Positions 1 through 64,000 of a DNA stretch of 64,000 bases are shown one piece after another (within the stretch, counting starts at the first letter, position 1; every line of letters begins with the position of its first letter). The notes under the pieces are model-generated. The model was not told the origin of the DNA. It saw only the letters and a list, made by a program, of their open reading frames with translations, and made no database searches. The stretch spans positions 434,001 through 498,000 of the forward strand of contig JAUSJA010000026.1 of the NCBI GenBank assembly GCA_030647905.1. Reading direction: 5' to 3'. The DNA is from Gemmatimonadaceae bacterium. Lineage in GTDB: Bacteria; Gemmatimonadota; Gemmatimonadetes; Gemmatimonadales; Gemmatimonadaceae. Made by a program: the position numbers and the translations under genes.

Positions 1-1216
1 TGTCGCGAATGAAATGCTCACGCTCGACGGCATCGGTGGTCCAGACGCTGGAGCCGAGCCCGAACCGGCTGCGGTTGGCGGTGGCGATCGCCTCGTCAAT
101 GTCCGACACGCGCCATACCGAGGCGACGGGACCGAAGAGTTCCTCGTCGTCTGCGGGGCTCGCGTGCGGTATGTCCACGAGAACCGTGGGCTCGTAGTAG
201 AAGCCCGGCTGATCGATTCGCCGGCCGCCGCACAATGCGCGAGCGCCGAGGGAAATCGACTTCTCGACCTGAGTGGCGAGATCGTCGCGAATGTCCGATA
301 TGGCGAGCGGTCCGAGCTCGGTGGATGCGTCCATTGGATCGCCGATCTTCACCGCTTTGACCCCGGCGAGGAAGCGATCGAGGAAGCGATCGTAAATCGC
401 GTCATGCACGATGAACCGCTTGGCGGCGATGCAGGACTGTCCGTTATTGATCATGCGCGCCTTGACCGCCGTCGCCGCGGCACTGTCTACATCGGCGCTC
501 GGCATGACGATGAACGGATCGCTTCCTCCGAGCTCCAGCACCGTTTTCTTGAGAGCGCGTCCAGCCGTTTCAGCGACCGACCGTCCGGCGCTCTCGCTTC
601 CGGTGATGGTGACAGCCGCGATGCGATGGTCTTCGATGATGGACGCGACGTCCTTCGAGCCGATGAGCAGCGTCTGGAACGCGCCGTCGGTGAACCCGGA
701 GCGGCGAAGGATGTCTTCGATAGCCAGTGCGCACTGCGGCACGTTCGACGAGTGCTTGAGCAGGCCGACATTACCGGCCATCAATGCGGGTGCGGCGAAG
801 CGGAACACCTGCCAGAACGGGAAATTCCACGGCATGATGGCGAGCACGGCGCCAAGGGGCTGGAAGTGCACCCGGCCTTCTCCCCCGGCGGTCGGGACAT
901 GGTAATCGGCGAGAAGCTGGGCGCCATTCTCCGCGTAGTAGAAGCACGCTGTCGCGCATTTCTCCGCTTCCGCGATCGCCGCCGTGATGGGCTTGCCCAT
1001 CTCGAGAGTCATGAGGCGGCCGAGCTGTTCTTTCTCCGCCATCAGTATCTCGCCAGCGCGGCGGAGGGAGGCGGCGCGCTCCTCGAACGGCGTCAGGCGG
1101 TGGGTGGTGAACGCTCGCACCGCTTTGGCCAGGCAGGCGTCAATCTCGCCCGCGGTCAGGGGATCGAACGTCCTGAGAGTTTCACCAGTGGCCGGATTCA
1201 GCGTGGCGATCGGCAT
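1..1216 (-). CDS. NAD(P)-dependent aldehyde dehydrogenase, succinate-semialdehyde dehydrogenase-like (3' end off window)
   Basis: This enzyme oxidises an aldehyde, probably succinate semialdehyde, to the acid with NAD(P)+ in the cytosol. The reverse strand reads continuously from ATG at 1216 to the left edge, so the C-terminus is missing. Visible family marks are the MPWNFPFWQ cofactor loop near residue 130, ITGSESAGRS near 205, the general-base glutamate in LELGGSDPF near 228 and the nucleophile cysteine in NNGQSCIAAKR near 262. A strong ribosome site (GAGGTGA) sits just before the start. It lies directly behind a terminator of the upstream lipoprotein gene, so transcription may be readthrough or from an unseen promoter. 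Substrate is inferred from the GQSCIAAKR subgroup pattern and is not certain. Confidence 0.9.
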   Translation of the reverse strand, partial: MPIATLNPATGETLRTFDPLTAGEIDACLAKAVRAFTTHRLTPFEERAASLRRAGEILMAEKEQLGRLMTLEMGKPITAAIAEAEKCATACFYYAENGAQLLADYHVPTAGGEGRVHFQPLGAVLAIMPWNFPFWQVFRFAAPALMAGNVGLLKHSSNVPQCALAIEDILRRSGFTDGAFQTLLIGSKDVASIIEDHRIAAVTITGSESAGRSVAETAGRALKKTVLELGGSDPFIVMPSADVDSAAATAVKARMINNGQSCIAAKRFIVHDAIYDRFLDRFLAGVKAVKIGDPMDASTELGPLAISDIRDDLATQVEKSISLGARALCGGRRIDQPGFYYEPTVLVDIPHASPADDEELFGPVASVWRVSDIDEAIATANRSRFGLGSSVWTTDAVEREHFIRD

Positions 1217-1230
1217 CTGTCACCTCATTG

Positions 1231-1257
1231 CAAAACGCCCGCGCTCGGGGCGCGGGC
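1231..1257 (-). terminator. Rho-independent terminator of the lipoprotein gene
   Basis: GCCCGCGC (1237-1244) pairs perfectly with GCGCGGGC (1250-1257) around a 5-nt loop. On the minus strand the stem is followed by a short T-run (AAAA at 1232-1235 on the plus strand). It falls between the lipoprotein gene and the aldehyde dehydrogenase gene. Confidence 0.65.
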
Positions 1258-1277
1258 ATCGTTCGTACACCGGGTTC

Positions 1278-2399
1278 CTACTGGTACTGAATGTAGACGG
1301 GCTTGGGTGTGACGCGGAGAAGCTCACCGGGCGTGAGCAGCGGCTCGCCCTTCTTCGTGTCGTTGTGATAGAAGAGCTTGAATCCGGTGAACTGGACGGG
1401 CTCCGCCTGCACGTATTCGCGATACGAGTCGAACTTGAGCCACGGCGCACCCCATCCGTCCATGTTGATCACGACCTGGACGCGCGGATCGAGCCGGATT
1501 CCCTTCGTATCGGTGAGCATCTTCCGCGTGAAGCGATGCACGATCAGGACCTTCGGTGGAAGACTGTTCGCCTTCACCAGGTTTGACAGGTAATTCACCG
1601 CCCAGTTCACGTCGGCTGAGCTCATCGTGCCAATCCTGTGGCCCGGCGGATCTCCCGACTTCATGGAGAACTCGGGGTCGAGCCCAAGGTGGACATTGGG
1701 ACGCTTGAGGAATTGCTCGAGGCGCGGGACTTCTGCCTGCACATTGCTCTTTCCGACCTGAATGTCGAGGAAGAGAAGGGCGTTCTTCTTCTGGGTCCAG
1801 GAGTAGACTCGCTCGACGAGAGTGTCCGGCATGCGGAGTCGGTATTTGCCGTCACGTCCGGGAGCACCCTGGGCGACCACTACTATGAGGTGAAGCGCGG
1901 GCTGAACCGGAGTGGAAGGATCCGCGCGATTCCACGCGGCGATTTCCTTGTCGAGGCGGGCAAGCATCTCGTCGGGCGGCAGCTCACCCAGAATTCCCAT
2001 CTTCTTCGACAGCGGATTCCCGTAATAGGCGACGATACGCTTTCCAGGAAGGATCGAGCCGGGAAGCGGTGCGGCGGTCTTCACTGGCCAGTGGGTATCC
2101 TTCATTCCCTTGCGGATGGCTGAAACGAGCGCGATGCTGTCGCGTTTGTTGCGACCGGGGACGGATGGAACCGTGATTGGAGCGGGCTTCACGCTATCGG
2201 CCGGCTTGGCCGTATCGGCTGCGACGCGTGAGGCCAGCGTGGCTGAATCCATCGCCACGACAGTCGCCACGACAGTGACCGGCTGCATCGCGGTATTGGC
2301 GGCCCCGGGAGGAACGGCCGGTTGCGCGTCGTTCATCGCGCAGGCGGCAAGTAGCGCGAGGCCGGCGATGCCCGGCGCGGAGTAACGAATCATCTGCAT
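1278..2399 (-). CDS. Secreted lipoprotein of unknown function, possible TIM-barrel-like fold
   Basis: I do not recognise a named family. The 373-residue product starts with a lipoprotein signal (hydrophobic segment, then LLAAC at about residues 16-20), followed by a Pro/Ala/Thr-rich linker to about residue 80. The rest is a folded domain: RIVAYYGNPLSKKMG near 125, then alternating hydrophobic strands such as LHLIVVVAQG, ALLFLDIQVG, VHLGLDPEF, KVLIVHRF and VQVVINMDGWG. This alternating pattern, with acidic or aromatic residues at strand ends, resembles a glycosidase-like barrel, but that is inference. The protein probably sits at the periplasmic or outer-membrane face. A terminator follows it. 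Confidence 0.75.
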   Translation of the reverse strand: MQMIRYSAPGIAGLALLAACAMNDAQPAVPPGAANTAMQPVTVVATVVAMDSATLASRVAADTAKPADSVKPAPITVPSVPGRNKRDSIALVSAIRKGMKDTHWPVKTAAPLPGSILPGKRIVAYYGNPLSKKMGILGELPPDEMLARLDKEIAAWNRADPSTPVQPALHLIVVVAQGAPGRDGKYRLRMPDTLVERVYSWTQKKNALLFLDIQVGKSNVQAEVPRLEQFLKRPNVHLGLDPEFSMKSGDPPGHRIGTMSSADVNWAVNYLSNLVKANSLPPKVLIVHRFTRKMLTDTKGIRLDPRVQVVINMDGWGAPWLKFDSYREYVQAEPVQFTGFKLFYHNDTKKGEPLLTPGELLRVTPKPVYIQYQ

Positions 2400-2522
2400 G
2401 CTGCTGAAGCTTGGTTGGAGAGTGGCCTCTAATACTAACCCACTCCCCTGTATAGGGCGGAGATCTCCGTGAATTCGCGTCCCGGCATCGCCAGATCAGG
2501 GGATCGCGGATTTTCTGTGCGA

Positions 2523-2541
2523 CATATCCCTACAGATAAAC
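2523..2541 (+). promoter_or_regulatory. Copy of the recurrent GGGAA/CC/TAC motif (degenerate left half) upstream of the USP-DUF5335 gene
   Basis: ATATCCCTACAGATAAAC is shared in part with better copies at 6941, 11507 (minus) and others: ATCC-CTACA-GA matches exactly, while the GGG half is missing. Its TAC lies about 76 nt before the start codon at 2607. This is one of the weaker copies. Confidence 0.3.
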
Positions 2542-2606
2542 GCCTGCGTCGCCGCAATCTTGCAGTGAGTAAAAGTGCATGACAGAGACCAATGGAGGAT
2601 CCAGCC

Positions 2607-3941
2607 ATGATGAACTCCGCACAGAACGCCCCTGAAGCGGGCCAGCTCGGCATCTATTACCCGCCGCCCAGGACACAGCCGTCGGGTCCACTGCTTGTCG
2701 CCACTGACGGAGGCGCGCCCTCCGATGCAGCGTTTCGCGCGGCGTTGGCGCTGAGGGAAAAGCTCAGTGCGGACGTCGAAGTGGTCGGCGTGGTCGAGCC
2801 GTTGCCGATGATCGTTCCCGAGGCGCAGGGATTGCTTCAACCGCTCGTCGTCACGCCGGAGCACATGACTGCGCTGAAGACCAAGGTCAGGACACAGCTC
2901 GACGACGCTGGAGTCGCCGGGAGCAAGTGGCCGATTACCGTTCTGTACGGACGCCCTGCCAGGGAGATCACTGACCTCGCCAGACAGAACCACTCGCAGC
3001 TCATCGTGATCGGGCTCACGCATCACGGCGTGATAGACAGGATCCTCGACGGAGAGACGGCGCTCGAGGTTCTGAGACAATCGGAAGTACCGGTACTCCT
3101 CGCTTCAGGGTTCGAGTCGCTTCCGCGTCAGGCCGTGTTCGCGGTGGACTTCAGCGCGCAGAGCATGAATGCGGCGCGAGCGGGCCTGCGCCTCGTCAGC
3201 GCCGATTGCTTCGTGAACCTTGTCCACGTTCGTCCCTCCGTCACTGTATTCGACGGCACCGGAATGTGGGAAGTGGAGTACGACAAGGCCGCTGAGCGTG
3301 AGCTGGAGAAATTCGCGGAAGCTCTTGCGGCACCGGCGGGAATCGAGACGAAACCGACGATTCTGCGCGGTCGGCCTGCCAACGCCATCGCCGATTTCGC
3401 GCGGAATGCAGGTGCGGATCTCATCGTCGCGGGAACTCGGGGAGCCGGACTCATGAGGAGAATCCTCGTCGGAAGCGTCGCCACCGGTCTCGTTCACAAG
3501 GCCACGACTTCGGTGCTGATCGTTCCGGACAGAGTGGGCGCCCGCACCGAGCGGATCGCGGACTCACTCCATGCCGACGCGGATCCGGCGACGCGCAGCG
3601 AATGGGCGGCGAAGCTCTCCGAATTCTCGAAGCGCAATGCTGCACGCCGCGCGACTCTCGAGATAGATGACCCCGCGATCGGCTCTCAATCAGAAGTCGT
3701 GGACTTCCCGTTCCTTGGCGCCGACTACGACAGGCAAAGCGGGAGGGTGGAGATCATGCTTGGTGAATTCACGGGGAGTGATCGCCATCTGACGCACAGC
3801 ATGGAAAGGATTTCCTCCATTGACATCCTGAAGGACGAGACCGGAAAGGACATGGCGCTTCGCGTGGCGTATGAAGGTGGCCAGGCGCTGGTTCTGTTCG
3901 GCCGCGAAAACCGTTCAAAGCCGGTGGCGAAGGCGACTTGA
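2607..3941 (+). CDS. Tandem universal stress protein with C-terminal DUF5335-like domain
   Basis: Two USP domains (about residues 15-165 and 170-310) precede an extra domain (about 335-440). Each USP half ends in the nucleotide-loop pattern: VIGLTHHGVIDRILDGET in the first and VAGTRGAGLMRRILVGS in the second; the second is canonical. The C-terminal part (ATLEIDDPAIG ... LTHSMERISSIDIL) resembles DUF5335. USPs are cytosolic ATP/AMP-binding stress and dormancy proteins. I place the start at ATG 2607 because an upstream in-frame ATG at 2592 overlaps the GGAGG ribosome site at 2594-2598. The stop overlaps the TTG start of the MgtC-like gene (TTGA), implying coupling. Confidence 0.88.
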   Translation: MMNSAQNAPEAGQLGIYYPPPRTQPSGPLLVATDGGAPSDAAFRAALALREKLSADVEVVGVVEPLPMIVPEAQGLLQPLVVTPEHMTALKTKVRTQLDDAGVAGSKWPITVLYGRPAREITDLARQNHSQLIVIGLTHHGVIDRILDGETALEVLRQSEVPVLLASGFESLPRQAVFAVDFSAQSMNAARAGLRLVSADCFVNLVHVRPSVTVFDGTGMWEVEYDKAAERELEKFAEALAAPAGIETKPTILRGRPANAIADFARNAGADLIVAGTRGAGLMRRILVGSVATGLVHKATTSVLIVPDRVGARTERIADSLHADADPATRSEWAAKLSEFSKRNAARRATLEIDDPAIGSQSEVVDFPFLGADYDRQSGRVEIMLGEFTGSDRHLTHSMERISSIDILKDETGKDMALRVAYEGGQALVLFGRENRSKPVAKAT

Positions 3942-5209
3942 AGCCAGTGCAGTTTGGGCCCGAGCTGGAAATCGTAGTCCGGCTCGCGATAGCGTCGCTG
4001 GTCGGGCTCGGCGTCGGACTCGAGCGTGAATGGTCGGGCCATGCGACAGGGCCGCGCGCGCGTTTCGCCGGGCTGAGGACGTTCTTTCTTCTCGGGCTGA
4101 TTGGCGGGATCGCGGGGCTGCTGTTGAGTCAGTCGCACGAAGCCGTCGCGTCAGTGATCATAGCGGGAGCGATGGCGATGAGCGTCGGGGCCTATCTCAT
4201 GTCGGTTCGCCGTCCGGAGATTGAGCTGGATGGCACCACTGAGGTGGCAGCTCTGGCTGTGGTGCTGCTCGGCACGCTGGCAGGCGACGGATTCCTCGCG
4301 ATTTCCGCGGGCGCCGGTTCGCTCGTCGTTCTCGCGCTGAGCGAGAAGACGAAGCTGCACTGGGCCGTGCGCCGCGTGGGAGAAAACGAGCTTCGTGCGG
4401 CGCTTCAGTTCGCCGTACTCGCGCTCGTCGTGCTGCCGCTTCTTCCCGCCGGGCCATTCCTCGGTGCGCTCGAGGTAAGACCGCGCGCGTTGTGGATGAT
4501 TGTGCTGCTGTTCTCGGGTCTGAATTTCGTCGGCTTTCTCGCCCGTCGCGCGCTCGGACCGGGCGCCGGGTACATACTCACAGGACTGGCAGGCGGCCTG
4601 GTTTCGTCCACTGCGGTCACTCTCGAGTTCTCGCGCGAGAGCAAGCGGAACGCGGCGATATCGCGATCGCTTGCGTTCGGAATCATCGGCGCGTGCACAG
4701 TGCTTATTCTGCGTGTGCTCATCGTCAGCGGTGCGCTCGACGTGGATGTCGCGCGAAGTCTTGTCTTATTCGTGGTACCGCCGTTTCTGCTGGGCGCGGG
4801 CATGCTTGCCTGGGCGTTGCGCCGCAGACATGAGGCGAACGGCGGGGAGGTTCTTCTCGCCGAGAGTCCGCTCAAGCTTGGCGCCGCGATCAGGATGGCT
4901 ATCGCGTTCCAGATAGCGATAGTCCTTGTCACGGCTGTGCGGAGCCGCTGGGGAAGTGCGGGCGTTTATCCGGCTGCAGCAGCGCTCGGCTTGACCGACA
5001 TGGATGCGTTGACTGTCTCGATGAGCAGGATGGGCGAATCTCTATCGCCCGGGATCGCAGCGCGAGCGATCGCGATCGGCATCATCGCGAACACGGTGCT
5101 CAAGCTCGGGCTCGTGTTGGGTCTCGGCAGTAGCGAGACACGGCGCATTGCCGGAATCGGGCTCGTGGCGCTGGCGCTGGCCAGCGGACTGGGTCTGCTG
5201 ATTGCGTAA
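3938..5209 (+). CDS. MgtC/SapB-type DUF4010 integral membrane protein
   Basis: This 423-residue polytopic inner-membrane protein begins with an MgtC-like segment (IASLVGLGVGLEREW near residues 17-31, then RFAGLRTFFLLG). About ten hydrophobic segments follow, with the DUF4010 region from about residue 180 onward (GLAGGLVSSTAVTLEFSRES near 215). MgtC-family proteins are linked to Mg2+ limitation, acid or virulence stress; the exact role of MgtC-DUF4010 fusions is unknown. The start is TTG at 3938, overlapping the USP stop by 4 nt, so the two are very likely co-translated. It converges with the PAS kinase gene. Confidence 0.85.
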   Translation: MKPVQFGPELEIVVRLAIASLVGLGVGLEREWSGHATGPRARFAGLRTFFLLGLIGGIAGLLLSQSHEAVASVIIAGAMAMSVGAYLMSVRRPEIELDGTTEVAALAVVLLGTLAGDGFLAISAGAGSLVVLALSEKTKLHWAVRRVGENELRAALQFAVLALVVLPLLPAGPFLGALEVRPRALWMIVLLFSGLNFVGFLARRALGPGAGYILTGLAGGLVSSTAVTLEFSRESKRNAAISRSLAFGIIGACTVLILRVLIVSGALDVDVARSLVLFVVPPFLLGAGMLAWALRRRHEANGGEVLLAESPLKLGAAIRMAIAFQIAIVLVTAVRSRWGSAGVYPAAAALGLTDMDALTVSMSRMGESLSPGIAARAIAIGIIANTVLKLGLVLGLGSSETRRIAGIGLVALALASGLGLLIA

Positions 5210-5236
5210 CACTTTCCTGTATTTCAGGCCAAGGGA

Positions 5237-6859
5237 TCAGGCTGCGATCGGAAGCGTGAAATAGAAAGTGCTCCCCGCGCCGGGCATGCTTTCGGCCCAG
5301 ATGCGGCCGCCGTGCGCCTCGATGATTCCCTTGGTGATCGCGAGGCCCAGGCCTGCACCCTGCCGGTCGGTGCGGCTGGACCGCCAGAACCTGTCGAACG
5401 CGTGCGACAACTGCTCCGCCGTCATGCCCTGGCCGCGATCACTCACCGAGAACAAGAGGTCACCATCGAGGACCGCGACTCTCACGATGATTTCGCTTCC
5501 TGGCAGAGAGAACTTCACCGCGTTCCCGACGAGATTGGAGATGGCTTGCGCCACTCTCTCGCGATCGGCCATTACGAAGGGAAGATCGTTGGGCGCATTG
5601 AGGCGCAGGGTCAGCGATTTCTCCGCTGCCACCGGAGCCAGCGTTCGCAGCGCGTCGCTGAGGAGCTCTTCGGTGTTTTCCCGTGCTGTATCCACCTTGA
5701 GCTGTCCCGCTTCGACGCGTGTCACGTCGAGGAGATCGCGAATCAGCGTGTCCATCTGCTCCGCCGCCTGCCTGATGACGCTCGCGTATTCTGCGATATC
5801 AGGCGCCAGCGCTTCCTCGCGCTCGCGATCCAGCATCACGCCGGAGAGCATCCGGACCGCATTGACCGGATTCCGCAGATCGTGCGACACGATTCCGATT
5901 ATGTCATCACGGGCGCGGACGCCGGCGTGCACGAGATCGTGAAGCCGCGCGTTGTCCATCGCCAGTGCGGCGCGTCGTCCGATTTCTTCGGCGAGGAAGA
6001 CATCTGCCGCATCGTATGATCCGTGCTTGCGATAAAGACCCATGACACCGAGGAGCTGGCCGCGCGCATTGAGCGGGAGAACGATCGCCGCGGAAGGCGG
6101 CTTGTTGAAGATATCATTTGGCTCGTCGTCAATATCTCCAGACGCCGTCGTCGTACCTTCGGAACCGGCGATGATGAGCGGCGCCAGGGTGCGGATCACC
6201 CGTGCCACCGGGTGGTTGCTCGATGGGTCTATGGGATGCTCGGTGCGAATTCGTTCCAGCGCTATCGCCCGCTCGGGGTCCACGTGAGCCACCGCGGCCC
6301 CGTGAAAACGACCTCCACGATACACGTTGACCACGCACGCGTCCGCGAGATGCGGAACGACCAGGCGCGTGACATTGCGCAGGGTGTCCTCGGGCCCAAG
6401 GGACGACGCCAGCGCCTCTCCCGCTTCGGCGAGAAACCGCTGCGTCTCATGCGCGCGCCGACGCTCGGTGACGTCGCGCAGCACCACGGAATAGACTGGA
6501 TTGCCTTCTGAGCCGAGGTGCGAGATCGCGGCTTCCGCCGGGAACTCCACGCCGTTCTTCCTCAACCCCAGGATCTGGCCGCGCTCGCCCATTCGTCGCG
6601 CGTGCACATCCGATCGACCGAACCTCTCCACGTGAGCAGCATGGGTCGCCCGGAATCGCTGCGGAATGAGCACCTCGAGCGGCTTTCCCATGATCTCCTC
6701 GGGCGCGTAGCCGAAGATCTCCCTGGCGCCGTCATTGAAGAAGATGATCACCTGTTGCTCGTCCACACAGATGATCGCGTCGGCGGAGATCGTGACGATC
6801 GCCGCGAGGATCGAATCGGTGATCGTTGCAGCCGGGGGGCCGTTCAGGGTTTCGGTCAT
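5237..6859 (-). CDS. PAS-GAF sensor histidine kinase (HisKA/HATPase_c)
   Basis: A soluble kinase of about 540 residues, read N to C: PAS (AIICVDEQQVIIFFNDGARE, then IFGYAPEEI), a GAF-like region (HLADACVVNVYRGGRF ... LGVMGLYRKHGSYDAADVF), HisKA with the phospho-accepting histidine in GIVSHDLRNPVNAVRML, and HATPase_c with N-box NLVGNAVKFS, G1 FSVSDRGQGM and G2 GAGLGLAITKGI. No membrane segment is visible, so it probably senses a cytosolic signal (redox, gas ligand or small molecule). I chose ATG 6859 because upstream codons look non-conserved. No cognate regulator is adjacent on this strand. It is divergent from a second kinase, and the shared intergenic region carries a good copy of the recurrent motif. 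Confidence 0.9.
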   Translation of the reverse strand: MTETLNGPPAATITDSILAAIVTISADAIICVDEQQVIIFFNDGAREIFGYAPEEIMGKPLEVLIPQRFRATHAAHVERFGRSDVHARRMGERGQILGLRKNGVEFPAEAAISHLGSEGNPVYSVVLRDVTERRRAHETQRFLAEAGEALASSLGPEDTLRNVTRLVVPHLADACVVNVYRGGRFHGAAVAHVDPERAIALERIRTEHPIDPSSNHPVARVIRTLAPLIIAGSEGTTTASGDIDDEPNDIFNKPPSAAIVLPLNARGQLLGVMGLYRKHGSYDAADVFLAEEIGRRAALAMDNARLHDLVHAGVRARDDIIGIVSHDLRNPVNAVRMLSGVMLDREREEALAPDIAEYASVIRQAAEQMDTLIRDLLDVTRVEAGQLKVDTARENTEELLSDALRTLAPVAAEKSLTLRLNAPNDLPFVMADRERVAQAISNLVGNAVKFSLPGSEIIVRVAVLDGDLLFSVSDRGQGMTAEQLSHAFDRFWRSSRTDRQGAGLGLAITKGIIEAHGGRIWAESMPGAGSTFYFTLPIAA

Positions 6860-6940
6860 CGGAGAGGAATTTATGCTCCGGGGTCTTGCGTGCTGCGGTG
6901 AGGCGTTCCGGTTGCCGAATCTGGCCACGAAACCCGAACC

Positions 6941-6958
6941 GGGGAATCCCCTACAGAA
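6941..6958 (+). promoter_or_regulatory. Recurrent motif copy between the two divergent kinase genes
   Basis: GGGGAATCCCCTACAGAA lies here, nearly identical to the minus-strand copy before the BON gene (GGGGAATCCCTACACGAAA). The GGGGAATCCCC part is itself a palindrome. A CCGACAGAG element follows about 22 nt after TAC, echoed at similar spacing at the 11.5-, 21.7- and 25.9-kb copies. It is about 120 nt from the start at 7078 and about 80 nt from the start at 6859, so it could serve either gene. Confidence 0.5.
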
Positions 6959-7077
6959 CCTTCCACGCTCCGCCCGACAGAGCATGAGGAGCAGTTCGGG
7001 TAGGTTGGCTCATCGGCGGAAGAAGCCACGGTCACGGCGTTGATCGTCGAACAGATCGGTATCCGATGGAGGCAGCG

Positions 7078-8130
7078 ATGAGTATGACAGTGGCACTCGG
7101 TGCGAGACGACGAGCTCGCGGATCCCTGATTGCGCGGATCGTCCGGGCAATTCTGGGCGTTCCGCTCGTTGGCAAGCTGATTGGCGCCAACGTCATCATC
7201 GTTGCCGCGGCAATCATCGTGCAGACCATCGCGTTCGACGGCAGGGACAACGCGGAGATGGTCGCGGTGCTCACGGCGCTCGCCGCCGCGTCAGTGGTGA
7301 ACCTGATTCTGGTGCGTGTCGCGCTCAGCCCGGTAGCGGATCTTCAGCAACTCGCCGACCATGTCTCGGCTGGGGAGTTCGAAGCCCGGAACACGCCGTC
7401 GCTGTTCGCCGATGCGGGGCTCAAGCGCCTTGGCTCGACGATCAACGAACTTCTCGATTCGCTCGCCGCCGAGCGGAAGCGGATCCAGGATCTCGGCGCG
7501 GAGGTGGTTTACGCGCAGGATGCGGAACGCGCACGCATCTCGCGCGAGCTGCACGATTCGATCGCTCAGACACTGGCTGCGGCTCGATTTCAGCTTTCGG
7601 CGGCATCCACCGAGGCCTCGGGAGACATGAAGAATCGGCTCGCCGCGGCCAATGGTCTCATCGGTTCGGCGCTGGAGGAAGTGAAGAATGTCTCCTACTC
7701 GCTGCATCCGAGGGTGGCGGAGGATCTCGGGCTGGAGGCGGCGCTCGGAGCGCTGGCGCGGCAGGTCAGCGACCGGTCGGGCATAAAGGTGCACGTCAAG
7801 GCGTCGGTGACCGGCGCTCCTATCCCGGGCAACGTTTCGGCCACACTTTTCCGGGTGGCGCAGGAAGCACTGCGGAACATCGAGATGCACTCGCACGCGA
7901 AATACGCTACAGTCGAGGTGGTGGCGTGGGATGGCAGCATTCGCATCGAGGTCGCTGACGACGGGCGCGGATTCGATGCCGCCGCGGTAACCGCTTCCAC
8001 CCGGGGATCAGGCCTTGCATCGATCAGGGACCGCATCACGCTTGCGGGAGGAAGTATGCAGATCGACAGCGTGCCTAACGGAGGAACACGAGTGATAGCC
8101 AAGCTGCAGACGAAGAAGGCGGCGTCATGA
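7078..8130 (+). CDS. Membrane sensor histidine kinase, NarL-partner type (HisKA_3)
   Basis: Two transmembrane segments (about residues 35-55 and 62-85) with almost no periplasmic loop are followed by a HAMP-like linker, then HisKA_3 with the histidine in ARISRELHDSIAQTL near residue 160, and HATPase_c (FRVAQEALRNIEMHS, then VADDGRGFD and GSGLASIRDRI). This architecture pairs with LuxR/NarL-type regulators, and such a gene overlaps its end (ATGA). Lack of a sensor loop suggests sensing within the membrane or cytoplasm. ATG 7078 is preferred because GGAGG at 7068-7072 precedes it by 5 nt; an in-frame ATG at 7066 overlaps that ribosome site. Confidence 0.92.
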   Translation: MSMTVALGARRRARGSLIARIVRAILGVPLVGKLIGANVIIVAAAIIVQTIAFDGRDNAEMVAVLTALAAASVVNLILVRVALSPVADLQQLADHVSAGEFEARNTPSLFADAGLKRLGSTINELLDSLAAERKRIQDLGAEVVYAQDAERARISRELHDSIAQTLAAARFQLSAASTEASGDMKNRLAAANGLIGSALEEVKNVSYSLHPRVAEDLGLEAALGALARQVSDRSGIKVHVKASVTGAPIPGNVSATLFRVAQEALRNIEMHSHAKYATVEVVAWDGSIRIEVADDGRGFDAAAVTASTRGSGLASIRDRITLAGGSMQIDSVPNGGTRVIAKLQTKKAAS

Positions 8131-8786
8131 CCGCGGACGTCATCAAGGTGATACTCGCCGACGATCACGCGGTCGTGAGAGCCGGGGTCAAGGCGGTGCT
8201 GGGCTCCGCGAAGGACATCCAGGTGATAGGTGAGGCGTCCAATGGACGCGAAGCCGTCGCACTTGCCGAGCGCGTTGACCCCGACGTGGTCGTGATGGAT
8301 CTTTCGATGGGAGAGATGGACGGCATCGCCGCGACGCAGGAGATGGTGTCGAAGAACATCCGTGCGAAGATCCTGATCCTGACGATGCACGCCGAGGATG
8401 CCTATCTGGTGAAGGTCCTCGAGGCGGGGGCGAGCGGGTATCTGGTGAAAAGCGCCGCCGACCGGGAGCTGGTGGATGCGGTACGATCACTGGCGCATGG
8501 CGACATGTACATGCAGCCGACCGCGGTGCGTGCGTTGGCGCAGGGGATCAAGCGCAAGTCGGAGCATGCGGACGAGCGAGATCGCTACGAGAAGCTGACC
8601 GAGCGCGAGCGCGACGTGCTGCGCTATGTAGCCGGCGGATTCAGCGCTCCCGAGATCGGCGAAAAGCTGTTCATCAGCCCCAAGACCGTGGATACGTACA
8701 AGCAGCGGATCAACGAGAAGCTGGGGCTGTCGCATCGCTCAGACTATGTGGCATTCGCGTTGAAGCTCGGACTGCTCAGCCAGTAG
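8127..8786 (+). CDS. NarL/LuxR-family response regulator
   Basis: A 219-residue transcription regulator with an N-terminal receiver (acidic pair DD at residues 12-13, phospho-acceptor Asp58 in VVVMDLSMGEMDG, conserved ILTMHAED and LVKSAADRE) and a C-terminal LuxR helix-turn-helix (LTERERDVLRYVAGGFSAPE, then ISPKTVDTYKQRINEKL). It overlaps the kinase gene by 4 nt, so the pair is a two-component system. It is the only response regulator in the window and therefore the natural candidate to bind the motif shared by USP, BON, PPOX and nosZ promoters; that link is inference. Confidence 0.93.
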   Translation: MTADVIKVILADDHAVVRAGVKAVLGSAKDIQVIGEASNGREAVALAERVDPDVVVMDLSMGEMDGIAATQEMVSKNIRAKILILTMHAEDAYLVKVLEAGASGYLVKSAADRELVDAVRSLAHGDMYMQPTAVRALAQGIKRKSEHADERDRYEKLTERERDVLRYVAGGFSAPEIGEKLFISPKTVDTYKQRINEKLGLSHRSDYVAFALKLGLLSQ

Positions 8787-8822
8787 CGAAGGTCGGCGAC
8801 TGGATCCGCTTCTGGGTGGTGA

Positions 8823-9392
8823 ATGCAAGGCCGTGATTGCGGCCGTGTATTGCGTGTGCCGGAGCCCAGCGAGCGTGTGATTGCGGCGAGTACCCCCATC
8901 ATCGAGCTCGGCGATGCGGCCGCTCTCGAGGTGATCGCGGACGTTCTCTCTTCGGATGCCGTTCGCATTCACCCGGGAAATGCCGTCGAGATCGTGGAGT
9001 GGGGAGGTGATCACGCGCTCTCGGGAAGTGTCCGCGCGATAGAGCCATCGGCATTCACCCGCGTCTCCGCCCTGGGCGTAGATGAGCAACGTGTGAACGT
9101 CCTCGTGGATCTACTCGATCCTCCTCCATCGCTCGGCGATGGATTCAGAGTCGAGATCAGGGCGACGGTGTGGGAGTCGAGCGACGTTCTGACGATTCCG
9201 TCGAGCGCACTGTTCCAGCGCGGTGGGGGCTGGGCGGTGTTTGCGGTGGAGAACAAGCGCGCGCGGCTGCGAAGGGTCGAGATCGGCCATCGCACCGGCG
9301 CATCGGTCGAGATCACCAGCGGACTGAAGGCGGGGGAGCGGGTCGTTCTATTTCCATCCGACAAGGTGGACGACGGCTCGAGAGTGCGCTGA
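8823..9392 (+). pseudogene. N-terminally truncated HlyD/RND-type membrane fusion protein remnant
   Basis: The frame encodes the back half of an efflux periplasmic adaptor: end of the lipoyl/barrel-sandwich domain (RVLRVPEPSERVIAASTPII then ELGD), a beta-barrel domain and the membrane-proximal domain (VLTIPSSALFQRGGGWAVFA and GLKAGERVVLFPSDKV). Missing are the signal peptide, the coiled-coil hairpin and the first half of the lipoyl domain. A stop codon directly precedes the ATG in frame, so no extension exists, and no pump or TolC gene is adjacent. It follows the response regulator by 36 nt. Without a signal peptide it cannot reach the periplasm, so I call it a remnant, although the 189-residue frame is intact. 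Confidence 0.7.
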
Positions 9393-9488
9393 AAAAACTT
9401 CTGATGATCACCCGCCAGGGTCGGCGCAGTATTTGCCGGAATGTAGATGCTGACGTGCACTACCAGCACCTGGCTTGAGGAGAGACAA

Positions 9489-10661
9489 ATGCTGACATAC
9501 ACGGAACTCGTGATGCTCGAGCGATCGCTGCATAACGCGCGCGTGCTGAGCGTCTACCTGGACGGTACGGCGGAGGACTTCGCGGCGCAGCGGGCATGGC
9601 GCGTGCAGCTCGAGAACTCGCTCAAGGACCTGCGCGCCTGGCTTGCGGATTCGTCGCACACCGAGCGTGAGCAGTTCGAACACTGCGTGACGCTCCTCGA
9701 GGAGCAGCTCGCTCCGTTGTCGCCTGGAGTCGGCGCGCGCGGGTGGGTGGCATTCATCACTCCCGAGGGGGTGCGAGTTGCCGAGCGTCTCCCCGTTCAA
9801 ATGCCGACCATGGCGGTGTGGAGCACCGGGGCCTGCGTGGCGCCGTACATCCGTGCGCTCAAGCAGACGCGCCCGGTCGTCGTAGCGCTCGCCGACGCTC
9901 GGAAAGCGACATTGTATCGCTATGACCGGGAGGCGCTCGACAAGGTCAAGACGATCCACGCTCACGCAGTGCTCGGGCCGCCATTGCACATGGGCGATTC
10001 GCCGCGGGTTGGATTCCACCCCGGTGTACGAGGTACGACCGGGCGCGATGCGGCGCAGCGCGTGTTGTTGCAAGGTACCAACCGCATGCTCAAGGAGGTC
10101 TCCGACCAGGCGCTGCGGCTAGCCGGCACCGATGGCTGGATCCTCACCGGCGGCATTCCGGGCGTCAGTACACACCTCGCGCAGTCGCTTGCCGATTCGG
10201 CACCCGGTCGCGTGTTAGACCTCGAGTCTCTGGACGTCCATGCATCCGAGGCAGAAATAGCTGCGGCCGCGGAGCACGGCGCTTCCACACTCCGCGACGC
10301 CTCCGATCTGCGCCAGATAGAAGACATCATGGGAAATGCGAACGGGAGCGGCCTTGTCGCACTCGGACCAGCGGAAACACGCCATGCACTCGAGCAGTCA
10401 CGGGTCCGCGATCTCTATCTGACGCATGCTTTCATCGAAGATCATGCCGCTGACGCGGAGGACGCGGTGCGCAAGGCGCTGGCTCAGGGCGCACTTGTAG
10501 AAGAGGTCTCGCGAGAGGCCGCCCGGCAGCTCGACGGCCACGGCGGCATGGCGGCACGGCTTCGCTATAGACTGCCGGACGTCGAGCCCCCCACACCGGA
10601 AGCCGAGATTGACGCTCGCTCCAGCGTCAGTCCGCAGGGAGCAACAGCGGTACCGACGTGA
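9489..10661 (+). CDS. baeRF-type (bacterial aeRF1-like) release-factor/ribosome-associated protein
   Basis: This protein resembles the bacterial eRF1/Vms1-like group (baeRF families). It begins near a VLSVYLDG strand (residues 19-26), has a middle alpha/beta region (RPVVVALADARKATLYRYDR), a basic GVRGTTGRDAAQ segment and a C-terminal eRF1-domain-3-like half (DGWILTGGIPGVSTHLAQSL, then HAFIEDHAADAEDAVRKALA and GALVEEVS). Family members are predicted to act at ribosomes, in peptidyl-tRNA release or stalled-ribosome rescue; no function is proven here. ATG 9489 is supported by GAGGAGAG just upstream; an in-frame ATG 42 nt earlier lacks one. Its place among USP and BON genes suggests a role in translational quiescence. 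Confidence 0.7.
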   Translation: MLTYTELVMLERSLHNARVLSVYLDGTAEDFAAQRAWRVQLENSLKDLRAWLADSSHTEREQFEHCVTLLEEQLAPLSPGVGARGWVAFITPEGVRVAERLPVQMPTMAVWSTGACVAPYIRALKQTRPVVVALADARKATLYRYDREALDKVKTIHAHAVLGPPLHMGDSPRVGFHPGVRGTTGRDAAQRVLLQGTNRMLKEVSDQALRLAGTDGWILTGGIPGVSTHLAQSLADSAPGRVLDLESLDVHASEAEIAAAAEHGASTLRDASDLRQIEDIMGNANGSGLVALGPAETRHALEQSRVRDLYLTHAFIEDHAADAEDAVRKALAQGALVEEVSREAARQLDGHGGMAARLRYRLPDVEPPTPEAEIDARSSVSPQGATAVPT

Positions 10662-10700
10662 GGGCAATTCACCGTTCATAAACTTACCGACTCCCTGCTG

Positions 10701-10742
10701 AAAAAAATCAGCTCTGCACGGGGAAACCCGTGCAGAGCTGAT
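10701..10742 (-). terminator. Strong rho-independent terminator for the BON-domain gene
   Basis: A perfect 16-bp stem (10707-10722 with 10727-10742) closed by a GAAA tetraloop, followed on the minus strand by seven T (A-run at 10701-10707). It ends the BON gene that reads leftward, and as a bare hairpin may also stop the convergent baeRF transcript. Confidence 0.92.
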
Positions 10743-10761
10743 CCTCGAGACTCTAGCCGGC

Positions 10762-11418
10762 TCAGAAAGCCACTGCCAGCCTGTCGTCCACCTGTGTCAC
10801 TCCCGGTGCTGCCCACGCCGCGTTCTCGGCGTCACGGCGCTCGGCCCACGAGCGGACCTTGCCCTTGAGAATGACCTTGCTGTCGGTCGACTCGACGGTG
10901 ATGTGGCTGGAGTCGATCTCTGCGCTTCGCTTGAATGCTTCGTGAATTTTCCGATTCACGTCGTACGAGGAGACTTTCTTCGGCTTCACCGCGATGAGGT
11001 TGGATACACTCTTCACGCCTGAGAGATACCGAACTGCACGCTCGGCGGCGGCGCGCTGGTACTGCCATTCCGCCTCGCCCTCGAGAATGATGCGTCCGTC
11101 CTCGACGCGAAGCTGCATCTTGTCATCGGGCACCTCGACGTCCCACTTGAGCGCATCCAAGGCCGCATGGGCGATCTCGGTGTCCGAATGAACGAATGAA
11201 TTTGGCAGCTTGACATTCAGGTCTACGGCTACCGCCTTCACCCCGTGCACGCTCTCGGCCGCGCGCTCCGCTTCGAATTTTCTCGCGTAAGTCGTTACGT
11301 CGCCGCTCAGCGTCACTACACCATCCTTGACCGCCACTCCGACCTCTTCATTTCGGAGTGATGGCTGCCAGTTGAGCTCGGCGATCACGTCGCGTTGGAG
11401 CTCCTGGTCAGTTCGCAT
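10762..11418 (-). CDS. Triple-BON-domain protein (OsmY/BON family)
   Basis: The 218-residue protein is three consecutive BON repeats, roughly residues 4-70, 78-146 and 150-216. Each has the pattern of an amphipathic helix, V-x-V-x-D/G-G-x-(V/I)-x-L-x-G, and a glycine-centred end (GVVTLSGDV, GRIILEGEAEW, SKVILKGKVRSW). BON domains bind membranes or other ligands and are common in osmotic and stress proteins. No signal peptide is visible, so it appears cytosolic, unlike E. coli OsmY. GGGAGGG directly before ATG 11418 supports the start. A close copy of the recurrent motif lies about 75 nt upstream, and a strong terminator follows. Confidence 0.9.
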   Translation of the reverse strand: MRTDQELQRDVIAELNWQPSLRNEEVGVAVKDGVVTLSGDVTTYARKFEAERAAESVHGVKAVAVDLNVKLPNSFVHSDTEIAHAALDALKWDVEVPDDKMQLRVEDGRIILEGEAEWQYQRAAAERAVRYLSGVKSVSNLIAVKPKKVSSYDVNRKIHEAFKRSAEIDSSHITVESTDSKVILKGKVRSWAERRDAENAAWAAPGVTQVDDRLAVAF

Positions 11419-11488
11419 AGTCCCTCCCTGTGGACATACCTACAAGTATGAAAAGCGAGCGCCGATCTGTCTGTCAGCGGCCGGATGA

Positions 11489-11507
11489 TTTCGTGTAGGG
11501 ATTCCCC
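11489..11507 (-). promoter_or_regulatory. Recurrent motif copy upstream of the BON gene
   Basis: On the minus strand it reads GGGGAATCCCTACACGAAA, differing from the kinase copy at 6941 by little more than one C. CTGACAGAC follows about 20 nt after TAC, matching CTGACTGAC at the 21.7-kb copy. The TAC is about 78 nt from the BON start codon. Confidence 0.5.
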
Positions 11508-11568
11508 GGAATATCTGCGGCTTTTCAGTCTTGAGGTATCTGCGAACGAGTGTGTGCATTACCCTCGG

Positions 11569-12525
11569 TCAGAAGGTAGCGGGCACCCACTTCGAAGAGT
11601 CAACAGTACTCTCCCGTGCCTTGGGCGCAGGATGAACGACGAGCGTCGAGACCGCCGACTCCGTCATGATGCGATCGGAAACACTGCCGCTGGTCGCGCG
11701 GGCGAGCGAGCCGCGTCCCCGTGTCGCGATGGCCACGAGATCCATTTCCTCGGCCTCGGTAACGCTCAGAATCGTCTCGGCCACGTCGCTCGAAACCAGC
11801 ACGCGGCGGGTGATCGCCACAGTCCTGTCGGGCGGAGACGTGAGCTGTGCATCGAGGTATTCCTGTGCCGCGGCTACGTCCCGCGCGCTCGCCGGCCCGA
11901 TGGATGATTCGAGCTCGCCACGCGGGCGATGCAGCCAGGGCGCAACCACGAGCAGAAGCATCAGGGACGCGCCTTCGATCCTCGCGAGCGCGACGGCCGA
12001 CGCGAGACTCTGCTCAGCGAGCGCGGACCCGTCGAGGGGGACGAGAATACGGCGAAGACCGTAGCCTTTCTCGAGCGCGGTCCCGACCGAAGGGGGACGC
12101 ACGACGAGCACGGGGATTCCACTCTCGCGAATGAGCCCGTCGGCGACGCTGCCGAACCACATGCGGGCGAGTCCTCTGCGGGCATGGCTGCGCATCACGA
12201 TGAGGTCCACGTTGTGGCGCCGGGCGTACCCAATCAGCGCGTCCACCACCGGGCCGTACTCGAGCGAGGCAGTGACGTTCACGGTGGAATGAGCGCGGCA
12301 CTCGGCGGCGATGGCATAGAGATCGGCAAGCTCCGCGGACTGGAGCTGTTTCAGGCTCTCGCTCTCGATCGAAACGGCGTCGGGTCCCCCAAGGAAAACG
12401 GGAACCGTTGCAACGCGAACGAGGCGAAGCGTCGCGCCGCTGCGGGATGCGATGCGGAGGCCGTGCAGCACCGCCTCCCTCGAGAACGAAGACCCGTCAA
12501 CGGGGACCATTACGTTACGGTACAT
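11569..12525 (-). CDS. Tandem universal stress protein
   Basis: Two USP domains of about 150 residues: the first from NVMVPVDGSSFSREA to VVRPP with loop MRSHARRGLARMWFGS, the second from RRILVPLDGSALAEQ to LVVHP with loop IATRGRGSLARATSGS. Both keep the G-x2-G-x9-G/S nucleotide-binding arrangement approximately, so ATP binding is plausible. It is cytosolic and probably a stress or dormancy factor. GGGAGGAG precedes ATG 12525. It lies 40 nt behind the PPOX-like gene on the same strand, so the two likely share a promoter upstream of 13033. Confidence 0.9.
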   Translation of the reverse strand: MYRNVMVPVDGSSFSREAVLHGLRIASRSGATLRLVRVATVPVFLGGPDAVSIESESLKQLQSAELADLYAIAAECRAHSTVNVTASLEYGPVVDALIGYARRHNVDLIVMRSHARRGLARMWFGSVADGLIRESGIPVLVVRPPSVGTALEKGYGLRRILVPLDGSALAEQSLASAVALARIEGASLMLLLVVAPWLHRPRGELESSIGPASARDVAAAQEYLDAQLTSPPDRTVAITRRVLVSSDVAETILSVTEAEEMDLVAIATRGRGSLARATSGSVSDRIMTESAVSTLVVHPAPKARESTVDSSKWVPATF

Positions 12526-12565
12526 GACTCCTCCCTTGAAGTCGAGGTTCCCCGGCGTCGGGCAT

Positions 12566-13033
12566 TCATGCCTTGCGTCCGGTTGACGATGCGCGGCCAG
12601 TGGCCGTGTCTATCGATATACCAAAAAACTCCGATCTGAATGCAAGCGGGTCTTCGGCTGCGAGCGTCGCTGGCGCGAGCTCCCGAATGAGACGCAAGGC
12701 ACGCTCGTAGGCTCGCACATCGTACTTCGATCCCTCAGGGTCGAGATGGTAGAACGTCCCGCGTACCACCGCGCTCTTCCAGTCCAGCGGCCCCGAGATC
12801 TCGTCCACCTCGAAAGCGACCCACTGGTTGTGACGAAGGGTCATGAGCTTGTCACCCGGTGACGTGCGGCCGTAAAGCCAGCCGTCGCTGTACACGTAGT
12901 GAATCGGTCTGATGTCCACCGAGTCATGAAACGAGTAGGCGATCCGTCCGACGTGGTTGCGGCTGAGAATAGCGTCCACTTCATCGGGCAGGAGGTCGCG
13001 AAACGTCGGGATGGCTTGCCTGGGTCTGGTCAT
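12566..13033 (-). CDS. Pyridoxamine 5'-phosphate oxidase-like (PPOX) FMN-binding split-barrel protein
   Basis: A small split-barrel flavin-binding protein of the PPOX/nitroimidazole-reductase type: LLPDEVDAILSRNHVGRIAY, then VDIRPIHYVYSDGWLYGRTS, PGDKLMTLRHNQWVAFEVDE and WKSAVVRGTFYHL. Such proteins bind FMN, heme or F420; cofactor and substrate here are unknown. I prefer ATG 13033, where family similarity begins; a GTG at 13123 in the same frame would add 30 unconserved residues. It is likely co-transcribed with the USP gene that follows. A close relative is fused to BON domains at 24842-25780. Confidence 0.82.
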   Translation of the reverse strand: MTRPRQAIPTFRDLLPDEVDAILSRNHVGRIAYSFHDSVDIRPIHYVYSDGWLYGRTSPGDKLMTLRHNQWVAFEVDEISGPLDWKSAVVRGTFYHLDPEGSKYDVRAYERALRLIRELAPATLAAEDPLAFRSEFFGISIDTATGRASSTGRKA

Positions 13034-13114
13034 CGGACCACGCTCGATTTGACTGAGGAAGAATCGCAGTTCGGGGTTAAGGGTACAGTCAGCGCTTTCG
13101 ACCAACCTTTGTGA

Positions 13115-13135
13115 GGATATCACCTACGGTCCCGC
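13115..13135 (-). promoter_or_regulatory. Degenerate recurrent motif between the divergent PPOX and USP genes
   Basis: The minus strand reads GCGGGACCGTAGGTGATATC, matching GGGA-ACC-GTA-G-GATA of the 21.7-kb copy with one deletion; the plus strand reads ATATCACCTACGG, similar to the copy at 2523. It lies about 90 nt from the PPOX start and 130 nt from the USP start. This is a weak copy supported mainly by its location. Confidence 0.28.
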
Positions 13136-13259
13136 GGATCGGGCCTCACGTATCTTCCGGCAAATGATGACTCCGCAGGCTGGGCGCGCGGGCAAGATTG
13201 GCGTATGGCACCAAGAACGTGCCGATCACATCGTCCGCAAGCGACGAACCGGAGGCCGT

Positions 13260-14186
13260 ATGACCGCCCTAACCCAATCAGCACCTTCCAGCTCATGGCA
13301 GAGCTGGGAATACGAATCGTCCGTACCAGGTGGCGTTGTGGTTGGCGTCGATGGGTCTCCAGAGTCGATCGCGGCGCTCAACAGCGCATCACCGATCGGG
13401 AAAGCGAGGCACTGCCCGGTTCATGTCGTAAGCGTGATCCCGCCGTTCCCGAGTTACCATCTCGATCCGGGTGTGGACGCGAGCAGGGAGAATGTCGAGC
13501 AGCTGCGCGTACAGCTGAGGGATTCGGCGATCGCGGATCTTCTCAAGGCCGCCGACGTCGGCACCGAGTGGTCGCGCGAGGTCGTTCTGGGTAGGCCGGC
13601 ACGAATGATCACCATGGCGGCAGAGAAGCGCGGTGCGAGTCTCATCGTGATCGGGCGGCGCAGGCATGGTCTCATGGACAGGATCCTCGGGGGGGAGACC
13701 ACACTTCAGGTCATGCGGCTGTCGAGTGTTCCAGTGCTGGCGGTTGCGGGGGAGATGGACACGGTTCGCACAGTCGTCGTCGCGACGGACTTCTCTCCGT
13801 CGAGCGTCAGGGCAGCGCGCGTTGCGCTGGACATGATGGGCCGGTCCGGCATGCTCTACCTCGTATTCGTCGAGCCGCCGGTACCTCTCTATCCGGAGGG
13901 CTTTGCGATGCCGGACGAGGTGCGTTATCCCGGCGATGTGGTCGTATGGTTCCGGCGCATGATCGAGGTCCTGAAGGCGCCACCGGAGATAATCGTCGAG
14001 CCGGTGGTCCTCAACGGAAAGCCGGTGCAGGCGGTGGTGGAATTTGCCGAGCGCGTCGGTGCCGACATGATCGCTGCCGGAACCCACGGCCATAACCGGA
14101 TGGAGCGCTTCCTTCTCGGAAGTGTCTCGACCGGTCTCGTCAGAAACGCGGACTGCGCCGTGCTGGTCGCGCCCGCAGCGGAGTAG
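13260..14186 (+). CDS. Tandem universal stress protein
   Basis: Two USP domains: GVVVGVDGSPESIAAL to SVPVLAVAG, with loop VIGRRRHGLMDRILGGET, and RTVVVATDFSPSSVRAA to CAVLVAP, with loop AAGTHGHNRMERFLLGS. The second loop is canonical for ATP binding; the first has GRRRHG in place of G-x2-G. ATG 13260 follows GGAGG at 13251-13255; longer in-frame starts upstream lack such a site and would add basic, unconserved residues. It is divergent from the PPOX-USP operon, with a candidate shared control region between. Confidence 0.9.
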   Translation: MTALTQSAPSSSWQSWEYESSVPGGVVVGVDGSPESIAALNSASPIGKARHCPVHVVSVIPPFPSYHLDPGVDASRENVEQLRVQLRDSAIADLLKAADVGTEWSREVVLGRPARMITMAAEKRGASLIVIGRRRHGLMDRILGGETTLQVMRLSSVPVLAVAGEMDTVRTVVVATDFSPSSVRAARVALDMMGRSGMLYLVFVEPPVPLYPEGFAMPDEVRYPGDVVVWFRRMIEVLKAPPEIIVEPVVLNGKPVQAVVEFAERVGADMIAAGTHGHNRMERFLLGSVSTGLVRNADCAVLVAPAAE

Positions 14187-14308
14187 CAGAGCGCCGGACC
14201 GCTGCACGAAGTGCCGGGTGGCTGTACATTTTGTCCGTTGACGATGCTCGACTGGCGTAGTACGCACGGCGCGAACGCCGCACTCACACCGATCCGGAGC
14301 TTTCTCCG

Positions 14309-15037
14309 ATGACCGACGCCACCTCCAGCCCTGTCCCCGCCAAGGCGGGATTGTGGGAAGATTTCATCGACATCTTCTATCAGCCGTCGCAGGTGTTCGA
14401 GCGGCGGCGCGAGGGAAAGTTCGGTGCGGCGCTGGTCGTGCTCATGGTGATCTCGGGAATTCTCTTTTTCGCCCTGTATAACGGGTTAGCTCCCATCATG
14501 GACGCGGAGATGGCGAAGCAAGCGGCGGCGATGGCGGCCAAGAATTCCAGCCTGACGCCCGACCAGATATCCGGACTGCAGAACAGTATGGAGAAGTTCG
14601 CGGTCATCGGTTACATGATTGCCATCCCGGTCGGGGTGGCGGTTACGGCTGCGGTGCTGTGGCTCGCCGGAAAGCTGGTGAACGCGAAAGTCGCGTTCGT
14701 AGCGGCGCTGATGATCGCGACGTACTCGCAGGTCCCGCGTCTTGCGGAGATGGTGCTCAATGCGATACAGGGCCTGGCGCTGGCGCCGGAGAGCATCAAC
14801 TCGCGCTACAGCGTGAGTCTGGGAATCGCGCGATTCCTCGACGTGTCTTCCACCAATCCGTTCGTGCTCACGATACTCGACGGGCTCGACGTATTCACGA
14901 TCTGGACAACGGCTTTGCTGGCGATCGGACTCGCAGTGGTGGCCCGCATTCCAGTTGCGCGTGCGGCGTTCGCAGCGGCCGCGGTCTGGGTAGTGGTTCT
15001 TCTGCCCGCGCTGTACGCCGCGTTGAGCCAGGGATAA
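14309..15037 (+). CDS. Yip1-domain integral membrane protein
   Basis: A 242-residue protein with a soluble N-terminal segment (LWEDFIDIFYQPSQVFERRR, typical of bacterial Yip1-family proteins) and five to six transmembrane helices (about residues 43-62, 98-118, 123-145, 185-208, 215-238). Bacterial Yip1 proteins have no established biochemical role. No strong ribosome site is visible, but the start matches the family. A GC hairpin follows the gene, and nosZ begins about 195 nt downstream with its own candidate control site, so co-transcription is doubtful. Confidence 0.82.
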   Translation: MTDATSSPVPAKAGLWEDFIDIFYQPSQVFERRREGKFGAALVVLMVISGILFFALYNGLAPIMDAEMAKQAAAMAAKNSSLTPDQISGLQNSMEKFAVIGYMIAIPVGVAVTAAVLWLAGKLVNAKVAFVAALMIATYSQVPRLAEMVLNAIQGLALAPESINSRYSVSLGIARFLDVSSTNPFVLTILDGLDVFTIWTTALLAIGLAVVARIPVARAAFAAAAVWVVVLLPALYAALSQG

Positions 15038-15042
15038 TCGAC

Positions 15043-15066
15043 GGCTGGCGGTCGGCCCCGCCAGCC
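15043..15066. terminator. GC-rich hairpin after the Yip1 gene, possible terminator
   Basis: GGCTGGCGG (15043-15051) pairs perfectly with CCGCCAGCC (15058-15066) around a 6-nt loop. There is no T-run on either side, so intrinsic termination is uncertain. Confidence 0.35.
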
Positions 15067-15089
15067 ACGTCAAGAGAACGGCGGGGTCA

Positions 15090-15106
15090 GGGAAACCCTT
15101 ACCGAA
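15090..15106 (+). promoter_or_regulatory. Recurrent motif copy upstream of nosZ
   Basis: GGGAAACCCTTACCGAA fits the pattern seen at 21731 (GGGAAAACCGTACGCCGA) and 6941 (GGGGAATCCCCTACAGAA). It lies about 130 nt before the nosZ start. If real, it ties nitrous oxide respiration to the USP/BON/PPOX group. The downstream GAC element seen at other copies is not clear here. Confidence 0.42.
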
Positions 15107-15232
15107 GTTCGGTGAATCTCCGATTTTGTCACTCTACGGGAAGTCTAGCTTCGGATTGATCGGCCACTTCATGCGAGGGAGTTGCGTGGAGTGGCCAGCG
15201 ATTACGAAACACCAATCATTCCCGAGGTCTTC

Positions 15233-17257
15233 ATGCAACCCGTACTGAAACGCAGGATGCTCGTGGGAGCTACCTGCGCCGGAGCCGTAGCGCTGCTCGC
15301 ATTCGCCTGCTCACGGCCAGGCACCAGCAAAGAAAGCGTTCTCAGCGGTGATGCTGCCTCCCGCGTGTATGTGGCACCGGGCTCATATGACGAGTTCTAC
15401 TCATTCCTGTCGGGCGGATTCAGCGGACAGGTTGCCGTTTACGGCCTTCCATCGGGTCGTCTCCTCAAGGTGATTCCCGTGTTCTCCCAGAATCCGGAGA
15501 ACGGCTGGGGATACAACGAAGAGACGAAACCAATGCTGCAGACGACCTTCGGATTCATTCCGTGGGACGACACGCACCATACGGAGCTGTCCATGACCGA
15601 CGGCGTTCCCGACGGCCGGTGGCTCTTCATCAACGGCAACAACACGCCGCGCATCGCGCGCATTGACCTGACGCGCTTCGAGACGGATGAGATCATCCAG
15701 ATCCCGAACGCCGCGGGTGGACACGCGTCACCGTTCACGACTCCGGACACCAGGTACGTCGTATCGGCGACGCGGTTCAGCGTTCCGGTGCCCAACACCG
15801 ACGTTCCGATCGAATCATACAAGCAGAACTTCAAGGGCACGCTCTCGTTCGTGAAGGCGGACCAGCCCGGGAAGATGGACATCGCGTTCCAGATTCTGAT
15901 GCCGGGTTACAACTATGACCTCGGCCATTCCGGCAAGGGCCCGTCGGACGGCTGGTTCTTCTTCACGTCGTACAACTCCGAGCAGGCCAACACCAAGCTC
16001 GAGACCAACGCGTCGCAGAACGACAAGGACTACATCGCTGCGGTGAACTACGCACAGGCGGAGAAGTGCGTCGCGGACGGAAAGGCGAAGACGTTCCCCT
16101 CGCTGTACATGCACAACTGGATGGACGAGTCCACGCGCTCCGCGCGAGTGGAGACGAAGACCAGCGTGAAGATGCTCGATCCGCGCGACTGCCCGGGCGT
16201 TGTGTACTATCTCCCGACTCCGAAGTCCCCGCATGGCGTGGACATAGATCCTAGTGGCGAGTACATCGTCGCGGGCGGCAAGCTGGCGAGCATGATCCCG
16301 GTACACTCGTTCACGAAGCTCAAGAAGGCGATCGCCGACAAGGCGTTCGACGGTGAGCTCTCGGGCATTCCGATCGTGAAGTACGAGTCGGTGATCGCCG
16401 GCGAAGTGCAGAAGCCGGGGCTTGGACCGCTGCACACCGAGTTCGACGGAAAGGGCTACGCGTACACGTCCATGTTCATCTCGTCAGAAGTCGTGAAGTG
16501 GAAGCTTGGCACGTGGGAAGTGGTTGACCGGATTCCGACATACTACTCGATCGGCCATTTGATGATTCCGGGCGGCGACTCGAAGAAGCCGTGGGGCAAG
16601 TACCTGGTGGCGATGAACAAGATCACCAAGGACCGCTATCTCCCGACGGGTCCCGAGATGGCCCAGAGCGCGCAGCTCATTGACATCAGCGGCGAAAAAA
16701 TGAAGTTGCTGCTCGATTTCCCGACGATCGGAGAGCCGCACTACGCGCAGGCGCTGCCGGCGTCAATGCTCAAGGACAAGCAGGTCAAGTTCTTCTCGCT
16801 GGCCGGCAACAAGAGCCCCTACGTTACGAAGGCGGAGAGCGAAGGCGGGATCTCGCGTGCAGGCAAGAAGGTGCACGTGAAGATGATTGCGATCCGCAGC
16901 CATTTCGCTCCTGACAATCTCGAGGGGGTGATGGTCGGCGACACGGTATACTTCCACGTGACCAACATTGAGCAGGACTGGGACGTCCTCCACGGGTTTG
17001 CGGTGCTTGGCGCCGAGAATTCGGAGCTGATCCTGAATCCGGGCGAGACGCGGACGCTGAGGTGGATTCCGAAGGCGCCCGGCATCTATCCGTTCTACTG
17101 CACCGACTTCTGCTCGGCGCTGCATCAGGAGATGCAGGGGTACATCAGGGTGTCGGCGCCCGGATCGGCCGTGCAGCTGACGGCCAACACGAGTCCCAAG
17201 GCACAGAATCAGACCAGCAACTCGAAGGCGGGCGCGGGACCGTCGGCACCGCGCTGA
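15233..17257 (+). CDS. nosZ: Nitrous-oxide reductase, Sec-type (clade II-like)
   Basis: NosZ reduces N2O to N2 in the periplasm using a CuZ cluster and a CuA centre. The beta-propeller domain carries the CuZ histidine pair in WDDTHHTELS; the C-terminal cupredoxin has the CuA motif YCTDFCSALHQEMQGY (two Cys, His, Met). The N-terminus is a Sec-type or lipoprotein-like signal (RRMLVGATCAGAVALLAFAC) without a twin-arginine SRRxFLK motif, a hallmark of clade II. Start 15233 is chosen because GAGG (15224-15227) precedes it; an upstream in-frame ATG at 15182 would displace the signal peptide. The C-terminal tail after about residue 650 is low-complexity. It heads a nos cluster and has a candidate regulatory motif upstream. 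Confidence 0.97.
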   Translation: MQPVLKRRMLVGATCAGAVALLAFACSRPGTSKESVLSGDAASRVYVAPGSYDEFYSFLSGGFSGQVAVYGLPSGRLLKVIPVFSQNPENGWGYNEETKPMLQTTFGFIPWDDTHHTELSMTDGVPDGRWLFINGNNTPRIARIDLTRFETDEIIQIPNAAGGHASPFTTPDTRYVVSATRFSVPVPNTDVPIESYKQNFKGTLSFVKADQPGKMDIAFQILMPGYNYDLGHSGKGPSDGWFFFTSYNSEQANTKLETNASQNDKDYIAAVNYAQAEKCVADGKAKTFPSLYMHNWMDESTRSARVETKTSVKMLDPRDCPGVVYYLPTPKSPHGVDIDPSGEYIVAGGKLASMIPVHSFTKLKKAIADKAFDGELSGIPIVKYESVIAGEVQKPGLGPLHTEFDGKGYAYTSMFISSEVVKWKLGTWEVVDRIPTYYSIGHLMIPGGDSKKPWGKYLVAMNKITKDRYLPTGPEMAQSAQLIDISGEKMKLLLDFPTIGEPHYAQALPASMLKDKQVKFFSLAGNKSPYVTKAESEGGISRAGKKVHVKMIAIRSHFAPDNLEGVMVGDTVYFHVTNIEQDWDVLHGFAVLGAENSELILNPGETRTLRWIPKAPGIYPFYCTDFCSALHQEMQGYIRVSAPGSAVQLTANTSPKAQNQTSNSKAGAGPSAPR

Positions 17258-17318
17258 AGGCGGCGCGGCAGAACGATGAAGAACACGGCGAGCAGACGGC
17301 AAGACCGGACGATTTGAG

Positions 17319-19172
17319 ATGACCAGACAATCGAGAATTCTGATCGCGATATCGGCCATTCTGCTCGCCGCGGTCTTCGCCGTACCTGTGTGGAGAATTA
17401 ACCTGATCGCTCCCCAGTATCCGGAAGGGCTGGGGATGCTGATCAGGATCAACACGATCACCGGCATCAAGCCGGCCGATCTCAACAATATCAACGGCCT
17501 CAACCACTACATCGGCATGAAGGCCATAGTACCGGAAGCGATCCCGGTGCTGCGTATCATGCCGATCGCGGTGGCATGCCTCGTGGTGCTTGGCCTTGTT
17601 GTCGCGCTCTGGGGCCGGCGGTGGGCGGCGTGGTCGTGGCTCGGACTCATCGCGGCGGGAGGAGCGGCCGCGATGTTCGAGTTCTGGCGGTGGTCGTACG
17701 ACTACGGGCACAACCTTGCGCCTGACGCGATCATCAAAGTGCCCGGAATGTCGTATCAGCCGCCGTTGATCGGGAGCAAGCAATTGCTCAACTTCACGGC
17801 GACGTCGTGGCCGGCGGCGGGCGGGTGGCTTGCGGGCCTTGCATTCGTCGTCGCGTTGATCGCGCTCGTTCCGCGTCGCCGTCTGTTCGCAGCCATACGC
17901 GGAAGCAGGGCGGTCGGCACTCAGGCGGCGGCGGGGCTCGCGCTTCTGTTGCCCGGCAATGTCGCTCCGCTCGCGGCGAGGAGGGATGCGCTGGCGGATT
18001 CCGTCGTCGTGTCCGTGTCGGGTCCGGTGCGTTCGCTCAGCGACGCGCTGAAGCTCGTGCGCGACGGCGGGCGCATCGTGGTCAGGTCCGGCAGCTACGC
18101 GACGCACGACGTAGTGGTGAGCCGGCCCGTCTCGATCATTGGCGAAGGATTTCCCGTTCTCGACGGACAGAACAAGGGGGAGATACTGAAGATCCAGGCC
18201 GATGACGTCATCGTCAGCGGCCTGCGATTCATGCGGGTGGGAGCGAGCTACGTGCAGGACCGCGCCGCCATCAGGGTATCGGATGCGCGTGACTGTCGTA
18301 TCACAGGCAACAGGATAGACGACGGCTTTTTCGGGATCTATCTGGCCAAAGTCACCGGCTGCCGAATCGACGGGAATACTCTTCATGCCAGCGGAAAGAC
18401 GGAAGCGGGGTCGGGAAACGGGATCCATCTGTGGTCGTCGCGCGGGATCTCGATAGAACGGAACGTCGTGAGCGGATTCCGCGATGGCATCTACTTCGAG
18501 TTCGTGCACGACACGCGCGTGGAAGGAAATCTCAGCGAGAAGAATATCCGCTACGGCCTCCACTTCATGTACTCGGATGACTGCCGGTACGTTGGGAACA
18601 CTTTCCGGTCCAACGGATCGGGCGTGGCCGTCATGTACACGAAGCGGGTGGAGATGACGGGTAACCGGTTCGAGCACAACTGGGGGAGCGCCGCTTACGG
18701 CCTTCTCCTGAAGGAGATTGCGGACAGCAGGATCGAGCGGAATGTCTTTCGCGGGAACACAACAGGACTTCTTGCCGACGGTGCCGATCGCATTCACGCG
18801 TCGGGCAATACGTTTATCGGCAACGGATGGGCGGTGAAGGTCCAGGGCAGCACGCAGAACGGCCGCTTCGAGGGCAACACGTTTCTCGATAATACGTTCG
18901 ACGTCGCGACGAACAGCGCGCAGCCGTCCACGGTATTCGAGGGAAATTTCTGGGATGCCTATCGGGGTTACGATCTCGACCGCGATGGTGTCGGCGACGT
19001 ACCGCACGCGCCGGTTCGTCTCTTCTCGATGATCGTCGAGCGGAATCCGCAGGCGATCGTGCTGCTGCGTAGCACTCTGGTGGCGCTTCTCGATGCCGCG
19101 GAAAGGGCGATGCCGTCGCTTACGCCGCAATTCTTCGTGGATCCAAAGCCGGCGATGCGGAGACCCGGATGA
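17319..19172 (+). CDS. nosD: NosD fused to an N-terminal multi-helix membrane domain (possibly NosB-like)
   Basis: Residues 1 to about 225 form a membrane module with five hydrophobic segments and conserved-looking loops (APQYPEGLGMLIRINTITG, INGLNHYIGMKAIVPE, SYDYGHNLAPDAIIKVPG, MSYQPPLIGSKQLLNF). From about residue 235 to 590 it is a right-handed parallel beta-helix of CASH/PbH1 repeats, the NosD periplasmic protein needed for NosZ copper maturation (RITGNRIDDGFFGIYL, GNGIHLWSSRGISIERNVVS). Clade II nos clusters often carry a separate small membrane protein next to nosD, so I infer a fusion of the two. It starts 61 nt after nosZ and overlaps nosF by 4 nt (ATGA). The linker between modules contains a further hydrophobic stretch (AAAGLALLLPGNVAPLAA), perhaps the old NosD signal peptide. 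Confidence 0.88.
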   Translation: MTRQSRILIAISAILLAAVFAVPVWRINLIAPQYPEGLGMLIRINTITGIKPADLNNINGLNHYIGMKAIVPEAIPVLRIMPIAVACLVVLGLVVALWGRRWAAWSWLGLIAAGGAAAMFEFWRWSYDYGHNLAPDAIIKVPGMSYQPPLIGSKQLLNFTATSWPAAGGWLAGLAFVVALIALVPRRRLFAAIRGSRAVGTQAAAGLALLLPGNVAPLAARRDALADSVVVSVSGPVRSLSDALKLVRDGGRIVVRSGSYATHDVVVSRPVSIIGEGFPVLDGQNKGEILKIQADDVIVSGLRFMRVGASYVQDRAAIRVSDARDCRITGNRIDDGFFGIYLAKVTGCRIDGNTLHASGKTEAGSGNGIHLWSSRGISIERNVVSGFRDGIYFEFVHDTRVEGNLSEKNIRYGLHFMYSDDCRYVGNTFRSNGSGVAVMYTKRVEMTGNRFEHNWGSAAYGLLLKEIADSRIERNVFRGNTTGLLADGADRIHASGNTFIGNGWAVKVQGSTQNGRFEGNTFLDNTFDVATNSAQPSTVFEGNFWDAYRGYDLDRDGVGDVPHAPVRLFSMIVERNPQAIVLLRSTLVALLDAAERAMPSLTPQFFVDPKPAMRRPG

Positions 19173-19882
19173 TTCGCATCTCCGGTCTGGAGAAGCGCTA
19201 CGGCGACCTCCAGGTGCTTCAGGGGATCGACGCGGCGATCGTCACCGGCCGTGTGACCGGCATCGTGGGTCCCAATGCGGCCGGGAAGACGACGCTCATC
19301 AAGTCAATTCTCGGGCTGACGAAGCCGGACAAGGGAGAGATCCTGATTGATGGAGCGCGCATCAACGGTGACGAGTCTTATCGCCGGCGCATCGGATACA
19401 TGCCGCAGATCGCGCGCTTTCCGTCGAATCTCACCGGCACGGAGCTCCTGTCCATGCTGCGCGACCTGCGGCCCGATGCGGGGGAGTGGGATGAGGATCT
19501 CATCGAGCGCTTCGGGCTTCGCGCCGACCTCGGCAAGAAGCTGAGCGCCCTTTCGGGGGGAACGCGGCAGAAGGTGAATGCGGCTGCGGCATTTCTGTTT
19601 CGCCCCGCACTGCTCATCCTCGACGAGCCGACTTCCGGGCTGGATCCGCGGGCGTCGAGCGTTCTCAAGGACAAGATTCTCGCGGACCGCAATGCTGGCC
19701 GAACGTTCATAGTCACGTCGCACGTCATGGCCGAGCTCGAGGAAATCGCGGAGGACGTGATCTTCATCAGCGAAGGGCGTGTGCGCTTCAGCGGATCGCT
19801 CAGCGAGATAAAAAACATCACGCGGCAGACCAATCTCGAGCGCGCGATTGCCGAGCTGATGGAACGCGGAGCTGCGGCATGA
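19169..19882 (+). CDS. nosF: Nos ABC transporter ATP-binding protein
   Basis: The ATPase of the NosDFY maturation complex, cytosolic and bound to NosY. Walker A is GPNAAGKTTLIKS (near residue 33), signature LSGGTRQKVN (near 127), Walker B LLILDEPTSGLDP and the H-loop in TSHVMAELEE. The length of 237 residues is a little short of the usual about 300 but all nucleotide-binding motifs are present. It overlaps nosD and nosY by 4 nt on either side, so the three are translationally coupled. Confidence 0.93.
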   Translation: MIRISGLEKRYGDLQVLQGIDAAIVTGRVTGIVGPNAAGKTTLIKSILGLTKPDKGEILIDGARINGDESYRRRIGYMPQIARFPSNLTGTELLSMLRDLRPDAGEWDEDLIERFGLRADLGKKLSALSGGTRQKVNAAAAFLFRPALLILDEPTSGLDPRASSVLKDKILADRNAGRTFIVTSHVMAELEEIAEDVIFISEGRVRFSGSLSEIKNITRQTNLERAIAELMERGAAA

Positions 19883-20703
19883 CCGCGGTGGCGCTTCAGG
19901 CGAGCGACTGGCGTCCGGCCGGGGCCTGGCGCGTGGCGAAGCCGCAGGTGCGGAACGTCGTGAGGAGCAAGTGGCTTGCGTACTATTTCGGATTCTTCGC
20001 GCTCGTCACGGAAGGGCTCATCCGATTCACTGGCGGGGATGCGAGAACGCTGCTGAGTCTGGCGAATCTCGTTCTCTTCGTGGTGCCTCTCGTCACGGTC
20101 GTCTACGGAACGATCTATCTGTACAACAGCCGCGAGTTCATCGAGCTGCTCCTCGCACAGCCGCTGAAAAGGCGAACACTGTTCGGCGGATTGTATGTCG
20201 GCCTGGCCGTGCCGCTCATCGCGGCGCTCGTCGCCGGCATCATGCTCCCGTTCATCGTCCACGGGTTGCCTCCCGAGCAGAGAATGCCTCTTACCTCGAT
20301 GCTCGTTGGGGCGGCGGCACTGATCGCGGTGTTCACGGGCATCGCATTTTGCATCGCACTCCGGTTCGAGGACCGGTTGACGGGCCTCGGCGCAGGGATG
20401 GCGATCTGGCTGCTGATGGCATTCGTCTACGACGGGTTGCTGCTGATGGCGGTGGCGCTTCTGTCCGATCACTCGATCGAGAGATCGCTGCTCGCCGCGT
20501 CACTCGCCAACCCGATCGATCTTGTCAGAATCGCGCTTCTGCTTCAATTTGACGTGTCCGCGCTGATGGGTTACACTGGCGCCGTGTTCCGCCATTTCTT
20601 CTCCTACGCGGGTGGCGAAGCGGTCATAGCCATTGCGCTCAGCGCCTGGGTTGCGGTTCCGCTGGGATGGGGGTTCGTGGCGTTCAATCGAAAAGACTTC
20701 TGA
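19879..20703 (+). CDS. nosY: Nos ABC transporter permease
   Basis: A 274-residue inner-membrane permease of the ABC-2/NosY type with six predicted helices (about residues 33-52, 58-82, 107-130, 138-160, 168-195, 240-268). With NosF and NosD it is thought to supply sulfur or reshape the complex for CuZ assembly. The start overlaps nosF (ATGA). No nosL gene is visible nearby; the cupredoxin that follows may take over part of copper delivery. Confidence 0.92.
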   Translation: MTAVALQASDWRPAGAWRVAKPQVRNVVRSKWLAYYFGFFALVTEGLIRFTGGDARTLLSLANLVLFVVPLVTVVYGTIYLYNSREFIELLLAQPLKRRTLFGGLYVGLAVPLIAALVAGIMLPFIVHGLPPEQRMPLTSMLVGAAALIAVFTGIAFCIALRFEDRLTGLGAGMAIWLLMAFVYDGLLLMAVALLSDHSIERSLLAASLANPIDLVRIALLLQFDVSALMGYTGAVFRHFFSYAGGEAVIAIALSAWVAVPLGWGFVAFNRKDF

Positions 20704-20768
20704 CGACCCGACCGCCGGCATCCGGGTCACGACATCGCCGGCTTTTCACTCTTACTCCGAGGACTCCA

Positions 20769-21236
20769 ATGCACCAGAAGCATATGCGCACTCTTTTGAC
20801 ATCCTTCACCTTCTGTTCGGCGTTGATGGTCGTCGGGTGCAAGGCCGAAAAACAGGAAGAGGGCGAAAAGGCGCCGACGCCTGGGGCGGCCTCCGGCGCA
20901 CCAGCCGCAACCGGTGCAGCAGCGACCGGCGATACGATTCTCATCGAAACCTGGACGGACGCAACCGGCAACTACTTCAAGCCGAACAAGATCGAAGCGC
21001 ACCGCGGTGATGTGCTGCGCTACATCAACAAGGTAGGGGTGCACAACGTGCACTTCCTTCCGGACTCGAACACGATCAAGACGGGCCTTCCGCCCGCCAG
21101 CGAGATGCTACAGCTGCCCGATCAGACGTATGACCTCGTAGTGTCGCTCGAGCCGGGCAAATACTACTTCCAGTGCGATCCGCACGCGGCGCTCGGAATG
21201 AAGGGACATCTCGACGTCGAAAAGGACGAGCACTGA
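20769..21236 (+). CDS. Lipoprotein cupredoxin (plastocyanin/azurin-like)
   Basis: A lipoprotein signal ends at LMVVGC (cysteine near residue 24), an Ala/Pro/Gly-rich linker follows, then a small blue-copper domain. Type-1 copper ligands are visible: His in GVHNVHFLP and the C-x2-H-x4-M set in YYFQCDPHAALGMKG. It is probably an envelope-anchored electron carrier to NosZ or a copper donor. ATG 20769 is chosen because GAGG (20759-20762) precedes it and the signal peptide starts there. It lies 65 nt after nosY and 4 nt before the heme-copper-like gene, so it belongs to the nos operon. Confidence 0.9.
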   Translation: MHQKHMRTLLTSFTFCSALMVVGCKAEKQEEGEKAPTPGAASGAPAATGAAATGDTILIETWTDATGNYFKPNKIEAHRGDVLRYINKVGVHNVHFLPDSNTIKTGLPPASEMLQLPDQTYDLVVSLEPGKYYFQCDPHAALGMKGHLDVEKDEH

Positions 21237-21240
21237 CACG

Positions 21241-21702
21241 ATGGACTGGTTCGTCCGCCGGTTCGTGAAGTCGAGCATGGCGTGGCTCGGGGGTGGAGTC
21301 ACCCTGGGCGTCGCGATGGCCGCGCATCCGGCGTGGATCATCTATCGGCCGGCGCACATGCACATGAGTCTCCTCGGCTTCGTGACGATGATGATCTTCG
21401 GGGTGGGATATCATGTCCTGCCCCGATTCGCGGGAAGTCCGCTTCACTGGCGCCAGCTTCCGGGGGTCCACTGGTGGACTGCCAACACGGGACTGGCGCT
21501 GATGGTGACTGGATTCATGCTCAGGCCCAGTCTGTCGCAACCCGGACAGATCGCACTGGTCGCGGGTGGTACGCTGAGCGCGATTGGCGCATTCTGCTTC
21601 ATCGTCAATATCTGGCGAACGCTCGACGATGCGTCGGCGAGAGCCAAGGCAGCTGAGTCAATGAAAGACCGGGGCTTGCCTGTCGCGCGGGCCAACGCCT
21701 GA
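21241..21702 (+). CDS. Small membrane protein similar to part of cbb3-type oxidase subunit I
   Basis: A 153-residue protein with four transmembrane helices and conserved histidines: PAHMHMSLLGFVTMMIFGVG, YHVLPRF and WWTANTGL. The AHxHMxLLG and YHVLPRF pattern resembles short proteins annotated as cytochrome-oxidase-subunit-I-like or NnrS-like, which bind heme in larger relatives. It is too short for a full heme-copper catalytic core. Placement 4 nt after the cupredoxin gene suggests electron transfer from the membrane to the cupredoxin and NosZ; that is inference. Confidence 0.72.
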   Translation: MDWFVRRFVKSSMAWLGGGVTLGVAMAAHPAWIIYRPAHMHMSLLGFVTMMIFGVGYHVLPRFAGSPLHWRQLPGVHWWTANTGLALMVTGFMLRPSLSQPGQIALVAGGTLSAIGAFCFIVNIWRTLDDASARAKAAESMKDRGLPVARANA

Positions 21703-21730
21703 GCGCCTGAGCGCCACTGTCATGTTGCGC

Positions 21731-21770
21731 GGGAAAACCGTACGCCGATAGGGAGTCTCCCCTGACTGAC
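21731..21770 (+). promoter_or_regulatory. Recurrent motif copy, with CTGACTGAC, upstream of the USP-ATPase operon
   Basis: GGGAAAACCGTACGCCGATA starts at 21731, followed by a short palindrome GGGAGTCTCCC and then CTGACTGAC at 21762-21770. The block 25870-25910 repeats the same order (GGGAAGCCGCGTACGCCGAA ... CGACTGAC) with spacing differing by one base. GTACGCCGA is identical in both. The GTG start is about 108 nt downstream. Confidence 0.55.
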
Positions 21771-21848
21771 GCGGCCGGTTGATTCTCCGATCGTTCGTGC
21801 GGAGATGATCATGCCCGCGATTCTGATCAGGCCACAAAGGAGCATCCG

Positions 21849-22814
21849 GTGACAGACAACTCATCCGTGCCGTCGCGCGTCGTCGTCGGGATCGATTTCA
21901 GTCCTTCATCCTACGCGGCCGCAAGCTGGGCAGCCAACTGGGTCGGGCCTGATTCCGAGCTCGTTTTCGTGCATGCGCTCGTGATCCCTGAAATAGGGGG
22001 ATTCCTTGCCGACCGCTTTCCGCTTCCTCAGTCGCTGCTGAGAACCGCGCGTGCAGGAGCGGAAAGCAGACTCAAGGATCTGCGTGCGTCCTTTCCGGAC
22101 ACGCGCATTCGCGTCGAAGTAAGAGAGGGAAGACCCGCGGATGCGGTCGCGGAAACAGCCCGCGATCTTGGCGCGGAGCTCATCGTGGTGGGCAAGCATG
22201 GCGAGAACGGACACGTCCGCGGGTATACTGGTCGTACCGCGGACCGGCTCGTGAGATCGTCACATGTGCCGGTACTTCTCGCGAATCCCGCTCCGACTCC
22301 CGATCCGGTCAGGATCCTGGTGCCGCTGACATACTCGTCCGTCGTGCCCTTCATCGTGGGGTGGGCTGCCAGAATCGCCAGGCGATTCGACGCAGAAGTG
22401 ATCGCGCTGCATGTTATCGGCTCGGCGGTTCTCAGTCACGTTCTCTCCATGTCCAGCGTGACTCAGGGGAAGTCCGACCTGACACAGGCGGAGATCGATA
22501 GCGTGTTCAGCGAAGAAACCAGTGAGTGGAAGAAGAAGCTCGTGGACGCCGGAGTGCCCGCTGAGAGAGTGAAGTCGCAGGTCGTTTTCGGTGAAGTCTC
22601 TCAGGAAGTTCTCGCGGCCGCGGACATGTATGGAGCAAGCATGATCGTGATGGGTAGCCATGCCGGTCCGGTACGGCGCGCACTCCTCGGGAGCGCAGCG
22701 GGCGCGGTCTTGCGGAAGGCGGAGATTCCGGTCCTCGTCGTCGTCGAGCCCGTTCCAGCCATCACTTGGCCGAAAACAACGAATCGGGAGACAGTCAATG
22801 CGGGGATTACCTGA
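21849..22814 (+). CDS. Tandem universal stress protein
   Basis: Two USP domains (about residues 7-148 and 152-306), starting at RVVVGIDFSPSSYAAA and at PVRILVPLTYSSVVPF. The loops VVGKHGENGHVRGYTGRT and VMGSHAGPVRRALLGS keep the G-rich nucleotide-binding layout, though the first is altered. Start is GTG 21849 behind AAAGGAG. The coding end overlaps the proposed start of the metal ATPase gene by about 50 nt, so the two form an operon. A well-conserved copy of the recurrent motif lies upstream. Confidence 0.9.
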   Translation: MTDNSSVPSRVVVGIDFSPSSYAAASWAANWVGPDSELVFVHALVIPEIGGFLADRFPLPQSLLRTARAGAESRLKDLRASFPDTRIRVEVREGRPADAVAETARDLGAELIVVGKHGENGHVRGYTGRTADRLVRSSHVPVLLANPAPTPDPVRILVPLTYSSVVPFIVGWAARIARRFDAEVIALHVIGSAVLSHVLSMSSVTQGKSDLTQAEIDSVFSEETSEWKKKLVDAGVPAERVKSQVVFGEVSQEVLAAADMYGASMIVMGSHAGPVRRALLGSAAGAVLRKAEIPVLVVVEPVPAITWPKTTNRETVNAGIT

Positions 22815-24802
22815 GTAGTGTGAGCGCCGTTGATTCGGCGGCTCCGACGCAGGTCAGCGATCCGTACGCCGGATCGTCTCCGCCCCGACACATCATGACA
22901 AGGGACGTTCTCGCCCGATGGGCGACGCCCATTGGAGTCGTTTTCGTCATCGCGGCAGGGGCTCTCGCCACTCCTTTCGCCGGCGGGGCGGCCTGGCGCC
23001 ACCGGATCTGGATGGCTGGCTTGGTCGTCACTGCGCTCCCGATCCTCTGGCAGACAGCGCGGGGAATGGTTCGCGGAAGATTCGCCGCGGACCTCGTCGC
23101 TTCGCTTGCCGTGATTGCCGCGCTCCTGCTCGTTCAGCCGATCGTCGGTCTCGTCATCGTGCTGATGCAGTCCGGAGGCGAAGCGCTCGAGAAACTCGCG
23201 GCAGGACGGGCGAGCGAGGCGCTGCGCGCGCTGGAAGAAGCGGCGCCGCGCACAGTGCATCGCATGAGCGGGGCAGTCGTCGAGGATGTGGACGTGGACG
23301 AAGTGCAACGCGGAGAAAGCGTGCTCGTCCGCCCCGGGGAATTGATCCCGTGCGATGGAGAAGTGGTATCGGGGCGTTCTCAGCTCGACACCTCCAGTCT
23401 CACAGGGGAGCCGATGCCGGTTCCCGCGACGCGCGGCACCATGGTGATGAGTGGCAGCGTCAATCAGGAAGGTCCTCTCGTCATCCGCGTGCTGGCGCTG
23501 GCGCGGGAGAGTCAGTATGCGAAGATCGTCGCGCTCGTGCGCGAGGCGCAGGCGAGCAAGACGCCGCTGCAGCGTATCGCCGATCGCTATGCCGTGATGT
23601 TCACGCCGTTGACGCTGGCGCTGTGCGCCGCGGCATACTGGGGCTCGGGAGACTGGGACAGAGTGCTCGCGGTTCTCGCAGTGGCGACACCGTGTCCATT
23701 GATCCTCGCCACTCCGGTCGCAGTACTCGGCGGGATGAATCGCTCAGCACGCCGCCAGATCCTCGTGAGGAATGGCGGCGCACTCGAAGCGCTGGGCAGC
23801 ACCACCGCGGTGGTGTTCGACAAGACCGGCACTCTGACGATCGGCCGTCCACGCGTGGCACATGTGATCGCGCTCGACTCGACAGGCGAAACAGAGCTGC
23901 TTCGGCTCGCGGCCGGAGTGGAGCATCTCTCCGGACACCTTCTCGCGCGAACCGTGGTCGAGTATGCCGAAAGCCGAGGTGTGGCTCCGCCACTGGCCGA
24001 GAATGTAGTGGAGGATCCCGGGCGCGGTGTGGACGGAATCATCGAGGGAAGGCATGTCGCCGTCGGGTCGAGATCATACATCGTGGAGCGCTTGGCCGGC
24101 GCGGCCGAGATGATTCTGCGTCTCGACGCGGCCCGTGGCGACAGCGGATCGTTGCGCGCGTACGTGGCCATCGACGGGGGTCTCGCCGGTCTCATAGACT
24201 ACGCCGACATGATCAGGCCGAACATGGCGTCGCTCATCACGCGCCTGTCGGATCTGGGTGTGCGGCGCATGGTGCTGCTCTCCGGCGATCGTGCCGAGAA
24301 TGCGCGGGCGGTGGCGGCGTCGGTGGGAATTCGCGAAGCGCACGGCGACATGCTTCCCGAAGAGAAAGTGAATGTCGTGGAGGAGCTCATCGCCGCGGGA
24401 GAGCGCGTGATAATGCTCGGCGACGGTACGAACGACGCCCCCGCCCTGAGCGCGGCGCACGTCGGCGTCGCGCTTGCCGCGCATGGTCGGGGAATCGCGA
24501 CGGAAGCGGCGGACGTCATTCTGCTGGCCGACGATCCGGCGAGGGTTGCCGATGCTATCGAGATCAGTCGGTGGACGATGCGCATCGCTCGTCAGTCCAT
24601 CATCGCCGGGCTTGGGATCAGCGCGGTGGGCATGGCGGCTGCCGCTCTGGGAATGATTCCCCCGATCGCTGGAGCGATGCTTCAGGAAGCCGTGGATCTG
24701 GCCGTCATAGCCAATGCCCTGCGAGCAAGCTACTCGGGGAAAAGCACGGGAAACCCCGGGAACATGAACGGGCCAGCAGCGGACGGACGGCTGCCCGGAT
24801 GA
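22766..24802 (+). CDS. Heavy-metal-type (P1B) P-type ATPase with TPC motif
   Basis: An inner-membrane metal-pumping ATPase of up to 678 residues. Motifs in order: TGE actuator loop in SSLTGEPMPV, membrane metal motif ATPCPLILATP, phosphorylation site VFDKTGTLTIG, and hinge GDGTNDAPAL. No N-terminal metal-binding domain (CxxC) is present; the chain goes straight into the membrane. The intramembrane motif is TPC rather than CPC or SPC, and the usual SEHPLA is SGHLLA. Substrate cannot be assigned. The start is uncertain: TTG 22766 gives the longest frame and overlaps the USP gene, GTG 22820 or ATG 22895 are alternatives; none has a clear ribosome site. Confidence 0.88.
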   Translation: MAENNESGDSQCGDYLSSVSAVDSAAPTQVSDPYAGSSPPRHIMTRDVLARWATPIGVVFVIAAGALATPFAGGAAWRHRIWMAGLVVTALPILWQTARGMVRGRFAADLVASLAVIAALLLVQPIVGLVIVLMQSGGEALEKLAAGRASEALRALEEAAPRTVHRMSGAVVEDVDVDEVQRGESVLVRPGELIPCDGEVVSGRSQLDTSSLTGEPMPVPATRGTMVMSGSVNQEGPLVIRVLALARESQYAKIVALVREAQASKTPLQRIADRYAVMFTPLTLALCAAAYWGSGDWDRVLAVLAVATPCPLILATPVAVLGGMNRSARRQILVRNGGALEALGSTTAVVFDKTGTLTIGRPRVAHVIALDSTGETELLRLAAGVEHLSGHLLARTVVEYAESRGVAPPLAENVVEDPGRGVDGIIEGRHVAVGSRSYIVERLAGAAEMILRLDAARGDSGSLRAYVAIDGGLAGLIDYADMIRPNMASLITRLSDLGVRRMVLLSGDRAENARAVAASVGIREAHGDMLPEEKVNVVEELIAAGERVIMLGDGTNDAPALSAAHVGVALAAHGRGIATEAADVILLADDPARVADAIEISRWTMRIARQSIIAGLGISAVGMAAAALGMIPPIAGAMLQEAVDLAVIANALRASYSGKSTGNPGNMNGPAADGRLPG

Positions 24803-24841
24803 TCAGGCAGGCCGGCTGCAGCTTGCTCGTCGTCCAGAGCT

Positions 24842-25780
24842 TTATCCGATAGCGAGCCGGTTGATCACCCCGCGGGATCCGGGCACCGAGTCCAGTGCCC
24901 GGATGACGTCCTGCGCATCGGCCGGGGACGCTAGTGTGCCTTCGGCGCGGACCCAGTCGTTGTCAATGACGAGAGTGATTCCTTTGGCCGAAGGTGTTTC
25001 GGACCGCAGTGCGGCAACCGCGGTGCGCGCGAGCTCGACTGGCGTTCGATGTGCCTTGGCGGGCCAAAGTGTGTCGAGCTGCTGAACGATCGCCGTGACT
25101 CCGCCGATTCCTCCAATGGCTTTCTCGAGCGATCGCTTCTGCGCCGCCGACTCCGCCAAGCCCGTGAGAATCACCACGCCATCGCTGGCGGTGATGTTGA
25201 CGAGATGCGAATTGGCGCCAAGGATATCGGCCGCCACGGCGGCCACTCGCCGGTGAAGGAGCACATCGGCTTCAGGAGTCGTCGTGTCCACCATATGTTC
25301 CGCCGTCGGCTCCTGGATGCTGCCTCCCTCCGGCTCCGCACCGCGGCCCGACATCTTCGAGACGTTGATGCGAAAGGGCTGCGTGCGGAACGGAACTGGA
25401 TCGCTCTCAGTGAGCGTTCCGGGCGACAGCCGGCGAAGGACACTCATGGCGTGATCGTACGTCGTGTCCAGCTCGTCCTCGCCGCGCTCAAGCAGATAAA
25501 AGGAGCCATGCACGACTACGCTCTGCCAGCTGAAGAGTCCGGAATACTCATCCACCTCGAACGCCACGGAGCGATTTCGCAACAGCGTCAGGAGTTTTTC
25601 GCCAGGCGACGTGCGGCCGTAGATCCATCCGTCGGAAAAGACAAAGTGCACCGGCACGATCTCCACTCGATCGTGCAGCGCGAATGCAAGCCTTCCGACA
25701 ACGTGTCTTTTGAGCAGCTTCTCGCACTGCACGCTGTCGAGGGTGTGGAACTGGGGGATCGGCGGATTCTGGCGGGCCAT
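24842..25780 (-). CDS. Fusion of PPOX-like FMN-binding domain with two BON domains
   Basis: Residues 1 to about 150 are a PPOX split barrel closely resembling the protein at 12566-13033 (VGRLAFALHDRVEIVPVHFV, FSDGWIYGRTSPGEKLLTL, AFEVDEYSGLFSWQSVVVHG). After a linker, about residues 170-235 form one BON domain (VNITASDGVVILTGLAES) and 240-312 a second (ITLVIDNDWVRAEGTL). Both parent types exist as separate genes in the same island. GAAGAGA precedes ATG 25780. It is divergent from the DUF2231-like gene, with a strong copy of the recurrent motif between. It likely couples a flavin or heme domain to a membrane or ligand-binding BON module. Confidence 0.85.
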   Translation of the reverse strand: MARQNPPIPQFHTLDSVQCEKLLKRHVVGRLAFALHDRVEIVPVHFVFSDGWIYGRTSPGEKLLTLLRNRSVAFEVDEYSGLFSWQSVVVHGSFYLLERGEDELDTTYDHAMSVLRRLSPGTLTESDPVPFRTQPFRINVSKMSGRGAEPEGGSIQEPTAEHMVDTTTPEADVLLHRRVAAVAADILGANSHLVNITASDGVVILTGLAESAAQKRSLEKAIGGIGGVTAIVQQLDTLWPAKAHRTPVELARTAVAALRSETPSAKGITLVIDNDWVRAEGTLASPADAQDVIRALDSVPGSRGVINRLAIG

Positions 25781-25869
25781 TGGTCTCTTCGTCTCCGATT
25801 GAACTGCAGTCGCTGAAATATCTCATGGATCGTGCCTCCGGATAGTCCGGCTTTCCGCTACGCTCCACA

Positions 25870-25910
25870 GGGAAGCCGCGTACGCCGAAACGGGCAGGCG
25901 CCGACTGACT
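25870..25910 (+). promoter_or_regulatory. Recurrent motif copy in the divergent PPOX-BON / DUF2231-like control region
   Basis: GGGAAGCCGCGTACGCCGAA begins at 25870 and CGACTGACTG follows at 25902-25911, the same two-part order and spacing as at 21731-21770. It lies about 94 nt before the start at 25975 and about 90-100 nt from the divergent start at 25780. Confidence 0.55.
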
Positions 25911-25974
25911 GCGTCGGCCTCATGCGCTACCTTCACAGGCGGCCATGTGTCCTCCATCCATTGAGGAACCTCAA

Positions 25975-26457
25975 ATGTCATTCACCCATCTGCACCTTCT
26001 TCTCAACCACTTTCCGGTAATCGGAGCGATCATAGGTGTCGTCCTGCTGGGGATCGCTGTGCTTCGCCGAAGCAGCGAGCTCGGCAAGGTGTCTTTTGGA
26101 CTGCTCGCTGCGCTGGGAGTGATCTCGATTATCGTGTATTTCACGGGCGAGCCCGCCCAGGATTCCATCGAAAAGCTGCCGGGCTTCTCCAAGTCCATCA
26201 CCGAGGAGCACGAGGAATTCGCGCTTGTAGCGACGATCGGTCTCGCCGTGATAGGGGCGTTTACGCTTTCCGCGCTTGCTGTATTCCGTCGCAAGCCCTT
26301 CCCTCGCTGGCTGACGATCACCGGCCTGGTCCTCGCTATCGGAGCGAGCGGACTGATGGGTTATACGGCGCTGCTTGGCGGGCAGGTCAGGCACACGGAA
26401 ATTCGCTCAGGCGTGACGCAGCCGTCTGCACCTGATGCTCGTGACAGCGACAACTAG
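25975..26457 (+). CDS. DUF2231-like four-helix membrane protein
   Basis: A 160-residue integral membrane protein with four helices (about residues 8-28, 37-57, 82-104, 112-135). The N-terminal HLHLLLNHFPVIGAIIGVV resembles the HPxLVHFP opening of DUF2231 proteins, whose histidines could bind heme or metal; function is unknown. The start at ATG 25975 follows TTGAGGAAC. It sits at the right end of the stress island, behind the shared control region, and is followed by a terminator, so it is probably monocistronic. Confidence 0.75.
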   Translation: MSFTHLHLLLNHFPVIGAIIGVVLLGIAVLRRSSELGKVSFGLLAALGVISIIVYFTGEPAQDSIEKLPGFSKSITEEHEEFALVATIGLAVIGAFTLSALAVFRRKPFPRWLTITGLVLAIGASGLMGYTALLGGQVRHTEIRSGVTQPSAPDARDSDN

Positions 26458-26486
26458 CGACCAGCCTTGTTGCTGCGCCATAAGAA

Positions 26487-26516
26487 AGGCCGGAGCTCGT
26501 TGCTCCGGCCTCTTTG
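26487..26516 (+). terminator. Rho-independent terminator after the DUF2231-like gene
   Basis: AGGCCGGAGC (26487-26496) pairs perfectly with GCTCCGGCCT (26502-26511) around TCGTT, followed by CTTTGT. It marks the right boundary of the USP/nos island. Confidence 0.85.
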
Positions 26517-26638
26517 TGCGAGCGTTCCGCTGAAGGAACTACACCGCGTCCGAAAGACTGGCAGTTATCAGGCGATGCTTTCAGCAGGGTGGAGGCGTAG
26601 GTTACGGCATTGGGTCGGGTTCGCTAACCAGAGTGGCC

Positions 26639-27667
26639 ATGGCGTTACAGTCAGTTACCGCGAAAATACATAGCTCATCCAGGGAAGAACTGCTGGAAGC
26701 AGCCGCGCGACTCCGCACCGAAGTGGCGAAGCGGATCGTCGGTCAGGAGACCGTGATCGAGGAGATTCTCATGGCCTGCCTCGCCGGCGGCCATGCGCTG
26801 CTCGTCGGAGTACCCGGTCTCGCGAAGACTCTGATGATCCGCAGCGTGAGCGAAGCGATGGATCTCGCTTTCCGCCGCATCCAGTTCACTCCGGATCTCG
26901 TGCCGAGCGACATCACCGGCACGGAGATCATGGAAGAGGACACGGCGACGGGTAGCCGCTCGTTCCGCTTCGTGAAGGGACCGATTTTCGCCAACATCGT
27001 TCTCGCCGACGAGATCAATCGCGCGCCGCCGCGGACGCAGGCCGCCCTGCTCGAAGCGATGCAGGAGCACCGCGTCACCGCCGCGGGCGAAACGATGCCG
27101 CTGCCCGAGCCGTTCTTCGTGCTCGCGACGCAGAATCCGATCGAGCAGGAGGGAACGTACCCGCTGCCAGAGGCGCAGCTTGACCGCTTTCTGTTCGACG
27201 TGCGCGTCGGATATCCGGACGAGGACGCGGAGGTCGGAATTCTTCGCTCGACGACAGGCGCCGACTTCGAGCCGCTACGTCCCGTCATAGACGGACAGGA
27301 GACGAGAGCGCTGCAGCGCCTGGTTCGCGACATTCCCGCCTCCGAGCTGGCGCTGAGGTTCGCGGCGCGACTCGCGCGGGCGACGCGTCCGGCGGAGAGC
27401 GACGCGTCGGAAATGGTGAAGAAGTACGTGAGATGGGGTGCAGGCCCGCGCGCGGGACAGGCGCTCATACTCGGCGCCAAGGCACATGCACTCCTCGCCG
27501 GCAGATTTGCCGTGTCACCCGCAGATATCGTGCGCGTGGCCAGGCCGGTGCTACGGCACAGAGTCCTGCTCAACTTCGCGGCGGAAGCGAAAGGGATCAC
27601 CGTGGAGCAGCTCATTGACGGACTGCTCGAGGACGTGAAGCCGCCGAAGAGCGACATCAAGCTCTAG
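26639..27667 (+). CDS. MoxR-family AAA+ ATPase
   Basis: A cytosolic AAA+ chaperone of the MoxR group: Walker A GVPGLAKT, Walker B IVLADEINRAPPRTQAALLE, sensor FVLATQNPIEQEGTYPLPEA and the C-terminal AAA lid. MoxR proteins act with von Willebrand factor A proteins to mature or activate partner complexes, and such genes (DUF58, BatA-like) follow directly. ATG 26639 or the in-frame GTG 26633 could be the start; neither has a strong ribosome site. This begins a six-gene run with very short gaps or overlaps. Confidence 0.95.
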   Translation: MALQSVTAKIHSSSREELLEAAARLRTEVAKRIVGQETVIEEILMACLAGGHALLVGVPGLAKTLMIRSVSEAMDLAFRRIQFTPDLVPSDITGTEIMEEDTATGSRSFRFVKGPIFANIVLADEINRAPPRTQAALLEAMQEHRVTAAGETMPLPEPFFVLATQNPIEQEGTYPLPEAQLDRFLFDVRVGYPDEDAEVGILRSTTGADFEPLRPVIDGQETRALQRLVRDIPASELALRFAARLARATRPAESDASEMVKKYVRWGAGPRAGQALILGAKAHALLAGRFAVSPADIVRVARPVLRHRVLLNFAAEAKGITVEQLIDGLLEDVKPPKSDIKL

Positions 27668-27673
27668 GGTACG

Positions 27674-28600
27674 ATGGCTCGCCGGAGGGATGAGGGAGGC
27701 GACACCGCGACCGTGCGCAACGCACCGACGGATTTTGCAGCGCTACTCGATTCGGTGCGCGGCATTCACTGGCCGGCGAGATCGGCGGTGCGGGGAGGCA
27801 TCCCCGGCGCGCACACGTCGCGCATGCGCGGCACATCCGTCGAATTCACCGAATATCGCCCCTACCGCCAGGGTGATGATCTCGGCAGGATCGACTGGAA
27901 ACTCTTCGCGCGAAGCGACCGCGCATACATCAGACTGTCGAACGATCGCGCGATTCTTCCGACGACGATCGTTCTCGATGCCAGCGCATCAATGACGTTT
28001 CCGGTGGAGACTGCAGGCAAGTGGCGGCTTGCCGCGCAAATCGCCGTCGGCCTCGCCGCCGTGGCGCGCAGCTCGGCCGATCCGGTCGGCCTGGTAATCG
28101 CGCGCGAGGGCCGCGCAATTCAGCTCCGGCCGCGGACGCGACAGGGAGTGATCCACGAGATGATCCGCGCGATCACCGACATCGAGCCGGGCGGCCGCGA
28201 GCCAGTCTCGCCTGCTCTCACGTCAGCGGTGCGCGTGAGCGGGCGCGTGGTGCTCGTCACCGACTTTCTCGGAGATGCAGATGACCTGCTGAGCAATGCT
28301 GCACGCGCAATGGTCGGTTCGCGCGAGGTGCACGCGATTCATATCGTGGCGCCTGAAGAGATTGACCCGCCGCGCGAAACGTTGCTGGTCTCGGATCCGG
28401 AGGCACCTGAGGTCCGGCGGCCACTCACCGGAGACGCGCGCGATGCGTATCTCGCGGCGTACACGACGTGGCGGGACAGAATCGCGCACGGCTGGAGCGA
28501 TGCAGGCATCGCGTACACGATGGCTGTCGTGGGCGCCGAGGCGCCCGATCACCTGGTGCGGCGGATAACGGCGCCGCGCGGAGTGGCGGCAGCAGTATGA
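27674..28600 (+). CDS. DUF58 domain protein
   Basis: The 308-residue protein has the DUF58 signature FTEYRPYRQGDDLGRIDWKL (near residues 58-77) followed by a von Willebrand A-like fold whose metal site begins TIVLDASASMTF and ends RVVLVTDFLGDADDL. It has no membrane segment. DUF58 proteins are standard partners of MoxR ATPases in Bat-like operons. It starts 6 nt after the moxR stop and overlaps the BatA-like gene by 4 nt (ATGA). Confidence 0.93.
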   Translation: MARRRDEGGDTATVRNAPTDFAALLDSVRGIHWPARSAVRGGIPGAHTSRMRGTSVEFTEYRPYRQGDDLGRIDWKLFARSDRAYIRLSNDRAILPTTIVLDASASMTFPVETAGKWRLAAQIAVGLAAVARSSADPVGLVIAREGRAIQLRPRTRQGVIHEMIRAITDIEPGGREPVSPALTSAVRVSGRVVLVTDFLGDADDLLSNAARAMVGSREVHAIHIVAPEEIDPPRETLLVSDPEAPEVRRPLTGDARDAYLAAYTTWRDRIAHGWSDAGIAYTMAVVGAEAPDHLVRRITAPRGVAAAV

Positions 28601-29931
28601 GCTTTCTCGCGCCCGGATTCTTCCTCGCATCGCTCGTCGTCGTCGCCGCGGTCGTCGCGCTGCACTTCATCGTCACGCGACAGCCGCGCGCCGGAGTGCT
28701 CCCGACCGCGCGATTCGTGCCCGACCTTCCGGCGATGGCGACCGCGCGGGCGACGCGTCCGTCGGATATTCCATTGATGCTGCTTCGAGTGCTGCTTATC
28801 CTGGCGGCTGGTGCAGGGCTCGCGCGTCCCGTGATCAAGCCGTCGCGCGGCGCGGATGCACGCGTGATCCTGGTGGACATATCGCGCGCTGTGCGCGATG
28901 CGTCGGCGATGCGCGACAGCGCGCAGAGCGTGTATCGTGATCGCGATGTGGTGATCGTGTTCGACTCCTCCGCGCGCTCGATGAGTGGAAGCATTGCGGA
29001 CTCACTCGCCTCGCTCACGTCGTCGCGTCGGAGGGGCAATCTCTCCGGCGCTCTGATAGCTGCCTTGCGTGCGGGCAGCTCGATGCGCGAGCGGGCCGAC
29101 AGCCTGGAGCTGGTCATCGTCTCGCCGCTCGCTGCCGACGAAATGGATGCCGCTACGGACAGTATCAGGACGCTCTGGCCGGGCGGGGCACGCATTGTTC
29201 AGGTGGGCGCGCCTCGTGACAGCGGCTCGGTGTTGCCTCCTCCTGAAATTCGCGCGGTCGCCGGTGACCCGATGCAGGTGACGGTGTCGCTGGTGCGGTC
29301 CGTACCCGGGACATCGGCGCTCATCGTTCGCGGTCCCGCGACGGCGCAGAACTCACAGGCCATCGTGAGCGCCGGCCGCGCGTATGTCGAATGGGCCGCG
29401 ACGACACGGCCGCGTGGTACAGCGCAACGCGCGGCTCGCGACACGGTCGGCGGTGTGCTCGCGGACACAGCGCTCATCGTGGCCGGATTCGAGCGCAGAT
29501 GGACGTTTGCTACGGACTCCATCCGCGGCGGGCACGTCGTCGCGAGATGGATCGACGGCGAGCCCGCGGCGATGGAGTGGCCGGCGGGCGACGGTTGCAT
29601 TCGCTCCGTCGCGATACCCGTAGCTTCGGCAGGCGATTTTGCGATCGGACACGACTTCGTGCGATTCGTTGCGGCGCTCTCGGGCCCATGCATCGGTCGG
29701 GTCGCGGCTCCGACAATACCCGCGTCAGTCATCATGTCGCTGGCGGGCAGTGGAGGTCTTGCTCCTCGTGAGGCATTTCGCGCATACGACGATGTACGCT
29801 CGCCGCTCGCGCCCTGGCTCCTCGGTCTGGCGCTCGCTGCCGCACTTGGCGAGCTGATCGTAAGGCGGAGAGACAACGTGACGACGGTAACTGCGCGATC
29901 CGCGGCGGCCCCCATCACATCGGCATCATGA
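28597..29931 (+). CDS. BatA-like membrane protein with degenerate vWA region
   Basis: About 444 residues. Two N-terminal transmembrane helices (residues 5-25 and 58-78) fit the BatA/aerotolerance N-terminal domain. A soluble domain then begins ARVILVDISRAVRDA, where the vWA DxSxS metal site has decayed to DISRA. A final helix (PWLLGLALAAALGELIV) lies near the C-terminus followed by a short basic tail. The position after MoxR and DUF58 supports the assignment. The start ATG 28597 overlaps the upstream stop, and the stop overlaps the next start. Confidence 0.82.
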   Translation: MSFLAPGFFLASLVVVAAVVALHFIVTRQPRAGVLPTARFVPDLPAMATARATRPSDIPLMLLRVLLILAAGAGLARPVIKPSRGADARVILVDISRAVRDASAMRDSAQSVYRDRDVVIVFDSSARSMSGSIADSLASLTSSRRRGNLSGALIAALRAGSSMRERADSLELVIVSPLAADEMDAATDSIRTLWPGGARIVQVGAPRDSGSVLPPPEIRAVAGDPMQVTVSLVRSVPGTSALIVRGPATAQNSQAIVSAGRAYVEWAATTRPRGTAQRAARDTVGGVLADTALIVAGFERRWTFATDSIRGGHVVARWIDGEPAAMEWPAGDGCIRSVAIPVASAGDFAIGHDFVRFVAALSGPCIGRVAAPTIPASVIMSLAGSGGLAPREAFRAYDDVRSPLAPWLLGLALAAALGELIVRRRDNVTTVTARSAAAPITSAS

Positions 29932-31910
29932 CTGCCGCGCAACGAGTCCGGCGAACGCAGCAAATACTCAGCGCCGGCGCGGTCATGTACGCGTTGGCGT
30001 GGGGGATCGCCGCCGCTCTTGGAATTCTCGCCGCGATCTCATTCGCGATGCTCGTCGTGCCGGATTTTGGACGCAGAACGGAATGGCATGCCGGGACAGC
30101 ACTGATTGCCGGCATTGCCGTGACCGCGGTGTTGCTGTGGCGGGTTCGGCAACTCGTTTCTTTCGGTCGCGTCGCTCTCTGGATCGAGGAGCGCGTACCC
30201 GCGCTCCAGTACTCTCTGGTCACCGCGATCGAGGGAGATTATCCGGGTTTCTCCGGAAGTCTCGAATCAACTGTCGAGAAACAGGACATCGGTCAGGTCA
30301 CTTTCGCCGCGCTCCGGCGAACTCTTCTTCCCGCGCTCACCGCGGTCGGGATCGGCGCCCTGCTACTACATGTATCCCCGTCAGCCGTCTTCGGAGGCGG
30401 TGGCCTCTTCCACGGACTTGGCGACACCCGGGCCGGAGCTGTGGCTCTCGCCGGGAGCCGGCTCGACAAGCTCGGCGTTCGGGTAACACCTCCCGCCTAT
30501 ACCGGTGAACGGCCGAAGGATCTCGACGATCCATCGTCGGTCACCGCGCTCCCCGGCAGCAGGATTCTGGTGAACGGTGACGGAGCATCGACGGGGATCA
30601 CTGGATCCATCGGTAACTCGCCGATCACAGTCGCGGGCAGTGAAGCAGGATGGTCGGCGTCGCTGGTCATGCCGGCCATGCCGGCTGCGCTGACGTTCCG
30701 AGACAGGAGCTACGACCGAATCATCGTGCTCGACCCGCGTACGGACAATCCGCCGAAGATCGTGCTCACCTCGCCGGTACGAGACACGACACTTCGCGTG
30801 GCGCAGCTTGTGGTTCATCTCAACGCCACGGCTACCGACGACATCGGCTTGGGCGCCGGATACTTTGAGTATCTGATCACGACCGGCTCAGGCGAGGTCT
30901 TCAACGCGCGCACACTAAGCACTCCAATAGTGCGCTTCGGCGGCTCACGCAGCGGCTCGATGACCGCGACTCTCAATCTCGCGTCGCTGAAGCTTGGTGA
31001 GGGTGATGTCGTGTCAATTCGCGCGATCGCAGAGGATGGAAACACACTCAGCGGAGCTGGGCTCGCCACTTCGGACACCCGGACGATCAGGATTGCGCGG
31101 GCCAGCGAGTATGATTCCCTGGCGGTCGACGCCGCTGCCCCGCTTCCGATCGACAGCTCGGCGATGAGTCAGCGGATGCTCATCGCCATGACAGAAAAAC
31201 TTGTCCGCGAGCAAACCGCGATCACGCGTCAAGAGCTCGTAAAGCGCTCCACGGAGATCGGTGACCTGGAAGACCGGATCCGTAAAAGAGTCCACGAGAT
31301 TCTTTTTGAGACGGAGGACCGCTTTGGTAAGGAGCAACCTGGAGAGCCGCTTCCGAGCATCGAGGAGATGGAGCCTGCCGACGATGTGACCGAGGCCAAG
31401 AATCCCGATCTTTCCGACGCCTTCAGCGCCCTCTGGCAGGCAGTCCGCTCGCTGCAGATCGCCGAGCCGGGGCCGGCACTTCCGCCGATGCGCGTGGCGC
31501 TCAGGGCGCTCGATCGGGCGCGTCTCGCCAATCGCCTGTATCTGAGGGGAACGCCGCCGAAGGTGATCGTGGATCTCTCTCGCGTGCGGATGACGGGAAA
31601 GGAAAAAGGATCGGGCAGCACGAGAGCTCCGCGTCCGGCCACCGACTCGGCACAGCTCCAGCTCGAGCGCCGGTTGAGCGATGCGATCGAGCTCATTCCG
31701 CGCCAGCCGGCGAGCGCGATCCGCGCGTTCACGCTGCTGCAGGTAGATGCTCTGTCCGTGTCACCGTCGTTCGCCGCCGCGCTCAGCGAGACGATAGACG
31801 CGTTCAGGAAGGGACGCGATGCAACCCTGCCGCTGCTTCGCGCCCGGCGTGCATTGTCGGGAAATACGTCAGGTGTACCGGGGCTTCCATCGTGGTCGGG
31901 CGGATGGTGA
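29928..31910 (+). CDS. DUF4175-like membrane protein
   Basis: A 660-residue protein with two N-terminal helices (about residues 14-40 and 55-72), a third near 128-145, then a long soluble region. Short Ig-like beta segments are visible (VTPPAYTGERPKDLDDPSSV, NPPKIVLTSPVRDTTLRVAQ, DDIGLGAGYFEYL), followed by a charged, helical C-terminal part (residues 420-600). This resembles DUF4175-type proteins in Bat-like operons. The role is unknown; the layout suggests an inner-membrane protein with a large periplasmic domain. ATGA overlap with the previous gene. Confidence 0.75.
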   Translation: MTAAQRVRRTQQILSAGAVMYALAWGIAAALGILAAISFAMLVVPDFGRRTEWHAGTALIAGIAVTAVLLWRVRQLVSFGRVALWIEERVPALQYSLVTAIEGDYPGFSGSLESTVEKQDIGQVTFAALRRTLLPALTAVGIGALLLHVSPSAVFGGGGLFHGLGDTRAGAVALAGSRLDKLGVRVTPPAYTGERPKDLDDPSSVTALPGSRILVNGDGASTGITGSIGNSPITVAGSEAGWSASLVMPAMPAALTFRDRSYDRIIVLDPRTDNPPKIVLTSPVRDTTLRVAQLVVHLNATATDDIGLGAGYFEYLITTGSGEVFNARTLSTPIVRFGGSRSGSMTATLNLASLKLGEGDVVSIRAIAEDGNTLSGAGLATSDTRTIRIARASEYDSLAVDAAAPLPIDSSAMSQRMLIAMTEKLVREQTAITRQELVKRSTEIGDLEDRIRKRVHEILFETEDRFGKEQPGEPLPSIEEMEPADDVTEAKNPDLSDAFSALWQAVRSLQIAEPGPALPPMRVALRALDRARLANRLYLRGTPPKVIVDLSRVRMTGKEKGSGSTRAPRPATDSAQLQLERRLSDAIELIPRQPASAIRAFTLLQVDALSVSPSFAAALSETIDAFRKGRDATLPLLRARRALSGNTSGVPGLPSWSGGW

Positions 31911-32518
31911 GCGAGTTCGTCTTCTGCACCGGCAGATATGCATCGGGGGACTGGGACAGCGCACCGACGCTTCCGGCGAATCTCATAGACTCCGTCGCGC
32001 GATACACCGAGATCGCGACCGCGCCGACGGGCGTGATCGTGCCGCTGTCATCGGAGCGGATACTCAACTACCCGCTCGTGTACCTCACCGGCCATCTGCC
32101 TTTCCGGTTCACTGAAGCGGAGCGTCGCAACGCGCGCCGCCTGGTGGATCGCGGCGGGATGATCTTCGTGGACGACCACAACCACGACATTGGCGGAGTG
32201 TTCCACAAGACGGCCATCGAGGAGATCACACGCTCGTTCGGCGTGCCGATCGATCTGCCGAACACGCATCCGCTCTATTCCGCGTTCTTCAAGTTCGACG
32301 ACGGTCCGCCGGCCACGAGTCACGAGCTCAACGGCTGGGGCGACAATCTCGTCCACAAGAACCTCAAGGCGGTGCTGCGCGGCGACCGCATCGCCGTGCT
32401 GTACAGCAACAAGGACTATAGCTCGGAGTGGAACTACCACCCCGACAACAAGCGGTTCTCGGCCGTGGACAACACGCGCTTCGGCGTGAACATCATCGTG
32501 TATGCGCTCACGCGCTGA
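31904..32518 (+). CDS. DUF4159-family protein
   Basis: About 204 residues, without signal peptide. The family pattern is clear: YPLVYLTGHLPFRFTEAE, ARRLVDRGGMIFVDDHN, HPLYSAFFKFDDGPP and a C-terminal GVNIIVYALTR. DUF4159 adopts a glutamine-amidotransferase-like fold and appears next to MoxR/BatA genes; activity is unknown. The junction reads ATGGTGA, so either ATG 31904 or GTG 31907 gives an overlap with the preceding stop. It overlaps the next gene by 17 nt. Confidence 0.85.
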   Translation: MVSEFVFCTGRYASGDWDSAPTLPANLIDSVARYTEIATAPTGVIVPLSSERILNYPLVYLTGHLPFRFTEAERRNARRLVDRGGMIFVDDHNHDIGGVFHKTAIEEITRSFGVPIDLPNTHPLYSAFFKFDDGPPATSHELNGWGDNLVHKNLKAVLRGDRIAVLYSNKDYSSEWNYHPDNKRFSAVDNTRFGVNIIVYALTR

Positions 32519-33797
32519 GATCCGAGGAACGTTCGAAGGCATTCTTCGCGCCGCGAGCATCGTGCTGCTCGCATGGATGCTCTGGCTCTCACTTGACCGT
32601 GGTCGTTCCGAACGGTTCGTGACGGCGCATTCTGCGAGCCTGGGTGCCGCGCTGCGCGAGTGGTCGTCCGAGGGCAAGGCGCCGGATCGCATCAGGGCGC
32701 AGCTTGACAGCACTCCGTCGCCGCGGCAGCGCGACTGGCTTGCCGCGCTCGGCGCAGCGGGAAGCAGGACGACATGGAGCGGTGATCTTCCCGCCATCGG
32801 GATCAGCGTACAGCCCGTCGCTTCCCCGCGGGGAGGCGTTATCGTTCTGGCGGCGGCGCCGCGCGGCGCGGCAGTCCGCGTCGCGGATGACGTCGGGCCG
32901 ATGGATACTATGGAAGCTAGCGGAGGCGGTGCGCGATTCGTCGTGCCGTCAGCGAACGGATCCATCAGTGCAAGAGTGGGGGGGGCGACGGCGCGCGCTT
33001 CGCTGCCTGACAACGTCGTGTTGCGAAGGGTGCTGGTGCTCGGGAGCGCTGGCTGGGAATCGAAGTTCGTCGTCGCCGCGCTGGAAGAGGACGGCTGGAA
33101 AGTGGACGCAGAGATGCCGGTAGCGCCTGGAGTGAGCGTCAGACAGGGCTCGATCGGACCGATTGACACTGCGCGTTACTCGGCCGTGATCGCGCTCGAC
33201 GCCGCGGTCGCGCCGTATGCTATGGAGATCGCGCGATACGTGAGCTCCGGCGGCGGTCTGATTCTCTCCGCATCAGCGGCCTCGATGGAAGCGTTCGGTT
33301 CGATCCGTGCCGGCGTTCCCGGGAGGGTGGATGCCGGGGCGATCGTCGCTTCGGAGCCGGGTGCGACGACGCTGCGCTCACTCGCGCTGCTTCCCGTCGT
33401 CTCGCTCAAGGCCGACGCGATCGCGCTGGATCGCCGAGGCGGTCTGGTTTCCGCCGCGGCGCGAAGGCACGTCGCCGGCCGCGTGCTGCAACAAGGTTAC
33501 GTAGATACTTGGCGATGGAGAATGGGCGGAGGCGATGCGTCGCTTGCCGAGCACCGCGCGTGGTGGACCAGGTCCGTCGCCAGTGTGGCCTACGCGCCAC
33601 GGATGCGCGCAGCCGGTCGGGCGGAAGACGACGCTCCAGTAGCCCGGCTCGTCGCGGCGCTCGGTCCCCCGTCTCAGGGCGTGGCGCCCGGTCTGGTTTC
33701 GGCGGCGGGGTCGGTCTCATTATCGTTGTTGTTCGTGCTCCTGTCGTTCTGCCTGCTAACCGAGTGGGCGTCGCGCCGGCTGAGAGGATCACGATAG
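32502..33797 (+). CDS. Membrane-anchored protein with GATase1-like fold, unknown function
   Basis: The 431-residue protein has one N-terminal helix (residues 16-32) and one C-terminal helix (about 403-422), suggesting both ends are anchored in the inner membrane with the middle exported. The central part has the rhythm of a class-I amidotransferase-like domain (VLVLGSAGWESKFVVAALEE, YSAVIALDAAV, IARYVSSGGGLILSASA) but no catalytic Cys is visible, so enzymatic activity is unlikely. It ends the MoxR/Bat-like operon and overlaps the DUF4159 gene. Confidence 0.72.
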   Translation: MRSRAEIRGTFEGILRAASIVLLAWMLWLSLDRGRSERFVTAHSASLGAALREWSSEGKAPDRIRAQLDSTPSPRQRDWLAALGAAGSRTTWSGDLPAIGISVQPVASPRGGVIVLAAAPRGAAVRVADDVGPMDTMEASGGGARFVVPSANGSISARVGGATARASLPDNVVLRRVLVLGSAGWESKFVVAALEEDGWKVDAEMPVAPGVSVRQGSIGPIDTARYSAVIALDAAVAPYAMEIARYVSSGGGLILSASAASMEAFGSIRAGVPGRVDAGAIVASEPGATTLRSLALLPVVSLKADAIALDRRGGLVSAAARRHVAGRVLQQGYVDTWRWRMGGGDASLAEHRAWWTRSVASVAYAPRMRAAGRAEDDAPVARLVAALGPPSQGVAPGLVSAAGSVSLSLLFVLLSFCLLTEWASRRLRGSR

Positions 33798-33906
33798 GCA
33801 GCGATAATCCCTGTTGTGGAGAGCGCTGATGGACATTTTGTACGGCTACCTGAGCAAGCGGATGCACCTCGCGCGTCCAACAGCAGAACCTTCAAACGAG
33901 CTCAAC

Positions 33907-34806
33907 ATGAACGTAACGCCAGTCGTCGCCATCGTGGCAGCCATCGCCTTGCTCGCGTGCAACGACGGACGCGATGCCACTCATTCGCGCGAACTCACCG
34001 GGTCGGCCGAACAAACCGCATCGGCGCCGCCCGTATCGATGGAGATGTCAAAGCAGGTCGCGGTGATGAATGCCGCCCAGTCAGCTGCCCAACCGGCGGA
34101 GGCGCACGCGCCATCGGATCGCGCGACAACTGCGGGTACCGTATCGGAGATCGCGCAGAGCATGCTGATTCGCACCGGCAACGCGTCGATCGAGGTGGGC
34201 GAGCTCGATCCCGCGATCATCAAGGTGCGCCAGCTGGCGACACAGCTCGGCGGATACATCGCGAATTCCTCGATCACTGGCGGACGCGATCAGGTGAGAA
34301 GCGCGACGCTCGAGCTCAAAATCCCGGCTGCGCGTTACGATCAGGCCGTGAGCGAGCTCGGCGGAATCGGAAAGGTCGAATCGGCGAACACGAATGTCGA
34401 GGACGTCGGCGAAGAGTACGTGGACGTGACCGCGCGAGTCACGAACGCGAAGCGTCTCGAGGAGAGACTCGTGAATCTTCTTGCGACGCGTACCGGCAAG
34501 CTCGAGGATGTACTGGCGGTGGAACGCGAGCTGGCTCGTGTGCGTGAGGAGATCGAGCGATACGAAGGGCGCCTGCGCTTCCTTCGCACACGTGCGGCGG
34601 TGAGCACGCTTTCGGTCACGGTGCACGAGCCCGTGCCGATTCTCGGGCAGAGTCCGGGGCAGAATCCCATTGCCGCTGCTCTCAGACAGGCGTGGAGAAA
34701 CTTCGTCGGACTCGTCGCGTGGTTCATTGCCTCGCTGGGCGTGCTCGTCCCGCTTGGAGGGATTGGCGTTCTTGGGTGGTACTTCTATCGACGGTTCCGC
34801 CGGTGA
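33907..34806 (+). CDS. DUF4349 lipoprotein
   Basis: The start at ATG 33907 gives a lipoprotein signal (VVAIVAAIALLAC); longer upstream starts would bury it. After a low-complexity linker, the DUF4349 domain spans about residues 85-250 (IEVGELDPAIIKVRQLATQL, NVEDVGEEYVDVTARVTNAK, LEDVLAVERELARVREEIER) with a coiled coil around residues 190-225, and a transmembrane helix (WFIASLGVLVPLGGIGVLGW) plus basic tail follow. The domain is an envelope stress or channel-associated module of unknown role. The stop overlaps a GTG start (GTGA) of the next frame. Confidence 0.88.
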   Translation: MNVTPVVAIVAAIALLACNDGRDATHSRELTGSAEQTASAPPVSMEMSKQVAVMNAAQSAAQPAEAHAPSDRATTAGTVSEIAQSMLIRTGNASIEVGELDPAIIKVRQLATQLGGYIANSSITGGRDQVRSATLELKIPAARYDQAVSELGGIGKVESANTNVEDVGEEYVDVTARVTNAKRLEERLVNLLATRTGKLEDVLAVERELARVREEIERYEGRLRFLRTRAAVSTLSVTVHEPVPILGQSPGQNPIAAALRQAWRNFVGLVAWFIASLGVLVPLGGIGVLGWYFYRRFRR

Positions 34807-35888
34807 GGCTCCGGCCGCTCGGGCGCGAGCGATTCACAGACGGCGCGGGGAAGTTCGTTTATTACTTGATAGCGCCCGGCGAGTATCAACTGAACGTCAG
34901 GATGCTCGGCTACCTTCCGGTAGATACGGCGGTGAAGGTCCAGGCCGGCGTGCCGGTGAATCTTGTCGTGACGATGGTGCGCATTCCCACTGCGCTCGAA
35001 GCGGTGCAAGTGACCGCGCCGCCGCGAAGATGCCTCTATCCCGACGAGATGGGGTATGTGGATGATCCCGAGCTGGCCACTGTCCTCAATGAGGCGCGCA
35101 AGAACGCGCAGCGGGAGCAGTTGCTGAGGCGGACGTATCCGTTCGAGTACCGGCTTGCTCAGTCTCACGATACATACGATGTCGCGGACAGCACCCACTC
35201 GATGCAGCACGACACCGTCACATACCGCAGCGACGACAACTGGCGGTACCGGAAAGGAAAGGTGGTGAGCCACGACCGGAACCGTTTCTTCGGCGACGTG
35301 AGACTGATGCGGCTGCCGACTCTCGGCGACCTTGCCGACCGCAATTTCCTCAGCGCTCACTGCTTCAAGTACGCGGGCGTCGTGGATCAGAACGGCAGCC
35401 GCACTCACCGGATCGATTTTTCACCGGACTCGAATCTCGTCGCCCCCGACGTGGAAGGATCCATCTACATGGACAGCGCGACGTATCTGATTCGCCGCGC
35501 ACAGTTCCGGCTGACCCATGGTGGCACGATCAAGCCGGCGATAATCGGCATGGAGGTCACCACGACCTATCGCGAGATCCTGCCGAACGTCGCGCTTTTC
35601 GATGAGATCCATTCCGTTCAGCCCCTTACCGCGGTGCAGCCTGGGGGCCGGAAGGTGGAGTTCCGTGAGGAACAACGGCTGCTCAGCTATCGCTTTCTGT
35701 ATAGTGGTCCGCCGGGAACACTCGGCCGCAAATGGATCCCGGTGGGCGCTGACTCCGTTGGCCTGTCGGCTCAGGACTCGGCCAGCGCCCGGAAAGCGGC
35801 GTCGGATCCCGTGCCGCCCGGCCCGCCTCCCGGCAATCCTCCACCCGACGGTCCTCCTCCCGCAGCGGAATCAAAACGTTTGATGTAA
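34803..35888 (+). CDS. N-truncated carboxypeptidase-regulatory-like (TonB-associated type) protein
   Basis: The frame begins inside a CarboxypepD_reg-like beta-sandwich ([20 protein letters not shown], then [13 protein letters not shown]); the first strands and any signal peptide are missing. From about residue 95 to 330 is a soluble or beta-rich domain ([33 protein letters not shown]) resembling outer-membrane lipid-associated proteins, then a Pro-rich tail. GTG 34803 overlaps the DUF4349 stop (GTGA), so translation could couple, but the product lacks an export signal. I infer loss of the 5' end by deletion. A longer frame from 34692 runs within the DUF4349 gene and is probably not used. Confidence 0.55.
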
Positions 35889-35937
35889 GCAAGTAGCCAC
35901 TTGCACACATGGATGGCGGGCGATAGCTTCCCCGGCC

Positions 35938-36546
35938 ATGGATACACGAACCACCATTCTCAATGCCGCCGTCGAGGTGTTCTCGCAGCACGGATTCCGC
36001 GGCTCGACCACGCGGCGCATCGCCGATGCTGCGTCGGTCAATGAAGTCACGATCTTCCGCTACTTCGGCTCGAAGGAAGCGCTCCTCGATGAAGCGATAA
36101 GGGGCTGCGAGGTGACCGCCTTCACCAGCCCTCTGCCGAGCGAGCCGGTCAATCCCGAAAAGGAGCTGTCAGTATGGTGCTCCGGCGTCGTCAAGCACCT
36201 GCGCTCGCGGAGCCCGATGATTCGGAAGTGCATGAGCGAGCTGGAAGAAAGGCCCGAGCTCACCGGCCACGCAGTGGAAGCTCCGACCAAGGCGACCAAC
36301 GAGTTGTGCGGATACTTCCGTCGCTTGAAAGCCCGCGGATTCACGAATGAAGAGTTCGATGGACCCGCCGCGGCGACGATGCTCATCGGATCGCTTTTTC
36401 ACGACGCGATAGGCCGTGATCTGATGCCGGACATCTTTCCCAAACCGGCCGGCAAAGCACCCGCCCGTTATGCCCAGCTCATCCTCCGAGCCATCGGAGT
36501 GCAGTCCGCTCCAGAAACGACGTCCACAACACCCCGGCATTCGTAA
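35938..36546 (+). CDS. TetR-family transcriptional regulator
   Basis: A 202-residue repressor with the N-terminal TetR helix-turn-helix ([20 protein letters not shown], then [20 protein letters not shown]) and a helical ligand-binding C-terminal domain. It lies about 34 nt upstream of an efflux operon read in the same direction, so it most likely represses that operon and itself. No clean operator palindrome is visible in the short spacer. The ligand is unknown, probably a hydrophobic or toxic compound exported by the pump. Confidence 0.93.
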
Positions 36547-36580
36547 CTCCGCGCCGTATCCGACCGTAAACGCCTATTAT

Positions 36581-38287
36581 ATGAAAGCCTCGACACAGAT
36601 GTCCCGGGCGAACACCGCCGCGAATCTCCTTGCGGGAGCCATGCTCGCCCTGAGCCCGGCAGTCCTTCACGCGCAATCCGCGCCTCTGCCGACCTCTGCC
36701 GCGACTCCGCAAAATACCGCCGCCACGCTGTCGCTCGACGAGGCGATCCGAATGGCCGAAGGCCAGAGCGAAGCGGTGCGCATCGCGCGCGCCGGAGTCC
36801 AACGAGCCGAAGGGCAGCAGTTACAGGCACGGAGCCAGCTCCTTCCACAGATATACGGATCGGGCAGTTACACACGCACGCTCAAATCGCAGTACTCAGG
36901 GTTCGCCAGCTCCGCCGCATCGGATACCACCAAGCCGGCAGCTCCCGAGCCGCCATGCAACGACTATCTTCGCGACGCCAACGCGACAGTCGCCGAGCGA
37001 CTCGCGGGTCTCGAGCAGTCTTCGCGCTGTGCGTCAGGCCTCAACCCGTTCGCATCGCTCAGTAGTCTCCCCTTCGGACAGGCCAACCAGTACAGCCTCG
37101 GTCTCTCCCTGTCGCAGACGCTCTTCAGCGGTGGACGCGTCGCCGCGCAGAACGAAGCCGCCGCAGCCGGACGGCGGTCGGCCAACATCGAGCTCACCGC
37201 ACAGCGCGCGCAGATCATACTCGACGTCACGCAGGCGTATTACGATGCCGCGCTCGCCGACCGGCTGGTGGCGATCACCGAGGCGTCGTTCACGCAGACA
37301 GAGAACGTGCTGCGGCAGGTGGAGCTCAACAAGAACGTCGGGAACGTCTCCGAGTTCGAGCTGCTCCGCGCCCAGGTCACGCGCGACAACCAGCGTCCGC
37401 AGGTGATTCAGCGCCGGAGCGATCGCGAGGTCGCCTACCTCCGCCTCAAGCAGCTGCTCAACATTCCGCTGGAGCAGTCAGTGTCGCTCTCGACGTCCAT
37501 CGAGGACGTGTCGGGCCTGCCCGAAGGCATCCGGATGGCCGGACTGAACGTCAGCTCGTACGACGCACCCGATACGACCGCGTCCAACCGTTCCGCGGTG
37601 CGCCAGGCAGGAGAAGCCGTGCGCGCTCAACAGGAACTCGTGCGCGTCGCTCGAGCACAGCGCATGCCATCGCTGTCGCTCACCTCGCAGTACGGAGCGG
37701 TCGCGTACCCGCGCAATAGTCTCCCCGGCTCGAACGATTTCCGCGCCAACTGGACTGTCGGCGTCGCGACGCAGGTTCCGCTCTTCACCGGCGGACGGAT
37801 ACGCGGCGACGAGCTCGTGGCGCAGGCCAACCTCGCCGAATCGCGAGCGCGGCTTCAGCAGGTACGCGAGTTCGCATCGCTCGACTCCCGGGTCGCGCTC
37901 AACGCTCTCAAGCAGGCGATGGCGGCGTGGGAAGCGAGCAAAGGCACGTCCGAACAGGCCTCGCGCGCGTACACGATCGCGGAAGTTCGCTATCGCGAGG
38001 GAATCTCGACTCAGCTCGAGCTCAACGACTCGCGAATCCTGCTCGAGCAGTCCAACGTCAACCGCGCACTCGCCGCGCGCAATCTCCAGATCGCGCGGAT
38101 GAAGCTCGCTCTCCTGCCCAATCTTCCGCTGCAAAGCGGGACTTCAGCGCAGGGCGCGTCGCAGGCACAGACCCAACAGCAGTCAACTCAGCAGTCAACT
38201 CAGCAGTCCGCGGGCCAGAGTCAGTCAACGCAGCAGCAATCGCAGCAGACAACGATGACGTCACAGCAGATACCACCGGCACTCTAG
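36581..38287 (+). CDS. TolC-family outer-membrane efflux channel
   Basis: The start at ATG 36581 opens a Sec signal peptide (AANLLAGAMLALSPAVLHAQ). Two OEP repeats of long helices and porin strands follow (LSLDEAIRMAEGQSEAVRIA, LDVTQAYYDAALADRLVAIT, second half VGVATQVPLFTGGRIRGDEL, AYTIAEVRYREGISTQLELN). It is the trimeric outer-membrane exit duct for the adjacent RND pump. Unusual is a Gln/Ser/Thr-rich tail of about 45 residues built from short tandem repeats (STQQ units encoded near 38170-38260); it would lie at the periplasmic tip. It is 4 nt from the adaptor gene. Confidence 0.93.
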   Translation: MKASTQMSRANTAANLLAGAMLALSPAVLHAQSAPLPTSAATPQNTAATLSLDEAIRMAEGQSEAVRIARAGVQRAEGQQLQARSQLLPQIYGSGSYTRTLKSQYSGFASSAASDTTKPAAPEPPCNDYLRDANATVAERLAGLEQSSRCASGLNPFASLSSLPFGQANQYSLGLSLSQTLFSGGRVAAQNEAAAAGRRSANIELTAQRAQIILDVTQAYYDAALADRLVAITEASFTQTENVLRQVELNKNVGNVSEFELLRAQVTRDNQRPQVIQRRSDREVAYLRLKQLLNIPLEQSVSLSTSIEDVSGLPEGIRMAGLNVSSYDAPDTTASNRSAVRQAGEAVRAQQELVRVARAQRMPSLSLTSQYGAVAYPRNSLPGSNDFRANWTVGVATQVPLFTGGRIRGDELVAQANLAESRARLQQVREFASLDSRVALNALKQAMAAWEASKGTSEQASRAYTIAEVRYREGISTQLELNDSRILLEQSNVNRALAARNLQIARMKLALLPNLPLQSGTSAQGASQAQTQQQSTQQSTQQSAGQSQSTQQQSQQTTMTSQQIPPAL

Positions 38288-38291
38288 ATCA

Positions 38292-39446
38292 ATGAAACAC
38301 ATAAAGCGTTCATTTCGGGCAAGGGCAATCACGGCGGTACAGCTCATATCGGTTGCCGCGTTGATCGCGGTCGCCGCGTGCAAGGGCGGCAGCGCCGAAC
38401 AATCAGATTCGGCGATGGTCGAGACGGCGACGATCGGAACCGAGAACATCGCGGTCGTCACTCACGGCGTGCTTCAGAGCGGCCCGACGGTCTCGGGCGC
38501 ACTCGCTCCGGAGGGCGAAGCATCGGTTCGCGCGCAGGTCGGCGGAAGCGTGCTGCAGACTTACGCGGATCAGGGCCAATCGGTGCGCGCAGGCCAGACA
38601 CTGGCGCGCATCGAGGCGGGCGGCCTTCAGGACGTGTTTCTCTCGGCACGCGCCGGAGTGACGTCGGCCACCAACAACGCCGACATCGCGGGACGTGAGC
38701 TTGCCCGCGCGGAGAAGCTTCTCGCCGCCGGCGCAATCGCCGAGCGCGACATCGAGCAGGCACGGCGCAGCGCCATCGCGGCCAACGCGGCGTTGGCAGA
38801 CGCGCGAGCGCGTCTCGCGACGGCGCAGAAGCAGGTCGGCAACACCGTGGTCACGTCACCAATATCCGGCATCGTCAGCGACCGTCCAATTTCCGCCGGC
38901 GACGTCGTTCAGCCGGGCGCGGCGATGTTCACGGTCGTGGATCCGTCCAGCATGCGGCTCGAAGGATCGGTGCCCGCCGAGGAGCTTGCACAAGTCAGAG
39001 TCGGCGCTCCGGTGACGTTCACTGTGAACGGCTATCCGGGACGCACCTTCACCGGACGGGTGACGCGCGTGAATCCCACCGCGGATCCCGCGACACGGCA
39101 GGTCCGGGTCTTCATCTCGATACCGAATGCCGAAGGCCGTCTGGTGGGCGGACTGTTCGCGAACGGAAGACTGGCGAGCGAAAGCCACACTGGACTCGTC
39201 GTTCCGATGACGGCGGTGGACTCGCGGAGCAACGTGCCCGCTGTATTCCGAATCAAGGGCGGCAAGGTGGAGCGTGTTCCCGTGCAGCTCGGGCTCAAGG
39301 ATGAAGGCTCGGAGAAGATAGAGATCCGTTCAGGGGTGCAGGCGGGTGACACGCTTCTGCTCGGCGCGGCGCAGGGCATCACCCCGGGAACGATCGTGAA
39401 AGTGTCGGCGCCTTCCGACAAGGCGCAAGGCAAACCCCAGGAGTAA
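38292..39446 (+). CDS. RND efflux periplasmic adaptor (MFP)
   Basis: A 384-residue lipoprotein-type adaptor: signal ending VAAC, then barrel-sandwich/lipoyl halves (GSVLQTYADQGQSVRAGQTL and NTVVTSPISGIVSDRPISAG), a coiled-coil hairpin between (AGREL ARAEKLLAAGAIAERD region), beta-barrel (LEGSVPAEELAQVRVG, VNGYPGRTFTGRVTRVNPTA) and membrane-proximal domain (SGVQAGDTLLLGAAQGI). It bridges the inner-membrane pump and the TolC channel. All domains are intact, in contrast to the truncated relative at 8823-9392. The pump gene starts 5 nt after its stop. Confidence 0.95.
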   Translation: MKHIKRSFRARAITAVQLISVAALIAVAACKGGSAEQSDSAMVETATIGTENIAVVTHGVLQSGPTVSGALAPEGEASVRAQVGGSVLQTYADQGQSVRAGQTLARIEAGGLQDVFLSARAGVTSATNNADIAGRELARAEKLLAAGAIAERDIEQARRSAIAANAALADARARLATAQKQVGNTVVTSPISGIVSDRPISAGDVVQPGAAMFTVVDPSSMRLEGSVPAEELAQVRVGAPVTFTVNGYPGRTFTGRVTRVNPTADPATRQVRVFISIPNAEGRLVGGLFANGRLASESHTGLVVPMTAVDSRSNVPAVFRIKGGKVERVPVQLGLKDEGSEKIEIRSGVQAGDTLLLGAAQGITPGTIVKVSAPSDKAQGKPQE

Positions 39447-39451
39447 CTGCA

Positions 39452-42400
39452 ATGGTAATTTCGGATTTCGCAATCAAGCGCCCGATGATCACCATCGTCA
39501 CGATGGTGGCGCTTGTCGTGTTTGGTCTTTTCGCGCTCTTCCGCCTCCAGACTGACGAGTTCCCCGACGTTCAGCAGCCGGTCGTGCTCGCCGGCATCCC
39601 GTATCCCGGTGCGTCGCCGGAAGGTGTGGAGCGCGAAGTTATGAAGCCCGTAGAGGATGCGATCAAGGGAATATCGGGCGTGGACAAGATCTTTGGAACG
39701 GCGTCCGACGGCTACGCACAGGTCGTCGTTGTCTTTCTGTTCGAGAAGGACATGTCGCAGGCGACGCAGGATATTCGCGACGCGATTTCCTCGATTCGCG
39801 CCGATCTCCCGGTCGAGATGAAGGAGCCGATCCTGCGACGGATGGATCCTTCCGACCGCCCGGTCGTTTCGCTCACGCTCGCGTCGGACACGTATTCGCC
39901 GGCACAGCTGACGCGAATGGCCGATCCCGCGATCACGAGCGCCATCAAGGGAATCCCCGGTGTCTCTCAGGTGAGCATCGTCGGCGAAGTGAAGCGCGAG
40001 ATGACGATTCAACTGAGACCACAGGCGCTGCAGGCAGCGGGGATCAGCGTCGCGCAGGTAGTGCAGGCTCTCCAGGCGCAGAATCTCGCGGCTCCTGTCG
40101 GCCGCGTGAACGGCAGTCTCGACGAGCGCACGATCCGCTTGCAGGGGCGCCTCGATGGCCCCGCCGATTTCATGCAGCTCGTTGTGGCCGCGCGTAACGG
40201 GCAGATCGTGCGGCTTGGACAGATCGCAGACGCTCTCGACGGCACGCAGGAGCAGAGAACGCTCGCTCTCCACTGGAAGCGCGGAGATGATGCCAACGGA
40301 CCGCTCAACGGCAGAGAAGCGGTCGGCATAGACATCACCAAGTCCAAGGGCTACAGCACGACCGCGGTGAGCGCGAAGATCCAGGAGACCGTTTCACGCC
40401 TGGAGAAAACGCTGCCCCCCGGCGTGAAGATGGATGTCGTCCGTGATTCCGGCGTACGCGTCGCCGCGTCGGTGAGAAACGTCGAGGAAGCGCTGCTCGA
40501 AGGCGCGCTCCTCACGGTTCTCGTGGTGTTCATCTTTCTGAACTCGTGGCGATCCACTGTCATCACTGGACTGGCGCTACCGGTCTCGGTTCTTGCGTCG
40601 TTCATTGCCGTGTGGGCGTTCGGATTCACTCTCAACACGATGTCCCTGCTCGGCCTATCGCTGGCGATCGGTATCCTGATTGACGACGCGATCGTAGTGC
40701 GCGAGAACATCGTGCGACACATCGAGATGGGTAAGGATCACATGACAGCCGCGCACGAGGGGACCGACGAGATCGGACTCGCCGTGGCCGCCACGACGTT
40801 CTCCATCGTCGCGGTGTTCGTGCCCGTCGGGTTCATGTATGGAGTCGCGGGCCAGTGGTTCAAGCCCTTTGCGCTGACGATCGCGAGCTCGGTGCTCGTA
40901 TCGCTATTCGTGTCGTTTTCGCTCGACCCGATGCTCTCCGCCTACTGGGCGGACCCGCAGGTGGAAGCGCACGAGCGCAGGAACCCGATCGCCCGTGCAC
41001 TCGACCGCTTCAACCAGTGGTTCAACCGGCAGGCCGAGCGCTACAAGAAGCTCATCGGATGGGCACTGGATCACCGGGTCGCGATGGTCGGACTCGCGCT
41101 TGCATCGTTCGCCGGCGCGCTGGCGTTGCCGGCGGTCGGTCTCGTCGGAACCGGATTGTTCGGATCCAACGACAGATCGGAGCTCAACATTGGAATCGAG
41201 ACTCCTCCCGGCTCGAACCTGGATTACACGAGGATCAAGGCGGAAGAAGCGGCACGCATGGCACGCGCACATCCCGAGGTTCTCTACACGTACACGACTC
41301 TCGGTGGTGGGACCGGCGCCGTGGACAAGGGGAACATCTACATCCGCCTTGTTCACAAGAACGAGCGACACATTGGTGTCGAGGACTTCGGCCGCAGGCT
41401 GCGGACCGAAATCGGGCACATTGGCGGCGTGACGATGACAGTCTTCACCAGCGATTTCCAGGGCGCGCAGAAGCAGATTCAGCTTCAGCTGCGCGGTGGA
41501 ACGCCGGAGGCGCTCAATCTCGCTGCCGAGCAGGTCAAGGAGCAGGTGAAGCAGGTGCCGGGGGCCGTGGATGTCGGTCTTTCAACCAAGGGACAGAAGC
41601 CCGAGCTCGAGGTCGAGCTCAATCGCGGCCTCGCGGGCACGATCGGTGTGACTGTCGGTCAGGTTGCTCAATCGCTGCGCCCCGCGTTCGCCGGGATCAA
41701 GGCAGGTGACTGGGTCGATCCGACCGGAGAAATGCGCGAAGTCAACGTACGGCTGGCGCCGGAAGCCCGGCAGCGCGCGAGCGACCTCGAGCGGCTTCCG
41801 CTCGTGATCCAGGGACCGTCGGGCTCCGAAACACTTCCGCTCGGCCAGATCGCCAGCGTCAGGCAGGGACTCGGCCCTGCGCAGATAACGCATCTCGATG
41901 CCGAGCTCGTCGTGACCGTCGAGGCGAACACCTCCGGACGGTCGCTGGGCGAAGTGATGAAGGATATCAACGCACGTATTGACAATCTCAATCTCCCACC
42001 TGGCGTCCACATGACGCAGGGCGGAGAAGTGGACAGCCAGAAGGAAGTGTTCGGACGCATCTTCGCGGCGCTCGGCATCGCGGTGCTGCTCATGTACTTC
42101 ATTCTCGTGGTGCAGTTCGGATCGTTCCTCGAGCCGCTGGCCATTCTCATCTCGCTGCCGCTGTCGCTCATCGGCGTGATGCTGATGCTGATGATCACTG
42201 GCGACACGATCAACATCATGAGCCTCATCGGGGTGATTCTCCTGATGGGCATCGTGGCAAAAAACGCGATCCTGCTGATCGACTTCGCGAAGTGGGCGCG
42301 CGAGAGGGACGGTTTGTCGCGCCGCGAGGCGCTGATTCAGGCGGGCGCGATCCGTCTGCGTCCGATCCTGATGACCACGTTGGCGCTGATCGCCGGAATG

Positions 42401-42652
42401 ATTCCGGTTGCGCTCGGCCGTGGCGAGGGCGCGGAGTTCCGCGCGCCGCTCGGACGGGCCGTGATCGGAGGGGTCATCACGTCCACGATGCTCACACTGG
42501 TAGTGATCCCGACTTTCTACGAGATCATGGACGAGTGGCGTGAGTGGGTGATGGGCAAGTTCGGCCTCAACCCGAAGGGAACGGGGGACCACCGCATTCC
42601 CCCCGGCGTCACGCCGGCTCCGGAAGGGGCGATGAGCTCCGCGCGGTCGTGA
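39452..42652 (+). CDS. RND multidrug/hydrophobe efflux permease (HAE-type)
   Basis: A 1066-residue inner-membrane proton antiporter with twelve helices and two large periplasmic loops. The N-terminus ([20 protein letters not shown]) and TM4 with the proton-relay Asp pair ([20 protein letters not shown]) are typical of hydrophobe/amphiphile exporters; the second half repeats the pattern ([40 protein letters not shown]). The substrate is not predictable. It completes a TetR-TolC-adaptor-pump operon and converges with arfB with a 23-nt gap. Confidence 0.97.
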
Positions 42653-42675
42653 TCAGCGCAACCGCGGCGATGATC

Positions 42676-43137
42676 CTACTCCGTGGCAGGTGGCTTACGG
42701 TATCGTTTCTTGTCAGAGTGCTTTTTCTTCCCGGTGAGTCGTGCTTCGTTCGCCGCGCGAGGACGCCTGGTCGGCTTGCGTTTCTTGCGCATTACGAGCG
42801 CACGGGCGACGGTTTCAGCCAGCCGGCGCTCGGCCGCTTCGCGATTGCGCAGCTGGCTGCGCGTGTCGCTGGCTACTACACGGATCGCACCGTCATCGCT
42901 GAGCCGCGATGCGAGACGCGCAACAAGCATCGCGCGCTGCTCGTCGGAGAGAGCGCGCGACGTTGCAATGTTCCATGAAATTTCGACGCGCGACGATGTC
43001 TTGTTGACATGCTGTCCTCCCGCGCCCGATGAGCGCGACATGCGCATGACGAGCTCCGAGTGTGGGATCGTCAGGGAGGGGGCGACCTCGAGGCCGCTCG
43101 GTGGCGGAGAACCGTCTTCGGACGTGCCGCGTGTCAC
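42676..43137 (-). CDS. arfB: Alternative ribosome-rescue factor ArfB (peptidyl-tRNA hydrolase)
   Basis: ArfB frees ribosomes stalled on non-stop mRNA by hydrolysing peptidyl-tRNA in the A site. The 153-residue protein has the catalytic GGQ in SRSSGAGGQHVNKTSSRVEI (near residue 41) and a basic, Lys/Arg-rich C-terminal tail (MRKKRKPTRRPRAANEARLT onward) that inserts into the mRNA channel. No release-factor codon-recognition domain is present. The start is GTG 43137, overlapping the LysR stop by 4 nt (GTGA), so expression is coupled to a degenerate LysR gene. Confidence 0.93.
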   Translation of the reverse strand: MTRGTSEDGSPPPSGLEVAPSLTIPHSELVMRMSRSSGAGGQHVNKTSSRVEISWNIATSRALSDEQRAMLVARLASRLSDDGAIRVVASDTRSQLRNREAAERRLAETVARALVMRKKRKPTRRPRAANEARLTGKKKHSDKKRYRKPPATE

Positions 43138-43874
43138 GATTGCTCTATCTGCTTTGCGGCCTCGAGAATCATGTCAACCAGCGCGAGAGTGGTCGCGCGC
43201 GTTTCTCCGCGCCGCGTGAGGAGACTCATCCCCCAGGGGATGTGGAACCCTTCGATGGGAACCGCGATGAGCCCGGGAGGCGGAGATTTCCTGTGCGAGC
43301 CGAACGCCAGCGACCAGCCCTTTCCCTCTGAGGCGAGAGACCAGAGTGTCTGCAACCCTTCCTGCATCGGACCGAGAACAGGCCGATAACCGAGACGGCG
43401 GAAAGTCTCGAACACGAAATCGTGAAATGCAGGATGGAAGTCGCGCCGGAAGAACATGAACGGCATCGAGCCGAGGTCTTCGAACCGGATGGATGACCTC
43501 GAGGCGAGCGGATGGCTCGTCGGGAGCAGCGCCCCTTCGCGCAGCACCGTGCTCAGAACGTCGCGGATATGTGCCGATGGGACCGCAGCGATTGTGCACC
43601 TCCCGGTGGCCGCTCTCCGCGCGCGCTCAAGCTCGGCCGGCAACCGTGCGACCTCATGCAGGATACTGCGTGCGGCAAAGTAAAGCGCCTGGCCCGCCGG
43701 GGTCGGCACGATGCCACGTGTCTCCCTTTCCACGAGCGAGAATCCGAGATCCCGTTCGAGGTCGCGGATCTGCCTCGACAGACCCGGCTGCGTCAGATGG
43801 AGGCGCTGCGCGGCCCTTACGAAAGTCTTCTCTTCACTCACCGCCACGAGAGATCTCAGCTGCCTGAGCTCCAC
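43134..43874 (-). CDS. LysR-family regulator with internally deleted effector domain
   Basis: The N-terminal winged helix is intact (MELRQLRSLVAVSEEKTFVR, AAQRLHLTQPGLSRQIRDLE). The C-terminal part is only about 155 residues. It begins CTIAAVPSAHIRDVLSTVLR and then jumps to GALLPTSHPLASRSSIRFED, a segment usually found 55-65 residues later, after the first lobe of the effector domain. The second lobe is intact to the end (PVLGPMQEGLQTLWSLASEG). The total of 246 residues versus about 300 in the family fits an in-frame deletion. DNA binding may persist without normal inducer response. ArfB is coupled behind it. Confidence 0.85.
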   Translation of the reverse strand: MELRQLRSLVAVSEEKTFVRAAQRLHLTQPGLSRQIRDLERDLGFSLVERETRGIVPTPAGQALYFAARSILHEVARLPAELERARRAATGRCTIAAVPSAHIRDVLSTVLREGALLPTSHPLASRSSIRFEDLGSMPFMFFRRDFHPAFHDFVFETFRRLGYRPVLGPMQEGLQTLWSLASEGKGWSLAFGSHRKSPPPGLIAVPIEGFHIPWGMSLLTRRGETRATTLALVDMILEAAKQIEQS

Positions 43875-44068
43875 GGGCTACTCCGGAATTCTGATCAGGA
43901 GGGCAAAGGTAGGAAGGATATCCGGTTAACGAAAGACTTATTCACTTCAGGCATGGCATGGGTTGCAACCCGGTATTGGCGCGCAATCACGTGCCTCCGT
44001 ATCATCCATGCTCGGTAACCGAACATGCTTCTGTGCCGGCCGCTGATCACACACGGCCCTTCTGACAA

Positions 44069-44561
44069 CACGAATTGACAGCATTCGAGGCGCTGCTTCG
44101 CTGGAACCATCCGTCGAAGGGACTTCAGGCCCCAGCGGAGTTTCTGCAGACGCTGAAGGACAGCGGGCTCCCTGTCGCTCGTTCGCGATCGCGGCGTACG
44201 CATCGTCGTCGACGATTTCGGATCAGGTTACTCGTCGCTCGATTTCGTGGGGCGGCTTCCGATTGATGCGATCAAGATGGATGCGTCCTTCGCCGACAGG
44301 ATCGCTCACTATGCGGATGACCGCCCGGTGATGCGCAACATCGTGGATCTGGCTCATGCGCTCGGCCTCGACGTTTACGCCGAGGGACTCGATCGGCCCG
44401 GCCAGCTCGACGATGCCGTCAGACTCGGCTGCGAAGGAATGCAGGGCTTGCTGATCTCCGGCCCGGTTGAGGCGAAATTCGCGGAGAGAATGCTCGAGGC
44501 CGAATGGACAGCCATGCTCGATGGTGTGCCCGAAGGCGCTGCCTTAACGCCAGCGAAATAG
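44069..44561 (+). pseudogene. EAL-domain (c-di-GMP phosphodiesterase) remnant, deleted and frameshifted
   Basis: The first segment (from about 44069) encodes ELTAFEALLRWNHPSKGLQA and PAEFLQTLKDSGL, the start of an EAL domain. The reading then continues in another frame as RDRGVRIVVDDFGSGYSSLD (from about 44190), followed by FVGRLPIDAIKMDASFADRI and VYAEGLDRPGQLDDAVRLGC. Between these, roughly 90 residues holding catalytic positions are missing, and there is a frameshift. Upstream DNA (43875-44068) has no gene. The end overlaps the tail of the convergent ABC permease gene by 18 nt. It cannot make an active phosphodiesterase. Confidence 0.85.
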
Positions 44562-45605
44562 CTTCAGCGCAGCGACAAAACTGATCACGAGCCACCCCAC
44601 GATCACCGCCATCTCGCTGCCGAGGGCGGTGATCGTCGTTCCTTCCAGCATGTTCGCGCGAAGCGCATCGTTCACCGCAGTGAGCGGGAGCAGCTTGATC
44701 AGCGGCTGAACGATGCCTGGGAAGTTACTCGATGAGAAGAACACTCCCGAGAAAATCCACATCGGGAGCATTACGAAGTTCATCAGCCCCGACACTCCCT
44801 CCACGGTCTTCGCGCGTGACGCGATCAACAGTCCGATCCCGCCGAAGGCAAGCGCCGACACGAGGCAGATGAGGGACAACTCGGCGATCGAGCCGCGCAG
44901 CGGCACGCCGAACGCGAGCGCACCGAATCCGAGGAGCGTCACGACCTCGAGAATGAGAAAGAACAATCTCGAGAAAAGGAACGACATCAGGTATTCGGAG
45001 CGCGACATTGGCGTCGCCATGAATCGCTTGAGCAGCCGCTTGCCGCGCGAGTCCACGATGGCGAATCCGATTCCCCAGATTCCGCTCCCCATGAGGTTCA
45101 TGCCGAGGAGTCCGGGAATAACGAAGTCTATATAGCGCGACCCGCGCTCCGTGACCTTGCGCTCCGTGACCTTCACGGGGTCGGCGCGGCCGGCTCCGAC
45201 CTGAATCGCACGATCGGCGATGAGGCGCGCATTCGCGGACTCGCTGCGCAGCGGGTCGTACACGTACCGCACACTCCCGTCCGCTTCGGGCACGACGAGC
45301 AGCGCGATCTTCGCCGTGCGAAGCGCACGCGCTCCTGCACTGTCGTCCATCTCCTGAACGATGAGAGCCGAATCATGCGTGAGCGATGCGACGATCGTCG
45401 CGGCGCCCTCGTGTGACGCGACGACTCCGATGCGCGGACGCTCGGGCGCCCTCGATCTGAATGCCAGGCCCAGGCCCACCGCGAGCAGGACCGGGAACAC
45501 GAAAGTCCAGAACACGGCCTCCGGTTGCCGGATGAACTCGCGGAATCGAACGAGTGTGAGCTGAACGATCGACCGGTCAATGAAGCCACGCTTCGTCTCA
45601 CTCAT
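44544..45605 (-). CDS. ABC-2 type exporter permease
   Basis: About 353 residues. One N-terminal helix (VFWTFVFPVLLAVGLGLAFR), a periplasmic domain of about 110 residues (RIGVVASHEGAATIVASLTH ... SVRYVYDPLRSESANARLI), then five C-terminal helices (IDFVIPGLLGMNLMGSGIWG, LFFLILEVVTLLGFGALAFG, AELSLICLVSALAFGGIGLL). This is the layout of NatB/YhgE-like ABC-2 permeases. ATG 45605 overlaps the ATPase stop by 8 nt; an upstream extension would be low-complexity and arginine-rich. Together with the ATPase it forms a two-gene exporter of unknown substrate. Confidence 0.93.
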   Translation of the reverse strand: MSETKRGFIDRSIVQLTLVRFREFIRQPEAVFWTFVFPVLLAVGLGLAFRSRAPERPRIGVVASHEGAATIVASLTHDSALIVQEMDDSAGARALRTAKIALLVVPEADGSVRYVYDPLRSESANARLIADRAIQVGAGRADPVKVTERKVTERGSRYIDFVIPGLLGMNLMGSGIWGIGFAIVDSRGKRLLKRFMATPMSRSEYLMSFLFSRLFFLILEVVTLLGFGALAFGVPLRGSIAELSLICLVSALAFGGIGLLIASRAKTVEGVSGLMNFVMLPMWIFSGVFFSSSNFPGIVQPLIKLLPLTAVNDALRANMLEGTTITALGSEMAVIVGWLVISFVAALKLFRWR

Positions 45606-46365
45606 CGCGCAGCGTCCTCCCGGTGAGCGCCACGAACACGTCCTCGAGCGTTGCCGAGCTGGCGCGCGGAAGCGGAGGTGGGTGCGTCGCCGCGACGGAT
45701 TCGATGAGCTCGTGCGGCGTTCCGAGGGCGATGATGTGACCGTGGTCCACGATCGCAACGCGGTCGCACAGTTTCTCCGCCTCATCCATGTAGTGCGTGG
45801 TGAGGAGGATCGTCCGGCCCGTCGCGCGAAACTCCTCGATCAGCGTCCACAGCTGGCGCCGCGACTGCGGATCGAGTCCCGTTGTCGGCTCGTCGAGAAA
45901 TAGCAGCTCGGGATTACCGACGAGGGCGCACGCGATTGCGAGGCGCTGCTTTTGTCCGCCCGAGAGCGTGCCAACGCGCGCGTCACTCTTCTCGCCGAGC
46001 TGGACGACAGCGATCACGTCATCCACATCACGACCCGCTTTATAGAAGCTTCGGAACATCTTGAGCGTCTCGGTGACGGTGAGCTTCTCCGAGAGCTGGG
46101 TGTCCTGGAGCTGGATACCCAGCCGCTCGCGAAGGCGATCGGCGTCGTGCTCCCAGGTCATGCCCAGCAGTTCGAGGTCGCCCGAGTCGCGCTCGAGAAG
46201 ACCCTCGCAGATCTCGATGGTCGTGGTTTTTCCCGCGCCATTGGGACCGAGCAACCCGAAGCATTCGCCGGACCGGACCTCGAGGTCGAGCCCGTCAACG
46301 GCGCGCACATCGCCGTAGGACTTTCGAAGGTCGCGTAGAACCAGAGCGTGAGAAGCTGTCACCAT
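45598..46365 (-). CDS. ABC transporter ATP-binding protein
   Basis: A 255-residue ATPase with Walker A LLGPNGAGKTTTIEIC, signature LSGGQKQRLAIA, Walker B LLFLDEPTTGLDPQSRRQLW and the H-loop TTHYMDEAEKLCDRVAIVD. The class is that of CcmA/NatA-type ATPases that drive ABC-2 exporters, and the permease gene overlaps its end. Substrate unknown. A promoter is presumably upstream of 46365, divergent from the outer-membrane protein gene at 46522. Confidence 0.94.
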   Translation of the reverse strand: MVTASHALVLRDLRKSYGDVRAVDGLDLEVRSGECFGLLGPNGAGKTTTIEICEGLLERDSGDLELLGMTWEHDADRLRERLGIQLQDTQLSEKLTVTETLKMFRSFYKAGRDVDDVIAVVQLGEKSDARVGTLSGGQKQRLAIACALVGNPELLFLDEPTTGLDPQSRRQLWTLIEEFRATGRTILLTTHYMDEAEKLCDRVAIVDHGHIIALGTPHELIESVAATHPPPLPRASSATLEDVFVALTGRTLRDE

Positions 46366-46521
46366 TGCTGGACAGATTGTGTCATATGGTTGGGTCAGTC
46401 GCCCCCGTGCGAGTCGGGCTGAAACTCGATTAAAGCTTTGCCGTATCGTGAGATAGGGGAGGCGAACCGTCCCGGCACGTCGAGTGCCTTCGGCTCGCGC
46501 AGTGACTGCTACGGAGAAGTT

Positions 46522-47280
46522 ATGCGATTCGTACGTTCGGGGATACTCATGGCGCTCGTCGCGGTATCGCTTGTTTCTGCATCAGCCGGCGCTCAGCGGC
46601 GGGGTCCGCGTCGCTGGGAAAGAGAGCCGTCGAGATTCACGCTCATCGGCGACCTGCTGGTCGCACAGCCCAAGGGCGAGTTCGCGACGCAGATTGACAC
46701 CAACGGCTTCGGCGCCAATATCGGGGCTCTCTTCCGACTCGACCGCGAGGGAATCTTCAGCGTTCGCGGCGACCTTGGTGGAATGCAGTATGGGAGCGAG
46801 ACACTCCACGTTCCATATCTTCCGATCACAGGCCGCGTGTCGCTCGATGTCGAGACCACCAACAATGTCTTCTGGGGAAGCATCGGTCCGCAGATCACGG
46901 TGCCGGTTGGACCGGTGCAGCCGTACATGAACGCCGCTATCGGATTCATGGATTTCCAGACCAGCACGTCGGTGCGCGGATCCGACAGCGAGTACGAGTA
47001 CGCGCGGAGCACCAACGCCGACGACGCGACGTCAGCGTGGATCTTCGGCGGCGGGGTGTACGTGCCGCTCGGAGATCAGAAATCGTGGAAGCTCCACGTC
47101 GGCGGACGGTATTTCTACGGCGGCGAAGTGAGATACCTGACGGAAGGCGATATCCGCGACAACCCGGACGGATCGGTCACGCTATTCCCGCGGTTCAGCG
47201 AGACGAATCAGGTGACGTGGCAGGTCGGAGTGTCGTACACATTTCCGCGGACGTTGAGACGGGTAACAGGTAACAGGTAA
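46522..47280 (+). CDS. Outer-membrane beta-barrel protein (OmpW/OmpA-barrel-like size)
   Basis: The start at ATG 46522 follows CGGAGAAG and gives a clear signal peptide (GILMALVAVSLVSASAGAQ). The mature about 230 residues alternate hydrophobic/aromatic strands (GFGANIGALFRLDREGIFSV, SAWIFGGGVYVPLGDQKSWK, LHVGGRYFYGGEVRYL, VTWQVGVSYTFPRTL), fitting an eight-stranded barrel; function unknown. The gene runs into a GGTAACA tandem repeat: its last codons (VTGNR) and its stop are provided by the repeat, so the natural C-terminus after YTF is slightly extended. Confidence 0.78.
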   Translation: MRFVRSGILMALVAVSLVSASAGAQRRGPRRWEREPSRFTLIGDLLVAQPKGEFATQIDTNGFGANIGALFRLDREGIFSVRGDLGGMQYGSETLHVPYLPITGRVSLDVETTNNVFWGSIGPQITVPVGPVQPYMNAAIGFMDFQTSTSVRGSDSEYEYARSTNADDATSAWIFGGGVYVPLGDQKSWKLHVGGRYFYGGEVRYLTEGDIRDNPDGSVTLFPRFSETNQVTWQVGVSYTFPRTLRRVTGNR

Positions 47281-47321
47281 CAGGTAACAGGTAACAGGTA
47301 ACAGGTAACGGGTAATGGGTA
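47262..47321 (+). repeat. Heptanucleotide tandem repeat (GGTAACA)n between two outer-membrane protein genes
   Basis: Six perfect GGTAACA units (47262-47303), then GGTAACG, GGTAATG and a partial GGTAA. The array overlaps the last codons and the stop of the upstream gene and ends one base before the ATG at 47323 of the downstream gene. Since seven is not a multiple of three, copy-number change would alter the distance to the next start but the upstream stop would remain, as TAA occurs in the first two units. Confidence 0.97.
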
Positions 47322-47322
47322 A

Positions 47323-49677
47323 ATGTTCGCACTACTAACCGCGCTGGTCTTCGCACAGACCACCGTCAACATAAGAATCGGCGACAAGCCGAAGCAGACC
47401 GACAGTGCCACGGCGGTGCGCGAGCGCAGGGCGGATTCGCTGCGATTGCGTCGCGAAGAGCGCATGGATTCCATCATGACCGCACGCGCTAACCGCGATT
47501 CGGCGAGCATCGAGCGGCGACGTGCGCGGCAGATCGCGCTCACGCCAGCGCTCGCGGCGAGCGCGTTTCGCGACAACCGCGCGAAAGTCCTGCTCGCCGA
47601 CGCACGCGACGCGCGGCTCCAGCAGGATTCGACGCTCACCGGTTACGATGCGACGACGTACGAGCGGATGTCGGTGGGAATGGGCTTCAAGCGCATCGGG
47701 CGCGACCGTCTCTTCATGCGATCGGAGCGCGCGGCGCGCGTGCTCTGGTCAAAGGGTGGTCCGGCGTACGTCGAGATACTCGGAAAGCGCGAGGTAATGC
47801 CGATGCTCGAGGGTGCAGGCGACGCCGACATTGGCTCGGACGACGTGCCGATTCCGTACTACCCGGGGCGCGAGTCGCTGTGGGTGGGCTCGGGGCTCGC
47901 CAAGGCCGACATAGATGAGAGCGAGATCATCCACCCGCTCGCGCGCGGCGCGGAAGCCTACTACATGTACGCAACGGGTGATTCCGTTTCGTTCCGGCTC
48001 CCCGGCGGCAAGCGGATCGAGCTCGTCGAACTCGTAATCAGGCCGCGCGCGCCGAAGTGGAACGTCGCGCTTGGCTCGCTATGGTTCGACGTCGCGAGCG
48101 CACGACTCGTGCGCGCGGTGTATCGTCTCGCCGAACCGATGGACATCTGGGCGATCGCGGACGAGAACACCGACGATCCTGACGACCGGCCGCCGCGCTG
48201 GGTGAAGGGAATGATCTCGCCGCTCAGGGCACAGGTCAATGCCGTGACCGTCGAGTACGGTCTGCACGAAGGAAGATTCTGGATGCCGCGGCTCCAGGCG
48301 CTCGAAGGGAGTGCGCAGGCCGGATTCCTTCGTGTCCCGTTCAAGATCGAGCAGAGCTTCAAGTACGCGAGCGTGAACGGATTGCTGCCGATGGCGATTC
48401 CACAAATTGCCGTCGGCGACACCGCGCGCGATTCGGTGTCGCGCGCCGCGCGCATTGCGACCCGAAGCATGGAGTGCAAAGACGGCGGCGAGCGCACGCG
48501 AACCATCAGGCGAAATGAAGGCGGCTTGCCGGTGATCGTGCGGACGCCGTGCGACACCGCGGCACTCGCAAGATCGCCGGAGCTTCCGAAGTCCATATAC
48601 GATGAAGGCGAAGAGTTGTTCGGCACGAGCGAGCGCGATGCCCTCATTTCCGAGGCGCTCACACTCAACGCGCAGCCGGGCTGGATCCCGCAGAAGCCCG
48701 TGATCACCTACGGGCTCGGGCTCACGCGATACAACAAGATCGAAGGGCTGTCCAGCGGAATCGCTATCAGGCAGAGCCTCGGACAGGGTTACACCGCGCG
48801 CGCGTCGGCACGTATGGGCATCGCCGACTGGCAACCGAACGCGGAGCTTGGCATGTCGCGCAGCAACGGGCGCAGCACGCTCGTGCTTGGCGCGTACCGG
48901 AGACTGCAGTCGGCGAACGACTGGACGGATCCGTTCAGCTTCGGCGCTTCACTGTCAGCGCTGCTCTTCGGCCGAGACGAGGGCTTTTACTATAGAACCA
49001 TCGGTGTCGAGCTGGCGGGAACGCCGGACGATTCCGCCACTACATCGTGGCGTCTGTTCACCGAGCATCAGAGTGACGCGAGGAAGAAGACCAACTTCTC
49101 GCTTGCGAGATCCTTTGGTGCGGATGGGTTCAGCGACAACGTGGATGCCGACAACGGGAATCTGTTTGGCGTGTCGGCAGAGCGGCATGGGACGTACGGA
49201 CTCGATCCGCATGGGCTTAGAATGTTCGGTGCTGTGCGCGCCGAGGCGGCAACCGGGTTCACGGATTATGCGCGCGGGATGATGGATCTCACCGTGTCGC
49301 ACGGGTTGACCCGGCGACTCGACGGCGCGCTAACGGTTGGAGCTGGCACGTCGGGTGGAACCGTACCGGTGCAGCGGCTGTGGTACCTCGGCGGAAGCCA
49401 GACTGTGCGCGGGCAGCAGGCGGGGGCGGCGCTCGGCGATGCGTTCTGGATGGGGCGCGTCGAGCTCGGCTCGAGCTTCGTTGGTGCGCGGCCGGTCGTT
49501 TTCTATGACGTCGGCTGGGCGGGGAGCCGCCACGATTTCAGCGATCAAGGGCGGCCAATCAGCGGGGCCGGCGTGGGTGCGTCGTTCATGGACGGGCTCG
49601 TAAGGTTCGATCTTGCCAGGGGGATATACCCGGAGAAGAAGATCCGGGCGAACCTCTACGTCGAAGCGAGATTCTAA
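47323..49677 (+). CDS. Large outer-membrane protein with Omp85-like C-terminal barrel
   Basis: The 784-residue product begins with a short hydrophobic stretch (MFALLTALVFAQTT), a minimal signal peptide, followed by an Arg/Asp/Ser-rich helical segment (residues 25-70), a periplasmic domain (about 110-410) and a beta-barrel (about 440-784). The end is of the surface-antigen type (LWYLGGSQTVRGQQAGAALG, VFYDVGWAGSRHD, FDLARGIYPEKKIRANLYVE) and the last residue is Phe, as BamA substrates require. No POTRA repeats are obvious. Likely role: envelope protein or lipid transport. The ATG abuts the heptamer array and no ribosome site is visible, so expression might depend on the array. A copy of a dispersed repeat supplies the stop. 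Confidence 0.8.
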   Translation: MFALLTALVFAQTTVNIRIGDKPKQTDSATAVRERRADSLRLRREERMDSIMTARANRDSASIERRRARQIALTPALAASAFRDNRAKVLLADARDARLQQDSTLTGYDATTYERMSVGMGFKRIGRDRLFMRSERAARVLWSKGGPAYVEILGKREVMPMLEGAGDADIGSDDVPIPYYPGRESLWVGSGLAKADIDESEIIHPLARGAEAYYMYATGDSVSFRLPGGKRIELVELVIRPRAPKWNVALGSLWFDVASARLVRAVYRLAEPMDIWAIADENTDDPDDRPPRWVKGMISPLRAQVNAVTVEYGLHEGRFWMPRLQALEGSAQAGFLRVPFKIEQSFKYASVNGLLPMAIPQIAVGDTARDSVSRAARIATRSMECKDGGERTRTIRRNEGGLPVIVRTPCDTAALARSPELPKSIYDEGEELFGTSERDALISEALTLNAQPGWIPQKPVITYGLGLTRYNKIEGLSSGIAIRQSLGQGYTARASARMGIADWQPNAELGMSRSNGRSTLVLGAYRRLQSANDWTDPFSFGASLSALLFGRDEGFYYRTIGVELAGTPDDSATTSWRLFTEHQSDARKKTNFSLARSFGADGFSDNVDADNGNLFGVSAERHGTYGLDPHGLRMFGAVRAEAATGFTDYARGMMDLTVSHGLTRRLDGALTVGAGTSGGTVPVQRLWYLGGSQTVRGQQAGAALGDAFWMGRVELGSSFVGARPVVFYDVGWAGSRHDFSDQGRPISGAGVGASFMDGLVRFDLARGIYPEKKIRANLYVEARF

Positions 49678-49687
49678 GTTCCGTAGT
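49672..49687 (+). repeat. Single copy of the 16-nt core of the inverted-repeat element
   Basis: TTCTAAGTTCCGTAGT is identical to the core of the right arm at 50547-50562. It contains the final Phe codon and stop (TTC TAA) of the outer-membrane protein gene. Confidence 0.85.
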
Positions 49688-49806
49688 TCAGAGTATCGTC
49701 ATGAACTGCTGATGTGTGCAGCGTCAGATTGATGCCGCTCTGGCCAATGCGCCGAGGCACCTTGGCCGATGGCCACTTGCGTCCGCGTTCGCCGAGGATT
49801 CAGACT

Positions 49807-50370
49807 ATGGGTATGGCGCTGCCGGTTCAGCACTTTACGATCGACATGCTCGACGATTTCCCGGACGACGGAACGCGCTACGAGCTGCTCGAGGGAACGC
49901 TGCTCGTGACCCCGGTTCCCTCAACCGAGCACCAGGTCATCGCGGCGCGTGTCGTCCACCTGCTGATGAATGCGCTGGATGGTGACCGCGCGGTGCACGT
50001 CGTGGCGGTGGGCGCGATTCAGCGCGGAGAGAACACGCAGCTCCAGCCGGACATACTTGTCTTTCCGGCGTCCTATCCACAGACGACCCACTGGCGGAAT
50101 ATTCGTGACTGGTGGCTCGCCGTCGAGGTGATGAGTCCCTCGTCCAGGATCTACGACCGCGAGGTGAAGCGTGCCGCGTATCTCGCGCTTGGCGTGGAGG
50201 AATACTGGCTGGTGGACATCCGCAACCGGTCGGTCGAGATATGGAAGCGCGGCGAAACGGACAGCACGCTCGCAGTCGGGACATTGACGTGGCGGCCGAC
50301 CGCACTCGGGTCGGATATCGTCCTGGATCTGCAGGAAGTGTTTGGCGACATCGATTCCGCTGGGGACTGA
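49807..50370 (+). CDS. Uma2-family (DUF820) nuclease-like protein
   Basis: A 187-residue protein of the Uma2/DUF820 restriction-endonuclease-like fold: FTIDMLDDFPDDGTRYELLE opening, catalytic-type QLQPDILVF (Asp) and WLAVEVMSPSSRIYDREVKR (Glu and Lys), then YLALGVEEYWLVDIRNRSVE. The PD-(D/E)xK-like residues are all present. Cellular role is unknown; such proteins are numerous in some genomes and may be mobile. ATG 49807 is preferred because GAGGA precedes it; upstream in-frame starts overlap the dispersed repeat region. Confidence 0.9.
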   Translation: MGMALPVQHFTIDMLDDFPDDGTRYELLEGTLLVTPVPSTEHQVIAARVVHLLMNALDGDRAVHVVAVGAIQRGENTQLQPDILVFPASYPQTTHWRNIRDWWLAVEVMSPSSRIYDREVKRAAYLALGVEEYWLVDIRNRSVEIWKRGETDSTLAVGTLTWRPTALGSDIVLDLQEVFGDIDSAGD

Positions 50371-50394
50371 CCAGGTGCCGCCCACAAAAAAACA

Positions 50395-50562
50395 ACTACG
50401 GAACCTAGAACTACCCGGCGACCGGCTGATGGCTCGAGACTGCGCGGTGGGCTGTGGGCTCGGCTGTGAGCTCGGCTGTGCGCTTGGCTGTGCGCTCGGC
50501 CCAAAGCCCCAAGCGCCTCACAAGCCCACCACTGGCAGCCGGGTAGTTCTAAGTTCCGTAGT
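50395..50562. mobile_element. MITE-like 168-bp element with 25-bp terminal inverted repeats
   Basis: The left arm 50395-50419 starts ACTACGGAACCTAGAACTAC and the right arm 50538-50562 is its reverse complement with one mismatch (24 of 25). Between are GC-rich, partly self-complementary sequence and a 12-bp tandem repeat. There is no coding capacity of its own. It sits between the stops of two convergent genes. A half copy is at 49672-49687. No target-site duplication is certain. It could equally be a large REP-like or terminator-type hairpin. Confidence 0.6.
50450..50497 (+). repeat. Four 12-bp tandem repeats inside the inverted-repeat element
   Basis: GGCTGTGGGCTC, GGCTGTGAGCTC, GGCTGTGCGCTT and GGCTGTGCGCTC follow directly one another. 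Confidence 0.9.
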
Positions 50563-50571
50563 ACTGCCGTT

Positions 50572-50832
50572 CTAGGCCCGAGCCGACCCCCGTCGCACCA
50601 GCCGGATAACGAACAGCAGCACCACCGCCCCAATGAAAGCGACGAGTATTGTCCCGGCCAGGCCGCCGAGCGGCACCGCGACTCCCATTGTTCGAAAAAG
50701 CCACCCGCCAATGAATGCCCCGGCGATCCCGATGACGATGTCGCCGATGATCCCGTAGCCCGTGCCTCCCATGACGAGTGAGGCGAGGACTCCGGCGACG
50801 AGTCCGACGATACACCAGGTGAGAAGATCCAT
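50572..50832 (-). CDS. GlsB/YeaQ/YmgE-family stress-response membrane protein
   Basis: An 86-residue, three-helix membrane protein rich in glycine: LLTWCIVGLVAGVLASLVMG, GYGIIGDIVIGIAGAFIGGW, then GLAGTILVAFIGAVVLLFVI and a basic end. This fits the transglycosylase-associated/YeaQ family, induced by stress but of unknown mechanism. ATG 50832 follows TGGAGACG; longer frames add only an unlikely leader. It converges with the Uma2 gene, the inverted-repeat element lying between. Confidence 0.88.
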   Translation of the reverse strand: MDLLTWCIVGLVAGVLASLVMGGTGYGIIGDIVIGIAGAFIGGWLFRTMGVAVPLGGLAGTILVAFIGAVVLLFVIRLVRRGSARA

Positions 50833-50956
50833 GACGTCTCCAGAAGAGGATGAGACTGGCTGTTCGGACAGCCGGCACCTGCATCGCAACGCAGATTGAG
50901 TGCCGCTATCTTAACCCGCCTGTCGGCAATCATCCAGAATCCCACGGAGCGGCCCC

Positions 50957-51721
50957 TTGCCCGGAAGACCGTACGTTCTCGAAGAGACCACCTGGAAAGT
51001 CGTACGCGACTTCGGGTATTCGGTGGTGGTGCTGCCGTGGGGCGCGACCGAGGCGCACAACTACCATCTGCCGTACGGGACCGACAACTACGAGTCATCG
51101 TACGTGGCAATCGAGTCGGCGCGGCGCGCGTGGGAGTCGGGCGCGAAAGTGATAGTGCTGCCGACCGTACCGTTCGGCGTGAACACCGGCCAGCTCGACA
51201 TCGAGCTCTGTCTGAATCTGAATCCGAGTACGCAGGCGCTGGTGTTGGGCGATATCGTGCGGTCACTGGAGGTGCAGGGCATCAGGAAGCTGGTGATCGT
51301 GAACAGTCACGGCGGCAACGATTTCAGGCAGATGATCCGCGAGCTTCAGCCGAAGTGCGAAGTGTTCATCTCGACCATCAACTGGTGGAACTGCGTCAAT
51401 CCGAAGCCGTTGTTCGACGAGCCGGGCGATCACGCCGGCGAGCTGGAGACGAGCGTGATGATGGAGATTGCGCCCGATGTGGTGCTTCCGCTGAGCGAGG
51501 CCGGGGATGGGAAGGCGCGGCGGTTTCGCGTAACGGGTCTGCGCGATGGGCTTGCCTGGGCGCCGCGGCAGTGGACCATGGTGAGCGACGACACCGGGAC
51601 CGGTAATCCGTCCCGGGGGACGAGAGAGAAGGGGGTCAGGTTCCTCGACGCCGTGACCGAGCGAATCTCTTCGTTTCTGGTGGAGCTGGATAGCGCCGAC
51701 CTCGACGACATGTACGAGTAG
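50957..51721 (+). CDS. Creatininase-family metal-dependent amidohydrolase
   Basis: A 254-residue enzyme of the creatininase/FAPy-deformylase fold. Metal-ligand positions are visible: LPWGATEAHNYHLPYGTDNY (Glu, His, Asp), VNSHGGNDF, and DHAGELETSVMMEI (Glu). Reactions in the family include creatinine ring opening and formamidopyrimidine deformylation, e.g. in flavin/F420 pathways; no neighbour points to a substrate. Start is TTG 50957 preceded by GGAG. It stands alone, converging with the PIN toxin gene. Confidence 0.9.
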   Translation: MPGRPYVLEETTWKVVRDFGYSVVVLPWGATEAHNYHLPYGTDNYESSYVAIESARRAWESGAKVIVLPTVPFGVNTGQLDIELCLNLNPSTQALVLGDIVRSLEVQGIRKLVIVNSHGGNDFRQMIRELQPKCEVFISTINWWNCVNPKPLFDEPGDHAGELETSVMMEIAPDVVLPLSEAGDGKARRFRVTGLRDGLAWAPRQWTMVSDDTGTGNPSRGTREKGVRFLDAVTERISSFLVELDSADLDDMYE

Positions 51722-51746
51722 CTCCGGGCGTTGGCAATCGCAGGGC

Positions 51747-52199
51747 TCATCGTCGCGTCCTGGGCTTGATTCGGCGTTTTCCAGGCGCAGGGATCAGTCG
51801 AAATCCGGCAATCTCGAAATGATGATCGAGTGAGAGTGCCTCGCTGATTTTTTCCGCGCGCATGATCTCGAAGCTCACGGCATCCGTGAGACTGAATCGC
51901 TGATCGCTGAATCGGCGCAGCCATCGATCTGTGGCGAGAGATTCCAGGTCCCGTGTAACGCTAATGACGCGGTAAAGGGGATCGACGTAGATCGCATCGA
52001 GCAGTGCGCATCCGGCTTCGGCTCCCCGCTCTCTCACCGTAAGCGCGTGCATCTCCGCCACAACGAGGCTGCTGGTAACGAGGGGCGTTCTGCGCGCGAT
52101 CAGGTCGTCATAGGCAGTTGCAGCTTCCGAATGACTGCTGTCGCGCGGACTTGCGGCGGCGAGCCACCCAGATGTGTCCACGAAGACTGCACGGCTCAC
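51747..52199 (-). CDS. PIN-domain toxin (VapC-like ribonuclease)
   Basis: A 150-residue PIN nuclease: AVFVDTSGWLAAASPRDSSH (first Asp), VVAEMHAL (Glu), RFSLTDAVSFEIM (Asp) and a final SLDHHFEIAGFRL. All four usual acidic positions can be placed approximately. VapC toxins cleave tRNA or rRNA. The start GTG 52199 overlaps the antitoxin stop by 4 nt (GTGA), so the pair is translationally coupled. A longer in-frame start at 52268 lies inside the antitoxin gene and is unlikely. Confidence 0.88.
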   Translation of the reverse strand: MSRAVFVDTSGWLAAASPRDSSHSEAATAYDDLIARRTPLVTSSLVVAEMHALTVRERGAEAGCALLDAIYVDPLYRVISVTRDLESLATDRWLRRFSDQRFSLTDAVSFEIMRAEKISEALSLDHHFEIAGFRLIPAPGKRRIKPRTRR

Positions 52200-52471
52200 T
52201 TGTCGTGTTTGTCGAGGTAGGCCTTGGCGAGGTGCTCGTCGTGATTCTTCGCGATGTCGGCGGGCCACGACTTCCTTCGGAACGACCTGAGGAGCTCCTG
52301 CATCGGACCCCCTTCTACGGCACGATCGGCTGCAAATCGTCGAAGGCCCTGTCGCAGGATCTCGGCGCGGGAGAGGCCGGTTTGACTGGCGAGCTGATCG
52401 AGAAGCCGTCGCTCGTCTTGCGCCATGTAGACCTGGATCGGCTCACGAACAGGGGGAGGACGCTTTGTCAT
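52196..52471 (-). CDS. Ribbon-helix-helix antitoxin
   Basis: A 91-residue protein with an N-terminal strand and two helices typical of CopG/Arc DNA-binding antitoxins (PIQVYMAQDERRLLDQLASQ, TGLSRAEILRQGLRRFAADR), followed by a charged tail (FRRKSWPADIAKNHDEHLAK) that likely binds the PIN toxin. It lies just downstream of the O-antigen-polymerase-like gene, and an inverted repeat covering the start codon is a likely operator. Confidence 0.87.
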   Translation of the reverse strand: MTKRPPPVREPIQVYMAQDERRLLDQLASQTGLSRAEILRQGLRRFAADRAVEGGPMQELLRSFRRKSWPADIAKNHDEHLAKAYLDKHDK

Positions 52472-52488
52472 TAAACAAAGTTAATTAA
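52463..52488 (-). promoter_or_regulatory. Candidate operator/promoter of the toxin-antitoxin pair
   Basis: CTTTGT (52463-52468) and ACAAAG (52475-52480) form an inverted repeat around the antitoxin start codon (52469-52471). The adjacent TTAATTAA (52481-52488) makes this an unusually AT-rich stretch in a GC-rich region. RHH antitoxins autorepress by binding such palindromes. Confidence 0.45.
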
Positions 52489-53806
52489 TTATCTCGCCAG
52501 CTTCAATGTATATCCTCCCTCTCGCGCGCCGCCAGGTGCGCAGGACCCAGATGATGATCGCCAGCGCAAAGACCGTCGCGGTGAGGCTATTGTAGATCCA
52601 AAACCATGTGATCGGCGTCCACATGATCGTCACGTAGGCACCAACCAGAACAGGGACGGCTTCCCATCTGCCGATCGCGACGAGCCTGTACGCAATCCCT
52701 CCGACGAGGCCGAGCAAGGCGAGAATCGTGAGGGCTCCGGGGATCGTGAAATCCTGGATGAGAGGCCGGAAGCCGGTGAAGATGTTGCTCGTCTCCCCGG
52801 CGATGAGATCCACGACGGTTCCGAACACTCCCGGCACGCGCTGCTGGATCCCGAGCAGCTCGCGCGGACCGGCGAATGTGAATTCGCCGAGTGTGGGGTT
52901 GAATGGGGCGTTCCAGTAATCGCCGAGCCACTGCGAGAATACGCTCATGTGTCCGAACGCTGCGGTTACGAGCTTAACGCGCACGACGTCGAGTAGCGCG
53001 ACGTCGGTGGATGCGAGGCGCGCGAGCCCGACCGCGAAGAAGAAAACGGTCGCGATTCCGCCGAGCACGAATCCAACGGAAAGGTGCGCGCGCGTGAAGA
53101 GGCCGATCTTGCCGAGCCGGAGCCGCGTAGCGAGATAGCTCGCGAACCAGAGGCTAAATGAAAAGAGAACCGCGGCCTTGGTCGTCTGGAGGACAGTGAC
53201 GGTGATTGCCGGAAGCATGGATGCGACGGCGATCATCTTCCAACGCCACTTCCGGTGGATGACGAAGAGCGCTCCACCGACCGCTGGCGCGAGGTAGACG
53301 AAAGGAAGGAGTGCCTGGCTAAACCGCGGCGGGGCCACGGCGACTGCGTCAGGTTCGGCGTATCTCGCAACGTAGAGCTGATTCGATACGACGACGAGTC
53401 GCTGAATGTCGAGGAAGTCGCGGAGACCGATGCCTGATCCGAGAGCGAATGCGACGCTCGAAGCGAGGCCGAGAAGGATCGCGACAACGACGATCAGGGA
53501 GAGCATCTGCTGCTCCATCTTCGTCGCGGGTGGCCGCCAAAGTCTGAGGCGCGTTTTGAATCCGATATTGCCGACGACTGCGCCCAGGCTGACAGCTATT
53601 GCAGCGGCGATGACCCATGCCATTGCGCCAGCGCTCACGGGATCGTACGGCGCGAAGATCAAGGGCAGAATGCCGGCGAAGCACCACCACATCGGGAAGA
53701 GGGCGGCGGGGTGCAGCCAGCTTCCGCAGACCGCGCGCATGAAGGCCGCCCACGCGACCAATACGATGGAGAGAACCAGCGCGGTGAAAGTGAGCCAGCC
53801 GATCAA
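52481..53806 (-). CDS. O-antigen polymerase-like / oligosaccharide repeat-unit polymerase membrane protein
   Basis: A 441-residue protein with about ten to twelve transmembrane helices and a large loop near residues 130-165 (RDFLDIQRLVVVSNQLYVAR) as well as one near 310-360 (YWNAPFNPTLGEFTFAGPRE). Such layout fits the Wzy/oligosaccharide-repeat polymerase group, which link repeat units at the periplasmic face. No other polysaccharide gene is in view, so the assignment rests on topology. The start is TTG 53806. An AT-rich TTAATTAA element and the antitoxin gene follow the stop. Confidence 0.75.
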   Translation of the reverse strand: MIGWLTFTALVLSIVLVAWAAFMRAVCGSWLHPAALFPMWWCFAGILPLIFAPYDPVSAGAMAWVIAAAIAVSLGAVVGNIGFKTRLRLWRPPATKMEQQMLSLIVVVAILLGLASSVAFALGSGIGLRDFLDIQRLVVVSNQLYVARYAEPDAVAVAPPRFSQALLPFVYLAPAVGGALFVIHRKWRWKMIAVASMLPAITVTVLQTTKAAVLFSFSLWFASYLATRLRLGKIGLFTRAHLSVGFVLGGIATVFFFAVGLARLASTDVALLDVVRVKLVTAAFGHMSVFSQWLGDYWNAPFNPTLGEFTFAGPRELLGIQQRVPGVFGTVVDLIAGETSNIFTGFRPLIQDFTIPGALTILALLGLVGGIAYRLVAIGRWEAVPVLVGAYVTIMWTPITWFWIYNSLTATVFALAIIIWVLRTWRRARGRIYIEAGEIIN

Positions 53807-53941
53807 ATGAACTCTGTGGAGAGCTGTGAGCGAACGAAAACACCGTTTGCGTATCGCTGAAACTGTGCCACTGGGCGTGAAGAGCCAATGGGCCGTGTGC
53901 TCAGCGGCGCGCGTCCACCACTGGCGTACCGGGATGTGTTC

Positions 53942-54745
53942 TCAGCCCAGCAGCGCCTCGAGCTCCCGCTGCCTGAGATTAAATGTGTAACCCGTTCCGA
54001 CAATGCCAACGCGAAGCGAGCTCAGCGTGAGCTGCCGTCCCTTCGTGACCTCATCAGCGTTGTCGAACTTCACCGTGCGCCCATCCACGAACGTCACACC
54101 GCCCTTTCCGGCGACCGTGCCGACCTCGCCGCGGACGATCATAGCGGTATCCTCATCAATGCCGAGTCCCATGATGTCGGGATAGTCGGCAATCGCGACG
54201 AACAAGCGATACAGCCGGCGGCGCTGTGAGAAATGCGTATCTATCAGAGTCTTGAACGAGAGAAGCCCGAGCCCCGGTCCGATGTACTGCTCGACGACGT
54301 TTCCCTCCTCGTCCATTTCATTTCCCGCGAGCGTCAGTTCCGTAAGCGCAGCCGCGCCCGCGCTCGTACCACATACGATGCCGCCGCTCACGTAATTATC
54401 CCAGATGGCGTCGCCAACGGCAGTCCCGCTCAACGTAGTGATCAGCTTGACCTGATCGCCGCCGCCAAAAAAAATGCCGCGGGCCTTCGCCACGATCTTC
54501 GCGATGTCGCGCTTCTGAGCGTCATCACGCGTCTCGATGATCGGAATCACCACATCGCCCGCGCCCGCCGCCGCGAGATCGGCCTCCCAGTGCTTCGCGC
54601 TGCCCGTGACATTGCGCGACGCCGAGGTAATCCCGACAATCGGACCACCTTCCGCGGCAGCGGCAAGCCTGATGAAGGCGCCGAGTGCTTCACCGTCGGG
54701 GGTGCATGCTCCGCCGATCAGCACGAGAGTCCCGGCGCGGATCAC
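53942..54745 (-). CDS. cphB: Cyanophycinase
   Basis: A serine peptidase of family S51 that hydrolyses cyanophycin to beta-Asp-Arg dipeptides. Diagnostic marks: GTLVLIGGACTPDGEALGAF, ARGIFFGGGDQVKLI, the nucleophile Ser in IVCGTSAGAAALTE, and later GLGLLSFKTLIDTHFSQRRR and IMGLGIDEDTAMIV. No signal peptide is obvious, so it is probably cytosolic. The start is uncertain: GTG 54745 opens directly at the conserved region, but the frame is open farther up and would allow a CTG at 54832 overlapping the upstream stop (CTGA). It is the last gene of a cphA, short cphA-like, cyanophycinase operon. Confidence 0.9.
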   Translation of the reverse strand: MIRAGTLVLIGGACTPDGEALGAFIRLAAAAEGGPIVGITSASRNVTGSAKHWEADLAAAGAGDVVIPIIETRDDAQKRDIAKIVAKARGIFFGGGDQVKLITTLSGTAVGDAIWDNYVSGGIVCGTSAGAAALTELTLAGNEMDEEGNVVEQYIGPGLGLLSFKTLIDTHFSQRRRLYRLFVAIADYPDIMGLGIDEDTAMIVRGEVGTVAGKGGVTFVDGRTVKFDNADEVTKGRQLTLSSLRVGIVGTGYTFNLRQRELEALLG

Positions 54746-54828
54746 GGGAACAGCATTGATGGTGTCGCCGGAGTCGAACGCAGACCTGATGGGCGGCAGA
54801 TCAGCGGCGGGATGCTTTCTGGAAATGG

Positions 54829-55917
54829 TCAGGCCTGCGATCGGATGGCTGCCGCAGCCGCGATCTGCGGCTGAAGCTCGTTGAGCGTGAACGCTGCGAG
54901 CGCACCCGCGACCTGCGATGAGACCGGAGCGTCGGCGCGGACAGGGCCATGGTCCGAGCGCTGGCCGCGCCACTCGATCACGATCCGGCCGTCATTCACC
55001 AGCGCAACCGCCCGCGCCACCTTCCTGTCACGGCGCGTGACGTCGTCGCCAGTCGCGAAGATCGCGACGCGACATCCCGTCTCGCGCACCTTGTCCTGCA
55101 CCTCCCATTCCCTGGCCGGCACGATCACGATCCCCCCGCGATCCACCGCGTCGGCGACCGTCGCCATCAGTCGCCGCGCCCGCTCTTCCTCGCGATACCG
55201 CTCCGGAACGTCGGTGAGATTGGTATCCATCACGATCGCGATGTCGGATTTCGAATAGGGAAGCCCGGCCCGGAGCAGAAATACGGGAGACACATCCACG
55301 ATGAGCTCCTGGCTGCCGAATCCCCGGCGCACGACCTCATCCCTTGTCGTCGCCCGGTCGGAGCCGCCGGTGATTCCGCAGAGCACGTGGTGCTTGAGCG
55401 GTGGCACGTCCGGGGTCTCGGCCAGAGCTCTCAACTGCGTCACCGCGTGATCCACTCCGTGCAGAGTTCCGGCGAAGGCCTGCTGCACTGTCTCGATCGC
55501 GAGCGCGGCGGCACGCAGGCCGACGCTTTCATGCAGGTGCTCGAACACGAGCGTGTACTCGCCTTCGTTGTCCCCGCCGCGGGTCCTGCCATAACCCACG
55601 TCGTGCCCGATCATTGTCTGCAGCTCGAGCGCGATATGCTCGACGATGTGCGGCGCGTAAGTGCCGTTGTGCAGACGTGTGATGAACCCGCCACGCTCAC
55701 CGATGCTGCAACGGTGCTCCTCGAGACCCGGCATCGCCGACACGAGCGCCTCGGTGAAGCCAGGCACGTCGGCGGACGAGATGTCCTCGTACGCGCCGAT
55801 GACGAGATCCATCCGCATCACCGGACGCGTGGACCAGAAGTTCGCTCCACGTGTCGCGTGCAGCGTGGTCATCCGGATCTCGACCGCCGGATCCGGTCTC
55901 GTTGCGCTTGCGGTCAT
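54829..55917 (-). CDS. Short CphA-like protein without ATP-grasp and with degenerate Mur-ligase domain
   Basis: Residues about 16-165 match the N-terminal domain of the adjacent cyanophycin synthetase (TRGANFWSTRPVMRMDLVIG, GGFITRLHNGTYAPHIVEHI, ALELQTMIGHDVGYGRT). The entire ATP-grasp domain is absent. What follows resembles part of the Mur-ligase domain: HHVLCGITGGSDRATTRDEV in place of VTGTNGKTTTTR, so the P-loop Lys is lost, and SPVFLLRAGLPYSKSDIAIV in place of ARGGILRAGLGFDEVDVGVV. It should lack catalytic activity and may bind polymer or regulate CphA. ATG 55917 lies 4 nt after the cphA stop; ATG 55872 is an alternative. Confidence 0.8.
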   Translation of the reverse strand: MTASATRPDPAVEIRMTTLHATRGANFWSTRPVMRMDLVIGAYEDISSADVPGFTEALVSAMPGLEEHRCSIGERGGFITRLHNGTYAPHIVEHIALELQTMIGHDVGYGRTRGGDNEGEYTLVFEHLHESVGLRAAALAIETVQQAFAGTLHGVDHAVTQLRALAETPDVPPLKHHVLCGITGGSDRATTRDEVVRRGFGSQELIVDVSPVFLLRAGLPYSKSDIAIVMDTNLTDVPERYREEERARRLMATVADAVDRGGIVIVPAREWEVQDKVRETGCRVAIFATGDDVTRRDRKVARAVALVNDGRIVIEWRGQRSDHGPVRADAPVSSQVAGALAAFTLNELQPQIAAAAAIRSQA

Positions 55918-55921
55918 GGGC

Positions 55922-58645
55922 TCAGTGCACCTGCCCGCTCGACAGCTGCCGCATCTGCTCGAGCACGGCAGGAACATCGTCGGCGAGCACGAACACGAGA
56001 TCGTTGTCCTTCATCTCGTGCAGGGCCTTGGCAAGCGCCTCCTGCTCGTCGTACACGACTTCTATCTGCTCCTCGCGCATGCCGGCCTCGACGAGTCCCT
56101 CCTTTATCAGCCGCGCGGTGTCGCCGACTGCGCGGCCCCGGCGATAGTTGTTCTCGCGCACAATGACGCGATCGAGCCCGGCCGTAAGACGGCCGACAGT
56201 TCGCAGGTCCTCGTCACGCCGGTCGCCGGGCGCGGTGATGATTCCGATGCGGTGATTGGCATCGAGCCCATGAACGAATTCCATCAGGCCGGCGATTGCC
56301 GCCGGGTTGTGCGCGTAATCCACCAGCACGCGACCGTTGCCGAAGCGGAGAAGGTTGAGGCGGCCCGGCGTGAGCGATGGCGAGGGGAAGAACGACAGCA
56401 GCCCCGCGCGGATGTCGTCGTAGCGCATCCCCTGCACGTACGCGGCGAGTATCGCCGCGAGAACGTTCTCGCGCTGGAACTTCGCCGCGCCGCCCATCAT
56501 CAGCGGCACATCGTGCACCGGCGCAATCGGAATCCGCAGCTTGCCTCGCCGGATGACGAACGTCTCCTTCTCGACCCGCGCGCCAATACCATTGCGCGAC
56601 AGATGCCGCTCGAACTCCGCGCTCTCGCCCTCGGGCTTCGTCGAGAACAGGACCACGTCTCCCGGCGTGCGGTCGCGCATGGCGTACACGAGCGGATCGT
56701 CGGCGTTGAGAATGGCGTGGCCTTCGCGCTTCACCACCGCGGCGATTACGCTCTTCACGTCGGCGAGCTGCTCTACCGTATTGATGCCGCGCAGCCCGAG
56801 GTGGTCCGCGGTGACGTTGAGCACCACGCCGACATCCACTTCGTCGAACCCCAGTCCGGCGCGCAGAATGCCGCCGCGCGCGGTTTCCAGAACCGCAATG
56901 TCCACCGTGGGATTGGACAGGATGATGTTGGCGGAGAACGGGCCCGTCATGTCGCCCTCGATGACGAGACGGTTCCCGAGGTATGTGCCGTCAGTAGTCG
57001 TGAATCCGACGACGTTCTCGCTCACGCGGAAGAGATGCGCGATGAGTCGCGTCGTGGTCGTCTTTCCGTTGGTGCCGGTCACGGCGATCACCGGTATCGT
57101 CGGTTCGCTTCCCGGCGGATACAGCATGTCCAGTATAGGCGCGCCGACGTTCCTCGGCTCACCTTCCGCCGGATGCGTGTGCATGCGAATGCCGGGACCG
57201 GCGTTCACCTCGATGATGACGCTCCGATTCTCGCGGAATGGAACGGAGATATCAGGCGTGAGCACATCGATGCCGGCGATGTCGAGTCCGATCACGCCGG
57301 CCGCCATCTCGCATGCGGTGACATTGTCCGGGTGCATCTCGTCGGTACGGTCTATCGAAGTGCCGCCGGTCGAGAGGTTGGCGGTCGCGCGCAGTCCGAC
57401 GAATTCACTTTTTGCCGGAATGGTATCCATCGTCCTGCCGCTCAGCGCGAGATGATCCTCAGTAGTCTTGTCGGCCGGCAACCGCGTGAGACTTTTCGTA
57501 TGCCCGACTCCGCGGCACGGATCGCGATTTCCTTTCTCGATCAACTCGCGCACAGTCGTCCTTCCGTCACCGATCACGTGTGCCGGAACGCGCTCGGCCG
57601 CCGCAACGACTTTCCCGTTCACCACCAGCACCCTGTGATCGCGTCCCTCGGCGAATTGTTCGACGACGATCCTGCCGTACACGGAGGAACGATCCCACGC
57701 TGCGCGGAGCTGATCGGCGTCGTCAATGCGCCCGGAGATTCCGCGTCCGTGATTCGCTGCGAGCGGTTTGAGAATCACCGGATAGCCGATATCGTCGGCG
57801 ATCTCGAGCGCGCCGCCAACGGTTCGCGCGACGTCTCCCTTGGGAACGGGAAGGCCTATGTTCTCCAGCACGCGTTTGGTGTCGTCCTTGTTCTGGGCAA
57901 TCTCGACACCGATGGCGCTAGTCATGTCGGTGAGCGTCGCCTGGATGCGATGGAGATTCCGGCCGAGTCCCAGCTGCACGAGCGAATAGTTGTTGAGCCG
58001 CCGCACGGGAATGCCGCGCCGCCGCGCTTCCTCGACGATCGCGCCAGTAGAAGGCCCGAGCCGCGACGACTCGTACAACGAGAGCAGGTCGTCAATGATG
58101 GCGTCCATTTCGAACTGCTCGCCGGCGATGAGCGCGCGGATGATCCTGACCGCGTCCTTCATCGCGCGGAGGCCGACCTGCTCCTCCTGGTACTCGACGA
58201 TGACCCACCACACGCCCTCGTCGCCCGACGGCACGACCCGCCCGAACGCGACCTCGTTACCGATGATGGACTGAAGCTCGAGTGCGAGGTGCTCGAGGAT
58301 GTGGGGAATGTGAGTGCCTTCGATCAGCCGCTCGACGAACCCGCCCGGGTTTCCGCGTGTGCACTTGTGGAGCTGAAGACTGGGGATCAGCTCGACCAGC
58401 CGGTCGTTGAGTCCCGGGATCTCCGCGGACGTGATCTTTTCGAGTGCGCCGAGGCGCACGTCGCACGCAATGACCGGGGCGAGCCGCCAGTGGTTGGGGC
58501 CGCGCAGGGCGCGTATGCGCGTGACCTCCAACTCCGCCGGGTCGAGCCTCTTTTCTGAGTCTGTTAGTGGAGAAGCCAAGGTCGTCGCTGGTCTGGTCGC
58601 TGGTGTTTGTCTCGCTGGTGTTTGTCCCGAGCCGGAAAATCGCAC
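55922..58645 (-). CDS. cphA: Cyanophycin synthetase
   Basis: CphA polymerises Asp and Arg into the storage polymer cyanophycin with two ATP-dependent steps. The 907-residue chain has the N-terminal domain (RGPNHWRLAPVIACDVRLGA), an ATP-grasp domain (GYPVILKPLAANHGRGISGR, VIIEVNAGPGIRMHTHP) for Asp addition, and a Mur-ligase-like domain (IAVTGTNGKTTTTRLIAHLF, LETARGGILRAGLGFDEVDV, LNVTADHLGLRG, VLVDYAHNPAAI) for Arg addition. All active-site regions are intact. The start is GTG 58645; the first 35 residues contain a short repeat (TPAR, TPAT) and may not be translated, since a TTG farther in is possible. Confidence 0.94.
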   Translation of the reverse strand: MRFSGSGQTPARQTPATRPATTLASPLTDSEKRLDPAELEVTRIRALRGPNHWRLAPVIACDVRLGALEKITSAEIPGLNDRLVELIPSLQLHKCTRGNPGGFVERLIEGTHIPHILEHLALELQSIIGNEVAFGRVVPSGDEGVWWVIVEYQEEQVGLRAMKDAVRIIRALIAGEQFEMDAIIDDLLSLYESSRLGPSTGAIVEEARRRGIPVRRLNNYSLVQLGLGRNLHRIQATLTDMTSAIGVEIAQNKDDTKRVLENIGLPVPKGDVARTVGGALEIADDIGYPVILKPLAANHGRGISGRIDDADQLRAAWDRSSVYGRIVVEQFAEGRDHRVLVVNGKVVAAAERVPAHVIGDGRTTVRELIEKGNRDPCRGVGHTKSLTRLPADKTTEDHLALSGRTMDTIPAKSEFVGLRATANLSTGGTSIDRTDEMHPDNVTACEMAAGVIGLDIAGIDVLTPDISVPFRENRSVIIEVNAGPGIRMHTHPAEGEPRNVGAPILDMLYPPGSEPTIPVIAVTGTNGKTTTTRLIAHLFRVSENVVGFTTTDGTYLGNRLVIEGDMTGPFSANIILSNPTVDIAVLETARGGILRAGLGFDEVDVGVVLNVTADHLGLRGINTVEQLADVKSVIAAVVKREGHAILNADDPLVYAMRDRTPGDVVLFSTKPEGESAEFERHLSRNGIGARVEKETFVIRRGKLRIPIAPVHDVPLMMGGAAKFQRENVLAAILAAYVQGMRYDDIRAGLLSFFPSPSLTPGRLNLLRFGNGRVLVDYAHNPAAIAGLMEFVHGLDANHRIGIITAPGDRRDEDLRTVGRLTAGLDRVIVRENNYRRGRAVGDTARLIKEGLVEAGMREEQIEVVYDEQEALAKALHEMKDNDLVFVLADDVPAVLEQMRQLSSGQVH

Positions 58646-58747
58646 TGCCGGAAACTTAAGGGGAGGGTGGGGGCCAACGGCGCGCGTTGGGCCTGACAGC
58701 TACGCTTCTGGTACCCGGTACCTATCGTTTGTCAGTTGATCGTCACC

Positions 58748-59893
58748 TCACCCCTTGCCGACGCGCTGCCCGCCTTGCTCATCGAAGAAATGTGCTTTCG
58801 CCAGATCGAATGCCAGGGTTACCGGCTCGCCGGGAAGCGGCAATGGTTGCGGCGACACGCGCGCCGTGATGCCGAACGGGCCGACGGTGGCGTAAACGAA
58901 AACCTCGTTCCCGAGAGCTTCGACGATATCGAGCCGAGCCGGCGCAAGCAGGGGCGGATCCACGATCGTCGATTCTCCCGCAAAAAGCGCGGGCCCCGAA
59001 GCGGGGGCTACCGAGACATCCTCCGGGCGTATGCCCATGGTCACGACCTGTCCCTTGAGGTCCTGAACGCGTTCGGCCAGGCTCGGCGGAATCTTTAGGG
59101 TGAAAGCTCCGTCCCCGGCCACGAACTCGAGAGGCGCAGCTGCGGTGATCGCTCCGGTGACAAAGTTCATCGCGGGACTGCCGATGAAGCCGGCCACGAA
59201 CCTGTTCGCCGGATGATCATAGAGTCGCATCGGTGTGTCGATCTGCTGCACATGACCCTTGTTCATGACGACGATCCTGTCGCCGAGTGTCATCGCTTCG
59301 ACCTGGTCGTGAGTCACGTAGATCATCGTGGCCCCGAGCTCCTGGTGGAGGCGGGCGATCTCGCGCCTCATCTGCACCCGTAGCTGCGCATCGAGGTTGG
59401 ACAGCGGCTCGTCGAACAGAAAAACCTTCGGCTGTCTCACGATGGCGCGGCCGAGCGCCACGCGCTGGCGCTGCCCGCCGGAGAGCTGGCGCGGAGTACG
59501 ATCGAGAAACCCCTCGATTCCCAATGTTGTCGCGGCCTGCTTCACGCGCTCCTCGATCTCTGCCTTCGGAGTGCCGCGAAGCTTCAGGGCGAAAGCCAGG
59601 TTCTCGCGAACCGTCATGTGGGGATACAGCGCGTAGCTCTGGAACACCATCGCGATGTCACGGTCCTTCGGCGGAACGTCGTTGACCTCGCGCTCATCGA
59701 TGAAGATCTTCCCGGCGCTGATTGACTCGAGTCCGGCAATCATGCGGAGCGTCGTACTCTTGCCGCAGCCCGACGGACCGACAAGCACGACGAACTCGCC
59801 ATCGCTGACGTCGAGATCCACCCCGTGGACGGCCACGGTACCGGTCTGGTCGGGGTAGATTTTCCGGATGCCCTCCAGTCTTACGCGCGCCAT
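58748..59893 (-). CDS. Sugar ABC transporter ATP-binding protein (UgpC/MsmK/MalK-like)
   Basis: A 381-residue ATPase with N-terminal NBD ([20 protein letters not shown], Walker [16 protein letters not shown], signature [12 protein letters not shown], Walker [17 protein letters not shown]) and a C-terminal MalK-type regulatory OB-fold ([24 protein letters not shown]). Such ATPases serve carbohydrate importers, often shared among several. No permease or binding protein is next to it, so it may be an orphan used by distant systems. ATG 59893 follows GAGGA. It is divergent from the GH1 gene with only 17 nt between starts. Confidence 0.95.
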
Positions 59894-59910
59894 CGTTCCT
59901 CGGCTGCAGA

Positions 59911-61272
59911 ATGAGTGATTCGTACGGATTTCCCGACGGTTTTCTCTGGGGTGCGGCCACGTCGGCCTACCAGATCGAGGGATCGCCGCTGGCAGATGGT
60001 GCGGGAGCGAGCACCTGGCACCGCTTCTCGCACACACCAGGGATGACGACGAACGGAGAGACGGGCGACGTCGCGTGCGACCACTATCGCCGGTACCGGT
60101 CGGACGTCGGCCTGATGACGGAGCTGGGGCTCAAAGCCTACAGATTCAGCATTTCCTGGAGTCGCGTGTTGCCCGAAGGCACCGGTCGCGTGAATGAGGC
60201 CGGACTCGATTTCTACTCGCGACTGGTGGACGCGCTGCTCGAGCATGGAATCACGCCGAATGCGACGCTTTATCACTGGGACCTTCCCGCCGCGCTCGAG
60301 GACCGCGGCGGCTGGCTCAATCGAGACATCGCGGAATGGTTTGCTGACTACGCGACGATCATGTTCGACAGGCTCGGCGATCGCGTACCGATGTGGGCGA
60401 CGATCAACGAGCCGTGGGTGATAATGGATGGCGGCTACATGCACGGAAAACTCGCGCCTGGCCATCGCAACATGTACGAAGCGCCGATCGTTTCGCACAA
60501 CGTGCTTCGCGCTCACGGGCAAGCGGTGCAGGCGTTTCGCGCCAGTCAGAGCTCGGGGAAGGGTCAGATAGGAATCGTGGTGAATCTTGAGCCCAAGTAC
60601 GCCGGGTCGGATTCTGCGGAGGATCTTGCCGCCACGGCACGGGCCGACGCCTACATGAATCGCCAGTATCTCGATCCCCTCGTGCTCGGCAAGTATCCGG
60701 ACGAGATGGCGGAGATATTCGGCGATGCCTGGCAGGAATGGTCGCCGGGCGACATGCGGCTGATCAGGGAGAAGATCGATTTTCTCGGAATCAACTACTA
60801 CACCCGCAGCGTGACCCGCCACGATGAGCACTGGCTTCCCGTTCGCGCGAGCGGCATCGCTCAGCCGCGCCACGTTCACACAGAAACCGGATGGGAAGTG
60901 TACCCCGAGGCGCTCACGCGTGTCCTGCTCTGGGTCAAGGAGCGGTACGGCGACATGCCGCTCTACATAACGGAGAATGGGGCCGCCTTCTACGATGCTC
61001 CGGCGCCGATTGACGGCGTGGTCGACGATCCGTTGCGCGTCGCTTATTTGCGGGGACACCTGCGTGCAGCGCGAGAGGCGATGCGGCAGGGGGTGTCGCT
61101 GCACGGATACTACGCCTGGTCTCTCCTCGACAACTTCGAGTGGAGTCACGGAACTTCGAGGCGCTTCGGGATCGTCCACGTTGACTACGCGACGCAGCAG
61201 CGCACGATCAAGTCGAGCGGGGCTTACTACTCGAGCGTGATCCGGACGAACGGGGCGGCGCTGGACGAATAA
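59911..61272 (+). CDS. GH1 beta-glucosidase
   Basis: A 453-residue retaining glycoside hydrolase that cleaves terminal beta-glucosyl or related residues. The family start ([20 protein letters not shown]), acid/base Glu in [18 protein letters not shown], nucleophile Glu in [12 protein letters not shown], and end [20 protein letters not shown] are all present. No signal peptide is visible; it is cytosolic and acts on imported disaccharides. Start ATG 59911 lacks a ribosome site, as the upstream sequence is the 5' end of the divergent ABC gene. It is convergent with the large glycosidase. Confidence 0.96.
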
Positions 61273-61294
61273 TCGAGCGGTGCTCTTCACTCGC

Positions 61295-64000
61295 TCAGTA
61301 CCGGAACGTGATGACAGCGGGAAGGCTGCGCACGACGACTTCGCCCGCGCCCGGGGTCACGCCGGCTCCGTTCACCAGCACCTGTCGCAATGGGCGATCC
61401 GACGGTGAGCGAACGACTAGTCCTCCGGAGGGAATCCGAATACCGGTTTCAATCCTGATTTCCAGCTCTTCGCCGGCCGCGCGCATGTCGTAACTCAGGG
61501 GGCCGTAGTGCGTGGAAAGTCCGTGGAGGCTCACACCGTTTTCCTCGCGCACCCATTTCTCCGGTATGCCGGCCCCGATCACGAGCGAGGAGTCGGACTC
61601 GCGCTCGTATGCGAACATGTCGAGAGTGGACCGGATGAAGTCAGATCCCACCCACGTGTGCGGCATGTCGCCGATGAAATTCGGAGTGAGCGAATCGCGC
61701 CAGACCACTTCGGCCCACTGATGCCATGCCTTTGGTCGCTGGTACTGGAAAAGGAAATCCGCGATCTCGTGGGGTTCGCTCCTATATCCCATCCGAAGAA
61801 ACGTGCCGACGACCCGCCACTCGTAGGGCGTGTAGATCTCCCACGAATTGGCGTCATCACGCCGAGTCAAGAAGTTCTCGTAGTACTTCAAAAACGTGCG
61901 GGTGAGAGCTGGCTGGGGAAGATAGGCCAGCTCGTCCGCCGGATTCACCGCGATGGTCGTGGACGTGGCGTCGAAGTCTCCCAGCTCAGCCGCACCGGGG
62001 ATGTAGTCGATCCTGTGCTGAACCATCGAAAGCCGAATCGACGCATAGAAGTCCTTGCGGAAATCGTCGCGCACGGCTGCATAGCGAGTTGCCTCGGGCT
62101 TGCCGAGCGTCTTCGCTATCTCCGCGGCGTCCTTGAATCCTCGCAAGGCGAAGAAATCGTCCCAGTAGGAATGCATCGGCTTCGCCGAATAGCCTTCGTG
62201 ACTGATGGACTGCGGCATGAGACCGAAGAACACCCGCTTGTCGCCGGAGCGGTATTCCCCGGTCGTTAGCGAAAGGCGGAGGGAATCCATGAACGCGAAC
62301 GCGCGGGACACGTTCGGCCACGTTCTCTCCAGCAGCTGCCGGTCTCCGGTATGCCGAAAATATTCGGCGATCAAATAGATGAATTCGCCGTGGCTGTCGT
62401 TCTCGGGGACGGGATCGGCGCCGCGCGCATCCACGCAGCAGGGAATCTTGCCGTTCTCGAACTGGAAGCGGGCATACCAGTCTATGAAATCCCGTACTTC
62501 CCCATATTGACCGAGCCGCAGTAGCGCGGCTGAGGTGAGCGCGCCATCGCGGATCCACGAGCGCTCGTATGATCGCGATCCCGGTTGAATCGCGGGTCCG
62601 TCACGGTTGATGAGGATGTAGGCGAGATTTGCCCGAATTGTACTGGTGAATCGCGATGCCGAAGAAGGGAGTCGGATGTCTACGCGGCCGAGCTTCTCCC
62701 GCCATCCCGATTCGACCGCCTCGAGCTGGCTGCGCACCCAGTTGCGTCCGCACTGCTCGAACGATGAGCCGCGTAAACAGGAAGGTCCAGCGGCGTGCAG
62801 CGGAATCGCGACATCAATCGTGGAGTCGGAATTGGGCCGAAGCCGGACGTCCCAGGCGAGCGCGCCGGAGACCCGTCCGAGCTGATCCTGAACACTGGTT
62901 GCGGATGGCAGCCGCGACAGCCGAAGCATGTCAACGATATTTCCCTCGTCGAACGACATCGCTCCGAAGCGGGATGCGGGCGTAAGAGGGATCACGGTGC
63001 GATCGGCGTTGACCTGAACGCGGCGCCCGTCGTACGAGATGCTGTCAATGGTCGCCACGCCACCCTGCGTGTTCAGGAACTGCCATGGCGGATTCACCTG
63101 GAATGGCCTGATCGCCAGATATAGCGTCGCGCGCTGAGGCAGAAACGCCGGATTGCGAATGCGATAGCGAGCATAAAGAACCGACGAGTCGGGTGCTCCG
63201 GCAGCGAAGGCCGTGACGGTCATCTCGAGTCGAGGTGTTTTCCACGTGACATAAGGGATGGGCAGGTCATTGCCCACCGATCCGGCGATTCTCGACGCGT
63301 CGTTCCAGGTGATCAGTCGTCCGTCGGTGAAAAGGAACGGCTCGACGGAGAACTGTCCCTTGCCCGATTCGAGCGTGCCTTGCTCGTCAATGAGCGCTTC
63401 GCGGGTGTCTCCACTCACTCCGATCACCGTCCAGTACGACTGCTTTCCGGAGAAATACCTCGGATAACTCCCGGACGGGGCGTCGCGCGCAACGGCCGAG
63501 AAGAAGTCGTTCTTCGTCGCGGACCAGGCGAGCGGCTTGACCGAGATTTCCTTCAGACCGATGACGTAGGGGGCCGATGTCTTGAACTTTGGCTGGGGTG
63601 AAAAAGCAAGACGGATGTAGCGTGCGTCGGACTCGGGGAGATAGAGGTAATCCCGCGATGCCATGCTGCGTCCGACGGTGTAGACCTTCGAGAACGCCGT
63701 CCCGTTGACTGATGTGCTGACCGCGTATGACGCCGGGCGGAGATTCTTTTCCCAGTCGATGACCAGTCCGCCGAACTCCCTCCGCTTGAGGAAGTCGATA
63801 TCCAGACGCTTATTACCGGACTCTCCTCCCAGGGTCATCCTCGGCTGAAGATTGTAGACGCCCTGAGGCTCGAGTGGCGTCAGCTCGAGGTCGTCGATCC
63901 AGACCGTACCCTTGCCTCCGGTACCGGCGGTGATCGCGATCTCGATGCCCGCGACCTCCTTCATGTCTCCGCCGCCGAGCGGTCCCCACGCGAAGGTGAT
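61295..64000 (-). CDS. Large six-hairpin-type glycosidase with carbohydrate-binding-like N-terminal region (5' end off window)
   Basis: The reverse frame is open from 61295 through the right edge, so the N-terminus is missing. N-terminal parts are beta-rich: VWIDDLELTPLEPQG, and a discoidin/F5-8-like region (EFGGLVIDWEKNLRPASYAV, DARYIRLAFSPQPKF). The middle and C-terminal parts form an (alpha/alpha)6 barrel: RSYERSWIRDGALTSAALLR, WYARFQFENGKIPCCVDARG, PENDSHGEFIYLIAEYFRHT, then a closing beta domain. The Asp in WIRDGA and Glu in HGEFIY are candidate catalytic residues. The probable role is hydrolysis of a plant or bacterial polysaccharide. It converges with the beta-glucosidase gene. Confidence 0.85.
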   Translation of the reverse strand: MTFAWGPLGGGDMKEVAGIEIAITAGTGGKGTVWIDDLELTPLEPQGVYNLQPRMTLGGESGNKRLDIDFLKRREFGGLVIDWEKNLRPASYAVSTSVNGTAFSKVYTVGRSMASRDYLYLPESDARYIRLAFSPQPKFKTSAPYVIGLKEISVKPLAWSATKNDFFSAVARDAPSGSYPRYFSGKQSYWTVIGVSGDTREALIDEQGTLESGKGQFSVEPFLFTDGRLITWNDASRIAGSVGNDLPIPYVTWKTPRLEMTVTAFAAGAPDSSVLYARYRIRNPAFLPQRATLYLAIRPFQVNPPWQFLNTQGGVATIDSISYDGRRVQVNADRTVIPLTPASRFGAMSFDEGNIVDMLRLSRLPSATSVQDQLGRVSGALAWDVRLRPNSDSTIDVAIPLHAAGPSCLRGSSFEQCGRNWVRSQLEAVESGWREKLGRVDIRLPSSASRFTSTIRANLAYILINRDGPAIQPGSRSYERSWIRDGALTSAALLRLGQYGEVRDFIDWYARFQFENGKIPCCVDARGADPVPENDSHGEFIYLIAEYFRHTGDRQLLERTWPNVSRAFAFMDSLRLSLTTGEYRSGDKRVFFGLMPQSISHEGYSAKPMHSYWDDFFALRGFKDAAEIAKTLGKPEATRYAAVRDDFRKDFYASIRLSMVQHRIDYIPGAAELGDFDATSTTIAVNPADELAYLPQPALTRTFLKYYENFLTRRDDANSWEIYTPYEWRVVGTFLRMGYRSEPHEIADFLFQYQRPKAWHQWAEVVWRDSLTPNFIGDMPHTWVGSDFIRSTLDMFAYERESDSSLVIGAGIPEKWVREENGVSLHGLSTHYGPLSYDMRAAGEELEIRIETGIRIPSGGLVVRSPSDRPLRQVLVNGAGVTPGAGEVVVRSLPAVITFRY

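Follow-up and report, generated by a model that had tools for sequence, protein, structure and literature searches.

A short CphA paralogue in Gemmatimonadota cyanophycin operons retains the N-domain cutting site and is a candidate stand-alone endo-cyanophycinase

The priming of the synthesis of cyanophycin, a polymer that stores nitrogen, was settled only in 2022, through a hidden cutting site in the synthetase CphA1 (PMC9262961). The N domain of Synechocystis CphA1 (SuCphA1) carries a metallopeptidase-like site, the third active site of CphA1, and works as a zinc-dependent endo-cyanophycinase that makes (beta-Asp-Arg)4-type primers (Sharon 2022, PMC9262961). Mutating H57, C59, R70, H79 or E82 lowers or abolishes primer-independent activity, and the primer-dependent TmCphA1 becomes primer-independent in trans when it is supplied with the N domain alone or with a SuCphA1 whose G and M sites are dead (PMC9262961). 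A second described protein, CphA2 (PDB 7ta5, 8fxh), is a CphA-derived paralogue with fewer active sites that keeps the ATP-grasp domain, polymerises dipeptides and lacks the N-domain motif (PMC9262961). Here we describe a third arrangement, a short paralogue which resembles CphA2 in its origin and in its reduced number of sites but follows the reverse pattern, with the ATP-grasp domain absent and the N motif present. An identity with CphA2 is thereby rejected, in keeping with the distinction that the original prediction had drawn. The short protein is like the CphA1 N domain (SuCphA1, PDB 7lg5/7txv; PF18921) in its Cx19HxxEH motif, its second-shell His, Phe, Arg and Tyr, its fold and its expected substrate; in CphA1, however, the N site sits within a whole polymerase, whereas here it has its own gene and is joined only to a dead Mur core (Mcore).

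The window, by which we mean the whole stretch of 64,000 nucleotides analysed from a Gemmatimonadaceae bacterium, carries the three genes concerned on its minus strand. The first, cphA (55922..58645), encodes a full-length synthetase in which Cx19HxxEH, ATP-grasp and P-loop are all intact and which scores 1104.9 bits against TIGR02068 (cut-off 850) and matches 7lg5 with an E-value of 1e-247 (phmmer). Its stop codon at 55922-55924 leaves a gap of 4 nt to the short gene (54829..55917), which runs from an ATG at 55917 to a stop codon at 54829-54831 and whose translation is a protein of 362 aa. Directly downstream on the same strand lies an S51 cyanophycinase (53942..54742; TIGR02069 5e-51, PF03575), the frame of which ends at 53942 and the uncertain start codon of which is probably near 54742. 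These coordinates confirm the earlier placement of the paralogue between cphA and cyanophycinase. Against the full-length equivalog TIGR02068 the short protein reaches 173.8 bits, below the cut-off of 850, and its layout is that of an N domain followed by Mcore, the G and Mlid parts being absent. The N domain matches PF18921 with an E-value of 2e-37 and 128.1 bits (gathering cut-off 27), and neither the ATP-grasp G domain (Pfam scan and alignment) nor the Mur_ligase_M/C domains (Pfam scan) were found, so that the predicted retention of the former domain and loss of ATP-grasp are upheld.

The N domain of the short protein, P0001 (residues 15-165, 55423..55875, minus strand; PF18921 match 36-146, phmmer matches to SuCphA1 and TeCphA1), is a predicted endo-cyanophycinase with a complete Cx19HxxEH motif. 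Its putative metal and catalytic site, C70-x19-H90-IV-E93-H94 (55636..55710, minus strand), corresponds to C59, H79, E82 and H83 of SuCphA1, and in the window protein the surroundings read H-R-C70-S-IGERGG-F-IT-R-...-H90-IV-E93-H94-IAL-E-...-Y121. The motif is intact in 39/39 homologues. In an alignment of 31 copies and 151 N-domain columns, with no gaps in any copy, the equivalents of Su H57, C59, S60, F67, R70, H79, E82, H83, G97 and Y110 are invariant (31/31), and that of Su E87 is E in 29/31; ten of the eleven site positions are thus invariant, compared with 32 of the 151 columns overall (hypergeometric P 5e-7). Su E90 is not conserved (T/S/G/N), and the CphAs of these genomes lack it as well. 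The full CphAs of the same genomes carry W and V at the short copies' Y110 and T/A101 and mostly S at G97, and because of these differences it is the short copy that stands closer to the characterised enzyme around the substrate. The original prediction had called the protein catalytically dead, a description that fits both ligase sites, which are indeed lost, but not this third one. HxxEH is shared with the M16 inverzincins (pitrilysin, insulin-degrading enzyme), in which the third ligand lies downstream; in the short paralogue it is an upstream Cys within a domain of about 150 residues, and a Pfam scan gave no M16 match.

The second half (residues 174-347, 54877..55398, minus strand) lacks the P-loop and the Mur catalytic residues, and no curated Pfam family matches it. 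It is homologous to the Mur core of CphA (hhalign global, 1-177 against CphA 514-700, pairwise E 1e-4), and residues 170-350 match MurC/D/E/F structurally with Z-scores of 13-16, in agreement with the recognisable fold claimed for it before. As was also noted from the sequence, GITGGSDRATTRD stands in place of the P-loop segment VTGTNGKTTTTR, GTNGKT having become GGSDRA in the window protein, and no short copy that we found has a P-loop. The 'DH' segment for Mg and acyl-phosphate is altered too, from NVTADHLG to DTNLTDVPER (DH to DV). An AlphaFold model of the short protein (16 sequences, pLDDT 82.7, pTM 0.72) aligns with 7txv, the E82Q variant of CphA1, over 327 residues (residues 14-350; Z 30.2, 4.0 A) with both halves in one superposition, and the packing of N domain on Mcore seen in CphA1 is predicted by this model to be roughly kept. 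D256 was considered as the conserved counterpart of Su E607, a substrate contact of the M domain, and was dropped, since in the ungapped profile alignment it moves by one position.

Homologues of about 360 aa with linkage to cphA and cyanophycinase exist, and the short paralogue is present in 39 Gemmatimonadota genomes, of which 31, out of 395 sampled, came from a search with a Mur-half profile (two families, 14 genera, no stops within the matches) and the remainder from further searches. Related genomes carry a full-length open frame of 58-85% identity without stops, and for this reason the short gene is not a chance open reading frame. In every relative compared, conservation is higher in the N half than in the Mur half (92% against 82% identity in G007; 49% against 27% in G032, where the C end is truncated), and the divergent copies of G229 and G032 have lost much of the latter. 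A scan of the genomes of 84,980 species with two peptide patterns from the Mur half, which would miss divergent copies, returned 15 loci, all from Gemmatimonadota but one from an unidentified bacterium, with the same match place as Gemmatimonadota genome G017. On plasmids, CphA-like proteins matched in the N domain only, and the N plus Mcore layout was absent among those examined. In the tree, the short proteins and the type-I CphAs each form a single clade (100/99), and the two are joined to each other via long branches; a tandem duplication of the local cphA is the likely origin of the short gene.

Taken at the level of sequence, the retention of the cutting motif in all 39 copies, together with the loss of the ligase sites in every one, argues that the short protein is probably a trans-acting, stand-alone endo-cyanophycinase derived from CphA1, which would supply primers or chain ends. 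In its N domain, C70, H90 and H94 would be the ligands of a metal, probably zinc, and with E93 as general base the domain would cut cyanophycin internally into short oligomers. These may be used in trans, mainly as primers to be extended by the neighbouring CphA, a situation equivalent to the published rescue of TmCphA1 by the SuCphA1 N site (PMC9262961), and the cuts could perhaps also give fresh ends to the operon's exo-acting cyanophycinase. The Mur-like half corresponds to the Mcore on which the N domain rests in CphA1, which would account for its retention; without an ATP site, it might act as a scaffold and a wall that binds polymer, or offer CphA a surface for docking. Against such a role, the neighbouring CphA nearly always keeps its own Cx19HxxEH, so that a second cutter looks redundant.

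That redundancy is broken in one genome. The sole CphA of G274 (L087, ORF 1778-5152) has an N site that reads C...SGAELTFVLER, in which the equivalents of H79, H83 and R70 are gone, the His ligands being replaced by Phe and Arg, while the remaining protein is conserved and the G and M motifs are intact; the short paralogue next to it has an intact cutting site. In the phylum sample, seven short-bearing genomes (G291, G270, G326, G218, G373, G378, G026) have extra N-degenerate copies of CphA, and more are present in G405, G406 and G408. Such copies are found as well in G203 and G371, two fragmented assemblies in which the short gene was not seen and in which the type-I cphA runs off a contig end (G203) or is a fragment at a contig start (G371). 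With G274 included, N-dead CphAs are present in 8 of the 32 short-bearing genomes against 2 of the 66 other CphA-bearing ones (Fisher P 0.002, uncorrected for kinship). Most genomes with an extra N-dead CphA also hold an intact type-I CphA, and G274 is the only clean case. Like the T. morbirosei CphA1 (PDB 7lgn), these N-dead proteins belong to the CphA family and would need primers from outside; in both, the G and M domains work and the N site is dead, the opposite of the short paralogue. It is conceivable, and we put it forward tentatively, that Gemmatimonadota have split primer-making into a dedicated enzyme, with the N sites of partner CphAs relaxed or lost, which would amount to a natural two-component synthesis system. 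Another group of CphA paralogues, whose N domains are degenerate and lack Cx19HxxEH, is seen at L198-L203, L181, L183, L185, L193, L204 and L205; among these, ATP-grasp is also lost in L204 and L205 and gives a partial match in L193.

The order of genes bears on whether the same endo-cyanophycinase activity could have mobilisation as its main job, opening long chains and thereby creating more ends for the exo-acting cyanophycinase. Cyanophycinase follows immediately downstream of the short gene in 32 of the 35 loci where the sequence allows it to be seen, and in G388 and G326 these two genes stay together with cphA on another contig. On the other hand, cphA directly precedes the short gene in 33 of the 38 loci with room, the two are together with no cyanophycinase directly downstream in G366, G032 and G411, and the N domain of SuCphA1 is a slow cutter (PMC9262961), so that we regard mobilisation as an unlikely main function. 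The enzymes CphB and CphE likewise cut cyanophycin, as the short paralogue is expected to, but they are unrelated serine hydrolases (S51 peptidases) that act from the chain end and release dipeptides.

The original prediction suggested a non-catalytic subunit of CphA that binds polymer, organises granules or regulates; such a subunit could act in mixed oligomers formed via Mcore. The CphA1 N domain does also bind the growing polymer via charged patches (PMC9262961), the Mcore of TeCphA1 touches three Gcore modules of the tetramer, and the Mcore remnant is itself conserved. A pure binder, however, would need no invariant metal ligands, general base and second shell, such as are found in 39 copies from at least 14 genera, and these very residues are missing from TmCphA1, from CphA2 and from the N-dead copies of CphA. 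With the cutting site and nearly all of its surroundings intact, such a role has become less likely than cutting, and we consider it rather improbable.

The Mur half has conserved residues of its own, CGxxGGxxR (180-188), W271-E272-x-Q274-D275 and C282. The stretch that was once the P-loop is conserved as a loop in its own right, C180-G-x-x-G-G-x-x-R188, with G181, G184 and R188 each kept in 29 of 31 copies and G185 in 30 of 31, which would suit a remnant that has acquired a new ligand site from this loop and W271-E272-x-Q274-D275, the protein being then a ligand-gated hydrolase or a sensor. Such conservation may be structural, and the divergent copies in G229 and G032 do without much of this half, so that the chances of a new ligand site seem slim. 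That the gene is a decaying duplicate without function, as the C-terminal truncation of some copies (G032) might suggest, is rejected as highly improbable, since the homologues are not decaying fragments but full-length open frames in two families with the motif kept, gene order maintained, the active site invariant and a low dN/dS (0.07-0.10, NG86, from the few pairs with unsaturated dS, most pairs being saturated).

All the parts of this system are already known, and it is their arrangement in a cphA-cyanophycinase operon that we have not found described: neither the open-licence literature that we searched nor a 2023 survey of cyanophycin gene clusters yielded a stand-alone enzyme that joins the N site to a dead Mur core. 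Other CphA-like layouts were encountered. Gemmatimonadota also have cyanophycin loci of a second type (L110-L116), which combine an S51 cyanophycinase, a CphA whose motif is two residues longer (Cx21HxxEH) and a third, Mur-ligase-only protein with an intact P-loop and open frames of 552-761 codons. A plasmid of Legionella adelaidensis (L166:4001-5869) encodes a CphA-like protein of 622 aa in which the N motif is present and the Mur ligase intact but ATP-grasp missing; cyanophycinase and isoaspartyl peptidase come next. A plasmid of Deinococcus deserti (L165:3845-6019) encodes another CphA-like protein, of 724 aa, that lacks the N motif and most of ATP-grasp.

If the short protein is indeed a dedicated cutter, a gene with just the cutting site, fixed next to cphA throughout a bacterial group, would be the natural counterpart of the published in-trans experiment, and a single knock-out would test priming apart from synthesis. 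N-site activity has doubled the yield in heterologous production of cyanophycin (PMC9262961), for which the short paralogue would offer a ready-made, possibly soluble, primer factory.
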